Of a stretch of 64,000 nucleotides of DNA, positions 1 to 64,000 are shown one piece after another. Within the stretch, counting starts at the first letter, position 1. Every line of letters begins with the position of its first letter. The stretch lies in assembly GCA_029245675.1 (NCBI GenBank), contig JAQWOV010000026.1, forward strand, positions 1 to 64,000. The letters run 5' to 3'. A program made the translations under genes and the position numbers. This DNA comes from Acidimicrobiales bacterium. Lineage in GTDB: Bacteria > Actinomycetota > Acidimicrobiia > Acidimicrobiales > MedAcidi-G1. The notes beneath the pieces were generated by a model. That model did not search any database, had not been told where the DNA came from, and was given only the letters and a program-made list of their open reading frames with translations.

Positions 1-485
1 GCTCCGGTGAAATTCACATCTAAGAGGATCGCGGAGGTGAATTTCGCTTCTCTAAGATTTGCTCCAGTAAAATTTGCATTATAAAGATTCGCGTTTTTAA
101 AGTCTGCCTTGCTTAGATTTTTTCCTTCAAAATTTCTTTGACGAAGGTCCTTCCTTACTTGGACTTTCACCCTTACCGCGTTGGCTTTCTTCCTTGCTGC
201 TTTGCGTTTCTTCCTTGGCACGATTTTCTTGCTTGCCTCGGCTTTCTTCCTTGCTTCAATTTTCTTCCCTGCCGCGGCTTCGACTTTCTTCCTTGCTTCT
301 CTTTTCTTCCTTACTTCAGCAGCTTTCTTCTTTGACAGTTTCTTTTTCTTTGAAAAATATTCTTCACTTTGTTGTTTGGATTCAAAGGTGCGATTTCCCT
401 GGTTTTTCTTCTTGCCTGATCCATAGCCAATAGTACGAGTGACTCGCACCGCACGAGGTCTGCTCTTCTTGCTCCCCCCGGACAT
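1..485 (-). CDS. Lysine-rich, pentapeptide-repeat protein (3' end cut by window edge)
   Basis: The minus-strand frame opens at an ATG (483-485) and stays open to base 1, giving about 161 residues, so the C-terminus lies outside the window. Residues about 25-110 are extremely basic: runs of KKK and repeated RKK-x-EA units, with almost no hydrophobic residues, similar in composition to histone H1-like or nucleoid-binding tails. From about residue 118 the sequence becomes a pentapeptide repeat, A(N/D)LxxAxF, which in known families folds as a right-handed beta helix. Function is unknown. A DNA- or RNA-binding tail joined to a beta-helix is an inference. A 16-bp palindrome lies 18 bp upstream and no strong ribosome site is seen. 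The gene sits on the island side of a tRNA-Arg remnant. Confidence 0.75.
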   Translation of the reverse strand, partial: MSGGSKKSRPRAVRVTRTIGYGSGKKKNQGNRTFESKQQSEEYFSKKKKLSKKKAAEVRKKREARKKVEAAAGKKIEARKKAEASKKIVPRKKRKAARKKANAVRVKVQVRKDLRQRNFEGKNLSKADFKNANLYNANFTGANLREAKFTSAILLDVNFTG

Positions 486-502
486 TAAACTAAACGCTCA
501 CT

Positions 503-518
503 AGAGAATCGATTCTCT
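503..518. promoter_or_regulatory. 16-bp perfect palindrome upstream of the lysine-rich gene
   Basis: The bases AGAGAATCGATTCTCT form a perfect inverted repeat with no spacer, ending 18 bp before the start codon of the gene at 1-485. The position and symmetry fit a dimeric repressor site, but no regulator is identified. The rest of 486-798 holds no open reading frame that I can support. Confidence 0.4.
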
Positions 519-612
519 TGACTTCGTTAAGTAGTTGAATCTTGTAGCCGTTAACTTCCACATTTTGAACTTAACACGCTGTTTCTTTAGCTCCCATTCC
601 GTGACACTAAAA

Positions 613-650
613 ACAGCCACGCAGACAGCCACGCAGACAGCCACGCACGT
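613..650. repeat. 12-bp tandem repeat, nearly three copies
   Basis: The unit AGCCACGCAGAC occurs twice exactly (615-626, 627-638) and a third time with a changed end (639-650). It is followed by several GTG(G)ACAC words and by CACGTG at 648-653. The block lies between the island-like gene at 1-485 and a tRNA-Arg remnant. Closely spaced direct repeats in that position resemble recombinase arm sites, which is inference only. Confidence 0.6.
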
Positions 651-740
651 GACACACGTGGACACACCTAGACACAATCATGTGGTAAACAAGTAAGTAA
701 ATACATATAAAAACCTTGACTGGAGATCCTATGAAGATAC

Positions 741-785
741 TTACGGATCAGAAGGTTGGGGGTTCGATTCCCTCCAAGCGCGCTA
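741..785 (+). pseudogene. 3' remnant of tRNA-Arg(ACG), probable attachment-site scar
   Basis: The stretch begins in what would be the anticodon loop (ACG anticodon). It continues through the 3' anticodon strand, variable loop, a complete T arm (GGGGG, loop TTCGATT, CCCTC), the 3' acceptor strand CAAGCGC, discriminator G, and CTA in place of CCA. The matching 5' acceptor strand (GCGCTTG) and the D arm are absent upstream, so this is not a functional tRNA. A copy limited to the part from the anticodon loop to the 3' end is what tyrosine-recombinase integration into tRNA genes leaves behind. The intact gene is not in this window. Confidence 0.7.
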
Positions 786-798
786 AATTTTTAAGAGA

Positions 799-2058
799 TC
801 AATTTGTTTCTAAATAAGTCTCAGATTGAGTGTGTGCGGTATCTACTAAATCTCCGAGAGCAACACTCATATCAACGATATGTAGCCCCCATTGAGGAGT
901 TAACTCACCACCTACAGAATCTGTGCGTGGATCACTAGGGTCAGAAAGAAACTCAACTGAGAAGTAGCTAAAAGTTCCGTTATCAATGCATTCCCCAAGA
1001 ATAAAATCTGGATAAGTAATCCAAGGGGTTGTAACTTCCGCGGTTGATTCAGGAGATAAACGTTTTTGTCCTTCAGAAGGGAAAAAAGGATTAAGTATTG
1101 CTTTTCCTTCTTCATTAAAGCTTGCCGGATTCGTACACAACGCTGGGGTGCCGTCTTGTCTGGCTCTACCAAAATAAGAGTCGTTTGGTGGTGGTTTATT
1201 TTCGTCAAAAGTTACATATGCGAGTACGCATCCAATTTCATTTTTTTCTTTACAGGCAGGAATAGTTTTGAAATCTTTTCCCTCGGCAGCAATTGAGCCA
1301 CCAATAAGATGTGCAGAAATTAGGCGTTCACGAAGCTCAGGGTTTTGATCAATTTCTTCTACAAGTAAGCGTCGCAACATGGATGTTCCTTGAGAATGCC
1401 CAATCAGAATAAACCCCCGTCCACTATTTGCAGTCGTGATGTAATGCTTGAAAGCATCAAGAACATCTGCATAAGCAATTTCATAAGTGTTTACCCCTTC
1501 AGGTACTTCAATTGCTCCAAGAAGTGAAGGAATGGTATTTTGTCGATATATCGGTGCGTAAACATCACAAACTTCGGTATAACGGGAAGCTTGAGCCCAC
1601 ACAGTATTAATCTCCTGTGTTTCATCAGGTATCAAATCACTATTAGGTGTTCTATCTCCGCTTGTCGTGGGGTAAATATAAAAACAGTCAACTTCTGGAT
1701 TTAAAGCTTTTTCAAATGGGACCACTTCAAGTGTCCCATCGGCGTAAATGGCTGTAGCGGTTTGGTCACGACCACAAACATCTTCTGGCTTCCCAGGCCA
1801 GCACAACCAAACTTCTTGGTCGTTATATAAATCACTTATATAACCTGCATAAGGCACAACTGTCGTTGTTGTTGGTGCACTAGTGGTTGTTGGTGCACTA
1901 GTGGTTGTTGGTGCGCTAGTAGTTGTGGTCGGTGCATTGGTCGGTGTTGTTGGAAGAGCAGTAGTTGTTGAAACAGTTTCTGTCTCAGAATTTTTTGAAC
2001 AACTTGAAAGCACTAAACAAAAAACAATAAAAGAAGAAATAAAACCTTTTTTTCTCAT
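799..2058 (-). CDS. DUF3089 alpha/beta-hydrolase lipoprotein
   Basis: This 419-residue protein has an N-terminal lipoprotein signal with lipobox LVLSSC, then a Thr/Pro-rich linker (about residues 28-68, repeats of TTTSAP). The body matches the DUF3089 family: an FYIYPTTS strand and the nucleophile elbow GHSQG near residue 220, typical of serine hydrolases. It is presumably tethered to the outer face of the membrane. The substrate is unknown; family members are often called lysophospholipase-like, which this sequence alone cannot confirm. It is a single gene, transcribed in the same direction as pheA upstream and ending next to the tRNA-Arg remnant. The linker is encoded by an 18-bp minisatellite. 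Confidence 0.85.
   Translation of the reverse strand: MRKKGFISSFIVFCLVLSSCSKNSETETVSTTTALPTTPTNAPTTTTSAPTTTSAPTTTSAPTTTTVVPYAGYISDLYNDQEVWLCWPGKPEDVCGRDQTATAIYADGTLEVVPFEKALNPEVDCFYIYPTTSGDRTPNSDLIPDETQEINTVWAQASRYTEVCDVYAPIYRQNTIPSLLGAIEVPEGVNTYEIAYADVLDAFKHYITTANSGRGFILIGHSQGTSMLRRLLVEEIDQNPELRERLISAHLIGGSIAAEGKDFKTIPACKEKNEIGCVLAYVTFDENKPPPNDSYFGRARQDGTPALCTNPASFNEEGKAILNPFFPSEGQKRLSPESTAEVTTPWITYPDFILGECIDNGTFSYFSVEFLSDPSDPRTDSVGGELTPQWGLHIVDMSVALGDLVDTAHTQSETYLETN
1868..1921. repeat. 18-bp coding minisatellite, three copies
   Basis: The unit GTTGTTGGTGCACTAGTG occurs at 1868-1885, 1886-1903 and, with two changes, 1904-1921. On the coding (minus) strand it specifies a six-residue Thr-Ser-Ala-Pro repeat in the linker of the DUF3089 lipoprotein. 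Because 18 is a multiple of three, gain or loss of copies would change linker length without breaking the frame. Confidence 0.8.
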
Positions 2059-2090
2059 AATTCCCTCAAAATAAACTTAATTAATCAATA

Positions 2091-3050
2091 CTACTCAGGT
2101 AACTGGTTACGTAAATCTGTTAACCAATCTTGAGCTTCTTGAGAAGCATTTGAAGCAGCTTCACGAATATCTTTATCTTGTCCGTCGCTACTTCCAGAAT
2201 CAGTTGGGTATGAACCTAAAAACTTAACTTGTCCGTGTTTTATATGTAAAACACGAAGACAATCAGCTACTAGTTCATCAGCAATATGACCTTCAATATC
2301 AATTAGAAAGCAATAATCTCCAAGCGCCTGTTTCGTGGGCCGAGATTCTAAACGGGTCAGATTAATGGTTCTGGCCGCGAATTCTTGCAAGATCCCTAAC
2401 AAACTTCCCGGTCGATTAGCACGCTGAAAAATAATTAATGAAGTTTTGTCATGGCCTGTAGCTGCTGGGATACCTTCTTTAGCCACTAAAACAAATCGTG
2501 TCTGATTCTCTGGATGATCTTCAATATCTTCAGCCAAAATATTGAGCCCATAAACTTCTGCCGCGCGAGTAGAACCGATTGTTGCAATATTTAAAGCTTT
2601 ATTCTCTGCTAAATGTTGCGCCGCTTCAGCTGTTGAGTTAGCAGCGCGATGAATAGCATTTGGCAAATTATCAGCCAACCATTGACGACATTGAGCAGTT
2701 GCATGAGGGAAAGAAACGACCTCTTCAATGTCGGCTAAAGCCACATCATAATTAACCAAAAGATTCATTTGAACAGAAATAACAACTTCTCGTTGTATAA
2801 GAACATTTGTTTCAAAAGTCAAAGTATCTTGCGTAATATTTACACTGCCTTCAATTGAATTTTCAATTGCAACAAAGCCAAGATCAGATCTACCATCAGA
2901 AACACAATGTAAAACTTCAGGAATTGAAGTTAAAGGATTCAGATCGCAAATACCTAGGTCTTTTTGGGTAAGCAAAGCTTGATCGGTAAAAGTACCGAGC
3001 GGTCCAAGAAATGACAGAACTGTTGTGGCTGAAGGTGTGTTATTACTCAC
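2091..3050 (-). CDS. pheA: Prephenate dehydratase
   Basis: The enzyme converts prephenate to phenylpyruvate in phenylalanine biosynthesis. I chose the GTG at 3048-3050 (319 residues) because the catalytic domain begins right after it (FLGPLGTFTDQA near residue 14), and longer starts would run through larB on the other strand. The TRF motif, essential in this family, is at about 184-186. An ACT domain starts near residue 204 with the ESRP motif at about 235, so feedback regulation by phenylalanine is expected. The C-terminus carries a short acidic Ser/Asp-rich extension. It is transcribed divergently from larB with only 19 bp between the two start codons. Confidence 0.9.
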   Translation of the reverse strand: MSNNTPSATTVLSFLGPLGTFTDQALLTQKDLGICDLNPLTSIPEVLHCVSDGRSDLGFVAIENSIEGSVNITQDTLTFETNVLIQREVVISVQMNLLVNYDVALADIEEVVSFPHATAQCRQWLADNLPNAIHRAANSTAEAAQHLAENKALNIATIGSTRAAEVYGLNILAEDIEDHPENQTRFVLVAKEGIPAATGHDKTSLIIFQRANRPGSLLGILQEFAARTINLTRLESRPTKQALGDYCFLIDIEGHIADELVADCLRVLHIKHGQVKFLGSYPTDSGSSDGQDKDIREAASNASQEAQDWLTDLRNQLPE

Positions 3051-3069
3051 AATAGGTAAGGATAGTGCT

Positions 3070-3816
3070 GTGGATGCCAACGACCTGCAGAATTTAATAA
3101 ACGATGTTGCTTCGGGAGCACTTGACCCTGATGCTGCAGTACGCCAATTACGTAATCTTCCTTTTGCCGATATTGGTACAGCACGCATAGATCACCATCG
3201 AGCATTGCGTCAAGGGCTGCCAGAAGCAGTATTTGGCCCAGGTAAAACCCCAGAAGATGTCTCGTTAATTGTGGATGAATTACTTACAAATGGAACAGGT
3301 CCTGTCGTTTTGACTCGTGCGAATAAAGAACAAATTTCTGCAGCACTTTCTATTGCTTCACATGGAAAAGTTATAAATCAGACAGTTGTGTGGCGGCCTA
3401 ATCAAACCCGCACTGAAAATGTTCTTGTTGCTACTGCCGGAACAGCTGATTTACCTGTTGCGGATGAATGCGCAGCTGTACTCTGGGCACACGGTGTAGA
3501 AGCGAATCGTTTAACTGATGTCGGTGTAGCGGGCATTCATCGATTATTAGCCGACCTTGAAACTCTCTATGATGCTGATGCAATAGTTGTCGTGGCTGGA
3601 ATGGAAGGAGCGTTGGCAAGCGTCGTGGGAGGATTAACTTCTGTACCTGTTGTTGCAGTTCCAACCAGTGTCGGTTATGGGGCTTCATTAGATGGAGTTA
3701 CCGCCTTACTTGGAATGCTTGCCTCTTGTGCTTCCGGGATTACCGTTACTGGTATTGATAATGGCTTTGGTGCTGCTTGTGCTGTGCTTCGACAGATTGG
3801 GCTAGAAAAAAAATGA
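3070..3816 (+). CDS. larB: LarB, pyridinium-3,5-biscarboxylic acid mononucleotide synthase
   Basis: LarB carboxylates and hydrolyses nicotinic acid adenine dinucleotide in the first step of nickel-pincer nucleotide cofactor synthesis. The C-terminal half is homologous to PurE-type AIR carboxylase. Seen here: the N-terminal RIDHHRALRQGLPE motif, then GTADLPVADE and PVVAVPTSVGYGAS, all characteristic. I chose the GTG at 3070 (248 residues) because it has AAGGA eight bases upstream and avoids overlap with pheA; a GTG at 3025 is also open. The stop overlaps the larC start as ATGA, so the two are co-translated. Confidence 0.88.
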   Translation: MDANDLQNLINDVASGALDPDAAVRQLRNLPFADIGTARIDHHRALRQGLPEAVFGPGKTPEDVSLIVDELLTNGTGPVVLTRANKEQISAALSIASHGKVINQTVVWRPNQTRTENVLVATAGTADLPVADECAAVLWAHGVEANRLTDVGVAGIHRLLADLETLYDADAIVVVAGMEGALASVVGGLTSVPVVAVPTSVGYGASLDGVTALLGMLASCASGITVTGIDNGFGAACAVLRQIGLEKK

Positions 3817-4967
3817 CGAGAAAAGCATGGTTTCATTGTTTTTCAGGGATTGCGGGCGACATGGCTTTGGGGGCGTTGGTTGATGCAGGAGCAGATCGCA
3901 GCGAAATTATTGTCATGTTAAACAAACTTGAAGTTAACGATTGGAAAATTAACTTTGAAAAAGTACTTCGCTGCGGCCAAGCGGGGACTAAAGCGAATGT
4001 AGTTACCACTGAAACTCATAGTCATCGAACAGCCAGCGAAATAACAGACTTAATTAAAAAAGCAGAGTTACCTGATCGAGTTACTAAACGAGCATTAGAC
4101 ACTTTTGAAATACTTGCAGTTGCTGAGGGCGAATTACACAACATGGACCCATCTGAAGTTCACTTTCATGAAGTTGGAGCAATTGACAGCATTATTGACA
4201 TAGTTGGAACATGTGCTGCCCTTGAAACTCTTCAAGTTGATGAAATCTGGTCATCTGCTATAACCACAGGAACTGGAACAGTAAGTGCAGCACATGGAGA
4301 AATTCCAATACCAGCACCAGCTACAGTCAAACTTCTTCAAGGCGCACCAATAAAAGGAACAAACATTCCATTTGAACTCACTACACCAACGGGCGCAGCA
4401 CTCCTCGCAGCAATGACAGTCAGTTGGGGGCCAATGCCTTCAATGAAAATTGAAACTACTGGATTTGGCGCTGGAGAAAGAGATTTAGAAGGGCAACCAA
4501 ATTTAACTCAAGTCGTTATCGGAGAATCAACTGAGACAATTCCATCAGGACAACCAGTTTCTCTACTTGAAGTAAATGTTGATGACGCTACAGGCGAAAC
4601 ACTTGCTCACACCATTACTTGCTGCCTAGGAGTTGGAGCATTTGATGCTTGGATTACACCAATTGTTATGAAAAAAGGACGACCAGCTCATACCGTTAGT
4701 GTGTTATGTTCCGAAACAGAAATAGAAAAGATTTCTAAAGTTCTAACCTCTGAAACCGGTTCCCTAGGTGTTCGTAGTCAAACTCTCCAACGCTGGCCAA
4801 CAGCAAGAGAATTTCAGACAGTTGAAGTTGAAGGACATATTATTGGAGTGAAAGTAACATCTGGTCGAGCAAAAATAGAACACGATGATGCAGTAAAAGC
4901 AGCCCAGGCATTAGGAATTCCATTAAGAGAGATTTTGTCTCTAGCAGAGGAAGCATGGCGTTCATGA
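3813..4967 (+). CDS. larC: LarC, nickel insertion protein for the nickel-pincer cofactor
   Basis: LarC inserts nickel into the bis-thiocarboxylated pyridinium mononucleotide. The 384-residue frame begins MTRKAWFHCFSGIAGDM, typical of the family. It has the conserved HFHEVGAIDSIIDIVG block near residue 120, and the C-terminal ferredoxin-like region follows without interruption. In some lactobacilli larC is split and needs a ribosomal frameshift; here it is one frame. The start overlaps the larB stop, and its own stop overlaps the next gene. larE (sulphur transfer) and larA (lactate racemase) are not in the window. Confidence 0.88.
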   Translation: MTRKAWFHCFSGIAGDMALGALVDAGADRSEIIVMLNKLEVNDWKINFEKVLRCGQAGTKANVVTTETHSHRTASEITDLIKKAELPDRVTKRALDTFEILAVAEGELHNMDPSEVHFHEVGAIDSIIDIVGTCAALETLQVDEIWSSAITTGTGTVSAAHGEIPIPAPATVKLLQGAPIKGTNIPFELTTPTGAALLAAMTVSWGPMPSMKIETTGFGAGERDLEGQPNLTQVVIGESTETIPSGQPVSLLEVNVDDATGETLAHTITCCLGVGAFDAWITPIVMKKGRPAHTVSVLCSETEIEKISKVLTSETGSLGVRSQTLQRWPTAREFQTVEVEGHIIGVKVTSGRAKIEHDDAVKAAQALGIPLREILSLAEEAWRS

Positions 4968-5686
4968 ATAATTCCAAAGATCGGTTGTATTTTCGACAAC
5001 TTCTCTCCGGACGAGATTTTGCACAAAATGATCAAATCGCACAACAGATGATCAATTTTGTTTACTTCATTGGTGACCGGGAAACCGGAGAAACTGTCAT
5101 CGTTGACCCTGCGTATGACATTCAAGGGTTACTTCAGATTATTGAGGCTGATGGGATGAAATGCACCGGTGTACTTGCTACCCATTATCATCCCGATCAT
5201 GTTGGCGGTTCAATGATGGGGTACAACATTACCGGAGTAAAAGAATTATTGGAACACACCTCAGTTCCAATACATGCTCAACAAAATGAGACACAATTTA
5301 TACAAAAAGTAACCGGTATTGGACAACATGAAATTATTACTCATGAAGGCAGTGAAACGATATCAGTAGGAAAAATTGATATAGAACTCATTCATACGCC
5401 CGGTCATACCCCAGGAAGCCAGTGCTTCCTTGTTGATAATCGTTTAGTAGCTGGAGACACGCTTTTTCTTGAAGGATGTGGACGAACTGATTTACCTGGT
5501 GGAGACTCAGCAGCATTATACGAAAGCCTTACACAACGTCTTGGAAAAGTTCCGGACGATGCGATTCTATTTCCGGGCCATCAGTACTCTCATGCTCCGT
5601 CTGCCTCTATGGGTGAAACACGAAGAGAAAATTTTGTCTTCATGCCAAAATCTGAAGAGCAATGGCTTGCAATGTTTGGCCACTAG
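4955..5686 (+). CDS. Metallo-beta-lactamase-fold hydrolase, glyoxalase II / persulfide dioxygenase type
   Basis: A 243-residue protein with the metal-binding motif HYHPDH near residue 80, a downstream metal ligand in HTPGHTPGSQ, an Asp ligand in AGDTLF and a final His in FPGHQYSH. This is the layout of glyoxalase II and ETHE1-type persulfide dioxygenases, and sequence inspection does not separate them. The ATG at 4955 has GAGG just upstream; a second ATG at 4964 overlaps the larC stop as ATGA and is equally possible. Its place directly after larC suggests one transcript. If it handles persulfides, a link to the sulphur chemistry of the Lar cofactor would be possible, but that is speculation. 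Confidence 0.8.
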   Translation: MAFMNNSKDRLYFRQLLSGRDFAQNDQIAQQMINFVYFIGDRETGETVIVDPAYDIQGLLQIIEADGMKCTGVLATHYHPDHVGGSMMGYNITGVKELLEHTSVPIHAQQNETQFIQKVTGIGQHEIITHEGSETISVGKIDIELIHTPGHTPGSQCFLVDNRLVAGDTLFLEGCGRTDLPGGDSAALYESLTQRLGKVPDDAILFPGHQYSHAPSASMGETRRENFVFMPKSEEQWLAMFGH

Positions 5687-5705
5687 AAATTTTTGAAAGG
5701 TTTAC

Positions 5706-6692
5706 ATGTTTAATGCACTGTTAGTTGACAAAATAGATGAAGAGTTCACCGCAGAAATAAAAGAGATCCAGGAAAGCGATCTACCTGACGGAGACGTACT
5801 TATTGATGTTGAGTACTCCACAATCAACTATAAAGATGGACTTGCTGTAACAAACTCTTCACCAATTGTGAGAAGTTGGCCGATGATTCCTGGCATTGAT
5901 TTAGCCGGCACTGTAGCTGAATCATCAAATCCCGATGTATCCGTCGGAGATAAAGTTTTAGTTAATGGATGGGGGATTGGAGAAGAAACTTTTGGAGGGT
6001 TTTCACAACGTGCCCGCATCCAAGGTGAATGGACAGTTCCTGTTCCTGAGAATTTTGCTACTGCACAAACTATGGCAATAGGAACAGCTGGCTACACATC
6101 GATGCTTAGTGTTCTTGCGCTAGAAGATCATGGAGTCACTCCAGATTCAGGACCTATTCTTGTAACCGGCGCTTCTGGCGGGGTAGGAAGTATCGCTATT
6201 GCATTACTTGCGGCTCAAGGATATGAAGTACATGCCTCCACAGGACGTACTGAAGAGACAGAATATTTAACTGCTCTTGGAGCTTCAACAATTATTGATC
6301 GCCAAGAATTGTCAGAGGAATCAAAACGACCATTAACAAGTACACGATGGGCTGGAGCTATTGACGCTGTTGGAAGTCACACATTAGCCAACGTATTGGC
6401 CGCTATTAAACCTTTTGGATGTGTAGCTGCTTGCGGACTTGCACAAGGTATGGACTTATCTACTTCTGTAGCCCCATTTATCTTAAGAGGAGTTGCTCTT
6501 AAAGGAATATTTTCAGTAATGGTGCCGCGCCCTCAACGCTTAAAAGCATGGAACCGTTTAGCTTCTGATCTTGATCCAAAATTATTAGAACAAATGACAA
6601 CAACTTTTGGACTAACTGACATATTTGCTCTTTCTCCAGAAATTTTGGCTGGGAAAGTAAGAGGAAGAATTGTCATTGATGTCAATGCATAA
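5706..6692 (+). CDS. acuI: AcuI/YhdH-family NADPH-dependent acrylyl-CoA reductase
   Basis: A zinc-independent medium-chain reductase of 328 residues. The motifs INYKDGLAVT, PMIPGIDLAGTV and DKVLVNGWGIGE, the nucleotide-binding GASGGVGSIAIALLA (about 154-168) and the ASTGR loop are all characteristic of the AcuI/YhdH group. AcuI reduces acryloyl-CoA to propionyl-CoA, for example during DMSP degradation in marine bacteria, and so could feed the propionyl-CoA genes at 42-45 kb. The start has AAAGG six bases upstream. It follows the hydrolase gene by 19 bp and is probably the last gene of the larB operon. Confidence 0.82.
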   Translation: MFNALLVDKIDEEFTAEIKEIQESDLPDGDVLIDVEYSTINYKDGLAVTNSSPIVRSWPMIPGIDLAGTVAESSNPDVSVGDKVLVNGWGIGEETFGGFSQRARIQGEWTVPVPENFATAQTMAIGTAGYTSMLSVLALEDHGVTPDSGPILVTGASGGVGSIAIALLAAQGYEVHASTGRTEETEYLTALGASTIIDRQELSEESKRPLTSTRWAGAIDAVGSHTLANVLAAIKPFGCVAACGLAQGMDLSTSVAPFILRGVALKGIFSVMVPRPQRLKAWNRLASDLDPKLLEQMTTTFGLTDIFALSPEILAGKVRGRIVIDVNA

Positions 6693-6701
6693 GATTTAAT
6701 G

Positions 6702-6785
<84 letters not shown>

Positions 6786-6832
6786 GAGCAATAAGATAAA
6801 AAGCGTATCTCCTACAAATTAAACATAGATAG

Positions 6833-6852
6833 GTTATGCGCCCCGCCATAAC
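6833..6852. promoter_or_regulatory. Inverted repeat upstream of the fhaA operon
   Basis: GTTATG and CATAAC form perfect 6-bp arms around an 8-bp GC-rich spacer, 28 bp before the fhaA start codon and 47 bp from the divergent tRNA-Leu gene. This is a plausible operator or promoter element for the long downstream operon. No clear -35/-10 pair can be fixed by eye. Confidence 0.35.
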
Positions 6853-6880
6853 AGACAAGAGCGAGTAATGTCAGGTATCT

Positions 6881-7540
6881 ATGGCAAAGAATCAGATAGA
6901 AAATCGCCTTGAATCTATTATTGAAGGATTTTTTGCTCGCATTTTCAAAAGTAATCTTCGACCAGTAGAAATCGGAAAACGTATTCCCAGAGCGATTGAT
7001 GCAAATCGTTCAGTCGGTGTGGATGGAAAATTAATTGCCCCAAATTATTTCGTTATTAAATTAAGCGCAGATGACAACAAGAAATTTTTAGATATTCAAA
7101 AAACATTGAAGTATGACTTAGGAGAAGCAGTAAAACAATATTTAACAAAAGAGAATTACAAACTTGTTGGGACAATCCATATTGAATTTGAAACTGATAA
7201 GGATCGCCCAATTGGAACTTTCGAAATCGTTGCTGCAATACAAGAAGATAAAGAAAGGTCAAAGGGATTTTTAAAAAACGAATCCGGGCAAATCACTTAT
7301 TTATTAAACCAAGTAATCACTCTTGGTCGACATCCGAGATCTGACATTGTTTTAAATGAAAAAGCAGCAAGTAGGCATCATGCCGAAATACATAGAAAAA
7401 GTAATGGAATTTTTTTCATTGATAAAAATTCCACAAACGGAACATACATTAATGATCAACTAATTTCAGAACATCATCTAGTTGATAATGATCAGATACG
7501 TATAGGAAATACAATTTTTTCTTTTAATACTCATGAATAA
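6881..7540 (+). CDS. fhaA: FhaA-type FHA domain protein with DUF3662 N-terminus
   Basis: The 219-residue protein starts with the DUF3662 domain (IENRLESIIEGFFARIFKS and RPVEIGKRI), known from actinobacterial FhaA. It ends with an FHA phosphothreonine-binding domain holding LGRHPRSDIVL, SRHHAEI and NSTNGTYIN (about residues 145-210). In mycobacteria FhaA binds phosphorylated pseudokinase MviN and controls peptidoglycan synthesis; a similar role is inferred. The linker between the domains is much shorter than in mycobacterial FhaA. It is the first gene of the operon, and its end overlaps fhaB by 8 bp. Confidence 0.9.
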   Translation: MAKNQIENRLESIIEGFFARIFKSNLRPVEIGKRIPRAIDANRSVGVDGKLIAPNYFVIKLSADDNKKFLDIQKTLKYDLGEAVKQYLTKENYKLVGTIHIEFETDKDRPIGTFEIVAAIQEDKERSKGFLKNESGQITYLLNQVITLGRHPRSDIVLNEKAASRHHAEIHRKSNGIFFIDKNSTNGTYINDQLISEHHLVDNDQIRIGNTIFSFNTHE

Positions 7541-7943
7541 CGAATTACTAACCATTCTCCAGCTTTGTTTACTAGGTCTTTGCTATTTGTTTTTCCTTCG
7601 AGTGCTTCGCGCGGTTTGGATAGAAACACGCGAAGTTAAAAAGAAGAAAATTAAAACTAAACCTCAATTAGTTGTCACGAATTCATTAACAGGGATTAAC
7701 CGTAACTTTGAAATTGCTGGAGAAATCACTATTGGCAGAGCAGAGGGATGCACAATAACAATTGATGACGACTTTGTTTCACAAGCACATGCTCGAGTAT
7801 TTGAAAAAGCAGATGAAGTTATAGTTGAAGATCTTGGGTCCACAAATGGTACTTATTTAAATAAGCAACGAGTTTCTTCTCCCATGGTTATGAATACAGG
7901 GGATTGGCTGCAATTGGGCGACACCATTATGGAATTGAAATGA
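7533..7943 (+). CDS. fhaB: FhaB-type membrane-anchored FHA protein
   Basis: A 136-residue protein with one N-terminal membrane segment (about residues 5-24), a short basic stretch (VKKKKIKTK) and a single FHA domain (IGRAEGCTI, SQAHARV, GSTNGTYLN). This is the standard FhaB/FipA plan, where the FHA domain reads phosphothreonines made by PknB and links kinase signalling to cell division. Its start lies inside the end of fhaA and its stop overlaps the pstP start as ATGA. Confidence 0.9.
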   Translation: MNNELLTILQLCLLGLCYLFFLRVLRAVWIETREVKKKKIKTKPQLVVTNSLTGINRNFEIAGEITIGRAEGCTITIDDDFVSQAHARVFEKADEVIVEDLGSTNGTYLNKQRVSSPMVMNTGDWLQLGDTIMELK

Positions 7944-9100
7944 CAAATCGTAAAAATATTGTGGAACAAACAACTCTTTATTGTGGCGCTTCAACTCATG
8001 TCGGCAAAGTTCGTAAAAACAATCAAGATGCGTTTGGTTTTAATGATTATTTATTCGTAGTAGCTGATGGGATGGGAGGACATCTTGGTGGAGAAGTAGC
8101 CTCTGATTTAGCAGTGACAACTCTTACTAAAACTTTTGAACTTTCAGGAAAAATAAGGAAAAAGAAAGTTAAACGCAACCAATCTGGGCTGCTGCACGCC
8201 GTAGAACGAGCAAATAATCGGATCATTGAAAAAGCCTCGGACAATACATCTTTAAAGGGAATGGGGACCACTCTTTGTGCTGTCATGATTGGAACTGGTG
8301 AAGACCAAAACCCAGCTTTATTAATAACGAACGTAGGAGATAGTCGAATTTACCAACTGTCGGTTGGGAAATTTAATCAAATTACTGAAGACCACAGTCT
8401 TGTTGCTGATTTAGTTCGCGCTGGCGAACTCACGCCAGAGGAAGCTGCTCGTCATCCGCAACGCAATGTTCTTACTCGAGCTCTTGGGATTGAAAGCAAC
8501 TTAAAAGCCGATATGTGGGAATTGTCAATCAACGATGGTGACAAGTTTTTGTTGTGCAGTGATGGTCTTTTTAACGAACTTAGTGAAACCAGAATAATGG
8601 AAATACTTTCTGAGGCTTCAGATCCACAAACAGCAGCAGACTTATTAGTTAATGAATCAGTGGAAGTGGGCGGGCATGACAACGTTACAGCAATGGTTCT
8701 TACTGTGGAATCAACACTTAAAAATCGAATAAAGATTCAGTCTCAAAATACGGAAACGAGTTCGCAATTAAAAAAGGAAAAAAGAAATAGAAAAATTAAT
8801 TGGAGAATAACTGGATTTTTTGTAACTCTTTCCGCATTGATTGGGATTGGTATTGGATCGATGTGGATTTATGCCCATCGTGGTTGGTATGTCGGTGAAC
8901 ATAGAGGGCAAGTTGAAATTTTTGAAGGACGTCCGGAAGGATTTCTTTGGTTTGAGCCACGAGTTCACGATATAGATGGACCATCAATAGCTACTCTTCG
9001 GGAACTTGATCAAAGCCTTGTGCTTGAAGTTATTGAGGTCAGTTCACGTCAAGAGGCCGAGGATGTAGTTAACCGTCTTGAACAACGATCTGACGGATGA
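7940..9100 (+). CDS. pstP: PP2C-family Ser/Thr protein phosphatase with membrane anchor
   Basis: The 386-residue protein has an N-terminal PP2C domain with the metal-binding motifs VRKNNQDAF, VADGMGGHLGGE, GDSRIY and GHDNVTAMV. A Lys-rich linker follows, then one membrane segment (about residues 290-310) and a short extracellular tail. PstP is the phosphatase that opposes PknB. I chose the ATG at 7940, which overlaps the fhaB stop, over an upstream start inside fhaB because the PP2C domain begins right after it. The stop overlaps the rodA start. Confidence 0.93.
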   Translation: MTNRKNIVEQTTLYCGASTHVGKVRKNNQDAFGFNDYLFVVADGMGGHLGGEVASDLAVTTLTKTFELSGKIRKKKVKRNQSGLLHAVERANNRIIEKASDNTSLKGMGTTLCAVMIGTGEDQNPALLITNVGDSRIYQLSVGKFNQITEDHSLVADLVRAGELTPEEAARHPQRNVLTRALGIESNLKADMWELSINDGDKFLLCSDGLFNELSETRIMEILSEASDPQTAADLLVNESVEVGGHDNVTAMVLTVESTLKNRIKIQSQNTETSSQLKKEKRNRKINWRITGFFVTLSALIGIGIGSMWIYAHRGWYVGEHRGQVEIFEGRPEGFLWFEPRVHDIDGPSIATLRELDQSLVLEVIEVSSRQEAEDVVNRLEQRSDG

Positions 9101-10440
9101 AAAATAAAGATATACAGTATCGAAGACGTACTGAACTTTGGCTAATTATTTTTGGGTCTTTTGTCGTAACTCTTTTATATGTTTTAACAAGTTTTGGGAA
9201 CTCAGCATCGGTTCCAGTCGACTTAGTGCCTTTTTTTGTAGCTGTGCTTGGGTTGGGTGTTTTAGCGCATCTAGTTGTTAGAAAGTTTGCCCCATCTGCC
9301 GATCCTGTCATTTTGCCACTTGTGTTTTTTTTGAATGGTCTTGGACAAGTATTTATTACACGGCTTTCCCATGAGAGTGGGATAGCGGATGAACTCCCTG
9401 CTTTACAGTCAACATGGACTGCAGTTGGTGTTGTTGCGTTTATTTTTGTTCTTATTTTTATTCGAAATTCAAGAGATTTAGAAACACATAAGTACACATT
9501 TGGAATTATTGGAATAGCTCTTTTGGCGCTTCCATTGTTGCCTTTTATTGGGAGTGAGATAAATGGGGCTCGTATTTGGGCCTCAATCGGCCCAATAAAT
9601 TTACAACCAGGAGAGTTTGCTCGGCTTGCTCTTACAATATTTTTGGCTGCGTATCTTGTTGAAAAAAAAGAACTTCTTCAAATAGGAAGTCGTAAAATTT
9701 TTAGATTTGAAGTGCCATTATGGCGGCATCTTTCTCCTGTGTTACTTGCATGGGGGTTCGCAATGTTGGTCCTTATTGCAGAAAAAGACTTAGGTTCAAG
9801 TCTTCTTTATTTTGTTCTATTTACAGTCATGATTTGGGTATCGACACAACGTCTTTCCTACTTAATAATCAGTTTCGGATTATTCATATGTGGGGCATTA
9901 ATTTCTTGGAGAATTTTTGAACACATACAAGCGCGAGTTTCTGTTTGGCATGATCCGTGGTCATTTCGCTCAGGGTCCGGTTATCAGTTGGTGGAAGCTG
10001 CGATTGCTATGGCTAATGGTGGGCTTATAGGCACAGGGATTGGTAGTGGAGAACCGAATCGTATTCCAGAGGTAGAAACAGATTTTATATTTGCAGCTAT
10101 TGGTGAAGAAATGGGTTTGTTAGGAACAGTTTTAGTTCTTTCTTCTTTTCTTTTGATAATTAGCTCAGGCTTACGAATCGCAATTAAATCATCTGATCCA
10201 TTTAACAAACTTCTTGCTTTAGGACTTACAACTTTGATTGGATTCCAAGCTCTCGTGATCATGGGAGGGGTCGTTCGGCTACTTCCTTTAACCGGAGTAA
10301 CACTTCCTTTTGTTTCTTATGGGGGATCGTCGCTCTTAGGCAATTACATACTGGTAGCTCTTCTTTTGCGTCTTAGCGATCAAGTTGAAAATTCACAATC
10401 AAGTAAAGAAAAATCAATTCGAGAAATGTCTAATGAATAA
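9097..10440 (+). CDS. rodA: FtsW/RodA/SpoVE-family peptidoglycan polymerase
   Basis: A 447-residue integral membrane protein with about twelve hydrophobic segments. The family motifs are present: NGARIW, LQPGEFARLALTIFLA, AEKDLGSSLL, GLIGTGIGSG, DFIFAAIGEEMG and the C-terminal SYGGSSLLGNY. SEDS proteins polymerise glycan strands from lipid II together with a class B penicillin-binding protein, here the next gene. The position between pstP and pbpA is that of rodA in mycobacteria. Start and stop overlap the neighbouring genes, showing translational coupling. Confidence 0.93.
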   Translation: MKNKDIQYRRRTELWLIIFGSFVVTLLYVLTSFGNSASVPVDLVPFFVAVLGLGVLAHLVVRKFAPSADPVILPLVFFLNGLGQVFITRLSHESGIADELPALQSTWTAVGVVAFIFVLIFIRNSRDLETHKYTFGIIGIALLALPLLPFIGSEINGARIWASIGPINLQPGEFARLALTIFLAAYLVEKKELLQIGSRKIFRFEVPLWRHLSPVLLAWGFAMLVLIAEKDLGSSLLYFVLFTVMIWVSTQRLSYLIISFGLFICGALISWRIFEHIQARVSVWHDPWSFRSGSGYQLVEAAIAMANGGLIGTGIGSGEPNRIPEVETDFIFAAIGEEMGLLGTVLVLSSFLLIISSGLRIAIKSSDPFNKLLALGLTTLIGFQALVIMGGVVRLLPLTGVTLPFVSYGGSSLLGNYILVALLLRLSDQVENSQSSKEKSIREMSNE

Positions 10441-11959
10441 AAGTATCCGTCGGCTAGCTGCAGCTTTTCTTGTTTTCTACGGCTTGCTGTTTATACAGAT
10501 AAACCGAGTACAGATTTATGATGCTAAGCAACTTATTGAAGACCCAACAAATTCTCGAATTGCGATTGAATCCTTTGGTGCTGCTCGTGGACGTATTGCA
10601 ACAAGTGATGGAGTTATTATTGCTGATTCTAAAATTAATGAAATTTCAGATCAATTTCGTTATGAAAGGGAGTATCCCCATGGAAATCTTTATGCCCACA
10701 TAACAGGGTACGTCTCTTTTAATTCGGGATCTTCTGGACTTGAATCTTCTTATGGGGAAGAACTGAGTGGTCGCACTCCAGAACAACTAGCAGACGCATT
10801 ATATGAGTTATTTGCTGATGACCCGGAAACTCATGATCTTGTTTTAACGATTCAACATGATCTTCAAATTGTTGCAGCAGAATCGTTAGGTTCACGAAAT
10901 GGCGCTGTTGTCGTGATGAGTCCATTGACTGGTGAGGTTTTTGCGCTTGTTAGTTCACCTACATTTGATCCAAATTTACTCTCCGCTACTAATACAGCAA
11001 GTGCGAACAGTGCTCGATCTGACTTACTAAATCAAGTAGACAATCCTTTGATTTCACGTGCTACAAATGAAATTTACGCCCCAGGATCGACCTTTAAATT
11101 GGTTACCGCCGCTGCTGCGCTTGAACAAGCAGGGTTTACCTTAGAGACTCCAGTTTTTGAGATCACTGCATCGTATGTTCCACCATTAACTATTCGTCCG
11201 ATCACCAATTATGGAGGAAGTGAATGTGGCGGCTCATTAAAAGAAAGTCTTCGTGTTTCGTGTAACACAACATTTGCAGAGATCGGAGCTGAATATCTTG
11301 GTCCATCCTTATTGAAAGAAATTGCTGAAAAGTTTGGTTTTAACAAAGTAATTCCTTTTGATATTGCAACTGTCCCTTCTTACTTTCCTACGGATTTTGG
11401 TAACGAGTTGTCGATGGTGACTACGCCTGACGGAGAGAGCACTGAGGTCGCTGTAGTAGAAAACACTCCACTTCTTGCTCAAGCAGCGATTGGTCAATAT
11501 GAAGTTGCAGCTACACCACTTCAAATGGCGTTAGTAGCTTCAACTATTGCCGGGCAAGGAAATACACCTAAGCCATATTTAGTAAAAGAAATTTTAGACA
11601 GCAAGGGCGAGGTAGTAACTTTTGCATCGAATTCTGTTTGGCAGCAAACAATGCAAGAGTCAACGGCTGAAATGCTTCGTGAAAGTATGGAAGAAATTGT
11701 AAATAGTGGAACTGCTCAGCGATTAGCAATTAATGGGCTCACTATTGGAGCGAAAACTGGAACTGCGCAAATATCTTCTGAAGATCCAGAAACTCATGCA
11801 TGGGTTGTGGGTTTTGCTGGATACCCACAAAATCTTCCATCGGTTGCTTTTGCTGTGTTTGTTGAGGCAGATTCTGCTGAAGGAGAACAAACAGGTGGAC
11901 GGGTCGCAGTCCCAATTGCAAGAGAGATTCTTTTAGAGATGTTTGAAGTTAATGAGTAA
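10433..11959 (+). CDS. pbpA: Class B penicillin-binding protein (peptidoglycan transpeptidase)
   Basis: The 508-residue protein has an N-terminal membrane anchor, a dimerisation domain and a transpeptidase domain with the three active-site motifs: STFK (in APGSTFKLVTAAAAL), SCN (in RVSCNTTFAEIG) and KTG (in GAKTGTAQ). It cross-links peptidoglycan and pairs with the upstream SEDS polymerase. I took the ATG at 10433, which overlaps the rodA stop, rather than an upstream start inside rodA. It ends 53 bp before pknB. Confidence 0.93.
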   Translation: MNKSIRRLAAAFLVFYGLLFIQINRVQIYDAKQLIEDPTNSRIAIESFGAARGRIATSDGVIIADSKINEISDQFRYEREYPHGNLYAHITGYVSFNSGSSGLESSYGEELSGRTPEQLADALYELFADDPETHDLVLTIQHDLQIVAAESLGSRNGAVVVMSPLTGEVFALVSSPTFDPNLLSATNTASANSARSDLLNQVDNPLISRATNEIYAPGSTFKLVTAAAALEQAGFTLETPVFEITASYVPPLTIRPITNYGGSECGGSLKESLRVSCNTTFAEIGAEYLGPSLLKEIAEKFGFNKVIPFDIATVPSYFPTDFGNELSMVTTPDGESTEVAVVENTPLLAQAAIGQYEVAATPLQMALVASTIAGQGNTPKPYLVKEILDSKGEVVTFASNSVWQQTMQESTAEMLRESMEEIVNSGTAQRLAINGLTIGAKTGTAQISSEDPETHAWVVGFAGYPQNLPSVAFAVFVEADSAEGEQTGGRVAVPIAREILLEMFEVNE

Positions 11960-12012
11960 ATTAATGCCCCCTGCCTCCAGTGGGCGTGATTGTGGCTATA
12001 CAATTTATTGCT

Positions 12013-13941
12013 ATGTCTGATCAACAGCCGACTATTTTTAATGATCGTTATGAACTTCATCGTCAAATCGCTCGAGGCGGAATGGCTGAGGTTTATTTAG
12101 CACGCGATCTTTTGCTTGATCGACCAGTAGCAGTAAAGGTTTTATTTGACGAATTTGCTCATGACGCAAATTTTGTTGAAAGGTTTCGACGTGAAGCACA
12201 AGCTGCCGCAAATCTTAATCACCCAAATATTGTTAGTGTTTACGACTGGGGAGAACAGCAAGGAACCTACTTCATCGTTATGGAATACGTTGAGGGTCGG
12301 AGTCTCGCAGACATCCTTAAAACAGAAGGGCCGTTGCATCCAGATAGAGCTGCAGAAATCGCAGTTGATATTTCTGCAGCATTAGGGTTCGCACATCGAA
12401 ATGGGCTTATTCATCGCGATATCAAACCCGGAAACGTACTTGTATCTCCAAACGGCCAAATAAAGGTAGCTGATTTCGGTATAGCTACTGCTATGTCTCC
12501 TGGGCAAAATGAATTAACACAGGCTGGCACTGTAATGGGGACCGCAACCTATTTTTCCCCTGAACAAGCCCAAGGCCATCAAATAGATCCACGAAGCGAC
12601 CTTTATGCACTCGGAGTTGTTCTATATGAAATGCTTCTCGGAAAACCACCATTTATTGGTGAAACACCAGTTGCAGTTGCATATCAGCATGTTCAACAAG
12701 CGCCCCCTTCACTTCGCAAAGTAGGGGCTCAGGTAGCTGACTCTCTTGAAGCAATAACAATGAAGTTACTTGCAAAAAATCCTGTTAATCGTTATCCAAC
12801 AGCAGAAGATTTACGTAGCGACCTTCGCCGTTATTGTGAAGGAGCTCATGATCTTCGTCCAGCAAACCCAGTGGGTGTCGGTGGAAAGTCATCAGGTGTT
12901 TCTTCCCCTGGAAATGAAAAATTTGGGAAAAATAAAAAGAGACGCCGTGATGATGGTTGGTTACGTCTTACTCTTTTCGCAATCAGTTTTGCTGCTTTAC
13001 TAGGTTTACTTGGATATCTCGTCATAAATTTTGTAGATGAACTTGGGTTTAATGAAGATGATCAAGAAATTCAAAGCGGTTTAGTTGAAGTCCCATCAGT
13101 ACTTAATTTGTCTCTTGAAGAAGCAAGAGACACGTTAGATGAATTAAATCTTGATATTCAGATGGATTTTCAAACAAATAGTGACTTCCCTGAAAATACG
13201 GTCTTCGATCAAGACCCCGTAGCAGGAACAAAGATTGAAGAAGAAGACACCATCAAATTATTGGTAAGCCAAGGAACTGGGCCCATGGTTTTACTTAATG
13301 TCATAGGGGATTCTGTTACAGATGCACAACGTGACCTTGAAGCGATGGGACTTTCAGTCGTAATTGTTAGCCAAGAGGATCCAGTAGTTCCTCTAGGAGA
13401 GATAATTAATCAAATACCATCAGCTGGATCTGAAATATCTTCAGGTGGAGAAGTGTCTCTGTTTGTTTCCTCTGGGCCTGCAGTCAAAAAGATACCAGCG
13501 TTGGAGAATCGTCCTGTTGCTGATGCGATGAACATACTTGTTCAAGATTGGCAAGTGACTACAACTTATGAAAATAATGAAACTATTGCCGAAGGAATCG
13601 TGATTCAAACTAATCCGCCTGGAGGAACCGAATTTGCACCAGGAGGAACAGTGGAAATAATTGTTTCTGACGGTCCTGCCCCAGTTATTGTTCCTTCTGT
13701 GGTCGCACTTGAGGTAACTGCAGCTAATGATTTGCTGACTAGCCCAACTCTTGGATTCCGTGTGTCTATTACTTTTCAAGAAGTTGAACATGGAAGCGCG
13801 AATCATCAACGAGTTATATCTCAAGATCCTGTAGCGGGAGTAGAAGCTGACTCTGGTTCTTATGTTGCAATTGTGGTTGGTGAACAGAAACCACCAGAAG
13901 AAACAACAACTACAACTACCACTACGACTGAAGCTCCTTAA
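12013..13941 (+). CDS. pknB: PASTA-domain Ser/Thr protein kinase
   Basis: The 642-residue kinase has GRGGMAEVY-type glycine loop residues (ARGGMAEVYLARD), the catalytic loop HRDIKPGN, DFG in VADFGIA and the APE-like SPEQAQG. A membrane segment lies at about 330-352, then four PASTA repeats that in relatives sense muropeptides or lipid II. A run of nine threonines sits at the C-terminus. The ATG at 12013 was preferred over an upstream GTG because the kinase domain starts a few residues later. It is the only kinase in the cluster; the pknA copy of mycobacteria is absent. Confidence 0.94.
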   Translation: MSDQQPTIFNDRYELHRQIARGGMAEVYLARDLLLDRPVAVKVLFDEFAHDANFVERFRREAQAAANLNHPNIVSVYDWGEQQGTYFIVMEYVEGRSLADILKTEGPLHPDRAAEIAVDISAALGFAHRNGLIHRDIKPGNVLVSPNGQIKVADFGIATAMSPGQNELTQAGTVMGTATYFSPEQAQGHQIDPRSDLYALGVVLYEMLLGKPPFIGETPVAVAYQHVQQAPPSLRKVGAQVADSLEAITMKLLAKNPVNRYPTAEDLRSDLRRYCEGAHDLRPANPVGVGGKSSGVSSPGNEKFGKNKKRRRDDGWLRLTLFAISFAALLGLLGYLVINFVDELGFNEDDQEIQSGLVEVPSVLNLSLEEARDTLDELNLDIQMDFQTNSDFPENTVFDQDPVAGTKIEEEDTIKLLVSQGTGPMVLLNVIGDSVTDAQRDLEAMGLSVVIVSQEDPVVPLGEIINQIPSAGSEISSGGEVSLFVSSGPAVKKIPALENRPVADAMNILVQDWQVTTTYENNETIAEGIVIQTNPPGGTEFAPGGTVEIIVSDGPAPVIVPSVVALEVTAANDLLTSPTLGFRVSITFQEVEHGSANHQRVISQDPVAGVEADSGSYVAIVVGEQKPPEETTTTTTTTTEAP

Positions 13942-13963
13942 TAAAGTGTCCAAAGAAGACGCT

Positions 13964-15061
13964 ATGAATATGGACAAAGAGACCTTTCTCATCAGTTTGG
14001 GGCGTGACCGCAGAAACGGTGCGCCGCTTAACAGTCCCCCGATGCCAGCTTCAAACTTCTACCTTCCGCACGAGCGTGTGTACTCACGTACCGAACAGAC
14101 AGAAACGGTGAACCGTTTGGAAGAACTCGTTGGTGGAATCGAAGGAGGCGATGCATTGATGTTCGGCTCAGGTATGGCTGCTGCTGCAGCTGTGCTTCAT
14201 CGCCTGCCAGTTGGTTCGACGCTCGCTCTTCCAACGGACCCATACCATGGAGTAAACGGCCTCGCTGAAGAAGGTGAAGCTCAGGGTCGGTGGAAGATTT
14301 GGCGCATTCACCCGAACGATACTGATTCATGGGTCAATGCATGTGCCACCGCTGATCTCGTCTGGATCGAGACCCCAGCAAATCCGCTCATTGATGTTAC
14401 TGATCTACCTACAGTATGTTCTGCTCCACGCCGGGATGGAACAATTCTCGCTGTTGATAGCACGTTCGCGACACCAATGTGCCAGCTACCACTCAACCTT
14501 GGAGCGGACATTGTTATGCATTCGGCGACAAAGTTTTTGGGTGGACATTCAGATCTTTTAGCTGGAGCTTTGATTGTCCGAGACGACAACCTTCGCGATG
14601 AACTGCATCACCGGCGGCTACTTAACGGCGGTGTGATCGGTTCGCTTGAAGCGTTTTTGACGCTACGTGGTATGCGCACCCTCCACTTACGAATGGAGCG
14701 CGCACTTGATAACGCTGAACAACTAGCCCATCGTCTGACGACTCATCCCAATGTTGCTAAGGTCCGGTACCCCGGTTTACGGGACGACCCAAACAACGCG
14801 ATCGCCGCAACTTTCATGGATGGCTATGGAGCGGTCCTTAGTTTTGAGACCACTGATGATGGTGATCAAGCTACGCGGGCATGTGAGGCTGTTGAGATTA
14901 TCCACCACGCCACCAGCCTCGGCGGCGTGGAGACCACCATGGAGCGTCGTTTCGTGATTCCCGGTCAAGAGAATATTCCGCCATCGCTAATTCGAATGAG
15001 TGTCGGCTGTGAGAATTTAGATGATCTCTGGGCCGATCTAGATTCAGCTCTTCGATCCTGA
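13964..15061 (+). CDS. Cystathionine gamma-synthase/lyase-family PLP enzyme
   Basis: A 365-residue fold-type I PLP enzyme of Cys/Met metabolism. Seen: the FGSGMAAAAAVL cofactor-binding turn, the WIETPANPLIDVTDL substrate loop, DSTFATP, and the PLP lysine in HSATKFLGGHSDLLAG. Whether it acts as gamma-synthase, beta-lyase or gamma-lyase cannot be told. Its base composition is clearly richer in GC than pknB or trpG (sampled lines 48-58% against 37-48%), with different synonymous codon choice, and it interrupts a gene order conserved in actinobacteria. Both suggest recent acquisition. ATGs at 13964 and 13970 are alternative starts. Confidence 0.85.
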   Translation: MNMDKETFLISLGRDRRNGAPLNSPPMPASNFYLPHERVYSRTEQTETVNRLEELVGGIEGGDALMFGSGMAAAAAVLHRLPVGSTLALPTDPYHGVNGLAEEGEAQGRWKIWRIHPNDTDSWVNACATADLVWIETPANPLIDVTDLPTVCSAPRRDGTILAVDSTFATPMCQLPLNLGADIVMHSATKFLGGHSDLLAGALIVRDDNLRDELHHRRLLNGGVIGSLEAFLTLRGMRTLHLRMERALDNAEQLAHRLTTHPNVAKVRYPGLRDDPNNAIAATFMDGYGAVLSFETTDDGDQATRACEAVEIIHHATSLGGVETTMERRFVIPGQENIPPSLIRMSVGCENLDDLWADLDSALRS

Positions 15062-15067
15062 AGAGTT

Positions 15068-15646
15068 CTAGTGAATGCGAGTAAGAAAGTTGGCTAGTAA
15101 GTCGTGCCCAGCTTTAGTAAGAATTGATTCTGGATGAAATTGAACTCCTTCTACATCAAATTCTTTATGCCTAATACCCATAATTAAACCATCTGTGCTT
15201 ACTGCAGTAATCTCAAGAACATCTGGAAGAGAATCTCTATCCACAATCAGAGAATGATAACGAGTAGCTTCAAGGGGAGAAGGAAGACCCGCAAATACAC
15301 CCATTTCTGTGTGTTCAATATGCGAAGTTTTTCCATGCATAACTTCAGGAGCACGAACCACTTGTGCACCCCAAGCCGCCCCAATTGCTTGATGCCCAAG
15401 ACACACACCAAGTACAGGGACACGGCTAGCAGCCCATTGAATTACTGAGGTTGAAATCCCTGCATCTTCCGGCCTTCCTGGTCCAGGACTAATTAGAACT
15501 GCATCTGGGTTCAATGCTTCCACATCATCTAATGTGATCGCATCGTGTCGATGTACGACGGGGTTTGCTCCTAATTCGCCTAAATACTGGACGAGGTTAT
15601 AAACAAAAGAATCATAATTGTCTATTACTAATACAGTTGCTCCCAC
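15068..15646 (-). CDS. trpG: Class I glutamine amidotransferase, anthranilate/aminodeoxychorismate synthase component II
   Basis: A 192-residue glutaminase that delivers ammonia to the chorismate-amination partner. Seen: [14 protein letters not shown] at the N-terminus, [12 protein letters not shown], the nucleophile Cys in [12 protein letters not shown], and the catalytic His-Glu in VQFHPES. TrpG and PabA cannot be separated by sequence, and one copy often serves both pathways. The GTG start at 15646 faces crgA. In mycobacteria the same gene lies beside pknB in the same opposing orientation, so the placement supports the call. Confidence 0.9.
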
Positions 15647-15716
15647 ACCCGTAACAGTATCGGTCAGAATCGTTCGATCTGTCGTTTGTAGTGATTTAAT
15701 GCCGTATCCTCGTTAT

Positions 15717-15989
15717 ATGGCTAAACCACAAAAACGTCGTATTGAAGGTGGAAGGGTAACCCCAAAAGGAGGACCTTCAGGTTCTCGTTATCAAGCACCT
15801 ACCCCATCAGGATCGAACTCTTCACCCAAATGGGTTCCTGTTCTAATGTTCTTCTTACTGGGTCTTGGGATGGTAATAATCTTCTTTAACTACGTTGCGT
15901 GGTTACCAGGGGGTACTAACAACATTTATTTGATGGTTGGGTTGGCAAGTATTTTAGGTGGAATAATTACAGCTACTCAGTACCGATAA
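15717..15989 (+). CDS. crgA: CrgA-like cell division protein
   Basis: A 90-residue protein with a basic, Pro/Gly/Ser-rich N-terminus and two membrane segments: one after the motif KWVPVLMFFLLGLGMVIIF (about 39-60) and one at 70-85. The WVPV-LMF signature, two-helix hairpin and position next to trpG and pknB match CrgA, which recruits divisome components and affects septation in actinobacteria. The ATG at 15717 was chosen because the family start is short; upstream codons are open but unlike CrgA. Confidence 0.85.
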   Translation: MAKPQKRRIEGGRVTPKGGPSGSRYQAPTPSGSNSSPKWVPVLMFFLLGLGMVIIFFNYVAWLPGGTNNIYLMVGLASILGGIITATQYR

Positions 15990-16032
15990 TCAGTGTTTTT
16001 CTATTGAAAAATATGAAATAACAACCTTGTAA

Positions 16033-16064
16033 TTTCCCACAGGTTCATCCCCAGCTGTGGATAA
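16033..16064. promoter_or_regulatory. DnaA box (perfect, minus strand) with a nearby degenerate box
   Basis: TGTGGATAA at 16056-16064 is the exact complement of the DnaA consensus TTATCCACA. TTTCCCACA at 16033-16041 differs from the consensus at two bases. Both lie in the 95-bp gap between crgA and the convergent gene at 16085. The pknB/crgA region lies near the replication origin in many actinobacteria. One good box is too few to call an origin, but DnaA titration or regulation is possible. Confidence 0.45.
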
Positions 16065-16084
16065 CTTCGCGCGGAAAGTGAAAA

Positions 16085-16411
16085 TTACTCTTCAGTTTTT
16101 AAAAGATCCATGTCGTCCATACAGTGGCGTGGAGCTTCAGGACTTTCGTTGGGTGCAGTAGTCATTCGTACTTCAGTACCACACAAGCTACATCGATAAA
16201 GCAGCTTTACTTTTCGGAGTTCTCCTGCTGGTGGTGGTTCAGGTGGTGAAGTTACCAACATTCTCAAAATAATAAACCCCACCCACAGCAAGACAATTCC
16301 AATAACTATTGCAATAAGTATTTTTAAAAAAATAAAGGCGAACCAAATTAATATTCCAATTAAAAGCACACCAAAAAGGCTTTTTTTAGGATCAGGTTTA
16401 CTTTTAAGCAC
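16085..16411 (-). CDS. Small membrane protein with C-terminal zinc-ribbon-like motif
   Basis: A 108-residue protein with two closely spaced membrane segments (about residues 11-30 and 33-52). A Pro-rich turn follows, then a soluble tail with CSLCG and, about 20 residues later, HC, which could complete a Cys3His metal site. I recognise this layout from uncharacterised actinobacterial proteins but know no function. It starts at a GTG (16411), is a single gene, and diverges from the deacetylase gene at 16454 across a 42-bp gap. Confidence 0.7.
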   Translation of the reverse strand: MLKSKPDPKKSLFGVLLIGILIWFAFIFLKILIAIVIGIVLLWVGFIILRMLVTSPPEPPPAGELRKVKLLYRCSLCGTEVRMTTAPNESPEAPRHCMDDMDLLKTEE

Positions 16412-16453
16412 ATATATAGCCTACGTGCATTCACAAATGTCTAGGGTTCCAGT

Positions 16454-17485
16454 ATGGAAACCATCTTAAGTAGAGACCATTTGGCTCATTTTCCAGCTGG
16501 AGAAATTTATGACGGGAAACTAGTTCGACCGTTTGAATGTCCAGAACGATGGGATTACATCGTTGATGCATTGAACAGTGAAGGATTTTTAAACCAATCA
16601 AACCCAAATGACTTGGATAAAGAAAAATTACTTGCTGTACATGAAAAAAAATATGTTGATTTCTTAAAAACTTGTTGGGACCAATGGATTTCTTCTGGTT
16701 ATACCGGAGAAGCAATCCCCACTATTTTTCCAGTGCGAGGTTTGCATCAAGATCGAATACCCGATGACATCGACGGGAAACTTGGGTATTACGCGCTCGC
16801 AGCAGAAACAGCAATCACTGCAGGTACTTGGCAAGCAGCTCAAGCCGCTGCAGCTATAGCTCAAACTGGTCAACAACGAATCAGTAATGGAGCATCAGAA
16901 ATTTTCGCTCTTTGCCGCCCACCAGGACATCACGCGTCATCAAACCAATTCGGTGGTTACTGTTTTTTAAATAATGCCGCGATTGCAGCTCAAGGGATGC
17001 TCACTGATGGTGCTACTAAAGTTGCCATTTTGGATATTGATTTTCACCATGGAAACGGAACACAAAGCATCTTTTATGACCGAGATGATGTTCTGTTTGT
17101 CTCTTTACATGGAAATCCAAAAGATGCCTTCCCGCACTTTCTTGGATATGTAGATGAAACCGGTGAAGGTAAAGGAGAAGGAACCAATCTCAATCTTCCG
17201 ATGAACAGAGGAACTGAATTTCCCGCATGGGTTGACTCTTTAGAACTTGGTTTAAAAACAATCAGAGATTATCGCCCTGATGCTTTGGTTGTTTCACTTG
17301 GCGTTGACACTTTTAAAGATGACCCGATTAGTTTCTTTCGTTTAACTAGCAATAATTATTTAACTATTGGTCAACTAATTTCTGGTTTGAAACTTCCTAC
17401 GTTGTACGTCATGGAAGGTGGCTATGCGGTAGAAGAAATAGGGGTCAATACTGTCAATGTTCTTCTCGGTCATATAAACAAATGA
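16454..17485 (+). CDS. Histone-deacetylase-family amidohydrolase, acetylpolyamine amidohydrolase-like
   Basis: A 343-residue zinc hydrolase of the arginase/deacetylase fold. Seen: RPPGHHA with the tandem catalytic histidines, GGYCFLNN, the zinc ligands in DIDFHHGNGTQ, the later Asp in SLGVDTFKDDP, and the GGY motif near the end. The sequence ISFFRLTSNNY after the third zinc ligand is typical of acetylpolyamine amidohydrolases rather than AcuC-type proteins, so removal of acetyl groups from polyamines or similar small amides is the best guess. It stands alone, convergent with the gene at 17492. Confidence 0.82.
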   Translation: METILSRDHLAHFPAGEIYDGKLVRPFECPERWDYIVDALNSEGFLNQSNPNDLDKEKLLAVHEKKYVDFLKTCWDQWISSGYTGEAIPTIFPVRGLHQDRIPDDIDGKLGYYALAAETAITAGTWQAAQAAAAIAQTGQQRISNGASEIFALCRPPGHHASSNQFGGYCFLNNAAIAAQGMLTDGATKVAILDIDFHHGNGTQSIFYDRDDVLFVSLHGNPKDAFPHFLGYVDETGEGKGEGTNLNLPMNRGTEFPAWVDSLELGLKTIRDYRPDALVVSLGVDTFKDDPISFFRLTSNNYLTIGQLISGLKLPTLYVMEGGYAVEEIGVNTVNVLLGHINK

Positions 17486-17491
17486 AATAAA

Positions 17492-18613
17492 TCAGGCTGG
17501 ATCTAACATTTGAGTGAAACCGCCGGGTGCCCACGGACCAACAATGATCTGCTCTAACACCCCTACACCTTCGTTATCTCCGCTTGTTACTTTCATCAAC
17601 CCTTGAACATGAAGGTTTTCTAACGCCATTTCATCTATCTCATCTAGTCGCCAAGAACTTGTGCCAATAGCTAACTCGTCATGCCATCGGCCATGCCGCC
17701 ATACTGGATGACCGTAACCAATGCCTTTCATACGAAAGGTAAGTATCTCTTCTAATTCAATGACTAATGGCTCGTTGTCAACACGCTCTAAAGAAAGTTG
17801 ACCTCCCGTGACTCGACGAGTACCGGTCGCGAATTGCAAATCATGCTTTACAGATAACAATCGTTCAATAGATTCTTCTTCGCTTTTAGGAATATCGGTG
17901 GCGTCGTCATAGGCAGGAACAATAAATCCATCCCAATGCCATCTATGGCCTTTTGGATTTTCAAATAGTCCTACATGTGTGGTGTGATCACCCCAATGAA
18001 GCGGCGCCCAAAGAAAAACAAATCCAGTTGGGTCTCTTGGCGCACCGGGTGGAGCAGGTTCACCAACTGGGCGTACACCCCAAGATCGATCTTTCGTTCC
18101 ATAAACGTCACTTGGATCCACAACTATTGATTCATTACCAATATGAATAGTTCCTTCCCAATGACCAAATTGGTTAAATCTGGTGGCTTCCATATGGAAC
18201 CCAATCATTTCACGAGTTAATAATTGATGATCTTCAGCAAAACTCGTTGTACGCGGAATCCAAGTCAAATCCGCGCTAATACCAGTTTCATTATCGTCAA
18301 TAACGATACGTAAAGACTTCAATGGTTCTAAAATCTCAATAGAAAAAGGCCCTATTGACATATCAGCAGGATCAACAGGCATTCGTCGAGAAGCATGAAA
18401 ACAATGTTGGACACCATCGTGAACAACACTAAATCCGCAGTCTTGGACACCTAAATTTGGGTACCGTGCTGCCCCGATTCCAAAGAAAAGATTTCCATCA
18501 TTTGTATAGCCGTTAAACCAATAGCGATCGTAAGCATGCCGGTCAGAAGTTGATGGGGTTGTTACTGGATGTGGTGTTTGGTGGACGAAGTAATCGTCAA
18601 AACTGGTCAACAT
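17492..18613 (-). CDS. Uncharacterised protein with CrtC/AttH-like (lipocalin-type) features
   Basis: A 373-residue soluble protein with no signal peptide, rich in Trp, His and Gly and predicted largely beta. The motif KDRSWGVRPVG near residue 180 and the two-half layout recall the lipocalin-like fold of hydroxyneurosporene synthase and AttH proteins; related actinobacterial proteins are annotated only as DUFs. The substrate is unknown. I chose the ATG at 18613 because a longer frame would overlap the lipoprotein gene upstream, which itself ends at 18636. It is probably transcribed with that lipoprotein gene, 22 bp upstream. Confidence 0.6.
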   Translation of the reverse strand: MLTSFDDYFVHQTPHPVTTPSTSDRHAYDRYWFNGYTNDGNLFFGIGAARYPNLGVQDCGFSVVHDGVQHCFHASRRMPVDPADMSIGPFSIEILEPLKSLRIVIDDNETGISADLTWIPRTTSFAEDHQLLTREMIGFHMEATRFNQFGHWEGTIHIGNESIVVDPSDVYGTKDRSWGVRPVGEPAPPGAPRDPTGFVFLWAPLHWGDHTTHVGLFENPKGHRWHWDGFIVPAYDDATDIPKSEEESIERLLSVKHDLQFATGTRRVTGGQLSLERVDNEPLVIELEEILTFRMKGIGYGHPVWRHGRWHDELAIGTSSWRLDEIDEMALENLHVQGLMKVTSGDNEGVGVLEQIIVGPWAPGGFTQMLDPA

Positions 18614-18635
18614 GGTGAAAGATACTTTGAAGGGA

Positions 18636-19244
18636 TTATGGATATGAGGATACGGAGCAATCTCCCATCCAGTTTGCGGTAAATGTGGCTGGATACCATC
18701 CCGATTCATTACCCGCAGCATCTCCAAATGTCAGTGCTACTCCAAACGTACCGGCTCCAAGTGAATCTGAATAGAAATAAATGGACCAACTAACGGGATC
18801 ATCTGTTTGAAGATCTATAACTAATCCAAAAGTGGCAGGTGAACCATCGATTGGGGTTTTGACTACTCTTTCAAATCCAGAACCCTGATCTGTGTAAACA
18901 CGAATTGTATCTATATCGCTAGGATCCGGCGGTGCATCAAAGACAACAGTAAATTCACCACTACCACCACTAAAGCCACCGCATGCCAGATTTGTGGGAG
19001 CAGATGGTGGTTCAGTATCAACTTCTTCGGTTGTGGTTGGTGCGGCAGTTGTGGTTGGTGCAACAGTTGTGGTTGGTGCGACAGTTGTAGTTGGTGCGAC
19101 AGTTGCTGTTTCTTCTGCCGGCGCAGCAGTAGTTGTGGTTGGGGCGGCAGTAGTTGAGGACATTGTTGATTCATTTGCAGTGCTACTACAACTAGAAGAA
19201 ATGAGCATTATCGCTAATAGTGGTGGAATTAAGTACTTAGACAT
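18636..19244 (-). CDS. Secreted lipoprotein with Thr/Pro-rich linker and Ig-like domain
   Basis: A 202-residue lipoprotein: signal peptide with lipobox LISSSC, then a linker of Ala-Pro-Thr-Thr-Thr repeats (about 30-75), then a beta-rich domain starting PPSAPTNLACGG. That domain resembles a fibronectin type III or similar sandwich and ends with DAAGNES. The start at 19244 is well supported by AAAGGAG seven bases upstream; the frame is open further up but without such a site. Function unknown; a cell-surface binding role is inferred. It diverges from the metalloprotease gene at 19306 across 61 bp. Confidence 0.75.
   Translation of the reverse strand: MSKYLIPPLLAIMLISSSCSSTANESTMSSTTAAPTTTTAAPAEETATVAPTTTVAPTTTVAPTTTAAPTTTEEVDTEPPSAPTNLACGGFSGGSGEFTVVFDAPPDPSDIDTIRVYTDQGSGFERVVKTPIDGSPATFGLVIDLQTDDPVSWSIYFYSDSLGAGTFGVALTFGDAAGNESGWYPATFTANWMGDCSVSSYP
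19031..19102. repeat. 18-bp coding minisatellite, four copies
   Basis: Four consecutive 18-bp units of the form TTGTGGTTGGTGCGACAG, each with one to three changes, encode the Val-Ala-Pro-Thr-Thr-Thr repeats of the lipoprotein at 18636-19244. The unit length matches the minisatellites in two other lipoprotein linkers of this window. Confidence 0.8.
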
Positions 19245-19305
19245 ACGATGCTCCTTTGTTTTTGTTATAACAGTGATATCACAAAAATAAGGAAAGAGCG
19301 TTTTC

Positions 19306-20829
19306 ATGAGAAAATATAAAAATAAATGGCTCTTAATTTTAATTGTCTTCGCTCTCTTAGGATCTTGTGGGAGCAAAACAGAATCTTCTGAAAAAGAAGC
19401 GGATATATCGGTAGACACTGTTCCTGAATCTGAAAATTTGAATCAAGAAACAACAGAGACTACAAGTCAAACTTCAACGACAGCATTGGCTTCAACTACT
19501 ACGACATTATTAACTTCCACTACAACAACTTCAACCACAACAGAGGCGCCAATTAACGAAGAAGCAGTTTTATCGGCTTCTTATCAATGGGGACCAAGTG
19601 AAGAAACGAAGATATTACAAACCGTGTTAAACCTTGAAGTAGATGGCTGGTATGGAGAAGCAACTCAGGCTGCACACCTACAAGAACTAGAAACACGCGG
19701 TTTAAATCTTGATAATGTGCCATCTGCTCCTACTACGACAACAACTCAATCTCCTTATCCAATCGGGTTACAAGATCCAAGTGCTTGTTATTTAACTTCT
19801 CCTGGAGGATCTATTCATCTTGGTTATTCACGTCCCGCAGATCGACTACCTAGCACGGGTAGCGTAGAAGCAGTAGTGCTATTTGCAGACTTTCAAGATG
19901 TTGCCGCTAATCAGACAACCGAAGAAGTTTTCTCAATTATTTCTCCCGGAGGCGAATCATTTTTTAATGATCAGTCATATGGGCGGCTTCAATTATCATT
20001 CCGTCCACATCACGAATGGTTACGACTTAGTGGACCGTCAACTACTTATAAAGAAGCGATCAAAACTTTTGACGCCCATCGAGATTTTCTGCAAGAAGCC
20101 ATGGACCTTGCTGATGCCTCTGTAGATTTCACGGGAGCTGATGCAGTACTTGTAGTTTCTACACCGAACGCTACAGAAATAGGGTATGGACCAACATTTA
20201 TGGGCGGTTCCTGGGGACCTGATGCTTATTTATCTGCTGATGGAATGGCTATAACAAATGGTGTGACGTCTGGAGCGGATCTCACTTATTGGGGTGATCT
20301 TTGGTATCCCCATGAAATGGGGCACTCACTCGGGTTACCAGATTTATATGATTCTGGAATTCCTGGAAGAGCTGGTTTCACACGCCCGTTTAGTCTTATG
20401 GATGATATTGGAAGTACTGCACCTGGTTATATGGGTTATTCACGCTGGATACTTAGATGGTTAGATGATTCTCAAGTGGCTTGTGTAGCAGATGATACGG
20501 ATGTGATGGTGACACCAATTGAAAATGCAGGAGGACTCAAAATTGCTGTTGTTCCTGTAAGCACATCAAAAGCTTTGGTTGTGGAAAGCCGTCGAGCCAT
20601 TGGATATGACGGTTCGTTAAGTCAAGAAGGAGCGGTTGCTTACTATGTAAACATAGATAGAAGTACACAAAATCATCATGGTAGAGGATTAGGTCAAGGA
20701 CCGATGGAAGTGTTAAATAATGCTCAAGCACTTCTTGTTGGAGGAACAGTTACCTACGAGAATATTACGGTCACTGTTCTTGAATCAGGAGCAGGTGGCG
20801 ACTTAGTTCGAATAGAAGTTGCCGACTAG
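19306..20829 (+). CDS. Secreted M6-like zinc metalloprotease lipoprotein
   Basis: A 507-residue lipoprotein with lipobox LLGSC near residue 20 and a Thr-rich linker (about 45-82). A peptidoglycan-binding-like motif (VDGWYGEAT, about 117-125) follows, then a protease domain with the zinc signature HEMGHSLGLPDLYD near residue 338. HExxHxxGxxD is the metzincin-type arrangement of M6 immune-inhibitor-A-like peptidases. It is probably anchored on the cell surface and degrades extracellular protein; the substrate is unknown. It is a single gene, convergent with the malonyl-CoA decarboxylase gene 6 bp away. Confidence 0.82.
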   Translation: MRKYKNKWLLILIVFALLGSCGSKTESSEKEADISVDTVPESENLNQETTETTSQTSTTALASTTTTLLTSTTTTSTTTEAPINEEAVLSASYQWGPSEETKILQTVLNLEVDGWYGEATQAAHLQELETRGLNLDNVPSAPTTTTTQSPYPIGLQDPSACYLTSPGGSIHLGYSRPADRLPSTGSVEAVVLFADFQDVAANQTTEEVFSIISPGGESFFNDQSYGRLQLSFRPHHEWLRLSGPSTTYKEAIKTFDAHRDFLQEAMDLADASVDFTGADAVLVVSTPNATEIGYGPTFMGGSWGPDAYLSADGMAITNGVTSGADLTYWGDLWYPHEMGHSLGLPDLYDSGIPGRAGFTRPFSLMDDIGSTAPGYMGYSRWILRWLDDSQVACVADDTDVMVTPIENAGGLKIAVVPVSTSKALVVESRRAIGYDGSLSQEGAVAYYVNIDRSTQNHHGRGLGQGPMEVLNNAQALLVGGTVTYENITVTVLESGAGGDLVRIEVAD

Positions 20830-20835
20830 TTAAAA

Positions 20836-22020
20836 CTATTTTTTAATAAGTGTAGAAATTTTTTGGCTCACAACTAGACGGTGTTCGTTGATGAATGCTT
20901 CATGGTTCTCCGCGACCGTTTCAGGATCGTAAATGTAGTTCACTAACACACCAAACGATTCGGATTGGCCTTTTGGCGATAAATCGCCATCGATGTTGAT
21001 TTGTTCGAGTTGTGCTCCATTACGTAGGTGAAAGCGAGCAACAGGATCCCGAGGTTGGTTATTTCTTTTTGCAGTTAATAAATAAGTTGCCGTTAATGTT
21101 TCAAGATCGTTTTCAAATGTTTCAAGATCAATGTTTTCTTCATCCACCCAACGACATAAACCTGGCACTGGTGACAAAGTTGAGAATTGATTCAAACTTG
21201 GAACAGTTAATTGAAGTTCGCTTATCACTTGTTTGAGCAGGAAATCACCAAGAGGGATGCCGCGTAACCCTGCTTGACAGTTTGTAATTGAATAAAAGAT
21301 TGCGGTATCAGGCAGAAAAGGATCAGTAGCATCATTGCTTGGTACTGGTGCGTCAATAACGTCAGCGATTCTGGTTGCCAAACCATGAAGAAGAGCTACC
21401 TCGACAAAAATTAATGGTTCATCGGGAAGGCTTGGATGGAAAAATCCATAGCAACGCCGGTCATGTTCAAGACGTCTACGGAGATCATCCCATCCACGAA
21501 TTTCATGCACTGCCTCGTACTCAATTAATTTTTCAAGAGTTTTAGCAGGTGTCTGCCAGCCAATACTTTGAAGTTCTAAAAACCCTCGATTGAACCAAGA
21601 TGAGAGTAGGTATTCCAAGTCTTTTTCAACAGAAGAAAGTGAAGTGTCTTTAAATCGTAAAAGATCAGCTCGCATGTGAAGCAAAGTATGAATTCCATCA
21701 GAAGCAAGATTTATTGATCGGAAAAGATCAAGTCGCGGCGCCTCTGCTGCATCCCACACCCTTTGAGCAGAAATAGGGTCCAGAGCTTCCTGGTAGGCAG
21801 TCACAGCGTCTTTTAATGCCAAAACATCGGGTGAGAAATCTTCAACTAGAGAAGTAAAGAATTTTCGTTTCGCATCATCAGCGTTTACTTGAGTAAGAGT
21901 GGTGTAACGAGAGACAACTAGTTCTGCCAAACTTCGAGCAGCCGTTTCGTCACGAAGACGAATCAATGCTTTGCATGTTTGCTCAAGCGCCGCAAGCTCA
22001 GAATTTATGGAACTATTCAT
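20836..22020 (-). CDS. Malonyl-CoA decarboxylase
   Basis: A 394-residue enzyme that converts malonyl-CoA to acetyl-CoA and CO2. The C-terminal GNAT-like catalytic domain shows the conserved PLIFVEVALLHGL block, the FYSITNCQAGLRGIPLGDFLLKQV block and PVPGLCRW. The N-terminal helical domain carries SWFNRGFLEL. Length fits the bacterial enzymes. No malonate transporter or malonyl-CoA synthetase is adjacent, so the source of malonyl-CoA is unclear: malonate catabolism, or control of the malonyl-CoA pool. Confidence 0.9.
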   Translation of the reverse strand: MNSSINSELAALEQTCKALIRLRDETAARSLAELVVSRYTTLTQVNADDAKRKFFTSLVEDFSPDVLALKDAVTAYQEALDPISAQRVWDAAEAPRLDLFRSINLASDGIHTLLHMRADLLRFKDTSLSSVEKDLEYLLSSWFNRGFLELQSIGWQTPAKTLEKLIEYEAVHEIRGWDDLRRRLEHDRRCYGFFHPSLPDEPLIFVEVALLHGLATRIADVIDAPVPSNDATDPFLPDTAIFYSITNCQAGLRGIPLGDFLLKQVISELQLTVPSLNQFSTLSPVPGLCRWVDEENIDLETFENDLETLTATYLLTAKRNNQPRDPVARFHLRNGAQLEQINIDGDLSPKGQSESFGVLVNYIYDPETVAENHEAFINEHRLVVSQKISTLIKK

Positions 22021-22091
22021 GCTCCAATTGTATTAGGGCACTTCTCAATAAATCTAAATTATTTTTTTGTCACAGTTATGAAACAAAGAGA

Positions 22092-22751
22092 TTAAATTTT
22101 CGTTGTGGGTAGAGCGATGAAAGCAATAATTATGTAATGCGATGCGATAGCGAGAACCACAAATAAGTGGAAGATTTCGTGAAATCCAAATTTTGTTGGC
22201 CAAGGATCTGGTTTTTGTGTTCCATAAACAAGCGCCCCTAGTGTGTGAAACGCTCCACCTAAAAGTAGAAAAGTGAATCCCCAGCCTCCTAAATTTTTCC
22301 AGAGTTCATCAATGACTAGAAGCGCTGACCAGCCCACAGTAATAAATAGAGGAACGGTAATGCGTTTAGGTGGGGCAGGCCAAAATATCATTACTAACAC
22401 ACCAATAAGAGCTCCAATCCAAACCACAGATAAAACAAAGGTTGCGTGAGAACGAGGCAGCATCAGCCAAGAGATAGGGGTGTACGTTGCTGCTATTGCC
22501 ACAAAGATCATGGCATGATCAACGCGTCGCCAAAGACTATGCGCTTGACGACTCCATGTGTGGCCGTGGTAGAAGGAACTCACTCCAAAGAGACCAATAA
22601 TTGAGATTGAGTAAAGAGAAGCTAAAAATTTTGCTTCTTGTGCACTAATGATCAGAATTGGGCAAAGAACTAGGGCTGCTACGAAAGCTAAACGATGAGA
22701 CCATCCTCGTAGAGCAGGTTTTTCTGCTAAATGCATAGGGGGATAAGACAT
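22092..22751 (-). CDS. Hemolysin III / PAQR-family membrane protein
   Basis: A 219-residue protein with seven membrane segments. The PAQR motifs are visible: FGVSSFYHGHTWS after the second helix, RRVDHAMIFVAIAATYTP, and a C-terminal GFHEIFHLFVVLA, giving the conserved Ser, Asp and His residues thought to bind zinc. Family members are named after hemolysin III, but their role in bacteria is probably membrane homeostasis or lipid hydrolysis rather than haemolysis. It stands alone between malonyl-CoA decarboxylase and tRNA-Ala. Confidence 0.85.
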   Translation of the reverse strand: MSYPPMHLAEKPALRGWSHRLAFVAALVLCPILIISAQEAKFLASLYSISIIGLFGVSSFYHGHTWSRQAHSLWRRVDHAMIFVAIAATYTPISWLMLPRSHATFVLSVVWIGALIGVLVMIFWPAPPKRITVPLFITVGWSALLVIDELWKNLGGWGFTFLLLGGAFHTLGALVYGTQKPDPWPTKFGFHEIFHLFVVLAIASHYIIIAFIALPTTKI

Positions 22752-22778
22752 GTAATCAGTTTCTAAGAAGATTGTTTG

Positions 22779-22852
22779 TGGAGCTGGCGGGAATCGAACC
22801 CGCGACCCCCTGCTTGCAAAGCAGGTGCTCTAGCCAACTGAGCTACAGCCCC
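22779..22852 (-). tRNA. tRNA-Ala (anticodon TGC)
   Basis: On the minus strand GGGGCTG pairs with CAGCTCC, followed by discriminator A. The anticodon arm CCTGC-TTTGCAA-GCAGG gives anticodon TGC, and the T loop is TTCGATT. All arms pair. The 3' CCA is not encoded. Confidence 0.97.
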
Positions 22853-22916
22853 AAGCCCCTACAGCGTACGCGAAGTACCGCCATGCCACTACGAGATAGA
22901 GGAATCTATTGAAGAT

Positions 22917-23726
22917 TTAAATAGGTCGACCAAACGGCAACTCAGGGCACCAAGTAGATAAATAGGATTCGGCTTTATAACAAGCACCAAGAACCGGGCC
23001 TTCTGGATGATTCAAAATTTCATTAATTAACGATTCCATGAGTGAATTGACGTTGTCTCCCATGAGATCACCAGCAACGGTGATGAAGTCCGGTAAAACA
23101 ATTATTTCTTTGGCTACACAGTGGGCTAGACCTCGTGTGGTCACGGCAAGTCGAGTAGTAGGAACAACTACTTTCGCCTGGATATTTGGAACCATTTCAT
23201 AGCCAAGAGCTCCCATAGCTTTTCCAACAAAAAGTAGATCTGCTTCCGCAGTAAAGGGAGACTCAGATACAACAAGATCAACGTTTACCTTTTTTAACTC
23301 CGCTTCCAAAAGGGTTGGATCTTCAAGATCAGTGACGGCAGTTTTTGCTTCTGGGAAAGCGGTCTTTGCTGCCAGAACTGCACCCCAAAAAAGAGCTTCA
23401 TCAGTAGAAGTGTTTTCTAGACCACTCATTTCACCTTTGTCTACTCCTTTACCTGCCTGAAACGTGTAGTCAATTTCCCATCCAGATACTTCAGCAACAA
23501 AACCCTTTATCGCTTCTTCACGATTTTCAGGAAGTGAACTGATACCCGCAGAAATTCCTGTTTCTTGTAACTCAAGACAAGCTAATGAATAACTAAACGA
23601 TCTCGCGAAATCCTTCGCTCCACCTTGAAGAATTTTTTTGGCAAGACGAACGTTCCCTTTCCCAGCGACATCTGGAAAATCAACAGCTACAAAAGCTGAA
23701 CCGTCAGAGAGTTTTCTAATAAACAT
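22917..23726 (-). CDS. Degenerate Glu/Leu/Phe/Val dehydrogenase-like protein, probably not catalytic
   Basis: This 269-residue protein resembles amino-acid dehydrogenases at both ends. Near residues 35-62, ARSFSYSLACLELQETGISAGI lines up with the dehydrogenase block that normally reads GGGKGGI, so the catalytic Lys and glycines are lost. Near 205-235, QAKVVVPTTRLAVTTRGLA, IIVLPDF and TVAGDLM line up with the region normally reading ILVVPD and NAGG. The Rossmann GxGxxG motif is not visible, and the protein is about two-thirds of the usual length. I infer a pseudoenzyme or binding protein. It lies 6 bp after xseB on the same strand, so it is probably the third gene of the xse operon. Confidence 0.55.
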   Translation of the reverse strand: MFIRKLSDGSAFVAVDFPDVAGKGNVRLAKKILQGGAKDFARSFSYSLACLELQETGISAGISSLPENREEAIKGFVAEVSGWEIDYTFQAGKGVDKGEMSGLENTSTDEALFWGAVLAAKTAFPEAKTAVTDLEDPTLLEAELKKVNVDLVVSESPFTAEADLLFVGKAMGALGYEMVPNIQAKVVVPTTRLAVTTRGLAHCVAKEIIVLPDFITVAGDLMGDNVNSLMESLINEILNHPEGPVLGACYKAESYLSTWCPELPFGRPI

Positions 23727-23732
23727 AAATCA

Positions 23733-23960
23733 TTAATCCTGCTCAAGAGCATCAACCACGCGGTCAACTTGCAGGCGCGCGGCATCAATGCGATTTCGAC
23801 AATGACGTATTAACTCATCAGCACGAGCAACTTGAGATGCCAAAAGGTCTACATCAACAGACTCTCCTTCTAGCGCGCTAAGAATTCCTTGGAGTTCAGT
23901 TAAAGCATCTTCATAACGCATGTCACTTGCTGATTCAGCATTTTCTTCTAATGAGTTCAT
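23733..23960 (-). CDS. xseB: Exodeoxyribonuclease VII small subunit
   Basis: A 75-residue helical protein with the family pattern RYEDALTELQGILSALEGESVDVDLLA, two helices joined by the conserved acidic turn, then a basic second helix. Several copies wrap around the large subunit to form exonuclease VII, which degrades single-stranded DNA from both ends. Its ATG overlaps the xseA stop by one base, so the two are translationally coupled. Confidence 0.92.
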   Translation of the reverse strand: MNSLEENAESASDMRYEDALTELQGILSALEGESVDVDLLASQVARADELIRHCRNRIDAARLQVDRVVDALEQD

Positions 23961-25219
23961 TACTTTTCTCCTTGATCACTAACTGTAGAGGAGACAGTTC
24001 CATTACTCACAGACGTAATAAGAACATCACCTTTTTGTACTTGTTCCCTTTTGGTAATAAGTTGACCATCGCTACGTCGAGTAATTGACCAACCACGAGC
24101 TAAAACATTAACTGGATCAAGAACCCGCAGACGATGCTCAAGTTCAGTTAATCGCTCGCTTTGACGTTCTAAACGCATTGGAGCTGATCGAGAAACTCTT
24201 TTCGCTATTTCATTAAATTTGTCTTCTGTCCTTAAAAGAGTTGATGAAACAGCTTTTGTTAATCGCAGACTTGTTTCGTTTTGAAAACGCAACTCTTGAT
24301 CAATTACTGATCTCGTTCGTTCACAAATTGATTGGTTTAATTTTGAAAGCTCGTCTACAAACTCTTGAACGTTGCTGATTAAAGCATTTGCACATGCAGT
24401 AGGTGTTTTATATGCGCTATGAGCTACCTCATCAGCAACACTTCGGTCGATTTCATGACCAATACCAGTGAAAACAGGGCAATCTAGTTCGGCGATGGTC
24501 CGGGCTACTGATTCAGAGTCAAAAATTGAGAGATCTGCGCTAGATCCTCCACCCCTAATTAATGCTATGACATCTGGTTTATGTGAAGAGAGAATTTTTA
24601 ACCCAGAAATGATTTCAGTAACTGCACTTTCACCTTGAACCCGGGAGTCGTGCTCTAAAACATTAAAACCGAAGCCGCTATTTGAAATCTCGGTTATGAA
24701 ATCAGCATGAGCAGCAGATCCAACACTTGTAACTAATCCAATCCGTATTGGGGGAAAAGTGACTGGAAGCGAAGCATTTTTTTCTAAAAGCCCTTCATCT
24801 AGAAGTTGTTTTAACAACTTTTCACGTTCTATTGCTAATTGCCCAAGAGTGAATGAAGGGTCAATTTGATCCATGATTAGGTTTAAGCGTCCACTTGGAG
24901 GGTAAAAATTCAAACCAACTAAAACACGTACTTGAAGGTCGTCACTAAGCGTCAGATTTCCAGATTCAGTTAACACTTTTTCAACTTGATTTCGTTTACT
25001 TTGCCACAGAGCTACATTCAAAACAGCGGTAGGTGGTTGCCCTGGTTCATCATTTGGTTCAATCAAATCAAAATAACAATGGCCGGGGCGAGAGGTTTTA
25101 AAGTTAGAAATTTGACCCTCAACCCAGAATTTTTCTGGGAACAAAGTGTCTAATCCATCTTTAATTAATGAACTCAATTCAGAAATTGAAAGTGCAGAGA
25201 ATTCATTTGGATTAACCAT
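23960..25219 (-). CDS. xseA: Exodeoxyribonuclease VII large subunit
   Basis: A 419-residue catalytic subunit with an N-terminal OB fold (FWVEGQISNFKTSRPGHCYFDL) and the catalytic domain carrying IGLVTSVGSAAHADF, IRGGGSSADLSIFD, TGIGHEIDRSVADEVA and KTPTACA. A coiled-coil region and a short C-terminal beta segment follow. These motifs define the family. The start has AAGGA just upstream. It is the first gene of the xseA-xseB operon, divergent from the acyl-CoA synthetase gene. Confidence 0.95.
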   Translation of the reverse strand: MVNPNEFSALSISELSSLIKDGLDTLFPEKFWVEGQISNFKTSRPGHCYFDLIEPNDEPGQPPTAVLNVALWQSKRNQVEKVLTESGNLTLSDDLQVRVLVGLNFYPPSGRLNLIMDQIDPSFTLGQLAIEREKLLKQLLDEGLLEKNASLPVTFPPIRIGLVTSVGSAAHADFITEISNSGFGFNVLEHDSRVQGESAVTEIISGLKILSSHKPDVIALIRGGGSSADLSIFDSESVARTIAELDCPVFTGIGHEIDRSVADEVAHSAYKTPTACANALISNVQEFVDELSKLNQSICERTRSVIDQELRFQNETSLRLTKAVSSTLLRTEDKFNEIAKRVSRSAPMRLERQSERLTELEHRLRVLDPVNVLARGWSITRRSDGQLITKREQVQKGDVLITSVSNGTVSSTVSDQGEK

Positions 25220-25310
25220 TTCCTTACAATAGTGAAAGTTTTTAACCCGTTCTGTGTCCCGACAGGTTAAAAATAAATATTTCCTACTACGGTCTTGTTG
25301 AGTTAGAAAA

Positions 25311-25321
25311 TTGTTACTAAC
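25311..25321. promoter_or_regulatory. Candidate operator word TTGTTACTAAC
   Basis: This word lies 36 bp before the acyl-CoA synthetase start. Its complement contains TTAGTAACAA, which occurs again at 35664-35673 in the promoter gap on the far side of the same cluster. With the upstream GTTAG it also forms a GTTAG-N10-CTAAC inverted repeat (25302-25321). A binding site for the MarR regulator at 32588 is one possibility, unproven. Confidence 0.25.
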
Positions 25322-25356
25322 TTTTTACTTAATTAATAGCTTCTAGGGGGGGGATT

Positions 25357-27228
25357 ATGACAGCGACTCTTACTGAGCCTGCAAGTGTGTCTTCAGAAGG
25401 TGCTGTTGAGACTGTGGCTTCCCTTGCCCAAGAATGGGCTAAGAATCGTCCGAAACAAATAGCCTTACGTGAAAAAGATTTTGGTATATGGCAGGAATAT
25501 AGCTGGGAGAAAACATGGGATCTCATTCTTGATGCCGCTCATGGATTATTAGCATTAGGTATCCAGTCGGGTTCCAGAGTTTCCATTCAGTCAGAAGACC
25601 GCCCAGAATGGGTCATTCTTGATTTAGCTGCTGTTGCAGTACGTGGAGTCACTGTCGGTTTATATCCAACAAATCCAGCTGCTGAAGTCGAATACCTATT
25701 AACAGATTGTGGCTCGAAAATACATTTCGCTGAAGATCAAGAACAAGTTGATCGAGTACTAGAAATAGATCAAACGGCCTTACCTGAATTAACGCATATT
25801 CTTTACACCGAACCACGTGGTGTTGTGAGCTATAACGATGACCGGCTTCTTTACTGGGAAGACTTTTTAGAAACAGGGCGTGCGCATCGCCGAGACCACG
25901 CTGGAGCAGTCGAAAAAAGAATGGCAGAAGCTAAAGGCGAAGATGTCATGACTCTGGTGTACACATCTGGAACCACCGGACCGCCAAAAGGGGCAATGCT
26001 GACTAACGACAATGTTGCGTTTGCTTTAACGCGCCTAACAGGAGAAAACGGGTTACGAGGCAACCGAAAACCTACTTCTGATGACTTAGTTTTAACCTAC
26101 TTACCTTTATGCCATGTCGCTGAACGTGTCTTTTCCACATGGCATCTTGTTAGTTGCGGATTGACACTTAATTTTGCTGAATCAATAGACACTGTTCAAC
26201 TCAACTTACGTGAAATACAACCAACCATATTTTTTGCTGTTCCTCGTATCTGGGAAAGAATGCACGCTTCAGTTCTCATAAAAGGAAATGACGCTTCATT
26301 ATTTAAACGAACGTTATTGAAAGTTGGACTCAAGTTATCTGCAATCATCGGGAAAGAAAAAGTAGCAAATAACGGAAAACACACCGTAAAAAGTTGGCTG
26401 CTCAATTTAATTGGATACCCAATTATTTTTCGAGCTTTACTTGAACGAATTGGACTTCGACGCTGTTGGCATGCTGGTTCCGGAGCGGCCCCCATTTCAT
26501 CAGAGATTCTTGAATTTTTTATGGGTATAGGTGTACCTGTATACGAACTATATGGGATGACAGAAAATTCAGCTGTGGCAACCACAAATCTTCCTGGCCG
26601 TTTGAAATTAGGAACAGTAGGAGAACCATATGCTGATATCGGTTTTCGAATTGATGAAGTAACAGGAGAAATCCAAACAAAACACCCTGCCGTTTTTGCT
26701 GGATATTGGAACAAACCAGAAAAGACTAAAGAAACTTTCACTGAAGATGGGTGGTTAAGAACTGGCGATGTCGGTGAATGGGTTGACGGAACTCATGTGC
26801 GAATTGTTGACCGGATGAAAGACATCATCATTACATCTGGAGGCAAAAATATTTCTCCTTCAGAAATTGAAAACAGTCTAAAAGCATCAATTTATGTAAA
26901 AGAAGCCATGGTTATTGGAGATAGGAGAAAGTTTCTTTCAGCCCTTATCGGGATCGAACTTGAAACCGTCGGAGATTGGGCTTTAAGGAAAAATATTCCC
27001 TACACCACGTATAGAGATTTATCTGAAAAAGAAGAAGTGATTGAATTAATACAAAATGTCATCAATGAAACAAATGAAAAATTTGCTCGAGTTGAAACAA
27101 TTCGAAAGTTTAAGATGATTCCAAAAGAGTTAGATCATGAAGATGGTGAATTAACTGCAACTCAGAAACTAAAACGCTCATCAATGGAAGACATGTTTAG
27201 CGATTTAGTGGAATCGATGTATCAATGA
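25357..27228 (+). CDS. Long-chain acyl-CoA synthetase (AMP-forming)
   Basis: A 623-residue adenylate-forming enzyme. Seen: the P-loop YTSGTTGPPKGAML (near 200), YLPLCHVAERV, the adenine-binding YELYGMTE (near 400), WLRTGDVGEW and IVDRMKDIIITSGGKNISPSEIE. The overall form is that of long-chain (FAA1-type) synthetases. It activates a fatty or similar carboxylic acid to its CoA ester. It is the first gene of a seven-gene operon with a complete branched-chain-type ABC importer, which suggests the imported compound is the acid activated here. A GGGGGGG tract 5 bp before the ATG serves as the ribosome site. Confidence 0.9.
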   Translation: MTATLTEPASVSSEGAVETVASLAQEWAKNRPKQIALREKDFGIWQEYSWEKTWDLILDAAHGLLALGIQSGSRVSIQSEDRPEWVILDLAAVAVRGVTVGLYPTNPAAEVEYLLTDCGSKIHFAEDQEQVDRVLEIDQTALPELTHILYTEPRGVVSYNDDRLLYWEDFLETGRAHRRDHAGAVEKRMAEAKGEDVMTLVYTSGTTGPPKGAMLTNDNVAFALTRLTGENGLRGNRKPTSDDLVLTYLPLCHVAERVFSTWHLVSCGLTLNFAESIDTVQLNLREIQPTIFFAVPRIWERMHASVLIKGNDASLFKRTLLKVGLKLSAIIGKEKVANNGKHTVKSWLLNLIGYPIIFRALLERIGLRRCWHAGSGAAPISSEILEFFMGIGVPVYELYGMTENSAVATTNLPGRLKLGTVGEPYADIGFRIDEVTGEIQTKHPAVFAGYWNKPEKTKETFTEDGWLRTGDVGEWVDGTHVRIVDRMKDIIITSGGKNISPSEIENSLKASIYVKEAMVIGDRRKFLSALIGIELETVGDWALRKNIPYTTYRDLSEKEEVIELIQNVINETNEKFARVETIRKFKMIPKELDHEDGELTATQKLKRSSMEDMFSDLVESMYQ

Positions 27229-28199
27229 CAACAATCCCAATGCTTTTTGCAGCTTCCACTTTTGACGTATTCGTGCAAACCTTTTTTAAGGCACTTGCTC
27301 TCGGCTCTCTTTATTCCATGCTTGCGCTTGGTTTTGTCCTCATATTTAAAGCAACACAAACAGTCAATTTTTCTCACGGAGCTTTAGCTCTAGCCGGGAC
27401 TTGGTTTTTATCCATGATCTTCATGGATTGGGATATCCCTGGACGTTGGCTCCCTGGCCCACACTGGCTTCATTGGGGCATCGCACTGTTGCTTGCTATG
27501 TCAGTAACAGCAGTATTTGGATTAATTATTGAACGGTTAACAATTCGTCCGATGATTGGCGAGCCTGTTTTTTCGATGGCCGTTATCACATTGGGACTAG
27601 AAGTAATTATTCGCGCAGTTGCTGATGATGCTGTACGTCTTGTCCCGAGAAATCTTGGCATCCCTTGGGGTAGCGACACTTTTAGTCTTGGCGGTGCTTC
27701 CGTTGCTTGGTCATATGTAGCAGCAGCGGTCATGGCAGCTTTTGTGTTCATTGTCGTCTGGCGTTTCCTTCGCACAAGAACCGGAGTAGCCATGCAGGCA
27801 ACAGCATTTGACCAAGAAGCTGCATTGGCACAAGGAATAAATGTCGGGATGATATTTGCAATTGCATGGGCAGCAGGTTCAGCTTTAGCTGCTGCTGCAG
27901 GAATTTTTGCATCGATGTCACCATGGGCAGCCGCCGGAGTAGCCAGTCGAGAGGGAGCTTTTTTTGCTTTCCGTGCTCTACCCGCAGTAATTGTTGGTGG
28001 TCTTGACTCTGTTGTCGGAGCTCTAGCTGGAGGAATGCTTATAGGGTTTGTTGAAATTTTTGCTGGACAATATCTCTCAAGTTACGCAAATATTTTGGGA
28101 TACGGTTACCAACAAGTCATTCCTTATGTAGTAATGCTGATAGCCCTACTAATAAGACCTTACGGCTTGTTTGGGACTGAAGAGGTACGCCGAGTATGA
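27225..28199 (+). CDS. livH: Branched-chain amino acid-type ABC transporter permease (LivH family)
   Basis: A 324-residue inner-membrane permease with about eight membrane segments and the LivH motifs LGSLYSMLALGFVLIFKATQTVNFSHG near the N-terminus and ALPAVIVGGLDSVVGALAGG late in the sequence. It pairs with the LivM-type permease encoded next. The start overlaps the acyl-CoA synthetase stop and the stop overlaps livM as ATGA. The substrate cannot be read from the permease; in this context an organic acid is as likely as an amino acid. Confidence 0.9.
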   Translation: MTTIPMLFAASTFDVFVQTFFKALALGSLYSMLALGFVLIFKATQTVNFSHGALALAGTWFLSMIFMDWDIPGRWLPGPHWLHWGIALLLAMSVTAVFGLIIERLTIRPMIGEPVFSMAVITLGLEVIIRAVADDAVRLVPRNLGIPWGSDTFSLGGASVAWSYVAAAVMAAFVFIVVWRFLRTRTGVAMQATAFDQEAALAQGINVGMIFAIAWAAGSALAAAAGIFASMSPWAAAGVASREGAFFAFRALPAVIVGGLDSVVGALAGGMLIGFVEIFAGQYLSSYANILGYGYQQVIPYVVMLIALLIRPYGLFGTEEVRRV

Positions 28200-29449
28200 G
28201 AGGCCGGCCGAACCTTTACACCTCTTACGCTTCTGAATCGCGCTTGTTCCCAACCCGCACCCAACAAGTTGGAGTCGGCATCGCATTTATCCTCCTGCTT
28301 CTTATGCCATTTGATCTCCCCGTGATTGATCAAATACCACTTATTCGTTTCCTTGGAGATAACTCGTGGCTTCGCATCGTAAATAGAATGTTTATCTTTT
28401 GTATAGCTGCGCTTGGTTTGAATATTCTTCAAGGCCTCGCAGGCCAGGTCTCTTTAGGTCACGCATTTTTTATGGGCGTAGGCGCATACACCGCAGTCCT
28501 TGTTGGTGGTCCAAGTACAACAAGCCTTTGGGGATGGGGACTACCAATTTGGATCTGGTTACCTGCATCAGGAGTGGTAGCCGCATTGATAGGCATTCTT
28601 ATAGCTCCTGCGGCAGTAAGAGTAAGGGGACTGTACTTAGCCATCACAACTCTTGGACTTGTTTTCATCGGATTACATTTATCTCGAGTTTTTCCTGAAA
28701 TTGCTGGACCAGGATCACTTGGACGTAAGTGGCCAAAGCTTGAAATAAGATTTTGGAAAGAAGAAAACTCATTTCTTGATTTCTCTTCAGACGGGCACTG
28801 GTTTTGGTTTGATATAACCGATAATCAAAAAACTTATTATTTATTACTTGCGCTTCTAATACTTTTCTCCTTATGGGCAGCAAACTTGGCACGAAGCCGC
28901 ACAGGACGTGCACTAGCAGCAATTCGCGACCAAGACGTAGCCGCTGAAATTATGGGAGTGCCCGAAACAAAATATAAAACTATCGCATTTGCAATTTCTT
29001 CCTTTTATGCAGGAGTCGCTGGTGCTCTAGCCGCATCTTTCGTGGGACAAGTACCTCCGGAACAATGGGATTTAATCTTATCTGTAGAGTTCGTAGCGAT
29101 TCTTCTCATTGGAGGAATGGGAAGAATTTCAGGAGCACTTGCTGGAACATTCTTTGTCGTCCTATCTCCACGATTTGTTGAAGAAATAATCGAATGGATG
29201 ACCGAACAAGCTGAGGGAGATGGAGCATTCTCCGGTATGTGGGATGGCATCATCTCACTAGGTTCCGGTGACTTTGGAATCATTTCGGTTAGCGAAACAG
29301 CCCTTGGCTACCCGATTCCCTATAGTTCACTTGATGAGATTATCTATGGCTTATTGATAGTCGTATTTATGTTATTTGAACCTTTAGGCCTTTACGGAAT
29401 CTGGATAAATATACGAAACTATTGGAAAGGTTGGCCTTTCAGTTACTGA
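28196..29449 (+). CDS. livM: Branched-chain amino acid-type ABC transporter permease (LivM family)
   Basis: A 417-residue permease with the LivM signature LNILQGLAGQVSLGHAFFMGVGAYTA (about 75-100), VRVRGLYLAITTLG, a C-terminal EFVAILLIGGMGRISGALAG and a final hydrophobic helix. It is longer than many LivM proteins because of an extra acidic loop (about 320-355). It forms the transmembrane dimer with the LivH protein. Confidence 0.9.
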   Translation: MRGRPNLYTSYASESRLFPTRTQQVGVGIAFILLLLMPFDLPVIDQIPLIRFLGDNSWLRIVNRMFIFCIAALGLNILQGLAGQVSLGHAFFMGVGAYTAVLVGGPSTTSLWGWGLPIWIWLPASGVVAALIGILIAPAAVRVRGLYLAITTLGLVFIGLHLSRVFPEIAGPGSLGRKWPKLEIRFWKEENSFLDFSSDGHWFWFDITDNQKTYYLLLALLILFSLWAANLARSRTGRALAAIRDQDVAAEIMGVPETKYKTIAFAISSFYAGVAGALAASFVGQVPPEQWDLILSVEFVAILLIGGMGRISGALAGTFFVVLSPRFVEEIIEWMTEQAEGDGAFSGMWDGIISLGSGDFGIISVSETALGYPIPYSSLDEIIYGLLIVVFMLFEPLGLYGIWINIRNYWKGWPFSY

Positions 29450-29510
29450 ATCGCTTAAAAGATCTCTGGCTATACGCCTGAGCACAATCCCAAAGAGAGG
29501 GGAAAAAAAT

Positions 29511-30935
29511 ATGAAACACGTGTCGAAATTGCTAGCAATTCTGCTGGCCTTCACGGTTGTCGCTGCAGCTTGCGGTAGTGACGAAGATTCTTCGTCATCC
29601 TCAGCATCAGCGTCATCATCAGCTACAGCTGAGACTGAAGCCCCGGCAGAGACTGAAGCTCCTGCCGAGACTGAAGCCCCAGCAGAAACTGAGGCTCCAG
29701 CTGAAGAGGCTGAAGTTGCTTATGATTACGGAGTTACTGAGGATACAATCAGAGTTGGCGCAATCGCTGATTTAAGTGGTCCTTTTGCTCCACTTGTAGT
29801 TCAAATCATTGCAGCTCAGACCACTTACTGGGACCGAGTAAATGAAAACGGTGGCATTGCCGGCAAAATGGTTGACTTCTGGATAGAAGACAACGCCTAC
29901 GATGTTCCAACACATCTCGAAAAATATGAAGAGATGAGTGCAGATGACGGAGTTGTCTTCTTAAGTCAATCCACAGGTTCACCACACACTGCTGCAATAG
30001 CAGAGGCCCTTGTTGAAGATGGTTTAGGAGCTATTCCACTTTCGTGGTACTCCGGTTGGCCAGATCCGGCATTTGGTGAAAACGTATTTGAGTCCTACAC
30101 AAGTTATTGCTATGAATCCATTAACGCAGTGGACTATTTAGCATCAAATGTTGTAGAAGGCGATGCAAAACTTGCCATTCTTTCCTATCCAGGTGAATAC
30201 GGCCAAGATGGTGCAGCAGGAGCAAAGATTGCTGCTGAAGCACTCGGTATTGAAGTCGTTTATGACGGCGAAGGTGCAGTAATTCCTGGTGCCGACCAGA
30301 CCCCAGTAATCGCTGGATTAGTTGACTCCGGAGCCAACCTTGTATGGGTTACTACTGGACCAAGTCTTCTTGCCGAACTTATGGGTGGTGCTGCTGCTGA
30401 AGGATTCAGTGCAATTTGGTCAGGTAACTCACCAACATACAGCTACGTCCTTCTTGGAACAGCCCTTGCCCCTGTGCTTGATTCTTCCTTCTACCAGTCA
30501 ACTTACACTTTGACCTGGAATGCAGGAGATACACCAGGTATGTCAGACATGGTTTCTGCATTAGAAGCAGCTATGCCTAATGACCCCGTGTCTGATTCAT
30601 ACACAATCGGTTGGACTGAAGCTATGGCAGCTCATCAAATCCTTGAAGCTGCTGCTGCTGCTGGTGACTTAACACGAGCCGGCGTTATTGCTGCAGCCAA
30701 TTCAACTCTCGTGGATTATATGGGTCTTGCTCCGAACCAAGGTTATGGTGGCGAGCCAAATGACTACATTGTGCGCGAGTCATACATATTTGATATCCAA
30801 GCTGATCTATATGATGCTGAAGCAACTATTTCAAGTGGCGGAAGCACCGGTTCAGTTCTGATGAATGGCGGACCATTCGTTTCAGATATCACTGCTGCAC
30901 ACGTGTACGAAGGTGCATGTTTTAAAGCTGAATAA
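29511..30935 (+). CDS. ABC transporter substrate-binding lipoprotein (Peripla_BP_6 type)
   Basis: A 474-residue lipoprotein: signal with lipobox VAAAC, a Ser/Ala-rich stretch, four ETEAPA repeats, then a periplasmic-binding fold beginning VTEDTIRVGAIADLSGPFAP. The body matches receptors for branched-chain amino acids, amides and aromatic or aliphatic acids. AGAGAGGGG lies 8 bases before the ATG. A strong hairpin directly after the stop separates it from the ATPase genes and would favour higher expression of the receptor, which these systems need in excess. Confidence 0.9.
   Translation: MKHVSKLLAILLAFTVVAAACGSDEDSSSSSASASSSATAETEAPAETEAPAETEAPAETEAPAEEAEVAYDYGVTEDTIRVGAIADLSGPFAPLVVQIIAAQTTYWDRVNENGGIAGKMVDFWIEDNAYDVPTHLEKYEEMSADDGVVFLSQSTGSPHTAAIAEALVEDGLGAIPLSWYSGWPDPAFGENVFESYTSYCYESINAVDYLASNVVEGDAKLAILSYPGEYGQDGAAGAKIAAEALGIEVVYDGEGAVIPGADQTPVIAGLVDSGANLVWVTTGPSLLAELMGGAAAEGFSAIWSGNSPTYSYVLLGTALAPVLDSSFYQSTYTLTWNAGDTPGMSDMVSALEAAMPNDPVSDSYTIGWTEAMAAHQILEAAAAAGDLTRAGVIAAANSTLVDYMGLAPNQGYGGEPNDYIVRESYIFDIQADLYDAEATISSGGSTGSVLMNGGPFVSDITAAHVYEGACFKAE
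29631..29702. repeat. 18-bp coding minisatellite, four copies (ETEAPA)
   Basis: Four consecutive 18-bp units (29631-29648, 29649-29666, 29667-29684, 29685-29702), based on GAGACTGAAGCCCCGGCA with scattered changes, encode the Glu-Thr-Glu-Ala-Pro-Ala spacer between the lipid anchor and the binding domain of the receptor lipoprotein. Confidence 0.85.
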
Positions 30936-30940
30936 AACTA

Positions 30941-30972
30941 TTTGGGGTGGCCGGTTAGCCGGCCACCCCAAA
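30941..30972 (+). terminator. Intercistronic hairpin between receptor and ATPase genes
   Basis: TTTGGGGTGGCCGG and CCGGCCACCCCAAA form a perfect 14-bp stem around a TTAG loop, 5 bp after the receptor gene stop. No T-run follows, so it is better read as a 3'-stabilising or attenuating hairpin inside the operon than as a full terminator. Confidence 0.7.
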
Positions 30973-31003
30973 CATTCAAAATAATAGAAACCCCAGGAAC
31001 CCA

Positions 31004-31798
31004 ATGCTTGAAATCGCCAACTTAGAAGTCGTTTATAACGAAGTAGTTCTCGTTTTACGCGGCCTTTCAATTGAAGTGCCACAAGGAGACATTGTCGCGT
31101 TACTGGGAAGCAACGGTGCGGGGAAAACAACCACGACTCGCGCTATCACAGGCCTTTTAGATGTGCATGAAGGAAAAGTTACTAAGGGGTCTATCAGATT
31201 TAACGGTGAACAAATCGACAACAAAAACCCTTCAACAATTGTTCGCGGTGGCATAAGCCAAGTGTTAGAAGGTCGAAGAATATTCGCTGAACTTACTGTG
31301 GATGAAAATTTAACGGCTGGAGCAATCACTAGTAAAGATAAGGCAGCTGTAAAAACAGCACATGAACGAGTAATGACAATGTTCCCTGTTCTTTCAGAAC
31401 GGCGAAAATCAATCGCAGGTTATCTATCTGGCGGAGAACAACAAATGCTTGCAATAGGAAGAGCACTCATGGTTGATCCAAAACTTCTTATTTTGGATGA
31501 ACCCTCATTAGGCCTCGCACCAAAACTTGTTGCTCAGATCCGAGACACGATTGTTGAAATTAATAAAGACGGCACAAGCGTTTTACTTATTGAACAAAAC
31601 GCAAATATGGCTTTATCAATAGCTAATTACGGATACATCATGGAAACCGGAAAAATTGTTATGGATGGTGTTGCCAGCAAACTTCTTAAAGATGAAGATG
31701 TACGAGAATTTTATTTAGGCCTCCACGGAGAAGGAACAGAACGAAAATCCTTCAGAGATGTTAAACACTACAAAAGAAGAAAGCGTTGGCTGTCATGA
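31004..31798 (+). CDS. livF: ABC transporter ATPase, LivF family
   Basis: A 264-residue ATPase with Walker A GSNGAGKTTTT, signature LSGGEQQMLAIGRAL, Walker B LLILDEPSLGL, the switch region LLIEQNAN (LivF-type, with Gln-Asn in place of the usual His) and the LivF-typical SQVLEGRRIFAELTVDENL. It has a basic C-terminal extension of about 25 residues. The stop overlaps the next ATPase gene as ATGA. Confidence 0.92.
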   Translation: MLEIANLEVVYNEVVLVLRGLSIEVPQGDIVALLGSNGAGKTTTTRAITGLLDVHEGKVTKGSIRFNGEQIDNKNPSTIVRGGISQVLEGRRIFAELTVDENLTAGAITSKDKAAVKTAHERVMTMFPVLSERRKSIAGYLSGGEQQMLAIGRALMVDPKLLILDEPSLGLAPKLVAQIRDTIVEINKDGTSVLLIEQNANMALSIANYGYIMETGKIVMDGVASKLLKDEDVREFYLGLHGEGTERKSFRDVKHYKRRKRWLS

Positions 31799-32586
31799 AT
31801 CAACCCCTTCTCGAAGTTAAAGACATAAGCCTTTCATTTAAAGGAGTGAAAGCTATTTCAAATGTTTCCTTTGAAGTTCAAGAAGGAGAACTCTTTTCAA
31901 TTATTGGCCCCAATGGCGCAGGAAAAACTTCAATATTCAACAGCATCAGCCAGGTCTACCGACCACAAGAAGGCGATATTTGTTGGAAAGGAAAAAGTAT
32001 TACTGGCCAACGACCTGACAAAGTGGCAGGTCTTGGTATCGCACGAACTTTTCAAAACATAGAACTTTTTCCTCACATGACAGTTTTAGAAAATCTACTT
32101 CTCGGCAGGCACGTGCGGATGAAAAGATCTTGGCTGGCGGGAGCCTTATGGTTAGGTCCCGCTAAGAAAGAGGAAATGGAGCACCGTCTTGCGGTTGAAG
32201 ACATTATTGACTTTCTTGAAATTGAAGAATGGCGTAAACACCCAGTCGCACTACTCCCGTATGGATTTCAAAAGAGAGTAGAACTCGGAAGAGCCCTTGC
32301 TATGAACCCAGAACTACTTTTATTAGATGAACCAGTCGCAGGAATGAATCTTGAAGAGACTGAAGATATGGCTCGATTTATTCTTGATATTCGACGCGAA
32401 CTAGGAATATCAATGGTTCTCGTTGAACATGACATGAGCTTTGTTATGGATATAGCAGATCAAGTCATGGTTCTAGATTTCGGCCAAAAGATTTCTGAAG
32501 GGACACCAGAACAGGTACAAAAAGATCCAGCAGTTATCGCTGCGTATCTTGGTGATGAAGAAGGCTTAGCGTTAGACACTGACTGA
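31795..32586 (+). CDS. livG: ABC transporter ATPase, LivG family
   Basis: A 263-residue ATPase with Walker A GPNGAGKTSIFN, a signature region reading LPYGFQKRVELGRAL in place of the canonical LSGGQ (as in other LivG proteins), Walker B LLLLDEPVAGM, and the LVEHDMSFVMD switch. The ARTFQNIELFPHMTVLENLL block is characteristic. I took the ATG at 31795, coupled to the previous stop, rather than a TTG nine bases upstream. Confidence 0.92.
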   Translation: MNQPLLEVKDISLSFKGVKAISNVSFEVQEGELFSIIGPNGAGKTSIFNSISQVYRPQEGDICWKGKSITGQRPDKVAGLGIARTFQNIELFPHMTVLENLLLGRHVRMKRSWLAGALWLGPAKKEEMEHRLAVEDIIDFLEIEEWRKHPVALLPYGFQKRVELGRALAMNPELLLLDEPVAGMNLEETEDMARFILDIRRELGISMVLVEHDMSFVMDIADQVMVLDFGQKISEGTPEQVQKDPAVIAAYLGDEEGLALDTD

Positions 32587-32587
32587 T

Positions 32588-33097
32588 ATGGCATCTGAAG
32601 ATTTTGGTGCACGACAGTTCAGCGAAATGGCTGTTAGTCGGGTAACTAATGAACTCGAACATCCGGATTTAAAACTTTTTCTCTTGTCGTTTCTATTTTC
32701 ACGCACTTCAACCCAGTTTGCTCGTCACGTAGAATCACATGTTCACCGTCCATCTGGATTGACATGGACTGGATTCCGAATCTTATTTACTGTTTGGGTT
32801 TGCGGAAGCATGGAATCAAACCGTGTCGCTCGGTTTTCCGGTCTTTCTCGAGCATCTGTTTCAAGTGCGCTTAGGACATTAGAACGTGATCAACTAATAA
32901 CGAGAAAAAATGGAAGTGATGATCGGCGAGTCGTATTTGTTGGTTTAACCACTAAAGGAAAAAACGCGGTTAAAGATGCTTACGTTGAACAACACCAAGC
33001 CGAACAAGATTTTTATGGCGTTCTTACAGATCAAGAAAAAGAAATATTGACTGACCTTATTGAAAAAATTCTACTCTCTTCAGCAGACGAGATTTAA
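32588..33097 (+). CDS. MarR-family transcriptional regulator
   Basis: A 169-residue winged-helix protein. The recognition region reads NRVARFSGLSRASVSSALRTLERDQLITRK, followed by the wing DDRRVVFVGLTTKGKNAV. MarR proteins are dimeric repressors released by small, often aromatic or acyl-CoA, ligands. As the last gene of the synthetase-transporter operon, starting 1 bp after livG, it probably controls this operon in response to the transported compound or its CoA ester. Its end overlaps the convergent dehydrogenase gene by 4 bp. Confidence 0.88.
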   Translation: MASEDFGARQFSEMAVSRVTNELEHPDLKLFLLSFLFSRTSTQFARHVESHVHRPSGLTWTGFRILFTVWVCGSMESNRVARFSGLSRASVSSALRTLERDQLITRKNGSDDRRVVFVGLTTKGKNAVKDAYVEQHQAEQDFYGVLTDQEKEILTDLIEKILLSSADEI

Positions 33098-35541
33098 AGA
33101 TGAACTTGGCTACTATCTGGATCATAGAAAGGACGGAACGAAGCAGTTGCAGGAAATCTTTTTCCGTTTATTTCAATTTCAAAGGAACCATCTAGCACTT
33201 GGTTACGAGGAACATCGCGTTCATGAGAAACATAACCCATTCCTAAAGCTGTACCTATCGTGTGTCCGTACATTCCAGATGTGATTCTTCCAACAATGAT
33301 TCCATCTTTATAGACAGGTTCATTGTGGTAAAGCAAAGGCTCAGAGTCGTCAACACGAAACTGGACTAACCGACGAGTAATTCCAGATTCTTGTAGAGAA
33401 AGCAAGGCTTCTCTGCCAATGAAACCGCCTGGCTTATCCCAGGCAACACCCCAAGAGAGTCCTGCTTCTAGAGGAGTGTCTTCATCGCATATATCATCTC
33501 CCCAGTGTCGGTATGCCTTTTCCATCCGTAAAGAATTCATTGCGTGCATACCTGCCAATTTTAATCCTTTAGGTGAACCTGATTCCCAAAGTCGATCAAA
33601 TGCACCCGCCGCGAACTCAGTCGGTAAATAAACTTCCCAACCTAACTCTCCCATGTATGTTCGGCGGACAGCGATAGCTCGTGCATATCCAAAGTCAATT
33701 TCTTGAAGAGTCCCGAATGGAAAAGCTTCGTTTGAGAGATCAGCATCAGTCAGTGGAGACAGCACGGAGCGCGCTTGTGGGCCAAATATTCCTAAAGTTG
33801 CCCAACCAGAAGTCACGTCAGTTACAACAACTCTTGATCCTTCAGGAACATTCCTAAGGATCCAATCAGCATCTTTTAACTGAGTTGTATAAGCAGTAAC
33901 GACCAGAAATGCTTCTTCGTTTAGTCGGTTAACGGTTAAGTCAGCTTCAATTCCGCCTCGTTCATTAAGCCAAGTTGTGTATACGGAAGTTCCAGGGGCA
34001 ACGTCAATATTCGCTGAAGAAATCTTGTTAAGAACAGTTGCCGCATCAGGTCCTTGTACCAAGATCTTCGCTAACGAAGTTTGATCAAATAGTGCAGCAC
34101 CCTCTCGGCAAGCCTGATGTTCCGCTGCTGAATGTTCAAACCAATTTTGCCGGCCATAGGTGTATTCATATATTGGTTCAACTCCTTCGGGAGCAAACCA
34201 ATTCGGTCTTTCCCAGCCACCGTTTTCTCCATGGCATGCACCAAGATTTACCAGGCGGTCATAAAAAGGGGAACGACGAACACCTCGAGCAGTTTCTACT
34301 TGTCTAAAAGGCCAATGCATCGCATATAACAAACCAAGCGATTCAATTGAACGGTCATGCAAATACCGTCGGTTTGTTTGAAATGGTTGAGCGCGTCGAA
34401 TATCAACATCCCATAAATCCATAGGTGGCCGACCATCAACGATCCATTCTGCTAAAACTTTTCCTGCGCCACCTGCAGATTGGATACCGACAGAATTAAA
34501 TCCTGCAGCAACAAAATGATTATCAAGTTCAGGAGTGGGGCCAAGCAAATATCTATCATCAGGGGTGAAGGCTTCTGGTCCATTAAAAAATAGACGGATA
34601 CCAATTTCATTAAGAAGAGGTATTCGTTCACAAGCTCGTTCATACACCGGCGCTAAGTGATCCCAATCTTCATCAAGTTGCATAAATGGACGATCATGAG
34701 GGAGCCCTTCTGCGCCGAACGGTTTAGCAATAGGTTCAAAAGCTCCAACAAGTAATCGACCAGCATCTTCTTTTACATAAATACAGTTATCTGTGTCACG
34801 AAGAACTGGAAGACCTGACGGCAGATCAGGAACAGGTTCAGTAACAAGATAAAAATGTTCACACGCATGAAGGGGAATATTTACCCCAACATCTCTACCG
34901 AGTTGATGAGACCACATTCCCGCAGCGGTAACAACGTATTCGGCTTCAATTGGACCAAGATCAGTATCAACTCCTGTAGCCCTTCCATTTGAAGTTTGAA
35001 TAGCTTTTACAGAAATTCCTTCAATAACTTTCGCACCGTTTTTTTTCGCCACAGCAGCTAACGCCATGGTTGTATCTACCGGTGAGGCTTGACCATCACT
35101 AGGTATCCAAACTCCTCCAACAATTCCTTCAGGATTGATAAGAGGCCAACGTTCAACAAGTTCGTCTGCATTAATAACGTCAATATCTACATCAAAACAG
35201 CGTGCCATTCCTGCGCCGCGGACCAACTCTTCTAGTCTTTCAGAATTGTCAGCAACACTGAGAGAACCGACTTTTTTAAACCCAGTTGGATGACCCATAT
35301 CATGTTCAAGGCGATGATAAAGATCTGCACTATAGGCGGCAAGGCGGGTCATGTTGTGCGTTGCTCTAAGTTGTCCAACTAAACCTGCAGCATGCCATGT
35401 GGTTCCACTAGTTAAAGTGTGGCGTTCTAAAAGAACTACATCGGTCCAACCTAATTCAGTGAGGTGGTATGCAATACTGGCACCAACAATCCCTCCACCA
35501 ATAATGACTACTTGTGCCCGTTCTGGAATATTTTTCGTCAT
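33094..35541 (-). CDS. Dimethylglycine/sarcosine dehydrogenase-like FAD and folate enzyme
   Basis: An 815-residue fusion. The N-terminal half is a D-amino-acid-oxidase-type FAD domain (VVIIGGGIVGASIAYHL near residue 12, then SGTTWHAAG, the usual flavin-attachment neighbourhood). The C-terminal half is a GcvT-like aminomethyltransferase domain (FDQTSLAKILVQGPDA onward, ending with the GcvT C-terminal barrel). Such enzymes oxidatively demethylate dimethylglycine, sarcosine or related N-methyl compounds and pass the one-carbon unit to tetrahydrofolate. The ATG at 35541 is preferred over an upstream TTG. No partner subunits are adjacent, so it is probably a stand-alone catabolic enzyme for methylated amines. 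Confidence 0.85.
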   Translation of the reverse strand: MTKNIPERAQVVIIGGGIVGASIAYHLTELGWTDVVLLERHTLTSGTTWHAAGLVGQLRATHNMTRLAAYSADLYHRLEHDMGHPTGFKKVGSLSVADNSERLEELVRGAGMARCFDVDIDVINADELVERWPLINPEGIVGGVWIPSDGQASPVDTTMALAAVAKKNGAKVIEGISVKAIQTSNGRATGVDTDLGPIEAEYVVTAAGMWSHQLGRDVGVNIPLHACEHFYLVTEPVPDLPSGLPVLRDTDNCIYVKEDAGRLLVGAFEPIAKPFGAEGLPHDRPFMQLDEDWDHLAPVYERACERIPLLNEIGIRLFFNGPEAFTPDDRYLLGPTPELDNHFVAAGFNSVGIQSAGGAGKVLAEWIVDGRPPMDLWDVDIRRAQPFQTNRRYLHDRSIESLGLLYAMHWPFRQVETARGVRRSPFYDRLVNLGACHGENGGWERPNWFAPEGVEPIYEYTYGRQNWFEHSAAEHQACREGAALFDQTSLAKILVQGPDAATVLNKISSANIDVAPGTSVYTTWLNERGGIEADLTVNRLNEEAFLVVTAYTTQLKDADWILRNVPEGSRVVVTDVTSGWATLGIFGPQARSVLSPLTDADLSNEAFPFGTLQEIDFGYARAIAVRRTYMGELGWEVYLPTEFAAGAFDRLWESGSPKGLKLAGMHAMNSLRMEKAYRHWGDDICDEDTPLEAGLSWGVAWDKPGGFIGREALLSLQESGITRRLVQFRVDDSEPLLYHNEPVYKDGIIVGRITSGMYGHTIGTALGMGYVSHERDVPRNQVLDGSFEIEINGKRFPATASFRPFYDPDSSQVHL

Positions 35542-35719
35542 AAACAATTCTCTTTATATTTTTAAAATCCCAGTTATTACCATCAACTTTGCAGTTAGGT
35601 AATGACGGAAGTACGTTACTCCCTTAAACAAAAACCAGCGTGGTCGCGTCTAATTTCTTAAGATTAGTAACAAAACACTCTTAACATAAGCAATAAGATT
35701 CGAAATTAGAAAAAATCAA

Positions 35720-36601
35720 ATGGATGACATACTCCTTCAGTGGCAAGAAAAAGCGAAAACAAGACCAGCGCGTATAGTGCTTGCTGATCTTGGCGACCCA
35801 AGGGCAGATGAAGCAGCTCAATACTTAATTGAAGAATCAATAGTCCACATAATTGAACCAGTAATTGATTCTAAAAATGTTCTTGCTCAAACAGCTATAG
35901 ATAATGGCTTTGATCCGTCTGACCCACTAATTGCAGCGGCTTTACTTGTGAAAAGTGGGAAAGCAGATGCAGGAGTTGCCGGTGCGACTCGGTCTACTGG
36001 TGAAGTATTGAAGACAGGTTTCCAAATACTAGGAGTATCACCAGAAGTAGAAGTAGTGAGCAGTTCTTTTCTCATGGTTCTCCCAAATGGAACCAACCTT
36101 GCTTATGGAGACTGTGCTGTCCTCCCTGAACCAAACGCAGAACAACTTTGTTCTATAGCGATCTCTACTGCGTCCACGTATAAGACGCTGACAGGAGAAG
36201 AACCGCGAGTCGCGATGCTTTCTTTTTCTACACATGGCAGTGCCAACCACCCGAAGGTCATCAAAGTTAGAGATGCGGTAAGCCTTATTAGGGAATGTGA
36301 CCCAAAACTCCTTGTTGATGGAGAATTACAATTTGACGCCGCTTGGGTGCCAGAAATAGCTGCGAGTAAAGCCCCAGATTCTTCGTTAGAAGGTAATGCA
36401 AATGTATTTATTTTTCCAGATCTGGACTCAGCAAATATTGCTTATAAAATAACAGAACGGTTAGCAGGAGCAAGAGCTATAGGTCCACTGCTTCAAGGGT
36501 TAGATGGAATTTTTCATGATCTATCACGTGGATGTTCCACTCAGGACATCGTAGATTTAGCTGTTATCTCTGCGCTCCAATCCATGAAACATATGAGTTA
36601 A
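35720..36601 (+). CDS. Phosphate acetyl/butyryl-transferase-family protein
   Basis: A 293-residue protein matching the catalytic domain of phosphotransacetylase: RIVLADLGDPRADEAAQYL at the N-terminus, VKSGKADAGVAGATRSTGEVL, VAMLSFSTHGSANHPKV and DGELQFDAAWVPEIAASKAP. It interconverts an acyl-CoA and acyl phosphate. It lacks the N-terminal regulatory domains of the long Pta form. No acetate or butyrate kinase is in the window. It is divergent from the dehydrogenase gene and followed after 3 bp by a transporter gene. Confidence 0.85.
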   Translation: MDDILLQWQEKAKTRPARIVLADLGDPRADEAAQYLIEESIVHIIEPVIDSKNVLAQTAIDNGFDPSDPLIAAALLVKSGKADAGVAGATRSTGEVLKTGFQILGVSPEVEVVSSSFLMVLPNGTNLAYGDCAVLPEPNAEQLCSIAISTASTYKTLTGEEPRVAMLSFSTHGSANHPKVIKVRDAVSLIRECDPKLLVDGELQFDAAWVPEIAASKAPDSSLEGNANVFIFPDLDSANIAYKITERLAGARAIGPLLQGLDGIFHDLSRGCSTQDIVDLAVISALQSMKHMS

Positions 36602-36604
36602 TTA

Positions 36605-37402
36605 ATGGCATTCACTGCAGTCGTTGTTGTACTTATCTCCACAATTCTTCATGCTTTGTGGAATGCACAAATACATAAAATGGACAATCCAGATATTGTC
36701 ATCACTCTTAGTTACTTAATGTTTGGATTAGCTTGTTTTCCGATTGCCATCTTGGATCCACCCACTGAAGTAATTAAATTTCTTATCCCATCGGCAGCTG
36801 CTCAAGCTATATACATGTGGATGCTTGGTACGGCTTATCGCGAAGGAAGTCTTGGAGTTGCATACCCAATCTCTCGAGGAACTGCACCACTTCTCATTGG
36901 GGCTGGAGGATGGATTTTTTTAAACGAAGTTCCTTCAATACTTACCGGAGTAGGTCTTTTGGCATTAGTTGTAGGACTTCTTACGCTTGCTGGGCTAGGA
37001 CAAAAAATAGGTGAAAAAAAATCAGTACTTACAGCTCTTATCAGTGGTTTTGCAACTGTCGGATACTCTTTAATTGATGCGGGTGCTGTTGATCAAACAA
37101 ACCCTCTTGGATACTTTTCGATAGTCGCAATTATTAGTTCAACGACTGTTATAAGTTGTCGTCGCATATCACTAGTAAATATTCGTCAAGCAATCCCCTC
37201 CGGAATGTTAATCGGAGCCCTCCAGGGAGGATCCTATGTTTTAATTCTTTTAGCATTTAGATGGGCTCAAGCCGGTCAAGTAGCGGGATTACGGCAACTT
37301 TCAATTCCTCTTGGAGTGCTTTTAGCAGGTGAAGCGCTTGGAAAAAGATCCTGGTGGGGAGTTGGGCTTGTAGCAGCAGGAGCAGCATTAGTTGTTTGGT
37401 AA
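36605..37402 (+). CDS. EamA/DMT-family membrane transporter
   Basis: A 265-residue protein with about ten short membrane segments and the two-fold EamA layout. The YPISRGTAPLLIGAGGWIFLNE stretch closes the first half, and LRQLSIPLGVLLAGEALG with a terminal Gly/Ala-rich helix closes the second. Such drug/metabolite transporters export or import small metabolites; the substrate is unknown. It is probably co-transcribed with the phosphate acyltransferase 3 bp upstream, so a link to overflow metabolites is possible but unproven. Confidence 0.8.
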   Translation: MAFTAVVVVLISTILHALWNAQIHKMDNPDIVITLSYLMFGLACFPIAILDPPTEVIKFLIPSAAAQAIYMWMLGTAYREGSLGVAYPISRGTAPLLIGAGGWIFLNEVPSILTGVGLLALVVGLLTLAGLGQKIGEKKSVLTALISGFATVGYSLIDAGAVDQTNPLGYFSIVAIISSTTVISCRRISLVNIRQAIPSGMLIGALQGGSYVLILLAFRWAQAGQVAGLRQLSIPLGVLLAGEALGKRSWWGVGLVAAGAALVVW

Positions 37403-37408
37403 CTATTT

Positions 37409-38464
37409 TTAGCCAATTTGAATTGTAAGAAATGTTCCAACGCCGGCAAGAACAAGAACTGTAATCCACGCTATGAACCCCACGCGTAGCGGTTTACTGC
37501 CAAGGTCCTTAATAGATCTGAGGCGTATGCCAGAACCTAGGCCGAACATTGCTGCAGTAATTAAAAAAGTTCTGACTGCATCTATTGAATCAAGAAAACC
37601 CTTTGAGAAAATATTGGCAGATCCCATCGCAGCAGCAACAACAAACCCAATAATAAAAATTGGTATAGGAAAACGTTTTTGTTGATCACTTTGTATTCCT
37701 TGTTGCTTCATGAAAGAAATCATTAAAAGCATTGGTGCTAACAACAAAATGCGACCCATCTTGATAACCATTGCTGAATTTAAAGAGCTTTCACTGATAG
37801 CTGATGCAGCCGCTACTACTTGGCTTGTGTCATGAACAGATAAACCAATCCACCACCCCAAAGTATTCATTTCAATATCAAAGATGAGGTGAAGAATTGA
37901 AAAGAAAAGAATTGAAATAGAACCAAAAATTGTTATAAGCCCGACTGCGTAACCGATCTCTTCATCGTCAGCTCCACTCAATGGTTTCACAGCAGCAATG
38001 GCAGATATGCCGCATATGGGAAAACCCGCAGCCAACAAAAGAGTTAATGGTTTAGAGATAGATACCTTTTCTCCTATCCATCTGATTAGGAAAAAAGAAA
38101 TAAATACAACGGAGATGATTACTAAAACCCCACTTAAGCTTCCTATCTCTAAAATTTCTGAAAAAGTAAGTCGGAATCCAATTAAGGCAACTCCAATTTT
38201 TAACAATTGGCTAGAAGCAAAACTTAAAGATGGTTTTGCCCATGAACTGTCAAGACCAATGTTGGCAAGAAATATTCCACATAAAAGAGCAACTACAGGG
38301 GGAGAAAGAGAATCATTTAGAATTCCTAAACGAATAACTTGTTTAGCAAAGATGCTTACACCGACTACTAGCAACAATCCATAAAAGTTATTTCGAACCC
38401 ATTTCCAAATGTCGTAAAAAAAGAGTCGTACCGACTTTTCAGAGATTTTGAATAGAGAATTCAA
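37409..38464 (-). CDS. YeiH-family (UPF0324) putative membrane transporter
   Basis: A 351-residue protein with about ten membrane segments. Family signatures seen: LLCGIFLAN, KIGVALIGFRLTFSEI, GFPICGISAIAAVKPLSGADDEEIGYAV and WIGLSVHDTSQVVAA. Members are annotated as putative sulfate or sulfur-compound exporters, with little direct proof. The TTG start at 38464 is supported by AGGTG five bases upstream. It is convergent with the EamA gene, 6 bp away. Confidence 0.85.
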   Translation of the reverse strand: MNSLFKISEKSVRLFFYDIWKWVRNNFYGLLLVVGVSIFAKQVIRLGILNDSLSPPVVALLCGIFLANIGLDSSWAKPSLSFASSQLLKIGVALIGFRLTFSEILEIGSLSGVLVIISVVFISFFLIRWIGEKVSISKPLTLLLAAGFPICGISAIAAVKPLSGADDEEIGYAVGLITIFGSISILFFSILHLIFDIEMNTLGWWIGLSVHDTSQVVAAASAISESSLNSAMVIKMGRILLLAPMLLMISFMKQQGIQSDQQKRFPIPIFIIGFVVAAAMGSANIFSKGFLDSIDAVRTFLITAAMFGLGSGIRLRSIKDLGSKPLRVGFIAWITVLVLAGVGTFLTIQIG

Positions 38465-38531
38465 TAGTTCACCTAGTTATTAAACAAAGTCGGTATAGAC
38501 CGTGGGTAATCTCGTCATAAATAATTTTAAA

Positions 38532-38621
38532 TGGCGGAAGGTATGGGATTTGAACCCATGGTGACCCGGAGGCCACAACGACTTTCGAGGCCGCCCCATT
38601 CGTCCGCTCTGGCAACCTTCC
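38532..38621 (-). tRNA. tRNA-Ser (anticodon CGA)
   Basis: On the minus strand GGAAGGT pairs with ACCTTCC, followed by discriminator G and an encoded CCA. The anticodon arm GCGGC-CTCGAAA-GTCGT gives CGA, and a long variable arm (GTGGCCTCCGGGTCAC) is present, as in class II serine tRNAs. It lies on the opposite strand to, and shares its acceptor stem with, the tRNA-Ser(GGA) at 39320. Confidence 0.95.
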
Positions 38622-38657
38622 ATAAATGAGGTTAACCAGCAGCACAGTTTTGACCAC

Positions 38658-39104
38658 CTATCTATGCCGAGAGAAAAATTTTGCTAGTAGATCTGCGCTT
38701 TCTTCCGAAAGTAAACCGCCTACTACAGGAAACTCATAGTTAAGTCGTGGGTCGGCACCAACATGTAATAAAGAACCTAGAGCTCCGGCGTCCATACTCG
38801 GAGCCCCATATACAACTTTGCCGATACGAGCTGCCCAAGCTGCTCCTGCGCACATCGGGCAGGGTTCAAGAGTTACAAATAAAGTTGCATCAGTGAGCCG
38901 CCAATCACCAATGACCTTTGATGCGTCTTGAAGCGCCAGGATCTCTGCATGAGATGTTGGGTCATGATCAGATTCTCTTTGGTTGTGTCTTCTGGCAATT
39001 ATTTCACCGTTAACTACAACTACAGCCCCTACAGGAACTTCTCCTTTAGAGGCCGCTATTTGAGCTTCTTCAAGAGCGGCGTGCATTATTTCTATATCAT
39101 CCAC
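38658..39104 (-). CDS. tadA: tRNA-specific adenosine deaminase
   Basis: A 148-residue zinc deaminase with HAE (in PTSHAEILAL) and PCPMC (in TLEPCPMCAGA), the active-site set that converts adenosine 34 to inosine in tRNA-Arg(ACG). That tRNA is the same species whose 3' fragment lies at 741-785. The start is GTG at 39104. The order tadA, SRP RNA, tRNA-Ser, dnaX, recR is common in actinobacteria and supports the call. Confidence 0.93.
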   Translation of the reverse strand: MDDIEIMHAALEEAQIAASKGEVPVGAVVVVNGEIIARRHNQRESDHDPTSHAEILALQDASKVIGDWRLTDATLFVTLEPCPMCAGAAWAARIGKVVYGAPSMDAGALGSLLHVGADPRLNYEFPVVGGLLSEESADLLAKFFSRHR

Positions 39105-39152
39105 ACTCTGACAATACGTTAATTTGACTTAAATTCCTGTTCTCGAGCGTGA

Positions 39153-39254
39153 CGGCCAGGCGATCTGCGGCACTCTAAAGGTTCCGCTGAGAGCTGCTGC
39201 CTTCCGACCCTGACTCGGTTCACGGGCTTCAGTCGCACAGGACCCAGCCGCCAC
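39153..39254 (-). ncRNA. ffs: Signal recognition particle RNA (bacterial small type)
   Basis: The minus strand carries the conserved domain IV tip GTCAGGGTCGGAAGGCAGCAG: a GGAA tetraloop closed by a short stem, with the asymmetric and symmetric internal loops that bind Ffh. Flanking segments (GGGTCCTGTGCG and CGCAGATCGCCTGG) can pair into the long rod. The ends are estimated to within about 10 bases. It lies between tadA and dnaX, where actinobacterial ffs is often found. Confidence 0.88.
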
Positions 39255-39319
39255 ACTCCAAAACAGGTCTTGAATAACGATACCCTTGAACGCTAGTTCT
39301 TATCTACAGATAAAAAATC

Positions 39320-39409
39320 GGAAGGTTGCCTGAGCGGCCGAAAGGGATGCCTTGGAAAGGCATTGTGGCTTCATTGTCACCATGGGTTCGAATCCCATAC
39401 CTTCCTCCA
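39320..39409 (+). tRNA. tRNA-Ser (anticodon GGA)
   Basis: GGAAGGT pairs with ACCTTCC, and CCA is encoded at 39407-39409. The anticodon arm ATGCC-TTGGAAA-GGCAT gives GGA, and a long variable arm is present. The discriminator base is T (39406), where serine tRNAs, including the CGA copy at 38532, usually have G. Confidence 0.95.
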
Positions 39410-39472
39410 AAACTAAAAGAGTTTGACTACGGGTTAAATGATCTTTGACATGAGGACTATGGTGAGTGATGT

Positions 39473-41131
39473 ATGCAGTACACATCGCTTTACCGAAGGT
39501 ATCGGCCGCGGCGTTTTTCTGAAATTCGCGGGCAAGACCATGTTGTAGCAGCTTTACGTAATGCTGTTAAAGAAGACCGTGTCCATCACGCTTACCTGCT
39601 TAGTGGTCCAAGGGGAACAGGGAAAACGACTGCTGCCCGTATTTTGGCAAAGGTGCTTAATTGTGACAAGCCACTTGAAGGGGAACCATGTTGCGTATGT
39701 GATTCTTGCTTAGCAATTGATGCAGGTAATTCATTCGATCTTCATGAGTTAGATGCAGCGTCAAACAACAAAGTTGATGACATGCGCGACCTTCTTGGAA
39801 AAGTAGCTTTAGGGACACCTGGCAGAACCAAGGTTTACCTACTTGACGAAGTTCATATGCTCACTTCAGGAGCGGAAAACGCTTTACTAAAAACTCTTGA
39901 AGAGCCGCCAGATCACGTAATTTTTATTCTTGCAACCACTGAACCCCATAAGGTTGTTGAAACTATACGGAGTCGCTCGCAGCATCTTGAATTAAAACTT
40001 CTTTCGAAAGAAGATTTGGAGTCTCTTGTTGATGACGTTGTCAATGATGCTGAATTGAATGTTGATGCAGACGGAAAGATACATGCTGTACGTTCTGGTC
40101 GTGGGTCGGCTCGAGACACTCTTTCAGCTTTAGACAGGGTTGTTTCTGGTGGGATTATTAGTGACGATGAAACTGTTCACAATCTTCTTTCTGCTCTTGC
40201 TGAAAAGAATTCTTCTAAAGCTTTAGGAGCGGTAAGCGAAGGAATTTCCAGAGGTCGTGAACCTCGAGTAATAGCTGAAGAATTACTTGGAGCGCTGAGG
40301 ACAGCATTTCTTCTAAAAATGGGAGTTCCATCAGAGGAAATTGGAGAAGAAGGGATAAATCATTCGCTTTCGTTTTCTGATCAAGTTACTCCGGGGTTAA
40401 TTACTAAAGCTCTTGAAGTCATTGGGGTTGCTCTTGTTGATATGCGGCGTGCTCCTGACCCACGAGTAGATTTAGAAGTCGCTTTGGTTCGTTTAACCCG
40501 TGAAGAAGTTCAACAAAGCAATGAATTAATTGAAGCCTTGACTGCAAGAGTAGAAGAACTTGAACGGCAACTTTCTTCTATATCGGCAGCATCTTCTGCG
40601 CCTATTAAACCTAGTTCCAAAGCTAAAGAAATTTTAAGTAAAACAAATAAAACGCCCCCTCCTCAAAAGGTTCAAGAGGAAAATAGTTCTCCTCCTGATG
40701 AAAGCCCACCTCAAGAAAAACAAGTAAAAACCCCGGGATCTGATGAGTTACCAGAACTAAATAACGTTGTGGCTGCATGGAAAAGTATTATTCAAACCAT
40801 GTCAAAACGGGCGCGGTCTCGTTTGGCTGCTTCGCAGATAATTGAAATAGTTGGCAGTGAGGTTGTCCTCGGTTTACCTAATGAGCCACACCTCCAACGG
40901 TGTTTGGACTTATCGGAAGAAGTAAAAGCAGCATTATCAAATCATTTTTCAACTCCTTTACAACTTCGCTTAACTGTTGTCTCCTCAAGTTCAGACTCTC
41001 CAAAACCAAAACCGAAGAAGGAAAATTTAGAAGTTGATACGACTGGTTCCATTTCTGCAGACACTTTTGAAGGATCTGCGACTGATCAAGTAATTAAAGC
41101 ATTCCCTGGCGCAGAAATAATAGATAATTAG
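39473..41131 (+). CDS. dnaX: DNA polymerase III subunits gamma and tau
   Basis: A 552-residue clamp-loader ATPase beginning [22 protein letters not shown]. It has Walker [14 protein letters not shown], a four-Cys zinc module ([16 protein letters not shown]), Walker B LLDEVHML, and the sensor [12 protein letters not shown] Pro/Lys-rich hinge (about 375-425) leads to a tau-type C-terminal domain. I looked for an A-AAA-AAG slippery site that would give a short gamma form and saw none. It is 2 bp upstream of recR. Confidence 0.95.
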
Positions 41132-41133
41132 TT

Positions 41134-41751
41134 ATGTATGCCGACGCTGTTCAAGACGCGATTGACGAATTAGGGCGTTTGCCAGGGATAGGGCCGAAAT
41201 CTGCGCAACGTCTCGCGTTTCATTTGATGAAGTTACCTGCTGAAGATGTTGAGCGTTTCACTCATGCGATTTCTGAAATGAAATCTCGTATTCAGTTTTG
41301 TGCCCGATGTTTTAATATCGCCGAAGACGAAATTTGTGGAATTTGTAGTAATGCTCGTCGCGAAACCGGTTTACTTTGCGTGGTTGAAGAAGCTCGCGAC
41401 ATTGTCGCTGTGGAACGAACAGGTGAATTTCGCGGGCGCTACCACGTTTTAGGTGGAGCAATAAGTCCCATTGAAGGAATAGGGCCGGATCAACTTCATA
41501 TTTCAGAACTACTTTCACGAATTAATGATGAACAGATAGCGGAAGTAATTCTTGCAACTAATCCAAACATTGAGGGAGAAGCTACTGCAATGTACTTGGC
41601 TCGATTACTTGGCCCGCTGGGTGTAACGGTAAGTAAGGTAGCAACTGGGCTACCTGTTGGAGGAGACCTTGAATATGCTGACGAGTTGACTCTTGGAAAG
41701 GCATTAGAAAAACGTCATATTTTGGAGGAAAATAAACTTAATGAAAAATAG
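41134..41751 (+). CDS. recR: Recombination mediator protein
   Basis: A 205-residue protein with a helix-hairpin-helix ([19 protein letters not shown]), a Cys4 zinc finger ([16 protein letters not shown]) and a Toprim domain ([28 protein letters not shown]). It works with RecO/RecF in gap repair. It directly follows dnaX; the ybaB gene that commonly sits between them is missing here. A strong hairpin begins at its stop codon. Confidence 0.95.
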
Positions 41752-41797
41752 AAAACGTCTTCGGGAACCGTTGCTGGCCAGTTCCGAAGACGTTTTC
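41751..41797 (+). terminator. Long hairpin at the end of dnaX-recR
   Basis: GAAAACGTCTTCGGGAAC and GTTCCGAAGACGTTTTC form a 17-bp stem with a single bulged base and a 12-base loop. It starts at the last base of the recR stop codon. The 3' arm ends in TTTTC, so it may act as a terminator. A second small stem (GTTGGG/CCCAAC, 41801-41821) follows at once. Confidence 0.7.
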
Positions 41798-41959
41798 TGA
41801 GTTGGGTGGAGGGGTCCCAACATGTTGCGATTATGTTACAACTTTGACAAAAAAGTAACAAGTAGTCAAATTGAATAGAGAAAAATTACAAGAAAACCTT
41901 TAAAGCAAGTGAAAATATAGAAAAGGTGCGCTTGGCGCAGCAAAATATAAGGAGCAAAG

Positions 41960-42370
41960 ATGCAGTTGGATCAGATAGACCACGTAGCAATTGCAGTGCA
42001 CGATTTAGATGCCGCAATTGAGTATTACCAGCAAGCTTTTGGTTCTGAAGTCGCTCATCGCGAAATAGTTGAAAGAGATGGTGTTGAGGAAGCACTTATT
42101 TCAGTTGGAGAGTCATACATACAACTCACCACAGGAACTCGACCAGATTCGCCTATATCAATTTTTCTTGACCGTAATGGAGAAGGAATACACCACATTG
42201 GTTACCGAGTAAAAAATTGTGCTGAAGCCATAAAGGCAGTGGTTGCTGCGGGTAGTAAGGCTATAGATCAAGTCCCACGCCCCGGATCACGTGGAACCAC
42301 TGTTGCCTTTATACATCCAAAAGGTGCATTAGGTACCCTCATAGAACTTGTTGAAGATCCGTCAGAATAA
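41960..42370 (+). CDS. mce: Methylmalonyl-CoA epimerase
   Basis: A 136-residue glyoxalase/VOC-fold protein: IDHVAIAVHDLDAAIEYY, the metal ligands in GIHHIGYRV and the final glutamate in LIELVE. Its length and these motifs match methylmalonyl-CoA epimerase, which interconverts the two methylmalonyl-CoA epimers between propionyl-CoA carboxylase and mutase. AAGGAG lies 5 bases upstream of the ATG. The pccB-like gene 0.9 kb downstream fits the same pathway; the mutase is not in the window. Confidence 0.9.
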   Translation: MQLDQIDHVAIAVHDLDAAIEYYQQAFGSEVAHREIVERDGVEEALISVGESYIQLTTGTRPDSPISIFLDRNGEGIHHIGYRVKNCAEAIKAVVAAGSKAIDQVPRPGSRGTTVAFIHPKGALGTLIELVEDPSE

Positions 42371-42373
42371 ATC

Positions 42374-43255
42374 ATGGAAGTTCATCTTGTTGACGGGACA
42401 TATGAATTATTTCGACATCACTTCGCAGTGCCTTCACACATTACAGGTGAAGGTATTGAAGTAGCTGCCGTAAGAGGGGTCCTCAACTCAATGATGAGTT
42501 TATTGGAACAAGATGCAACGCATGTTGGGATAGCAACAGATCAAGTGGTCGAATCATTTAGAAATGATTTGTTTGATGGATATAAGACTGGGGAAGGAAC
42601 TCCTCCCGAACTTTTCGCTCAGTTTCCTTTATTGGAAGCAGCGTTAGATGCTGCAGGATTTGTTGTTTTTAGCATGAGGGAACATGAAGCAGATGATGCA
42701 ATGGGAGCAGCAGCAGTAAAAGCAGCAACTGATCCGAGAGTAACCAGAGTCCTAATCTGCACTCCTGATAAAGATCTTGCACAAGTAGTTAATGACCAAA
42801 GTGGCATAGTCCAATTCGACCGGCGAAAAGAAATTATTTATGACGAAGAGGGGGTAAGAGAAAAGTTCGGAGTATCCCCAGAATCTATTCCTGATTATCT
42901 TGCTTTAGTTGGAGATACAGCTGATGGTATTCCAGGACTTCTAGGTTGGGGAGCAAAATCTTCTTCAACAATGCTTGCGCATTATAAACATTTAGAAAAT
43001 ATTCCTACTAATGATGAAGGATGGGAAGTAGCTCCACGAGGAGCAAGTAAATTATCGTCCACATTCACTAGTCAATTTGAAGAAGCACTGCTTTACCGTC
43101 AGTTAGCAACTTTAGACCTTAGTGCTCCCGTAATGGAAAACGTTGATGAACTGTTTTGGACCGGTCCAAAATCACATTTTTTAGACATATGTGAACACCT
43201 TGATGCGCAAAAAGTATTTGAAAAAGCAGAAGCTCTTGCAAACAGCATTTTCTAA
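42374..43255 (+). CDS. 5'-3' exonuclease (PIN/FEN-like)
   Basis: A 293-residue nuclease resembling the N-terminal domain of DNA polymerase I. Seen: the acidic metal ligands in HLVDGTYELFRHHF, REHEADDAMG and TPDKDLAQVV, and the H3TH region LVGDTADGIPGLLGWGAKSSSTML. As a stand-alone protein it probably removes flaps or RNA primers. The start lies 3 bp after the epimerase stop, so the two are co-transcribed despite unrelated roles. Confidence 0.87.
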   Translation: MEVHLVDGTYELFRHHFAVPSHITGEGIEVAAVRGVLNSMMSLLEQDATHVGIATDQVVESFRNDLFDGYKTGEGTPPELFAQFPLLEAALDAAGFVVFSMREHEADDAMGAAAVKAATDPRVTRVLICTPDKDLAQVVNDQSGIVQFDRRKEIIYDEEGVREKFGVSPESIPDYLALVGDTADGIPGLLGWGAKSSSTMLAHYKHLENIPTNDEGWEVAPRGASKLSSTFTSQFEEALLYRQLATLDLSAPVMENVDELFWTGPKSHFLDICEHLDAQKVFEKAEALANSIF

Positions 43256-43300
43256 TCAACTGATAAATAACGCGATCCGAAGGATTTATTTCGGTACCCT

Positions 43301-44866
43301 GTGAATCAAATGAGTCAATATTCAATGAACGAACGTTTAGACGATTTACGTCGCCGAAAAGAAGAAGCGCTTAATGCTGGCTCTGAGAGAGCTGTTCAGC
43401 GTCAACACGATAAAGGGAAAATGCTTGCCCGTGAACGCATTGAATATCTTCTAGACTCTGGATCGTTTAATGAAATTGACATGCTGGTAAGGCATAGGGC
43501 ACATGACAGCGGCCTAGAAGAGCGCCCATATACCGATGGAGTCATAACTGGGTGGGGAACAATTGATGGAAGAAAAGTTTTTGTCTTCTCTCAAGATTTC
43601 ACCGTATTTGGTGGGGCACTAGGAGAAGTATTTGCCCAAAAACTCCACAAGGTTATGGATCTCGCTCAATCAGTTGGAGCTCCCATGATTGGATTAAATG
43701 ATGGAGCAGGAGCCCGTATTCAAGAAGGAGTAGTGAGTCTTGATGGGTACGGAGGAATCTTTTGGAGAAATGTTCAAGCCTCTGGAGTTATTCCACAAAT
43801 TAGTGTTGTGCTTGGCCCTTGTGCAGGTGGAGCGGTATATAGCCCTGCAATGACAGATTTTATTTTTATGGTTCGAGAGAAATCACACATGTTTATTACT
43901 GGACCTGATGTAGTAAAAACAGTCACCGGTGAAGAAATAACCCTTGAAGAACTCGGCGGCGCATCGAGTCATTCAACTAAATCCGGTGTATCTACTTTTG
44001 TAGGTGAAACAGAAGAAGAAGTTCTTGATGAAGTAAAAATACTTCTCTCTTATCTCCCCTCAAACAATCTCGAAATAACGCCAGTAATACCAAGTGAAGA
44101 TTCGCCGGAAAGAACATGTTCTGAATTAAATGACTTAATGCCAGATAGCCCGAACATGCCATATGACATGAAGAAAGTAATTGAAGAAGTATTAGATGAC
44201 CATGACTTCTTTGAATATCATTCTTCATGGGCACAAAATATTGTGTGTGGATTTGGACGGTTAAACGGTCGAAGCGTCGGTGTTGTTGGTAATCAACCCA
44301 TGGTTCTAGCAGGTGTATTAGATATCCAAGCCGCAGAAAAAGCTTCCCGTTTTGTTCGTACGTGTGATGCTTTCAATATCCCACTTATTACTTTCGTGGA
44401 CGTTCCTGGATTTCTCCCGGGAGTAGATCAAGAATATGGCGGAATAATTCGACATGGCGCAAAGCTTCTTTATGCCTACTGCGAAGCAACAGTTCCACGC
44501 ATTCAAGTAATAACTAGAAAAGCTTATGGCGGCGCATATGTTGTGATGGATTCCAAATCTGTCGGGTCAGATTTATCTCTAGCTTGGCCGTCAGCAGAAC
44601 TAGCTGTAATGGGGCCGCAAGGAGCAGTTGAAATCGTTTATAGAAGAGAAATTGAAGCTGCATCTGATCCTGACAAACGACGTATTGAACTTGTTGATGA
44701 GTACACAGAAAAATTTGCAAGCCCATATGTGGCTGCAGAGAGAGGGTTCATAGATGAAGTAATTGATCCTTCTGAAACAAGGTCTCGTTTAATCGCTGGA
44801 TTAGAAGTTCTTTCTACGAAACGATCAGATACCCCTCAACGTAAGCACGGAAACGTCCCTCTTTAA
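43301..44866 (+). CDS. pccB: Acyl-CoA carboxylase beta subunit (propionyl-CoA carboxylase type)
   Basis: A 521-residue carboxyltransferase with the paired crotonase-like halves: GARIQEGVVSLDGYGGIF and GPCAGGAVYSPAMTDF in the first, VDVPGFLPGVDQEYGGIIRHGAKLLYAY and KAYGGAYVVMDSK in the second. It transfers carboxyl from biotin to propionyl-CoA or a similar acyl-CoA. Neighbouring epimerase and epsilon subunit genes favour propionyl-CoA. The GTG at 43301 is taken; ATGs at 43310 and 43325 are alternatives. The biotin-carrying alpha subunit is not in the window. Confidence 0.92.
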   Translation: MNQMSQYSMNERLDDLRRRKEEALNAGSERAVQRQHDKGKMLARERIEYLLDSGSFNEIDMLVRHRAHDSGLEERPYTDGVITGWGTIDGRKVFVFSQDFTVFGGALGEVFAQKLHKVMDLAQSVGAPMIGLNDGAGARIQEGVVSLDGYGGIFWRNVQASGVIPQISVVLGPCAGGAVYSPAMTDFIFMVREKSHMFITGPDVVKTVTGEEITLEELGGASSHSTKSGVSTFVGETEEEVLDEVKILLSYLPSNNLEITPVIPSEDSPERTCSELNDLMPDSPNMPYDMKKVIEEVLDDHDFFEYHSSWAQNIVCGFGRLNGRSVGVVGNQPMVLAGVLDIQAAEKASRFVRTCDAFNIPLITFVDVPGFLPGVDQEYGGIIRHGAKLLYAYCEATVPRIQVITRKAYGGAYVVMDSKSVGSDLSLAWPSAELAVMGPQGAVEIVYRREIEAASDPDKRRIELVDEYTEKFASPYVAAERGFIDEVIDPSETRSRLIAGLEVLSTKRSDTPQRKHGNVPL

Positions 44867-44867
44867 A

Positions 44868-45077
44868 ATGCCAAATACTCCACCTATTCATATTGAAGTT
44901 CCTGGAGCTGACCCAGAAGAGATTGAAGCGATCATTCTTGCTTACCAAGAGTTTTGGCCCGAGCCAATAGCTCCAACAGTTCAAGATGAATCAACGGTAT
45001 GGAGATTTTCTGGCCGTTGGTGGATGGATAAACCGCAGCACTTTGGATCTTCCCACACTAGTAACTATTCCAATTAG
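44868..45077 (+). CDS. Acyl-CoA carboxylase epsilon subunit
   Basis: A 69-residue protein starting 1 bp after the beta-subunit stop. It has a beta strand (IHIEVPGADPEEIEAIILAY) and the C-terminal signature WRFSGRWW, which marks the small epsilon subunits known from actinobacterial acyl-CoA carboxylases, where they tighten the alpha-beta complex. Its last 20 bp overlap the convergent aat gene. Confidence 0.8.
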   Translation: MPNTPPIHIEVPGADPEEIEAIILAYQEFWPEPIAPTVQDESTVWRFSGRWWMDKPQHFGSSHTSNYSN

Positions 45078-45723
45078 GTCCGTCTACCAGATTTAATTCA
45101 TTTACTTTCTTTAAATATTTCTCTCGTTCTATTTCAGAACATCCCATAACTCGAAGGTGGTCAGTTAGCCACTGAACATCAATTAATCGTGAACCGCCGT
45201 CATCCATTAAATCCACTAAGCCAACTAGGGCGGCTTTTGATGCATCACTTCGTCGATAAAACATTGATTCACCAGCAAATAAGCCACCGATACTCACTCC
45301 ATAAAGCCCACCGGCTAACCCGTCTTTGTCCCAAGCTTCAACAGAGTGCGCCCAACCAAGATTATGCAAATCAAGGTAAGCAGAAATTATCTGTTCATCA
45401 ATCCATCCTTTTGGGCGGTTTGGGTCAGCACATGAAACAGCCACTTCCTCAAAAGCAGTATCAACTCTAATTTCGAAACTCTTTAACGATTTTCCTAAAG
45501 AACGGCTTACATTCAAATCATCAAGATGTAACACACCACGAGGGTCTGGTGACCACCATCCCATCATCCCGTTTTCTTTTATTGGCATAGGAAATAAACC
45601 GTTACGGTACGCCGCTAACAAAGTGCCTGGAGTGATATCTGCTCCTGCCGCAACAAAACCGTATTCGTCAGCAGTTGATGCTGGAGGGAATAACCAAATA
45701 TTTTCTTCAGGTTCTATACCCAC
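45058..45723 (-). CDS. aat: Leucyl/phenylalanyl-tRNA-protein transferase
   Basis: A 221-residue aminoacyl-transferase that adds Leu or Phe to proteins with basic N-termini, marking them for ClpS/ClpAP-type degradation. Seen: FPPASTADEYGFVAAGADITPGTLLAAYRNGLFPMP, WWSPDPRGVL, the catalytic GGLYGVSIGGLFAGESMF and LIDVQWLTDHL. It starts at GTG 45723, 17 bp after the cyclophilin gene on the same strand, so the two form an operon. No clpS is seen here. Confidence 0.93.
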   Translation of the reverse strand: MGIEPEENIWLFPPASTADEYGFVAAGADITPGTLLAAYRNGLFPMPIKENGMMGWWSPDPRGVLHLDDLNVSRSLGKSLKSFEIRVDTAFEEVAVSCADPNRPKGWIDEQIISAYLDLHNLGWAHSVEAWDKDGLAGGLYGVSIGGLFAGESMFYRRSDASKAALVGLVDLMDDGGSRLIDVQWLTDHLRVMGCSEIEREKYLKKVNELNLVDGPNWNSY

Positions 45724-45740
45724 AGCTAAAATCGAACCAC

Positions 45741-46553
45741 TCAGTCAACTATCGGTTCAGTGACAATCTCAATTGAATCTAAGACAACATCGCGGACTGG
45801 TCCACCACCATAAGGAGAAGTTTCATCTTCCTCATAAAGATCCATCATTGCTTTAAGGACGCCTAAACCTTCTTGATCTGTTTCCCCAAAAACGATGTAA
45901 CTCCCCTGTCCATTAAGAACGGCAACTTCGTCACCGGTGCTAAGAAAAAATTGAGCGCTGGAAGAATTTGGTCCCGCACTACGGGCCATAACTAATTGGC
46001 CTGCCTCATAAGTAAATGGCCCAAAAGTAGATCCTCCGCTTGTTGAAAAGAGACCGCCTTCATCTGGGATGGTGTATCCAGGGCCAGGATCACTCCAATC
46101 ATTAGTGTGAGGAGATCCACCTTGGATGATCGCAAGTGAAGGATCAAATCTAAACAATAAGGTGTTGTCGTAATATTTGAATCTACTTAGAACTACAAAA
46201 TTATTAACTGTTTCAGGTGTCCTGTCAGTATCAAGCGAAACTCGTATTTCACCTTCGGAAGTATTAAAAATTGCGGTATAAGTCTGCCCATTCTCTAAAC
46301 ACCAAATCGGTCTTCTTTCAAAAGCTAGTTGCTGTTCTTGACCCCCATCGTCTGCGGGACAACTCGTTACTTCTTCAACAACGGTGGGGATTGGGATCTC
46401 ATCGCTTTTGTCATTGTCAAGGAGAAATAAAAAAAGAATGGTTCCCGCTGTAACAACCATGGCTATTACTGAAATAACACTAGTAACCCGTATTACTGAG
46501 GAATGACGATTTTCACTACTGCGTTTATTCAGTGGTTTAACTTTTTTAACCAT
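45741..46553 (-). CDS. Membrane-anchored cyclophilin-type peptidyl-prolyl isomerase
   Basis: A 270-residue protein with a short basic cytoplasmic N-terminus, one membrane segment (about 27-49) and an extracytoplasmic cyclophilin domain (about 90-265). The motifs TPETVNNFVVLSRFKYYD, FRFDPSLAIIQGGSP, AGQLVMARSAGPNSSSAQFFL and YIVFGETDQEGLGVL are typical. It probably helps fold exported proteins. The ATG at 46553 gives the natural basic start; it nearly meets the aspartokinase frame across the divergent gap. Confidence 0.88.
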   Translation of the reverse strand: MVKKVKPLNKRSSENRHSSVIRVTSVISVIAMVVTAGTILFLFLLDNDKSDEIPIPTVVEEVTSCPADDGGQEQQLAFERRPIWCLENGQTYTAIFNTSEGEIRVSLDTDRTPETVNNFVVLSRFKYYDNTLLFRFDPSLAIIQGGSPHTNDWSDPGPGYTIPDEGGLFSTSGGSTFGPFTYEAGQLVMARSAGPNSSSAQFFLSTGDEVAVLNGQGSYIVFGETDQEGLGVLKAMMDLYEEDETSPYGGGPVRDVVLDSIEIVTEPIVD

Positions 46554-46638
46554 GACCAAGAACTCTAACAATCTCACAACCAGTTCAGTAAAAATAACTC
46601 ATGCCTCGCTAGAGGGTGCTCTAAGTTATCCTGTAGAT

Positions 46639-47856
46639 ATGGCATTGGTAATACAAAAGTTTGGTGGAACAGCGGTCGGTGATCCTGGTCGTATACGTGA
46701 AGTCGCCGAGCATGTTTCAAGAACTCTTCGTCGCGGCGATCAAGTAGTAATGGTTGTTTCAGCTATGGGGAAAGAGACAGATGAACTTTTACGTTTAGCA
46801 GATGACGTTTCTTCTACACATCCCGGAAGAGAAATGGACATGTTAATAACTGCTGGGGAACGCAAAGCCACTGCTCTTATGTGTATGGCGTTGCATGATC
46901 TTGAGATCCCAGCTGATTCATTTACGGGAAGCCAAGCCGGTTTTCTTACTGATACAACACATACAAATGCGAAAATTCTTGAAGTGCGACCTGATCGAGT
47001 TCAAGATGCTCTTAACGCTGGAAGGGTTGCCGTAGTGGGTGGATCTCAAGGTGTTTCAACAGATAATGATGTTACTTTTCTCGGTAGGGGTGGGTCCGAC
47101 ACCACGGCTGTTGCTTTAGCGCACGCACTAAATGCAGATGTTTGTGAGTTATACACTGATGTCACCGGAGTCTTTACTACAGATCCTCGAGTGGTTCCTT
47201 CTGCAAGGAAAATGAACACGGTTTCTTTTGAAGAATTACTTGAAATGACTGCAACGGGTTGTCCAAAGCCTGCAATGCGGTCAGTTGAATACGCTCGTAC
47301 CCATGGGGTGCGACTACATGTCCGATCAGCGTTCACTTGGCAAGAAGGAACGTGGGTAACTGAGGAGGAACCTAATATGGAACAAGCCATCGTTTCAGCG
47401 GTTACGCATGACGTATCAGAAGCGAAAATGACTATTGCAGGAGTGCCAGACAAACCTGGTGTAGCAGCTCAAGTATTTCGATCGTTAGCTGATCGAGATA
47501 TCAACGTTGACCTGATTGTACAAAACGTTTCAGACCATGGAGTCACCGACATTTCATTCACCATCCCGCATGAAGACATACCGCATGTCGAAGAAGTGAC
47601 AAATCAAATAGTTGAAGAACTTCAAGCACAAGGTGTTTCAGTTGATCCACAAATCGCTCGGGTGAGTGTAATTGGTGCCGGTATGCGTACGAACCCGGGA
47701 GTGGCAGCAAAAATGTTTGAAGTCTTGGCGGAGAAAGAAATAAATATTGCCATGATTTCAACTTCGGCAATTCGAATAAGTTGTGTAGTTCAAGAAAGCC
47801 GTGCCGAAGATGCAGTAAAGGCACTACATGCAGCATTTGAATTGTCGGCATCATAA
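46639..47856 (+). CDS. ask: Aspartokinase
   Basis: A 405-residue enzyme that phosphorylates aspartate at the head of lysine, methionine and threonine synthesis. Seen: MALVIQKFGGTAVGDPGRI at the start, ITAGERKATALM, FLGRGGSDTTAVALAHAL and the YTDVTGVFTTDPR block. Two ACT domains follow from about residue 265, so end-product inhibition is expected. The ATG at 46639 matches the family N-terminus; an upstream ATG at 46552 is open but adds unrelated sequence. An internal start with its own ribosome site lies at 47377. Followed after 40 bp by asd. Confidence 0.94.
   Translation: MALVIQKFGGTAVGDPGRIREVAEHVSRTLRRGDQVVMVVSAMGKETDELLRLADDVSSTHPGREMDMLITAGERKATALMCMALHDLEIPADSFTGSQAGFLTDTTHTNAKILEVRPDRVQDALNAGRVAVVGGSQGVSTDNDVTFLGRGGSDTTAVALAHALNADVCELYTDVTGVFTTDPRVVPSARKMNTVSFEELLEMTATGCPKPAMRSVEYARTHGVRLHVRSAFTWQEGTWVTEEEPNMEQAIVSAVTHDVSEAKMTIAGVPDKPGVAAQVFRSLADRDINVDLIVQNVSDHGVTDISFTIPHEDIPHVEEVTNQIVEELQAQGVSVDPQIARVSVIGAGMRTNPGVAAKMFEVLAEKEINIAMISTSAIRISCVVQESRAEDAVKALHAAFELSAS
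47362..47379 (+). promoter_or_regulatory. Internal ribosome site and ATG for the aspartokinase regulatory (beta) subunit
   Basis: GAGGAGG at 47362-47368 is followed after 8 bases by an in-frame ATG (47377-47379) just before the ACT domains. Translation from it would give a 159-residue protein starting MEQAIVSAVTHD. Overlapping alpha and beta aspartokinase subunits made this way are established in Bacillus and Corynebacterium; its use here is inferred from the sequence. Confidence 0.65.
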
Positions 47857-47887
47857 ATCTGCTTGCCAAGACAAACTCGTTAGGTAG

Positions 47888-49203
<1,316 letters not shown>

Positions 49204-49254
49204 CGATGTTGAAGTATCCCCGATAGCAACGGCAAGATAGAGCAGAATTGTAGA

Positions 49255-49557
49255 GTGTTAAGCGACGATCAAGCAACGCATGTATTACAAGCTTTAGATG
49301 CTCTTGATGAGTTAGAAAATGCAGCTTTGAAACTACTTCGAGCTGAACTTTCTTCCGGACCAACTGTGGATGGTCTTATTGCAGACCCACTTACTGAAGG
49401 ATCACGTCTTGACCTCTTATGTCTTGCGGACACTTTGGCTGTTGACCTTTTATCAATTTTGGGACGTCGCGAGTCGATAGTACGTTTAATAGAAAGCGCT
49501 CCTAGTTCCTCTGCACGTGATGCATTGGCTCAGCATTTAACTCGCGGCACTGTTTAA
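49255..49557 (+). CDS. Small helical protein of unknown function
   Basis: A 100-residue frame from a GTG start, rich in Leu, Ala, Asp and Glu and predicted to be almost entirely helical, with two leucine-rich amphipathic stretches (about 9-33 and 50-75). No motif is recognised. It fills the gap between the MazG-like gene and the transporter gene without overlap and has codon use like its neighbours, which supports a real gene. No strong ribosome site precedes it. Confidence 0.5.
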   Translation: MLSDDQATHVLQALDALDELENAALKLLRAELSSGPTVDGLIADPLTEGSRLDLLCLADTLAVDLLSILGRRESIVRLIESAPSSSARDALAQHLTRGTV

Positions 49558-49558
49558 T

Positions 49559-50458
49559 TTAAGGATGAGGATCTAATTCTGGGACAACTTCAGATGCTGG
49601 TCCAGTAATCCCATAAGTAACAGCACCGACAATAACAACCGCTCCAATGATGGTTGCGTTAGTTGGAATTTCGCTAAAGAAAAGCCAAGCCCAGATAGAA
49701 GCACAAACAGTTTCAATGGGAGTGAACAAACTAACTTCTGCAGCGGGCGCGTATCGGGTAGAGCTAGCTAGTAAGAATCGCGCTAAAGGACCGAATGATG
49801 CACCCATGGCTAAAGTTGCTAAAAACGCATCACTATCCATCGTTGACGGAGCGGCAGGAATAGAAGTAACAATTACGATAAAAATTGCTGCTGCAAGTAC
49901 AACAAGTATTCGCGGTAAGTCAGGATAACGCCGCCAAATTGTGAGGTTAAATGCATACCCACTAATTCCGGCAAGAGCTAAAAGATCTCCGCCAATTCCA
50001 CCTCCGGACATGGATCCACCAACAATTACGAGAACTCCAACGGCAGTGCCAGCGATTGATTTCCAAGTACGCCGGGAAGCGTATTCGCGGTTAGTTAAGC
50101 GTGCGAAAAATGCTGCCAAAATTGGTGCAGCCGCAAGGATAGCTACCACATTTGATACAGAAGTAAGAGTTACAGAAATAGTGAAAGCGGTGGTGCTAAA
50201 AGAAGCAAGCAATCCTGTAAAGCAGAGTATTTTTAAATGCTTTCTTATTTCATGAAAAAGCTGGTTGCCGTATGTTCGCCATGCAGCGATTGCTACTACA
50301 GGAACAGACCACACTCCGGCCATAAACGCAATTGTCCAGCCACTTGAAGGTTGTGCAATTCGAATAAATAAAGAGTCGCTTGAAACTAAAAACATTCCAG
50401 TGCCAGCCATTAACAAACCTAAAGGCCGTCCGGAAGGCATATTTTGTATCCTCTTCAT
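49559..50458 (-). CDS. EamA/DMT-family membrane transporter
   Basis: A 299-residue protein with about ten membrane segments and two EamA-type halves. The first half has ASFSTTAFTISVTLTSVSNVVAILAAAPILAAFFARL and the second has YAPAAEVSLFTPIETVCASIWAWLFFSE, the characteristic end-of-half motif. The substrate is unknown. It is divergent from the phosphonate monoesterase-like gene across a 109-bp gap and convergent with the small helical gene. Confidence 0.8.
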   Translation of the reverse strand: MKRIQNMPSGRPLGLLMAGTGMFLVSSDSLFIRIAQPSSGWTIAFMAGVWSVPVVAIAAWRTYGNQLFHEIRKHLKILCFTGLLASFSTTAFTISVTLTSVSNVVAILAAAPILAAFFARLTNREYASRRTWKSIAGTAVGVLVIVGGSMSGGGIGGDLLALAGISGYAFNLTIWRRYPDLPRILVVLAAAIFIVIVTSIPAAPSTMDSDAFLATLAMGASFGPLARFLLASSTRYAPAAEVSLFTPIETVCASIWAWLFFSEIPTNATIIGAVVIVGAVTYGITGPASEVVPELDPHP

Positions 50459-50567
50459 CGGCGCGACCCTAACTCAATCAGAGAGATTTATTGTTCATTG
50501 TCTTCAATATGTAAAAAATATTTCACAAAATACTTTTAAAAGAGAAATGTTGTGACACAATGCGCGA

Positions 50568-52046
50568 GTGGGATCATTACCAAATATTCTTTTAGTCACA
50601 ATTGACCAATGGCGAGCTGATTGCTTAGGCGCATTTGGAAATTCTCTTATTCAGACTCCAAATCTTGACAAATTGGCAGCAGAAGGCACCCTCTTCAAGG
50701 CACACCATACGCAAGCTTCTCCTTGTGCCCCTAGCCGCGCCTGCCTACTAACTGGCACCTACCAGCACACCAACCGAGTTGTTTTTAACGGAACCCCACT
50801 TGATGCAGATTTAACAAATTTAGCTTTAGAAGCACGAGCAGGCGGTTACGACCCTCAACTCTTTGGACACACCGATACGACAATTGATCCACGAACTGTA
50901 AATGATGCGGACGATCCTCGACTATCTACCTATGAAGGTCCTCTGCCTGGATTTACGGTTGCTCTTGAATTACCCGAAGAAAGAGAATCCTGGTATCAAT
51001 GGCTTCAAGAAAAAGGTTATGACATATCTGACCGAGAAAAATTTTTAAAACCAGAAGGTAAAACACCAATACCAGAAGGGAAAGGACAAACTTGGCCTGC
51101 TTCAATTTTTTCCGCGGATGAAACAGAAACAGCATTTGTCGTAGAACAGGTCATAGAAAAAATAAAAACTCTTCCTGAACCATGGTTCCTTCATGTTTCT
51201 CTTTATCGCCCACACCCTCCATTTCATGTTCCGGCACCGTTTAATGACATGTATGACCCTGAAGAAGTTCCGGAACCACTTCCTGCGGGCGACATAAGTC
51301 ATCCTTTTCTTAACACCCTCACCGAGTTACGGTTTTTAGATATCCCAGATAACCCGATTGAAGTTAGACAAACCCGGGCAACTTATTATGGAATGGTCAC
51401 CGAGGTTGACAATCAAATGGGAAGACTTCTAGAAGCGATTTCTCCAGTAGAAGATCGCACAGTTGTTGCTGTCACTTCTGATCATGGAGAAATGCTGGGA
51501 GACCATACCCTGTTTTCAAAAATGGGATTTCATGATCAAGCATTCCATATACCGTTAATTATTCGTAGCCCTCAGATAAATGGGCCAAAGGGTCAAGTAA
51601 TTGAAGAGTTCACTGAAAATGTTGACATCATGCCAACTCTTCTTGATTTAGCGAATCTTCCGATTCCAGAACAGTGTCAAGGACGCTCTTTGACACCATT
51701 TTTGAAAGAAGGAAAAGCTCCAAAATGGCGTGATAAAACGCATTGGGAGTTTGATTACCGGGTATTTGCAAACATGATTGATTTACCCTTAGATGAATGT
51801 CATCTTGTGGTTGAAAGAACAGAAACTACAAAACTTGTCAAGTTTGGTGAATACCCGGCAATTTATTTTGATCTTGAAAACGATCCGAATGAACAAAACC
51901 CACTTACTGATCATCCATTAATGGAGGAATCGATTCAAAGCTTAAATAGTTGGATGCCTTCATTCCGTGAGAGTGAATTAGTTAATCGACTAGCTACACC
52001 AGATGGGATGATTACCCTTTCAGACCCGCACTCTCGGGACTCTTAG
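50568..52046 (+). CDS. Sulfatase-superfamily hydrolase, phosphonate monoester hydrolase-like
   Basis: A 492-residue alkaline-phosphatase-fold hydrolase. The formylglycine consensus CAPSR with following ACLLTG is intact (near residue 53), so maturation of the Cys is expected. Metal ligands occur in TIDQWRADCLG and SDHGEMLGDH. The stretches around NLALEARAGGYDPQLFGHTDTTIDPRT and the acidic PxDDP loop resemble bacterial phosphonate monoester hydrolases more than classical arylsulfatases. No signal peptide is seen, so it is cytoplasmic. It starts at GTG 50568 and is followed by an SDR gene. Confidence 0.82.
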   Translation: MGSLPNILLVTIDQWRADCLGAFGNSLIQTPNLDKLAAEGTLFKAHHTQASPCAPSRACLLTGTYQHTNRVVFNGTPLDADLTNLALEARAGGYDPQLFGHTDTTIDPRTVNDADDPRLSTYEGPLPGFTVALELPEERESWYQWLQEKGYDISDREKFLKPEGKTPIPEGKGQTWPASIFSADETETAFVVEQVIEKIKTLPEPWFLHVSLYRPHPPFHVPAPFNDMYDPEEVPEPLPAGDISHPFLNTLTELRFLDIPDNPIEVRQTRATYYGMVTEVDNQMGRLLEAISPVEDRTVVAVTSDHGEMLGDHTLFSKMGFHDQAFHIPLIIRSPQINGPKGQVIEEFTENVDIMPTLLDLANLPIPEQCQGRSLTPFLKEGKAPKWRDKTHWEFDYRVFANMIDLPLDECHLVVERTETTKLVKFGEYPAIYFDLENDPNEQNPLTDHPLMEESIQSLNSWMPSFRESELVNRLATPDGMITLSDPHSRDS

Positions 52047-52074
52047 CATTTCATATTTCCACTAGAGTGAATAA

Positions 52075-52899
52075 ATGGCACAAATACTTATAACAGGAAG
52101 CAACAGTGGTTTCGGGAAGCTAGCAGCATTGTCTTTAGCTCGAAAAGGACATCATGTAGTTGCAACTATGCGTAATCTTTCAAAGGGTCAGGATCTATTA
52201 GATCTTGCAGAAAAAGAGCAACTCTCTCTTGAAACAAAACAGTTGGATGTAACTAATCCTGAATCAATTGCATCATGTATTGAGCATCCTGAAGAAATTG
52301 ATGTACTGATTAATAACGCAGGATTTGAAGTACAAGCAGCAATTGAACAAATTGATGACGAGTTAATGTTGCAGCAACTTGAAACCAATGTTTTCGGTCC
52401 ATTACGAACAATGAGAGCTGTAATCCCTGCATGGAGTAGTCGCGGAAGTGGAGTGATTGTCAATGTAAGCAGTATCGCTGGAAGGGTTGCGTCTCCGTAC
52501 AGTGGTGCTTATTCTGCATCAAAATATGCGCTTGAAGCATTAAGTGAAGCGGCACACTTCGAAGTGTCACAACTTGGGATCCGTATTCACTTAATAGAAC
52601 CTGGAAGATTCCAAACAGGATTTTTTGACAACATGATTAGACCAGAAAGCTGGGCCGGTTCACCTCAAGAACAACGAGCTCAAGAATTTAGAGAATCTTT
52701 AACAAGCCTTGATGGTAACGGCGAGCGTCCAGACCCTCAGTTGGTTGCAGATGCAATTGTTAACGCCGCAACAGACCCATCCGCGCCATTTCGAAAGCTG
52801 GTTGGAGGTGACGCAGAGTTAATTGATGCCACTAAGACAGCAATGAGCTTTGAAGAATTTGAAGCCACGATGCGGGCTGCACTTAATTGGTATGACTGA
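52075..52899 (+). CDS. Short-chain dehydrogenase/reductase
   Basis: A 274-residue classical-type SDR: the cofactor turn ITGSNSGFGKLAA at the N-terminus, NNAG in VLINNAGFEV, the catalytic Ser in NVSSIAGR and YxxxK in YSASKYALEAL. Acidic residues after the second strand are absent and a basic ARKGHH follows the first helix, which weakly favours NADP. The substrate is unknown. It lies 28 bp after the hydrolase gene, probably on the same transcript. Confidence 0.9.
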   Translation: MAQILITGSNSGFGKLAALSLARKGHHVVATMRNLSKGQDLLDLAEKEQLSLETKQLDVTNPESIASCIEHPEEIDVLINNAGFEVQAAIEQIDDELMLQQLETNVFGPLRTMRAVIPAWSSRGSGVIVNVSSIAGRVASPYSGAYSASKYALEALSEAAHFEVSQLGIRIHLIEPGRFQTGFFDNMIRPESWAGSPQEQRAQEFRESLTSLDGNGERPDPQLVADAIVNAATDPSAPFRKLVGGDAELIDATKTAMSFEEFEATMRAALNWYD

Positions 52900-52902
52900 G
52901 CT

Positions 52903-54339
52903 TTAGAAGCCCTCAGGTTTTTGAAATCCGCCAAGTTCATTAAAAAGAAAGCGACCAATAGCCAAAGGCGTACGATCCTCAAGAAATGGTCCCGCGATCT
53001 GTACACCTACTGGTAAGCCATTGATCATTCCGATTGGCACCACAGTTGCTGGCAACCAAGAAACTCCAGTAATACCCATCCACTTCATCTGATCGCTGTA
53101 CATGCGTTCGGCTCCATCAACAAGAATTTTTCTAAGAGTAAAAGGAGAAGAATGATCATGTGGAATAGCTTCAGTAAGCGTTACAGGAAGTAGGACAACA
53201 TCGTAGTCGAAGAAAAATTCTCTCCATTTTGCTCGTTGCTGCATTCTTCTTTCATTCCAACTCAACCACTCGCGATGGCGAAGAGCGGCATGCCATATGC
53301 CTAGGTCACCTTGTGGAGAATCTTGCTTTTGAACAATCTCTTCTAATTCAGCAAGAGTCCAGGTTCCTGCTTCAGCTGCCGAAAGGAGGCGCCAAAAAGT
53401 ATCAATAGATTTTTCAAAGGAAAAGTCTGGACGAGCCTCGTAACTAACAGTGGCACCATTACTTTCAAGCACTGATGCTGCGTTAAGGAGGAGACTCTTA
53501 TAAGCATCACTTATCGGGGCAGTTTCTTCTTCAATCCAAACCCCAACACGATAATCAGAGATTTTTTCGTGTCGGCGCCCAGGAAGATTTAATGAGTATG
53601 CCGTGTGATCCCACTTATTTGGCCCAGCAAGTAAATCAAGTGCTAATACAAGATCGTCAACATCCCGAGCCATAGGGCCCACAACTGCAATATCGGCTTG
53701 ACTTAAAGTTCCTGGCATACCAGGAATTTGACCAAGCCCAGAAACAATTCCATAACTTGGTTTATGTCCACAAACCCCAGACCAATGACTTGGAATTCGA
53801 ATAGAACCCCCTATATCTGAACCCAATTCAAGTGGGGTGTAGCCGGCGGCTAGAGCAGCTCCTGAACCACCAGAAGAACCACCTGGGGTTCTTTCAATGT
53901 CATAAGGGTTATTTGTTGTTCCATAAACTTTGTTATAGGTCTGTACATCTCCTGCCCAAATTGGAAGATTCGTTTTTCCATAAACAATCGCTCCAGCAGA
54001 CTTATAGCGCGCTACCGGATCAGCATCATGGTCAGGTAAAAACTCTGATAATTGAGGCGCTCCTGAAGTAGTAACAAGTCCTTTGGTCTGAAAGCTGTCT
54101 TTTATTGTTATCGGAACCCCATGTAATGGTCTTAATGGCTTTTTATTAGCAACAGCAGCATCAGCAGCATCAGCAGCTTCTAATGCTCTTTCTGCATCAA
54201 GAGCTACGACAGCATTTATTGAACCATCAAACTGGTTAACCCGATCTAACGTGCTTTCCAGCAACTCGCGACTTGAAACATCACCTTTTGCTATTGCGGA
54301 CGCTGTTTCAATAGCAGTGCTATATGCGTATTCTGACAT
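52903..54339 (-). CDS. Amidase (amidase signature family)
   Basis: A 478-residue serine amidase. The catalytic triad is visible: Lys in PITIKDSF (near 78), cis-Ser and nucleophile Ser in GGSSGGSGAALAAG and SDIGGSIRIPSHWSG (near 150-175). The start at 54339 is well supported by AGGAGA four bases upstream; a longer frame adds unrelated residues. Substrates of this family vary from aryl amides to carbamates; none can be named here. It is convergent with the SDR gene, 3 bp away. Confidence 0.9.
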   Translation of the reverse strand: MSEYAYSTAIETASAIAKGDVSSRELLESTLDRVNQFDGSINAVVALDAERALEAADAADAAVANKKPLRPLHGVPITIKDSFQTKGLVTTSGAPQLSEFLPDHDADPVARYKSAGAIVYGKTNLPIWAGDVQTYNKVYGTTNNPYDIERTPGGSSGGSGAALAAGYTPLELGSDIGGSIRIPSHWSGVCGHKPSYGIVSGLGQIPGMPGTLSQADIAVVGPMARDVDDLVLALDLLAGPNKWDHTAYSLNLPGRRHEKISDYRVGVWIEEETAPISDAYKSLLLNAASVLESNGATVSYEARPDFSFEKSIDTFWRLLSAAEAGTWTLAELEEIVQKQDSPQGDLGIWHAALRHREWLSWNERRMQQRAKWREFFFDYDVVLLPVTLTEAIPHDHSSPFTLRKILVDGAERMYSDQMKWMGITGVSWLPATVVPIGMINGLPVGVQIAGPFLEDRTPLAIGRFLFNELGGFQKPEGF

Positions 54340-54441
54340 CGTTCTCCTAACACCTATTTGTATTTTTACACAACTAAATAAATTTCTGAAACCGTCATCA
54401 GGATCCATCAAGAAGACATTTAGTTGTGTCACTCTTTATTT

Positions 54442-54861
54442 ATGCCAACGGACGAAAAGGCAACTCTTACAGGTAGTTGTATGTGCGGAGGAGTCCGCTA
54501 TCAGATCACTGGATCTTTACGGGAAGTAGTTAACTGTCATTGTGAACCATGCCGACAATTCACGGGTCATCATATGGCGGCAACCGCTGTTTCTGCTAAA
54601 AATATATCTTTCGAAAAAGAAGAAACATTGACTTGGTACCATCGAACTCCAACTGTCCGATACGGGTTTTGTTCACAATGCGGATCATCCCTTTTTTGGC
54701 ACGATGCCACACGGGAAAACTTCTTTGCAGTACCTGCAGGGTGTCTTGACCAACCAACAGGGCTAAGCACAGTTCTAAATATTTATACAGAAACCGCAGG
54801 GGACTATTACACCCTTGACCCTTCTCTCCCATGTGAAATCGGTGACGTAACTCACTGGTAA
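54442..54861 (+). CDS. GFA-family (CENP-V/GFA domain) zinc protein
   Basis: A 139-residue protein with the GFA cysteine pattern: CMCGGVRY, NCHCEPCRQFTG and FCSQCGSSLFW, seven zinc-ligating cysteines in all. Members are named after glutathione-dependent formaldehyde-activating enzyme, but most have no proven activity. Actinobacteria usually lack glutathione, so that activity is unlikely. The ATG at 54442 is chosen over a TTG at 54424. It diverges from the amidase gene. Confidence 0.85.
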   Translation: MPTDEKATLTGSCMCGGVRYQITGSLREVVNCHCEPCRQFTGHHMAATAVSAKNISFEKEETLTWYHRTPTVRYGFCSQCGSSLFWHDATRENFFAVPAGCLDQPTGLSTVLNIYTETAGDYYTLDPSLPCEIGDVTHW

Positions 54862-54895
54862 GCCCCTAAGGTAACCAGACCCAATAAAGAGAGTG

Positions 54896-55417
54896 CTATT
54901 TTTCTGGTCTAAAAAATAAAGAAAGTTGTAGTAAGCCGGCGCTTATTCCTAATCCTCCAGCAATCCAAAACCCATTCCATCCAATAAAGTCATCAGAAAT
55001 TTCTAAAACGTGGTCTAAAGACCAGTTACCAGGACCAATAACAGCGATTGTTAGGGAAACGATGCTCAAAATAAAGACGTATTCCCACCCCTCTTTAATA
55101 ATAAAAAACCCTTTATTTTTATGGACTGTCCATCCAGCTACGATCATGATTCCAATTACCCCTGACGCGGCAAATGAAGTAAGAAATCCTAGACAAAGTA
55201 GTAGTCCACAAAAAATCTCTGATAACGCTGCCATCCATGCATTAAAAGTTCCCGGTTTCATACCAATACTTTGAAACCAGCGGCTCGTTCCTTTAATTCG
55301 CCCTCCGCCAAAGATTTTATTCCACCCATGTGCAGCAATAGTTGCTCCAATGGATAAACGACAAATTAATAGAACAAGATCTGAACCAGCAATTGTTATT
55401 TGGTTGGAAGTATTCAC
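54896..55417 (-). CDS. DoxX-family membrane protein
   Basis: A 173-residue protein with four membrane segments. The DoxX layout is clear: LLICRLSIGATIAAHGWNKIFGG at the first helix, FCGLLLCLGFLTSFAASGVIGIMIVAGWTVH in the middle, and a final Gly/Leu-rich helix. DoxX relatives take part in respiratory or thiol redox membrane complexes; the role here is unknown. It is divergent from the whiB gene across a 140-bp gap in which I see no clear further element. Confidence 0.8.
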   Translation of the reverse strand: MNTSNQITIAGSDLVLLICRLSIGATIAAHGWNKIFGGGRIKGTSRWFQSIGMKPGTFNAWMAALSEIFCGLLLCLGFLTSFAASGVIGIMIVAGWTVHKNKGFFIIKEGWEYVFILSIVSLTIAVIGPGNWSLDHVLEISDDFIGWNGFWIAGGLGISAGLLQLSLFFRPEK

Positions 55418-55557
55418 AGTTTATTTCTACGTCTTTGAATTCCGTGAGTCAATTTAGCGGTGAAGAGTTGCAAAGTATTTAATCCAATCTGTCAGATATT
55501 TATCGTCTAAGCATCTCTTTTTTAACAGCTTCTAAGAAGAAACAAAAGGAGAAATTA

Positions 55558-55776
55558 ATGGATGCAACTTGGATGGAAAAAAGTTCCTGTATAGATCTTT
55601 CCCCTGACATCTTTTTTCCCAGCGATGGGGTAGGAGTAATTACTGCAAAAAGCATTTGTGAAAGTTGCTTAGTAAGCAAATCATGTCTTGAATACGCACT
55701 CCGAAATCAAATAGATCACGGGGTGTGGGGTGGCTGCTCAGAACGTCAGAGAAGAAAAATCCTTAAAGCAAGATGA
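55558..55776 (+). CDS. WhiB-family iron-sulfur transcription factor
   Basis: A 72-residue protein with the four cluster-binding cysteines at 11, 34, 37 and 43 (C, then CxxCxxxxxC) and the GVWGG turn at 55-59, followed by a basic tail SERQRRKILKAR for DNA contact. WhiB proteins bind a [4Fe-4S] cluster and act with the principal sigma factor in actinobacterial development, redox response or division. An extra Cys sits at position 60. AAAGGAG lies 7 bases upstream of the ATG. tRNA-Pro follows on the other strand. Confidence 0.93.
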   Translation: MDATWMEKSSCIDLSPDIFFPSDGVGVITAKSICESCLVSKSCLEYALRNQIDHGVWGGCSERQRRKILKAR

Positions 55777-55819
55777 CTTAATTGTTTATTTGACATTAGG
55801 TCTTAGAAATATTTACCTT

Positions 55820-55896
55820 TGGTCGGGTAAGCGGGATTTGAACCCACGACCTCCTCGTCCCGAACGAGGCGCGCTACCAACCTGCGCCACTACCCG
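55820..55896 (-). tRNA. tRNA-Pro (anticodon CGG)
   Basis: On the minus strand CGGGTAG pairs with TTACCCG (one G-T pair), followed by discriminator A and an encoded CCA. The anticodon arm CCTCG-TTCGGGA-CGAGG gives CGG, and the T loop is TTCAAAT. Confidence 0.95.
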
Positions 55897-55928
55897 AAGA
55901 AATTGATTTAAAACGTCAAGGTGAATGA

Positions 55929-56306
55929 TTACTGATTAATAGTCTCTGATGTCACTAAATGCTGTAAAGCTAATGGATCAATTGGTTTTACAAACCACCC
56001 ATCAGCATCAGCTTCTTTGGCTAAAAAAATATCGGCTTCTCTATCTAGCAGCAGGAAAACTTTTTGAATTGGGATTCTTTCAGCCCGACTTTCTAAACGA
56101 ACTTCAAGACAGGCAGCTACACCACCCATATTGCCAATTTGTAAATCGAGAACTATGGCTGCAGGTTCATGCACATTAATAGCTTCAATAACATCCTTAC
56201 CCGCTTGAATCCTGACCATGTCGTAATCGCCGCTTAGTGCAGCCTCTACTTCTTGGTATGTACGTTCAACACTGGTAGCAACTAAAAGAACAGAAGAATT
56301 ACCCAT
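55929..56306 (-). CDS. Atypical response-regulator receiver domain protein
   Basis: A 125-residue single receiver domain. The phospho-acceptor Asp is in AAIVLDLQIGNMGG (near 55) and the conserved Lys in GWFVKPIDP. The acidic pair that normally binds magnesium at the end of strand one is missing: the first strand reads VLLVATSVERTY. The switch Thr/Ser position also appears replaced (VFLLLDREAD). It may therefore work without standard phosphorylation. It is divergent from the STAS-domain gene and has no partner kinase nearby. Confidence 0.75.
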   Translation of the reverse strand: MGNSSVLLVATSVERTYQEVEAALSGDYDMVRIQAGKDVIEAINVHEPAAIVLDLQIGNMGGVAACLEVRLESRAERIPIQKVFLLLDREADIFLAKEADADGWFVKPIDPLALQHLVTSETINQ

Positions 56307-56416
56307 AAATAGGAGCGTATCGGAGTGATAACCACACAGTTACGTTAGGGGTAGTGCAGATTGTCTCTTTATCGGTCTACCATTTGGTGTATAGAACAAA
56401 TAGAGCAGGAGAACTA

Positions 56417-56764
56417 GTGCTAGAGATCGCTGTTGAACATCACGATAATTATGTTTCATGTCGCCCCATTGGAGAACTTGATGCGTACACAGTCGCTCAA
56501 TTCAGAGAATCACTTACACAATTATCTGAACATCGATTCATACTTGTCGACCTTTCAGATGTGCCATTCATGGATTCAGCTGGCCTTGGAGCTTTAATCG
56601 GAGGCATCCGAAGAGCAAGAGAAAATGAAGGCGATGTCTCAGTTGCATGTAATCGTCCGGCGTTAACTCGACTATTGCACACCACCGGTTTTGACCGCAT
56701 CGTCCCAGTTTGTGAAACAATTGAAGAAGCCGTAGAAGCTCTCACAAATCCAAACTCTGATTGA
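56417..56764 (+). CDS. STAS-domain anti-sigma factor antagonist
   Basis: A 115-residue STAS domain. The site phosphorylated in SpoIIAA/RsbV relatives is present in DVPFMDSAGLGALIGG (Ser near residue 57), and RPIGELDAYTVAQFRESL forms the first half. It is expected to release a sigma factor by binding its anti-sigma kinase. The GTG at 56417 is chosen because CAGGAGAA lies just upstream; the frame is open further but unlike STAS. No anti-sigma kinase is adjacent. Confidence 0.85.
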   Translation: MLEIAVEHHDNYVSCRPIGELDAYTVAQFRESLTQLSEHRFILVDLSDVPFMDSAGLGALIGGIRRARENEGDVSVACNRPALTRLLHTTGFDRIVPVCETIEEAVEALTNPNSD

Positions 56765-56826
56765 GGGCTCTTATCCGCGTGCCTCTACGCTAGATAATCT
56801 AATCCCCCATCCTTATTGAGATTTAC

Positions 56827-58155
56827 GTGTCACGACGATTTACTTTTCCTTCAGCACTGTTGCTTATCGCAATCGGACTTTCAATCTTTGCGGTTCCCGC
56901 GTTTGCTGACCATGGTGAAGGAAACAAAGATGACCAAGAACAAATACCGTTTAACGATTTATCTGGGCCTTCTCGAGCAGTAGAAGTAGTTGAAATAAGC
57001 GGATTACTTGATCCGGTCTTAACAGACATGATGATTGACACGTTGAGCAATATTGATCCGACAGAGACTTTGGCGATTGTTTTTCAAGTAAATAGCACCG
57101 GAGCAGTTGTTTCTAATGAAGCTTTGGTTGATTTAGCTGACCACATTCTTGATGCGCCGGTACCTATTTCTTTTTGGGTTGGCCCATCTGGAAGTAGAGC
57201 TACAGGTCCTATGGCCCAACTAGTTGGATTAAGTGACGATGTCGGTATTTCACCAGGTGCCCGATTTGGGGCGATGGGCGATTCAATATTTTCTGAAAAC
57301 TCAAATTATCAACCTTTCGACTTGCCCGCTGACACTGATTTAATTACGGAAACGGTTGGTTTCAATGAGGCCTTTGAACGAGAGTTAGCTCGTCAATCTC
57401 CTGTATTGCCGGATCATCTTTTCGGAATAGAAGGGTTCGAAGTTGTTATTGATGAAACTGCGAATCCTCCAACAGTTGAACCAATTACACAAACACGGTT
57501 CAAAAAATTAGATGTCGTAAAACAATTTTTTCATACAGTAGCTAGCCCTGCTGTGGCCTACCTTCTCCTCATTGTTGGACTTGGGCTACTTGTTTTTGAG
57601 TTTTTTACCGCTGGTGTAGGAATCGCTGGAGTTCTCGGCGCAGGATGTTTTTTATTCAGCACGTATGGTCTTTATGTTCTTCCAACACGTTGGTGGGGAA
57701 TCTTTCTTCTCGTCCTGGCCTTTTTCGCTTATTCCATTGATATCCAAGCTGGAGTTCCAAGAACATGGACAGCAATAGGAACCATTTCATTAATTTTTGG
57801 ATCACTATTTTTATTTGATGGAACCCCACTTTCATGGATCACCTTGGTAGTTGGAATCATTGGAGCATTCGCGGGTATGGCTGCAGGAATGCCAGCCATG
57901 GTAAGAACCAGATTTTCTAGCCCAACCATTGGACGAGAATGGATGATTGGGGAGACGGGCGAGGCAATAGAACCATTATCTCCGAATGGTCTAGTTAAAG
58001 TCCGCGAAGCCGTATGGCGCGCGACAACAAACCGTGCAACCCCCATTGAAGTCGGGGAGACAATACGTGTAGCAGGTATTGACGGGTTATGGCTTGAGGT
58101 AGAACCCGAAGAAGGTGCTGCCAAAGATTACAGAGATAGATCAAAAAACAAATAA
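56827..58155 (+). CDS. NfeD-like membrane protein with ClpP-type domain
   Basis: A 442-residue protein: signal peptide cleaved near PAFADHG, an extracytoplasmic domain resembling the ClpP/crotonase-like peptidase of long NfeD proteins (VEVVEISGLLDPVLTDMMIDTL, PVPISFWVGPSGSRATGPMAQL), four to five membrane segments (about 240-365), and a C-terminal OB-fold NfeD domain (IGETGEAIEPLSPNGLVKV). In long NfeD proteins the peptidase uses Ser and Lys. A Ser lies in GPSGSRA, but the Lys is not obvious, so activity is uncertain. Partner stomatin genes are not seen. Confidence 0.8.
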   Translation: MSRRFTFPSALLLIAIGLSIFAVPAFADHGEGNKDDQEQIPFNDLSGPSRAVEVVEISGLLDPVLTDMMIDTLSNIDPTETLAIVFQVNSTGAVVSNEALVDLADHILDAPVPISFWVGPSGSRATGPMAQLVGLSDDVGISPGARFGAMGDSIFSENSNYQPFDLPADTDLITETVGFNEAFERELARQSPVLPDHLFGIEGFEVVIDETANPPTVEPITQTRFKKLDVVKQFFHTVASPAVAYLLLIVGLGLLVFEFFTAGVGIAGVLGAGCFLFSTYGLYVLPTRWWGIFLLVLAFFAYSIDIQAGVPRTWTAIGTISLIFGSLFLFDGTPLSWITLVVGIIGAFAGMAAGMPAMVRTRFSSPTIGREWMIGETGEAIEPLSPNGLVKVREAVWRATTNRATPIEVGETIRVAGIDGLWLEVEPEEGAAKDYRDRSKNK

Positions 58156-58161
58156 GCCTGT

Positions 58162-59486
58162 TTATTCAACTTCTTCATCTTCTTTTTCATCTAGAAGTGA
58201 TGCCACTTCTTCTTTTTCCTCTTCGGCTTCTTTCATGTGTTTGATGATGTAACGCACAGTCATCCAAGACATGTTCCCAATAATGAACCAGAACCACCAA
58301 GGCATACCGTTGTCACAGTCGCATTCTTCTGGTCCTGGCGAAAATGCTGGAAGTTCGGGAGAGGCTGCCGTAGTTGAAAGAGGTTCAGTAGTTGTTGGTG
58401 CAAGAGGTTCCGTTGGTGCCGGTGGTGGCGTAGGTCCTGGAGGTTCGGGGTCCTCTGAAATAGTTGTAGTTGTTCCATCAGTTTTAGGAGGAGGTTCTGG
58501 AGGAGGTTCTGTTTCACTTTCACCTTCTTCGACCTCTGGTTCTGTAGTGGTTGTCGAGGTAGAAGTAGTTGTTGTCGATGTGGACGCTGGCGCAGCTTCA
58601 GGTTCTGTTGTTGTCGTAGAAGTTGTTGAAGAAGTCGTAGGTGCCGGAACTACGGGTGGTGCAGGATCAGGTCCTTCACAAACGTTCTGGGTACATACAG
58701 GTACATATTCTGGATCGTCACAACTGAAACTACCGTCGGCCGAGACACTGTTGTCATCCGGATCTTCCCAGTTTGAAATACCGTCACAGTCGTTATCGAG
58801 GTTCACGTCAACTATCGAGAACTTGTCACCCGTTGGGGCAACCCCAGCGTTAATGATGTTGGTTTGATCATTCCGTTTATGGGCGTAACCAAAGAACATA
58901 ATCGGATCGGAATACCCGTGGGCGTCCATGTCATCTAAACGGAGAGAAGTTACGTCTGGTTCGTGAGTAGACCCTTCCGAATACCACACCGTGTTATCAA
59001 ACATAAAGAAGTGCAGCGGTTCGTCTGTGCCACGGAGATCTCGATTAAAGGACGTCCATTGCGGGTTCCATCCAGCAGGTTTAAACCCTGCACGCCAAAA
59101 AGCAGTGTTGCCATCATGGTCGATATCTCGGTTAACCCACAGCAACGTAGCCATCTCATAGTTCACTGCACCTGTTTGGATGTATTCACCAATCGTTAAC
59201 CCCGTAGCTTTAAACGCTGATTCCGAAACAACATAAATACGGTGACCTACTTTGTTGTGGTTTCAGGTCGACTAATGCGGAACGCTTCACCTTCCTGGAG
59301 AGGTTCAGAGTAAACAGCTACAGCCCGTGGAGAAAAAGAAAACGTATCAGGATCGAAGGGATCACCACTGCGTGCGGACTGCCATTCACCGTCGTTGTCG
59401 GCGGAACTTGCTGGTGCAGCGATAAATAAAACAGAAAGCAAAAATGAAAGCGATAGAAGAAACTTAGAAATTTTTGTCATTAACAT
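58162..59486 (-). pseudogene. Frameshifted secreted surface protein with TSP3-like calcium motif and C-terminal membrane anchor
   Basis: Two frames form one protein. The first (ATG 59486 to TAG 59247-59249) has a signal peptide (FLLSVLFIAAPASSADND) and ends RISRPETTTK. The second frame is open from 59262 and reads on as KVGHRIYVVSESAFKATG, then to 58162. One extra A in the AAA run beside 59250 would join them exactly. The second part has DVNLDNDCDGISNWEDPDD, a thrombospondin type 3-like calcium motif, a long Thr/Glu/Pro-rich stalk, a Trp-rich membrane helix (PWWFWFIIGNMSWM) and a charged Glu/Lys tail. It may be a real mutation, a phase-variable site, a programmed shift or an assembly error. 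If broken, the downstream part could still start at GTG 59166 but without a signal. Confidence 0.7.
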
Positions 59487-59566
59487 GCCGCCCAATGCGA
59501 AATTATTCGTCGTTCAAGTACAAAATGATAAAACATTTTACTTGTGTTCCTATAGTTGGGGGATTG

Positions 59567-59851
59567 ATGTTAGGAGATCAAGTTAGTCAGAGTAAGTGGA
59601 GAGATTTAGCAGCATGTCGCGGCCGGCAATCTCAAAATTTTTTCCCTCATTCTTCACAAGAAAGACGAGATGAAAGACGCCGTCGCGAAACACAAGCAAA
59701 GAAAATTTGTAATGACTGCATAGTTCGCGAAGATTGTCTCAGCCATGCTTTAGCGATACGTGAACTTTACGGAATTTGGGGCGGAACAAGTGGTGCTGAA
59801 AGACGAGAGATGCTTGGACTTTACACTTTTACAAAAAAAGAATCTAAATAG
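59567..59851 (+). CDS. WhiB-family iron-sulfur transcription factor
   Basis: A 94-residue WhiB protein with cysteines at 17, 48, 51 and 57 and the GIWGG turn, ending with a Lys/Arg-rich segment (SGAERREML). A strongly basic stretch (QERRDERRRRETQAKK) lies between the first and second cysteines, longer and more charged than in the other WhiB of this window. The ATG at 59567 follows a GGGGG tract; longer frames overlap the gene on the other strand. It is divergent from the frameshifted surface-protein gene. Its last 8 bp overlap selB. Confidence 0.9.
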   Translation: MLGDQVSQSKWRDLAACRGRQSQNFFPHSSQERRDERRRRETQAKKICNDCIVREDCLSHALAIRELYGIWGGTSGAERREMLGLYTFTKKESK

Positions 59852-61562
59852 AAGGAAGTCGCGGGCCAGCAATACGAACGTCGCCTCGTCTACGAGTTAC
59901 ACCCGTTGAATCAAGATATCCGAGAAGCGGTAGAGCGTGTTTACGCGTGTTTCCCGCAGATTCTCTAAAAGTTGAGACAGCAAAACCTTCCGGATTTTTT
60001 TTCAAAAGTTCAGCAGCGAGCCTCCCAGCTTCTTCAAGAGCAGAAGGAGAAAAAAATATGCCATCTTGTTCAATCACGTCACCCCTTCGAACAAGCTCTC
60101 TTAACTCCGCCCTATCCACTCCCTCCGGATCTGGGGGAGCGAAAAGTAGTTCATTTAACTTTTTAACGAAAGGATGATCTGATAACGAGTCCAAAGAATC
60201 TGCAGCTAATAAACGTCCACCACTTGATTTCAAATCTTCTAGTAATTCTGCAGCGGCACGATCACGCTCATCCAATTGAGATAAATCCAAACCAAGAGGA
60301 CCAGATAAGGTAACTTCCTCACGAATTCTCTCTAATGTTCCTCTCAGTACAGAAGGCTCAACAACCCACTTGCCTACATCAGAAGGAAGTTTTTTACCAG
60401 TCAAACGCTCCAATTCTGTTGCTTCAACCCAGCTACGCTCTTTAATAACTCGCTCAACAGAAAGATCTGGTTCTGCTTCACTTGCGGTTAGCTGAGGATC
60501 AACATCCAGAACTTCACCACCACCAATAGTTTCAGAACGGCCACTTTCTCGAAGAATAAATCGGTCACCGGGTAGAAGCGGCAAACCAGTTGATGCATAA
60601 AGCCGAACTGTCCCATCTGAACCCGGTATTAATTCATTAGATCCAAGAACACGCATTCGAACAGAGTGTTCCCCTGAACCTAAATACAAAACATAAGCAC
60701 CTTTTCGAGAAACAGAGTGATCTAGCTGCTCTAAGACATGAAGCGAAGCATCAAAAATCGTAGTTTCATGCCATTGCCCATTACGAACTAAAACATCACC
60801 CCGCGCTAATTCATCGTGACTCACTCCTGACAAGTTCAATGCGCATCGACTACCGGGAGGCAAATCAAAACACTCCTCATGGTGATTTTGTAAAGACCGA
60901 ATTCTTACTTGCTGATGATGCGGTAAAAGTTCTAAATCATCATCAACTTTTAAAGAGCCACCAGTAAGTGTTCCTGTAACAACTGTTCCTGCTCCCTTTG
61001 CAGCAAAAACTCTGTCGATCCATAACCGGGGACGGTTTAGATCTTCACTAATTGGCAATGTTTTTATGAGGTCATCTAACGCATCACGCAATTCGTTAAC
61101 CCCGAGTCCATCTAATGCGTCTATATGAATAACGGGGACACCTTCTAAAAATGTGTCAGCTATATGATCTTCAACCTCTATATGCGCAAGCTCAACTAAA
61201 TCTTCGTCGCATAAATTGACTTTCGTTAAAGCGACGATTCCATGTTTAACACCAAGTAATTCCAAAATTCTTAAATGCTCTTCAGATTGTGGTTTCCATC
61301 CTTCGGTCGCGGCAACAACAAAAATACATGCTTTAAGAGACCCAACGCCCGCCAACATGTTTTTTATGAACCTAATGTGACCGGGAACATCAATTAGAGA
61401 GACCGAATTACCAGAAGGTAGTTGCGTAACACCAAACCCAAGATCAATTGTTAAGCCACGTTCTTTCTCTTCATCAAAACGATCAGGATCAACACCAGTT
61501 AACGCTTTAACAAGAGTTGATTTTCCATGATCAACATGTCCGGCAGTTGCAATGACATGCAT
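59844..61562 (-). CDS. selB: Selenocysteine-specific translation elongation factor
   Basis: A 572-residue GTPase: G1 AGHVDHGKST, G3 DVPGH, G4 TKVN, then elongation-factor domains 2 and 3. The C-terminal winged-helix region (about 370-572) in SelB binds the SECIS hairpin of selenoprotein mRNA and ends in VTRRRGDVRIAGPRLPS. SelB delivers Sec-tRNA to in-frame UGA codons. Its ATG overlaps the selA stop by one base, so the two are coupled. selD, selC and recognisable selenoprotein genes are not in this window. Confidence 0.93.
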   Translation of the reverse strand: MHVIATAGHVDHGKSTLVKALTGVDPDRFDEEKERGLTIDLGFGVTQLPSGNSVSLIDVPGHIRFIKNMLAGVGSLKACIFVVAATEGWKPQSEEHLRILELLGVKHGIVALTKVNLCDEDLVELAHIEVEDHIADTFLEGVPVIHIDALDGLGVNELRDALDDLIKTLPISEDLNRPRLWIDRVFAAKGAGTVVTGTLTGGSLKVDDDLELLPHHQQVRIRSLQNHHEECFDLPPGSRCALNLSGVSHDELARGDVLVRNGQWHETTIFDASLHVLEQLDHSVSRKGAYVLYLGSGEHSVRMRVLGSNELIPGSDGTVRLYASTGLPLLPGDRFILRESGRSETIGGGEVLDVDPQLTASEAEPDLSVERVIKERSWVEATELERLTGKKLPSDVGKWVVEPSVLRGTLERIREEVTLSGPLGLDLSQLDERDRAAAELLEDLKSSGGRLLAADSLDSLSDHPFVKKLNELLFAPPDPEGVDRAELRELVRRGDVIEQDGIFFSPSALEEAGRLAAELLKKNPEGFAVSTFRESAGNTRKHALPLLGYLDSTGVTRRRGDVRIAGPRLPSI

Positions 61563-62830
61563 TAGCTCAACGCTGCTTCAAGTGCAGCAGCTACAACCTC
61601 ATCATCATTTGGATGAATAGTACGAAGATCACAAATTGTGCTGTTATCAACTACTCGGCAGATAATCGGAGGGTCATTAAGACGCAACGATTCTGAGTAA
61701 TCACCTGGCACAACTAAACCCACAGAAGGGATCTCAACCCCAGGAAGAGTTCCACCACCTGGAGTAGAGAAAGTGTCTGCTACCCAAAGAGGATTGATTG
61801 CTTCTGCTCGGGAGCGAAGCTCGTCAATAGACAAAGTAGCCATACGCCAAAAGGGAATAGCTTTTCCATCTCTATCTAAGTATGACAAAGCAATTTTTTC
61901 TAAAGAGTTTAGAACTAGCCCTCCTGGGCGTAACGCCCGAGCTAAGGGATGTGAACTGCAAGCTTTAACCAAGTCAGCCGTGCCGGCAATAACTCCGACT
62001 TGAGGTCCTCCAAGTAACTTGTCGCCTGAAAAAGTAACTAAATCAGCACCCGCTTCAAGAGTTTGTCGAGCTGCAGGTTCGTTCTTTAACCAAGCAGGCG
62101 GGCCAGATTCAAGCCAAGGACAAGCAGCGTCAAGAAGCCCTGATCCAATATCTACAACTAACGGAACATCAAGTTCAGCTAGTTCGCTTATTTTTGCGGA
62201 CTCAGTGAATCCTTCAATCCGATAATTTGATTGATGCACACTCAGATTTAAGACAACGTTTTCTTTATTGACAGCTTTAGCAAAATCCTTAACGCGTGTT
62301 CGGTTCGTAGTTCCTACCTCAACTAACTTCGCACCAGACTGTGTGATTACTTCTGGAATTCGAAATCCGCCACCGATCTCTACAAGTTCTCCACGTGAAA
62401 CCGCAACAGATTCTCCTCCTGCTAGAGCCGCGAGAACAAGCATTACTGCTGAAGCACAATTATTAACAACCATCGCTGCTTCTGCTCCACAAGCTTTAGC
62501 CAATAACTGTGGAGCTCGGTCTTGTCTTGAACCCCGGTTTCCAGTTAGAAGGTCAAGTTCTAGATTCGTGTATCTCGTAGAATTCGTGGATACGTCTACG
62601 GGGGCACGACCCATGTTTGTGTGTAATAAAACACCCGTTGCATTAATAACGTCAGTAAGCAGATTACTTGCGATTGATTCCGCAATATTTCGTGCTTTGT
62701 TCTGAATATCTTCAGAATTACCTTCGGAAATAGCCAACCTTGCAGCGTCAACAAGCAAAGGGTGAGGTAAGCCAGTGTCTTTCAAAGACCTAGCTAACTG
62801 ATCAATTGAAGGTGGATATTCTGAAACCAT
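61562..62830 (-). CDS. selA: L-seryl-tRNA(Sec) selenium transferase
   Basis: A 422-residue PLP enzyme that turns seryl-tRNA(Sec) into selenocysteyl-tRNA(Sec) using selenophosphate. Seen: the N-terminal YPPSIDQLARSL tRNA-binding segment, INATGVLLHTNMGRAP, and the PLP lysine in FSGDKLLGGPQVG (near 265-277). With selB directly downstream it forms the core selenocysteine operon. It is divergent from fxsA across a 59-bp gap. Confidence 0.93.
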   Translation of the reverse strand: MVSEYPPSIDQLARSLKDTGLPHPLLVDAARLAISEGNSEDIQNKARNIAESIASNLLTDVINATGVLLHTNMGRAPVDVSTNSTRYTNLELDLLTGNRGSRQDRAPQLLAKACGAEAAMVVNNCASAVMLVLAALAGGESVAVSRGELVEIGGGFRIPEVITQSGAKLVEVGTTNRTRVKDFAKAVNKENVVLNLSVHQSNYRIEGFTESAKISELAELDVPLVVDIGSGLLDAACPWLESGPPAWLKNEPAARQTLEAGADLVTFSGDKLLGGPQVGVIAGTADLVKACSSHPLARALRPGGLVLNSLEKIALSYLDRDGKAIPFWRMATLSIDELRSRAEAINPLWVADTFSTPGGGTLPGVEIPSVGLVVPGDYSESLRLNDPPIICRVVDNSTICDLRTIHPNDDEVVAAALEAALS

Positions 62831-62889
62831 GGAAATTTGATGATACGAGCACTGATAAGAACTACGCGCTAAACCTCTAATATAAATAC

Positions 62890-63363
62890 ATGACTTTGTT
62901 TTTTCTCATAGTGGCATTTTTAATCATTCCACTTGTGGAGATTTGGATATTGATACAAGTTGCTGCTTCCACCGGTTTATTGAACACAATCGGACTATTA
63001 ATTGTTCTCAGCGTGATAGGCGCTTGGCTAGTTAAACGTGAAGGTCTTAGTGTCTTCCGTAAAGCTCAAAACGAACTTGTTCAAGGTCAACTACCAGAGC
63101 GACAAATCTTAGATGGGCTTTTAATTCTTTTTGGTGGAGCCTTAATGCTTACCCCAGGATTTTTTACTGATTTCATAGGGTTTTGCCTACTATTCCCGCC
63201 TAGTCGCATTTTGTTTAGAACCATTTTGATTAAAAGAATGAGTTCGAGAATTTCCAATCAACACTCATATATAAGAAATAGTCGAGTTCAGTGGGTATAT
63301 AGCAAACGCCAAGATGAAACGATTGAAATTCTAGAAACCTCTCATTTAGAGGAAGACGATTAA
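62890..63363 (+). CDS. fxsA: FxsA-family membrane protein
   Basis: A 157-residue protein with three to four membrane segments and the FxsA signatures: IPLVEIWILIQVAASTGLLNTIGLLIVLSVIGAWLVKREG at the N-terminus and ILDGLLILFGGALMLTPGFFTDFIGFCLLFPPSR in the middle. A polar, basic tail follows. FxsA was named for suppressing F-exclusion of phage T7 in E. coli; its normal role is unknown. Its last 4 bp overlap the convergent mrp gene. Confidence 0.88.
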   Translation: MTLFFLIVAFLIIPLVEIWILIQVAASTGLLNTIGLLIVLSVIGAWLVKREGLSVFRKAQNELVQGQLPERQILDGLLILFGGALMLTPGFFTDFIGFCLLFPPSRILFRTILIKRMSSRISNQHSYIRNSRVQWVYSKRQDETIEILETSHLEEDD

Positions 63364-64000
63364 AAGTCCGCTTCGTTTAATGCAGATTCAACAGCATCTA
63401 ATAATCGAGCACTGCATCCATCCATATCAATAGGTGGAGCGAGTTCATTAATTAAATTTTCAACAATTTCTTTATAAGCGGAAGCAGCAGGCCCTTCTTT
63501 CAGAACAACAGGGTCTCCTGCATCACCTCCCGTTGCCACATCCCCATCTAGAGGAATAGATCCAATTAAGGGCGCTTCGATGCTTTGTGAAAGATTTTTT
63601 CCACCACCAGACCCAAATACTTCATGCTTTACACCATCGGGAGTAACGTATGCGCTCATGTTTTCGATCACACCAATCACATGTAAATAATTAGCTCTGC
63701 CCATATTCGCTACTCGAATAGCGACTTTTTGAGCGGCTAAGGAAGGGGTAGTTACCACAATCATTTCTGCTTGGGGTAAAAGTTTAGCTAACCCCATTTG
63801 GACATCGCCGGTTCCTGGTGGCATATCAATTAATAAGTAATCAAGGTCTCCCCACGCAACATCCTGACAAAAATGTTGAACCGCTCGATTAAGAATTAAA
63901 CCGCGCCACATTAAAGCTGATTCTTCACTGTCTACAAGAAAGCCCATTGAAACGATTTTTAATAAACCCGATCCAACTTTTTTCTCGTTAGGAGATATTT
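63360..64000 (-). CDS. mrp: Mrp/ApbC-family P-loop ATPase (5' end beyond window edge)
   Basis: The frame is open from the right edge of the window to 63360 (about 213 residues visible), so the start and the Walker A motif lie outside. Seen: KIVSMGFLVDSEESALMWRG, LLIDMPPGTGDVQ, VTTPSLAAQKVAIRVANM, GVIENMS and IPLDGDVATGGDAGDPVV, all typical. The usual pair of cysteines after the ENMS motif is absent: the segment reads AYVTPDGVKHEVFG, so classical cluster binding there is doubtful. Mrp/ApbC proteins carry and deliver iron-sulfur clusters. Confidence 0.9.
   Translation of the reverse strand, partial: ISPNEKKVGSGLLKIVSMGFLVDSEESALMWRGLILNRAVQHFCQDVAWGDLDYLLIDMPPGTGDVQMGLAKLLPQAEMIVVTTPSLAAQKVAIRVANMGRANYLHVIGVIENMSAYVTPDGVKHEVFGSGGGKNLSQSIEAPLIGSIPLDGDVATGGDAGDPVVLKEGPAASAYKEIVENLINELAPPIDMDGCSARLLDAVESALNEADF

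What the first reader, a model, noticed from the sequence alone, without database searches (positions are those of the whole stretch)
741..785. tRNA-Arg(ACG) 3' fragment marking a likely integration boundary
The fragment matches a tRNA from the anticodon loop to the 3' end but lacks the 5' half. This is the usual signature of an att site used by tyrosine recombinases. The tRNA involved is the sole expected reader of CGU/CGC/CGA, which TadA (38658) modifies. The left 0.7 kb would then be the end of an integrated or decayed element.
Basis: partly seen in the sequence, partly recalled or inferred. Interest (0 to 1): 0.6.

Follow-up and report, generated by a model that had tools for sequence, protein, structure and literature searches.

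The report
tRNA-Arg attachment site with split excisionase
The half tRNA gene is a real scar where a mobile DNA element joined the chromosome, and the DNA beside it seems to hold the start of the element's excision gene, which would be cut off from the rest of that gene whenever the element is inserted.

Summary
Window 741-783 is 43/43 identical to the 3' part, from the anticodon loop on, of the intact tRNA-Arg(ACG) gene on another contig (C25) of the same genome. An excisionase-type HTH gene and a tyrosine integrase lie directly 3' of that gene. The same junction recurs: 18 of 61 genomes of the order (one ambiguous) carry a separate tRNA-Arg 3' fragment starting at or next to the anticodon loop. 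The attachment-site reading stands.

Beyond the finding: the DNA left of the core (611-740) is an element arm shared by eight copies in seven genomes. Each copy has a ribosome-binding site and an ATG/GTG exactly four codons before the core, in one frame. At C25, and in relative G006, that frame runs through the tRNA 3' half into the HTH gene. The attachment core therefore appears to lie inside the 5' coding part of the excisionase gene. Integration would separate the start codon (left here) from the gene body and integrase (at C25); excision would rejoin them. This is inferred from sequence only.

Unresolved: pairing of this end with C25, the contig's inverted second copy, and the origin of the left 0.6 kb. 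Similar switches are known; this layout is a new variant.

The parts
741..783 (+). attachment core: 3' part of tRNA-Arg(ACG), anticodon loop to 3' end
   Evidence: 43/43 identical to G000:C25 tRNA-Arg; no complete tRNA called in the window there
611..740 (+). element arm next to the core, with tandem AGCCACGCAGAC repeats at its left end (possible integrase arm sites, inferred)
   Evidence: shared with the other C8 end (151 of 152 incl. core) and with G001, G014, G026, G028, G031 and SP351; 611-635 is 25/25 identical to C25:1252-1276 beside the integrase
721..725 (+). candidate ribosome-binding site TGGAG
   Evidence: present before the start codon in 8 of 8 arm copies
731..817 (+). start codon of the presumed split excisionase gene and its frame through the core; in the window it ends after 28 codons in chromosomal DNA
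   Evidence: ATG/GTG exactly four codons before the core ACG in 8 of 8 arm copies; controls 0 of 13 and 1 of 19
3..485 (-). pentapeptide-repeat protein gene, runs off the contig; cargo or rearranged chromosome
   Evidence: PF00805 1.2e-16; 420-577 is 88.6% identical to a pentapeptide gene start in G007:C1
799..2058 (-). DUF3089 gene, chromosomal neighbour on the right
   Evidence: PF11288 2.3e-51; next to prephenate dehydratase also in G002 and G004
2091..3188 (-). prephenate dehydratase, chromosomal neighbour
   Evidence: PF00800 1.7e-54

Best explanation
The block is an attR-type junction of a tyrosine-recombinase element that targets the anticodon loop of tRNA-Arg(ACG) (well supported by sequence). 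The arm to its left (611-740) belongs to the element (well supported). In the element's circular form the core would lie inside the 5' coding part of an excisionase-type HTH gene: the ribosome-binding site and start codon are on this arm, the frame runs through the tRNA 3' half, and the HTH domain and the overlapping integrase gene follow on the other arm (the two half-frames are shown; the joined gene is inferred). Integration would leave the start codon here and the body of the gene, without that start, behind the tRNA, lowering or altering HTH and integrase synthesis; excision would rejoin them and favour re-integration (inferred).
For: Identity of core and intact tRNA and the 14-mer control. 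HTH_17 / TIGR01764 gene and integrase directly 3' of the intact tRNA in G000 and G006. Arm shared by 8 copies in 7 genomes. SD plus ATG/GTG four codons before the core in 8 of 8 copies, with RBS spacing varying by 1 nt while the start-to-core distance stays 12 nt; 0 of 13 and 1 of 19 in controls. Frame open through tRNA end to HTH in G000 and G006, other frames closed by 3-5 stops. N-terminal residues beyond the tRNA conserved between G000 and G006. Recurrent fragments in 18 of 61 genomes.
Against: No assembled circular form; window arm and C25 arm are on different contigs. Only two copies (G000, G006) keep the HTH gene. The open frame alone is weak: 7.7% and 4.2% of surrogates are also open. 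Codon-position counts beyond the tRNA are mixed. Internal ATG codons (codon 51 in G000, 85 in G006) could start a short HTH protein. The flank just beyond the tRNA is also conserved in genomes where no HTH gene follows, so its conservation is not proof of coding. No promoter shown: one weak match, 0.8 expected. No such frame in viral contigs with the core.
Confidence: 0.55

Rival explanations
1. Plain attachment scar: a tRNA 3' fragment left by integration. The arm is conserved because the recombinase binds it; its start codon and the open frame into the HTH gene are coincidental, and the HTH gene starts at an internal codon.
For: All attachment-site evidence fits without a split gene; internal starts exist; surrogates are open in 4-8%; the flank beyond the tRNA is conserved also without a following HTH gene.
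Against: SD plus start at the same distance in 8 of 8 arms, with ATG/GTG exchange, against 0 of 13 and 1 of 19 controls; frame open in both genomes that keep the HTH gene.
Confidence: 0.38
2. The window copy is not the partner of the C25 integrase but the end of a second, integrase-less islet at another place (a pentapeptide-gene islet), or it sits where it does through inversion or mis-join between the two inverted arms at the ends of C8. (This concerns which copy it is; it can hold together with either reading above.)
For: Two inverted arm-core copies end C8; G007 has the pentapeptide genes at the DUF983 locus next to a 17-nt core-like stretch; relatives with integrase-less islets are common.
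Against: No read data; G004 also has a pentapeptide-gene start near DUF3089, so a window-like order may be old.
Confidence: 0.5
3. A decayed duplicate of the tRNA-Arg gene, or chance similarity, without any mobile element.
For: None found.
Against: 43/43 identity, recurrent breakpoint at the anticodon loop in 18 of 61 genomes, integrase beside the intact gene, shared arm.
Confidence: 0.02

Closest known systems
Integration-dependent immunity of mycobacteriophage BPs and relatives (PMC4557955, abstract read)
   Same: attP lies inside a regulator gene upstream of the integrase, so integration changes the product; phage Grizzly and others carry a similar tRNA-Arg core (33 bp, 90.9%) in the immunity repressor gene.
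   Different: There the core is antisense and near the 3' end of a repressor, and integration removes a C-terminal tag; here it is sense, at the 5' end of an excisionase-type gene, and integration removes the start codon.
Curtobacterium phage Barebow gene 19
   Same: tRNA-Arg core (40 bp, 87.5%) inside an HTH gene upstream of a tyrosine integrase.
   Different: Core antisense and in the C-terminal part of the gene.
State-dependent int promoter switching of ICEKp1, ICEclc, ICEEc1 (PMC13023037, abstract and section 24 read)
   Same: The integrated element has int behind a tRNA gene; in the excised form a promoter from the other end drives int and favours integration.
   Different: Described there is a promoter switch; here the start codon and reading frame too would be split. 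Promoter and conjugation genes are not shown here.
CIME, cis-mobilizable element (PMC5704250, passages read)
   Same: Ten islets in relatives have tRNA-Arg and fragment at their two ends; 9 of 10 have no integrase found.
   Different: Mobilisation not shown; for the window copy the left end is unknown.

Membership tests
tRNA-targeting tyrosine-recombinase integrative element | direct repeat of the tRNA 3' part at the element end | tested here: met
   43/43 identical
tRNA-targeting tyrosine-recombinase integrative element | tyrosine integrase next to the intact tRNA | tested here: met
   C25: PF14659 6.4e-9; PF00589 1.6e-5, just under its cut-off, C-terminal part missing at the contig end
tRNA-targeting tyrosine-recombinase integrative element | both ends on one DNA molecule, excision to a circle | not testable with these tools
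   C25 and C8 end without overlap
CIME | attL and attR kept, integration genes lost | tested here: inconclusive
   met in 9 of 10 relatives' islets, two of them with N gaps; for the window copy the other end is unknown
BPs-type integration-dependent switch | attP inside the 3' coding end of a repressor gene | tested here: not met
   core is at the 5' end of an excisionase-type gene, sense strand
ICEKp1-type int promoter switch | promoter at the far element end reading towards attP | tested here: inconclusive
   RBS and start codon found; promoter scan at chance level
AICE (actinomycete ICE) | tra and rep genes between the att sites | not tested
   interior of the G000 element is not assembled; a 2011 survey found no AICE in Acidimicrobidae (PMC3218068, passages)

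The most novel reading that the evidence does not exclude
A family of tRNA-Arg(ACG)-targeted elements in Acidimicrobiales uses the conserved tRNA 3' half as coding sequence: attP is embedded in the N-terminal codons of the excisionase gene, so that the crossover itself cuts the gene from its ribosome-binding site and start codon and switches xis-int expression with the integration state. The integrase-less islets keep the start-bearing arm and may be mobilised through it.
Probability: 0.45. Interest if true: 0.6.

Novelty: new variant of a known kind. Interest (0 to 1): 0.42.

Why it matters
Use of tRNA 3' halves as attachment sites is usually explained by conservation and stem symmetry (recalled). 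Here the same 43 bases would also be translated at the start of the element's own excision gene, coupling gene expression directly to the recombination state, and this is testable with two reporter constructs. It also gives markers (arm motif, core) to delimit many small integrase-less islets in a group of mostly uncultured Actinobacteria in which a 2011 survey found no AICEs.

Tried and rejected
Chance similarity: rejected. A degenerate full tRNA: ARAGORN and Rfam find none. The rest of the integrase, or a contig continuing C25: none. A homolog in G000 of the GH4 gene that follows DUF3089 in G004: none; of the FrhB-like gene beyond the G001 junction: none. Close integrase relatives in named genomes: none; in viral contigs only weak ones; in phages and plasmids all under 60% identity. 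The arm pattern in viral contigs: 0. Reading frames across the core in the 27 fragment or edge places of viral contigs (of 55 places): no HTH gene seen in the same frame (read by eye). Reading the second C8 copy as ordinary integration at a secondary site: not favoured, because the sequence changes inside the acceptor stem, at a 9-of-10 match (TGGAGRGAAT) with the pentapeptide gene of G007, not at the anticodon loop.

Papers: searches. In the listings of 62, 72, 73, 92 and 93 I saw no paper on an attP inside the 5' part of a xis gene; I read only the listings there, and most subscription papers are not held.

Full report
1. The observation. The window is bases 1-64000 of contig C8 (130,694 bp) of a 1.87-Mb, 33-contig genome. 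Window 741-783 is identical, 43 of 43, to the part from the anticodon loop to the 3' end of the intact tRNA-Arg(ACG) on contig C25 at 1349-1423 minus. No tRNA is called at the window block, and Rfam gives only a chance-level tmRNA fragment there. The reversed 14-mer control has 0 matches in 61 genomes, against 47 genomes with the true pattern.

2. The partner site. On C25 the order is tRNA-Ser(TGA), tRNA-Ser(GCT), tRNA-Arg(ACG). Directly 3' of tRNA-Arg lie an HTH_17 gene (L021:970-1236, PF12728 3.8e-12; TIGR01764 excisionase family 2.4e-9) and, overlapping it by 4 nt, a tyrosine integrase that runs off the contig. In relative G006 the same pair lies in the same place, again cut by the contig end (integrase 53% identical over the aligned part). 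So tRNA-Arg is occupied by an element in G000, and the window block looks like the other kind of junction. That the two belong to one copy is not shown: no contig end continues C25 at its integrase end, or C8.

3. Recurrence. In 61 genomes of the order (the window's own, 7 of its genus, 29 of other genera of its family, 24 of other families) one search gives separate hits of the tRNA-Arg 3' part that begin at or next to the anticodon loop in 18 genomes: G000 (2), G001, G007, G014, G023, G026, G028, G031, G039, G040 (2), G041 (3), G044, G045, G048, G049 (2), G052, G056, G058 (my count from the table). G045 is cut by a contig end and ambiguous; G057 was left out for that reason. ARAGORN calls no tRNA at these places. 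In nine of these genomes (G001, G014, G023, G031, G039, G041, G048, G052, G056), and in SP351 from the named collection, the fragment follows the tRNA-Arg gene on the same contig in the same orientation, spanning 0.38-7.15 kb; in G023 the gene itself is interrupted by N. Of these ten islets one (G041) holds an integrase by an HMM built from 28 integrases. G014 and G023 contain 360 and 282 N. Pfam names no recombinase among the islet proteins that I scanned (not every small ORF was scanned). In the viral collection 54 stretches hold the core at 55 places: 28 with an intact tRNA, 20 fragments, 7 at edges. That tRNA 3' halves serve as attB for tyrosine recombinases, with crossover at the anticodon loop in one class, is established (recalled).

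4. The arm. Left of the core the window shares an arm with the other end of C8 and with G001, G014 and G031. A pattern scan of 84,980 named genomes found it in five records, all labelled Acidimicrobiia, Acidimicrobiales, Acidimicrobiaceae or Candidatus Microthrix. This gives eight copies in seven genomes. Viral contigs: 0. Twelve fragments from the other families of the order have unrelated left sides (by eye), so different elements use the same tRNA site.

5. The split gene. In all eight arm copies TGGAGATCC is followed after 1-2 nt by ATG (G000 twice, G001, G014, G026) or GTG (G028, G031, SP351), and then by exactly three codons before ACG GAT CAG of the core: M-K-I-L, M-K-L-L, M-I-L-L, M-I-V-L, M-A-L-P, M-A-L-L in front of TDQKVGGS. 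An automatic test for SD plus start in that frame gives 7 of 8 (G026 fails because its contig begins 24 nt before the core), 0 of 13 for non-family fragments and 1 of 19 for viral fragments. On the other side, the frame from ACG is open at C25 for 139 codons and at G006 for 149 codons, through the HTH domain, with no start codon upstream within the tRNA. The other frames contain 4 and 3 (G000), 4 and 5 (G006) stops between tRNA end and HTH motif. First-order Markov surrogates are open in 7.7% and 4.2%. G000 and G006 conserve residues beyond the tRNA (RSEPST, SHADSH; 45% identity overall). Codon-position counts over the first 15 codons beyond the tRNA are mixed: 6, 1, 7 differences at positions 1, 2, 3 for G000-G006, but 5, 7, 7 for G000-SP351. 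The same flank is conserved in genomes without an HTH gene behind it, so it does not prove coding. In G001, SP351 and G031 the frame behind the tRNA no longer reaches an HTH gene, and in G014 it runs into N, as expected of decayed islets. I conclude, with moderate confidence, that the circular form carries one gene across the core.

6. How it would work. Circular form: arm start codon, core and HTH/xis gene joined, xis-int made, integration favoured. Integrated form: the start codon stays at attR and reads into chromosomal DNA (28 codons in the window, 21 at the other C8 end), while xis-int lies behind the tRNA without that start. A short HTH protein from an internal ATG (codon 51 or 85), or a transcript from the tRNA promoter, remains possible, and some integrase must still be made for excision. 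The promoter is not shown (one weak match, 0.8 expected).

7. What lies around the window copy. To the right, DUF3089 and prephenate dehydratase are neighbours also in G002 and G004. In G004 DUF3089 is followed by a GH4 gene and others without a fragment; the G002 contig ends within about 220 bases. In G001, G006, G012, G014 and G031 the tRNA cluster abuts prephenate dehydratase by its tRNA-Ser(TGA) end, the opposite orientation. At the DUF983 locus (the other end of C8), G001 and G006 have no fragment, G004 and G002 keep a tRNA-Arg-like stretch of 22 nt (21 matched) between DUF983 and the next gene, and G007 has two pentapeptide genes plus a 17-nt stretch there, before a gene that is MTTB by Pfam. 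G000 has the first 44 codons of the first pentapeptide gene, then core and arm to the contig end. The start of the pentapeptide gene at window 420-577 resembles the second pentapeptide gene of G007 (88.6% of 158 nt). So the left 0.6 kb of the window may belong to the DUF983 locus, through an inversion between the inverted arms, a second element copy, or a mis-join in the 152-nt repeat. Many contig ends of this assembly overlap by exactly 141 nt, but the C8 ends and the integrase end of C25 have no such neighbour; reads are needed.

8. Known relatives. Same principle, other layout: BPs-type phages, whose similar tRNA-Arg core lies antisense in the 3' end of the repressor gene, and ICEs that switch the int promoter on circularisation. 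Islets without integrase match the definition of CIMEs. Tandem elements in tRNA-Arg genes are known in Streptomyces avermitilis (PMC3218068, passages).

Noticed in passing
G000:C8:130541-130694 (L020): Inverted second copy of arm and core (36 nt) at the far contig end, joined to the first 44 codons of a pentapeptide gene at a 9-of-10 nt match.
   Followed up: partly
G004:C6 (L238:8938-8959), G002:C129 (L239:605-626), G007:C1 (L234:11739-11755): 17-22 nt tRNA-Arg core scars between the DUF983 gene and the next gene, absent in G001 and G006: a possible secondary attachment site.
   Followed up: partly
G007:C20:224-271 (L088): tRNA-Arg 3' fragment with 16 nt of the same right-hand flank as G000:C25, next to a MazG-domain gene and the 3' end of pentapeptide repeats.
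   Followed up: partly
G041:C32:62418-83197 (L090, L213): Apparent tandem array: intact tRNA-Arg, integrase, core fragment, second integrase, further core fragment about 17 kb on.
   Followed up: partly
L329 (Curtobacterium phage Barebow): tRNA-Arg core inside an HTH gene upstream of a tyrosine integrase, antisense and C-terminal, like BPs-type phages.
   Followed up: partly
G000:C8:75962-76057 (L022:11962-12057): ARAGORN calls a tRNA-SeC(TCA) on the same contig; selenoprotein genes were not looked for.
   Followed up: no
G000:C23:4132-5049 (L119): A second tyrosine integrase in the genome, 29% identical to the one on C25.
   Followed up: no

Follow-up and report, generated by a model that had tools for sequence, protein, structure and literature searches.

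A degenerate Glu/Leu/Phe/Val dehydrogenase homologue behind the exonuclease VII genes belongs to an apparently undescribed dead-enzyme family of Acidimicrobiia

The window analysed here, a stretch of 64,000 nucleotides from an Acidimicrobiales bacterium, carries directly behind its exonuclease VII genes an open reading frame whose product, which we name dhL (Table 1), is, as its sequence profile indicates, a true but degenerate member, by descent, of the Glu/Leu/Phe/Val dehydrogenase (ELFV) superfamily. It is almost certainly a pseudoenzyme by descent, and its clade is a real and apparently undescribed family of dead enzymes. We see roughly an even chance that the overall explanation is an ELFV-derived dead enzyme with an eroded cofactor site and a non-catalytic role, whose position behind xseA and xseB (together xseAB) was inherited. 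The dhL start codon follows the xseB stop by 6 bp, xseB itself abuts the end of xseA, and a tRNA-Ala gene lies 64 bp downstream of dhL. The open reading frame map and the Pfam matches of xseA and xseB thus confirm the arrangement given in an earlier note on this DNA, and in the window dhL is likely to be co-transcribed with the exonuclease VII genes.

Table 1 Features of the dhL locus in the window
Feature	Coordinates	Strand	Basis or conservation
dhL CDS, 269 aa, degenerate ELFV dehydrogenase homologue	22917..23726	-	ORF; start and length kept in relatives; dN/dS
xseB, exonuclease VII small subunit	23733..23960	-	PF02609, E 1.9e-11
xseA, exonuclease VII large subunit	23960..25219	-	PF02601, E 1.5e-63
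Codon S47, at the substrate-binding Lys of MTxK	23586..23588	-	Lys in 24/24 intact ELFV proteins, 0/80 relatives
ETGISAGI, residues 55-62; S59 at the catalytic Lys of GGxKGG	23541..23564	-	Ser in 74/80 relatives, Lys in 24/24 intact
Codon G92, at the catalytic Asp of PDxGT	23451..23453	-	Gly/Ala in 79/80 relatives, Asp in 24/24 intact
C-terminal PFGRP, residues 264-268	22923..22937	-	Confined to the degenerate clade; intact ELFV rows essentially lack it

Taken alone, dhL matches no Pfam or NCBIfam model, even at E ≤ 10, so the protein of the window is easy to overlook; its longer relatives are easily misnamed dehydrogenases. A single-sequence search of the PDB returned one match only, GdhA of Thermus thermophilus (E 0.0028). 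The kinship with ELFV dehydrogenases that the earlier note had read from the two ends of the protein was established through the long relatives and through profile-profile comparison. An hhalign run of 7 short members against 15 intact ELFV proteins gave 99.3% probability (E 2.6e-20) over 244 columns, which rules out a chance resemblance, and a PDB profile search with the dhL relatives returned only ELFV dehydrogenases (those acting on glutamate, leucine, phenylalanine and tryptophan). The long relatives match PF00208 above its cut-off, at E 1e-8 to 1e-18, and a few also reach PF02812, weakly. Leucine, phenylalanine and tryptophan dehydrogenases are, unlike dhL, catalytically intact and NAD-binding; by profile match, dhL has the same two-domain architecture as these enzymes (PDB 6acf, 1c1d and 5b37). 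An AlphaFold model built on dhL and three relatives, four near-identical rows in all, had a pLDDT of 32.7.

We found a dhL match in 55 of the 100 relatives searched. Most homologues in the window's own family (f1) have 259-277 residues and show 44-93% identity; elsewhere in the order the matches are weaker, and many of these proteins reach 330-345 residues, aligning at the two ends with a gap between. When a profile made from 22 members was run against 395 genomes of the class, a sharp break appeared, with members below 1e-75, ordinary ELFV dehydrogenases at about 1e-20 and few proteins between. A survey of 396 genomes of the phylum gave only two proteins from beyond the order with scores under 1e-25, and both of these have kept the catalytic Lys residues. 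The clade is essentially restricted to one order of Acidimicrobiia, in which dhL is present even in small genomes of 1.4-2 Mb; L116, from another family of the class, falls within it on a very long branch, and its placement is unsure. In a joint alignment of 104 proteins (80 dhL relatives and 24 intact ELFV proteins), the 80 relatives form one side of a branch with SH-aLRT 98-99 even with the catalytic columns omitted from the tree; these trees were quick ones, with SH-aLRT as their sole branch support.

The tree rows nearest to the dead clade are L053 and L118, intact proteins from the same order, and another intact relative, 59% identical to L053, was found in a different class. This intact sister lineage (L053:3864-4889, L118:4574-5761 and L165:6645-7658) lies far below all NCBIfam equivalog cut-offs, the nearest models being GluDhGdhB_Halo and GdhA_Arch. 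Its members resemble dhL in the pattern of the N-domain, in the Ala-Glu helix at the C-terminus and partly in the STW motif; unlike dhL, they keep both Lys residues, the Asp and GFGKVG, and they lack PFGRP. A second, more divergent dead branch, a separate paralogue, is represented by L054:5138-6040 (genome G027 of f1) and L046:4871-6259 (f28); it adjoins a gene with a cysteine-rich CTGCAGC motif that looks, by eye, like an F420-hydrogenase beta subunit.

In the ELFV family, the Lys of MTxK binds the substrate carboxylate, and the Lys of GGxKGG and the Asp of PDxGT are catalytic. We take S47 and S59 of dhL to correspond to K113 and K125 in the numbering of the clostridial glutamate dehydrogenase. 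All three residues are kept throughout the intact ELFV proteins of the joint alignment, and not one is kept in any of the 80 relatives, in which the replacements are themselves conserved (Table 1); the 6 relatives without Ser at position 59 have Ala or Val. The earlier note had pointed to ETGISAGI in place of the catalytic glycine-Lys motif, which reads GG(A/G)K in active relatives, and to a missing Rossmann glycine motif, GxGxxG, and both observations hold for the protein of the window. Beyond these, two more catalytic residues are gone from dhL, the MTxK Lys (now S47) and the PDxGT Asp (now G92), and its cofactor domain is shorter by about 40 residues. Given that 80 of 80 relatives lack the three catalytic residues and fall into a single clade inside ELFV, the proposal of a dehydrogenase-derived pseudoenzyme is strongly supported.

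The cofactor site has fared less uniformly. A complete GxGxxG survives in 15 of the 80 relatives, and the Rossmann segment between two strands, which spans 25-45 residues in the intact rows and about 44 in the long members, is down to 6 residues in the window and to fewer than 20 in 45 of the 80. Well-supported branches force at least five changes in the length of this segment; read on these trees, the loss of some 40 cofactor-domain residues is an event that occurred at least five times. The simplest history would begin with an ancestor in this order of Acidimicrobiia that had an ELFV amino-acid dehydrogenase, from which the catalytic Lys, the substrate Lys and the catalytic Asp disappeared a single time, at the clade's base. 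Decay of the NAD-binding motif and of the approximately 40 residues would have followed, repeatedly and independently, as expected if dinucleotide binding was no longer needed.

The remaining protein is under constraint. Compared with its two closest relatives, the window's dhL has a dN/dS of 0.13-0.23, and the open reading frames are intact throughout, ruling out a recent pseudogene. D16, R42, Y46, E253, R267 and P268 are present in 80 of 80 relatives, G266 in 79, W259 in 78 and F265 in 76; position K31 is Lys or Arg in 79 of 80, where most intact rows have Asp or Glu; and H176 occurs in 74 of 80, with Tyr in the window's own protein. This near-invariant new signature, PFGRP included, argues for a conserved new role and not for decay. 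What was retained would be the N-terminal (assembly) domain, a compact remnant of the second domain and the C-terminal helix, on which a new near-invariant set, D16, K31, R42, Y46, S59, E253, W259, PFGRP and mostly H176, would have been imposed.

As to what dhL does, we tentatively propose, at somewhat below an even chance, a non-catalytic regulator that binds a ligand. The protein may form a small non-catalytic oligomer that would bind a ligand or a partner through the remodelled cleft and the C-terminal tail and act as a sensor or regulator. The same invariant residues could equally be read as a new active site, in which case dhL would be a new enzyme with an NAD-independent activity in a cleft remodelled around S59, H176, K31, R42, Y46, E253 and R267. 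Across the clade these polar residues hardly vary, intact ELFV proteins seldom or never have them at the same places, and a different chemistry would be in keeping with the loss of NAD binding. However, the window's own protein has replaced H176, and S59 is not fixed in the clade. We consider a new enzyme unlikely and prefer a non-catalytic protein that binds a ligand or partner, because the cofactor segment was lost repeatedly and small residues now occupy the former catalytic sites. A broader conjecture, to which we attach low probability, is that dhL represents an order-wide, cofactor-less ELFV family whose rebuilt cleft (S59, H176, K31, R42, Y46 and the C-terminal FGRP) senses or converts a metabolite, and which in the xseAB branch may adjust the expression or activity of exonuclease VII to this metabolite.

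The position of dhL bears on whether it serves exonuclease VII. Within f1, dhL comes directly after xseAB in 34 of 35 scorable loci, and it does so in f36 as well. In five more families (f13, f35, f41, f43 and f53) its distance downstream of xseAB grows to 2-18 kb, still on the same strand, with a polyprenyl synthetase gene, prfC or both lying between xseAB and dhL in the first four; in f27, dhL follows the same polyprenyl synthetase. These arrangements read as remnants of an ancestral cluster xseA-xseB-polyprenyl synthetase-prfC-dhL. The conservation beside xseAB that the earlier note looked for thus extends, at 0-18 kb, to six families besides f1, making 7 of 21, but not to the other 14 (f54, f20, f45, f18, f24 and f12 among them), in which dhL was not found near xseA. 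There its neighbours vary and include, among others, a membrane pyrophosphatase gene upstream in f18, a photolyase gene alongside in f54, a luciferase-like monooxygenase gene downstream in f24 and, in f20, either a beta-lactamase-like protein or a transporter and glycine decarboxylase following dhL (the last two names assigned partly by eye).

Loss of one gene without the other was also seen. In G032, an f1 genome that is 88% complete, xseA was not found anywhere, and dhL is intact and next to fadD, the gap between them being only about 640 bp and holding the remains of an arginase-like gene. Thus, dhL can outlive xseAB. Two further genomes, G370 and G400, carry dhL and gave no xseA match. Ten f1 genomes lacking both xseAB and dhL were left out of the evidence, because linked genes disappear together in incomplete assemblies.

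It would be attractive to regard dhL as a subunit of exonuclease VII with an accessory or regulatory role, or as a protein that couples its activity to a metabolite: the gene stands right behind xseB in nearly all f1 loci and in f36, stays downstream on the same strand in the five further families, and is separated from xseB in the window by a gap so short that it suggests translational coupling. Against this, dhL persists in the three genomes in which xseA was not found, was not found near xseA in two-thirds of the families, and is missing from many xseA-bearing bacteria among the controls and in the phylum survey. Linkage to and co-occurrence with xseAB are therefore not obligate, and we reject the subunit as a general function, rating the idea itself quite improbable. 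The tie to exonuclease VII is one of position, since G032 lost xseAB and kept dhL and most other families place dhL elsewhere; the functional tie to a DNA-repair nuclease envisaged in the earlier note was not borne out, in view of the 14 unlinked families, G032 and the varied neighbours. From these gene orders, the link between dhL and xseAB is probably inherited gene order and nothing more.

Between the window and L003 (window 20850-24000), synonymous divergence is 0.29 for dhL, 1.0 for xseA and 1.4 for xseB, and nucleotide identity rises sharply at about 23.7 kb, remaining high beyond the tRNA-Ala gene; the contrast and the rise together suggest a recombination boundary between xseB and dhL. 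Beside the tRNA-Ala gene, L003 has a 2.2-kb insert (L003:5953-8118; window 22776-22820) with one lipoprotein-like open reading frame of 668 aa, and the matches on either side of the insert share 45 bp of the window, as a short duplication would.

The best PDB match of dhL, Thermus GdhA (PDB 3AOE chain E), offers a precedent of another kind, being a catalytically inactive, leucine-responding regulatory subunit of glutamate dehydrogenase (PMC9570180). Both are ELFV proteins without the catalytic Lys, GdhA having GGAAGGI in place of GGAKGGI much as dhL has lost the Lys of GGxKGG. Moreover, an intact glutamate dehydrogenase is present in the window's genome (G000:C5:117026-117727) and in all eight other f1 genomes searched, and dhL might then be the dead regulatory subunit of the cell's own enzyme, as GdhA is for GdhB. 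The two proteins differ in extent, however: GdhA keeps the MTxK Lys and its full length (419 aa) and joins its partner GdhB in a hetero-hexameric glutamate dehydrogenase, whereas dhL is much more truncated, having lost three catalytic residues together with the NAD motif and a segment of the cofactor domain, often in a genome with no intact ELFV enzyme. Indeed, at the PF00208 cut-off an intact ELFV gene is missing from 14 of 35 dhL genomes; completeness reaches 95-100% in several of these partnerless genomes, and one of them consists of a single contig. Also gone is the leucine-site Arg, with R in 21 of 24 intact rows and in 1 of 80 in the dhL clade, at a column (window residue 74) that corresponds by alignment to R135 of 3AOE and may be off by one. 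The same result concerns the putative amino-acid or nucleotide sensor of the earlier note, since the known leucine site of glutamate dehydrogenase lacks its Arg here. Because of the partnerless genomes and the missing Arg, a regulatory subunit of glutamate dehydrogenase is rejected as the general function, and we judge it very unlikely.

Few dead members of the amino-acid dehydrogenase superfamily are on record, and Thermus GdhA is the one precedent that we found. The open-access literature, to which our search was confined with subscription papers outside its scope, yielded no ELFV pseudoenzyme beyond the Thermus case and nothing on dhL in Acidimicrobiia. Arranged by degree of loss, the dhL clade and its intact sister form a series that leads to dead proteins of full length and on to proteins that have lost part of the NAD-binding domain, the last stage reached at least five times. 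Such a series makes the fate of an oxidoreductase after the loss of catalysis directly testable.
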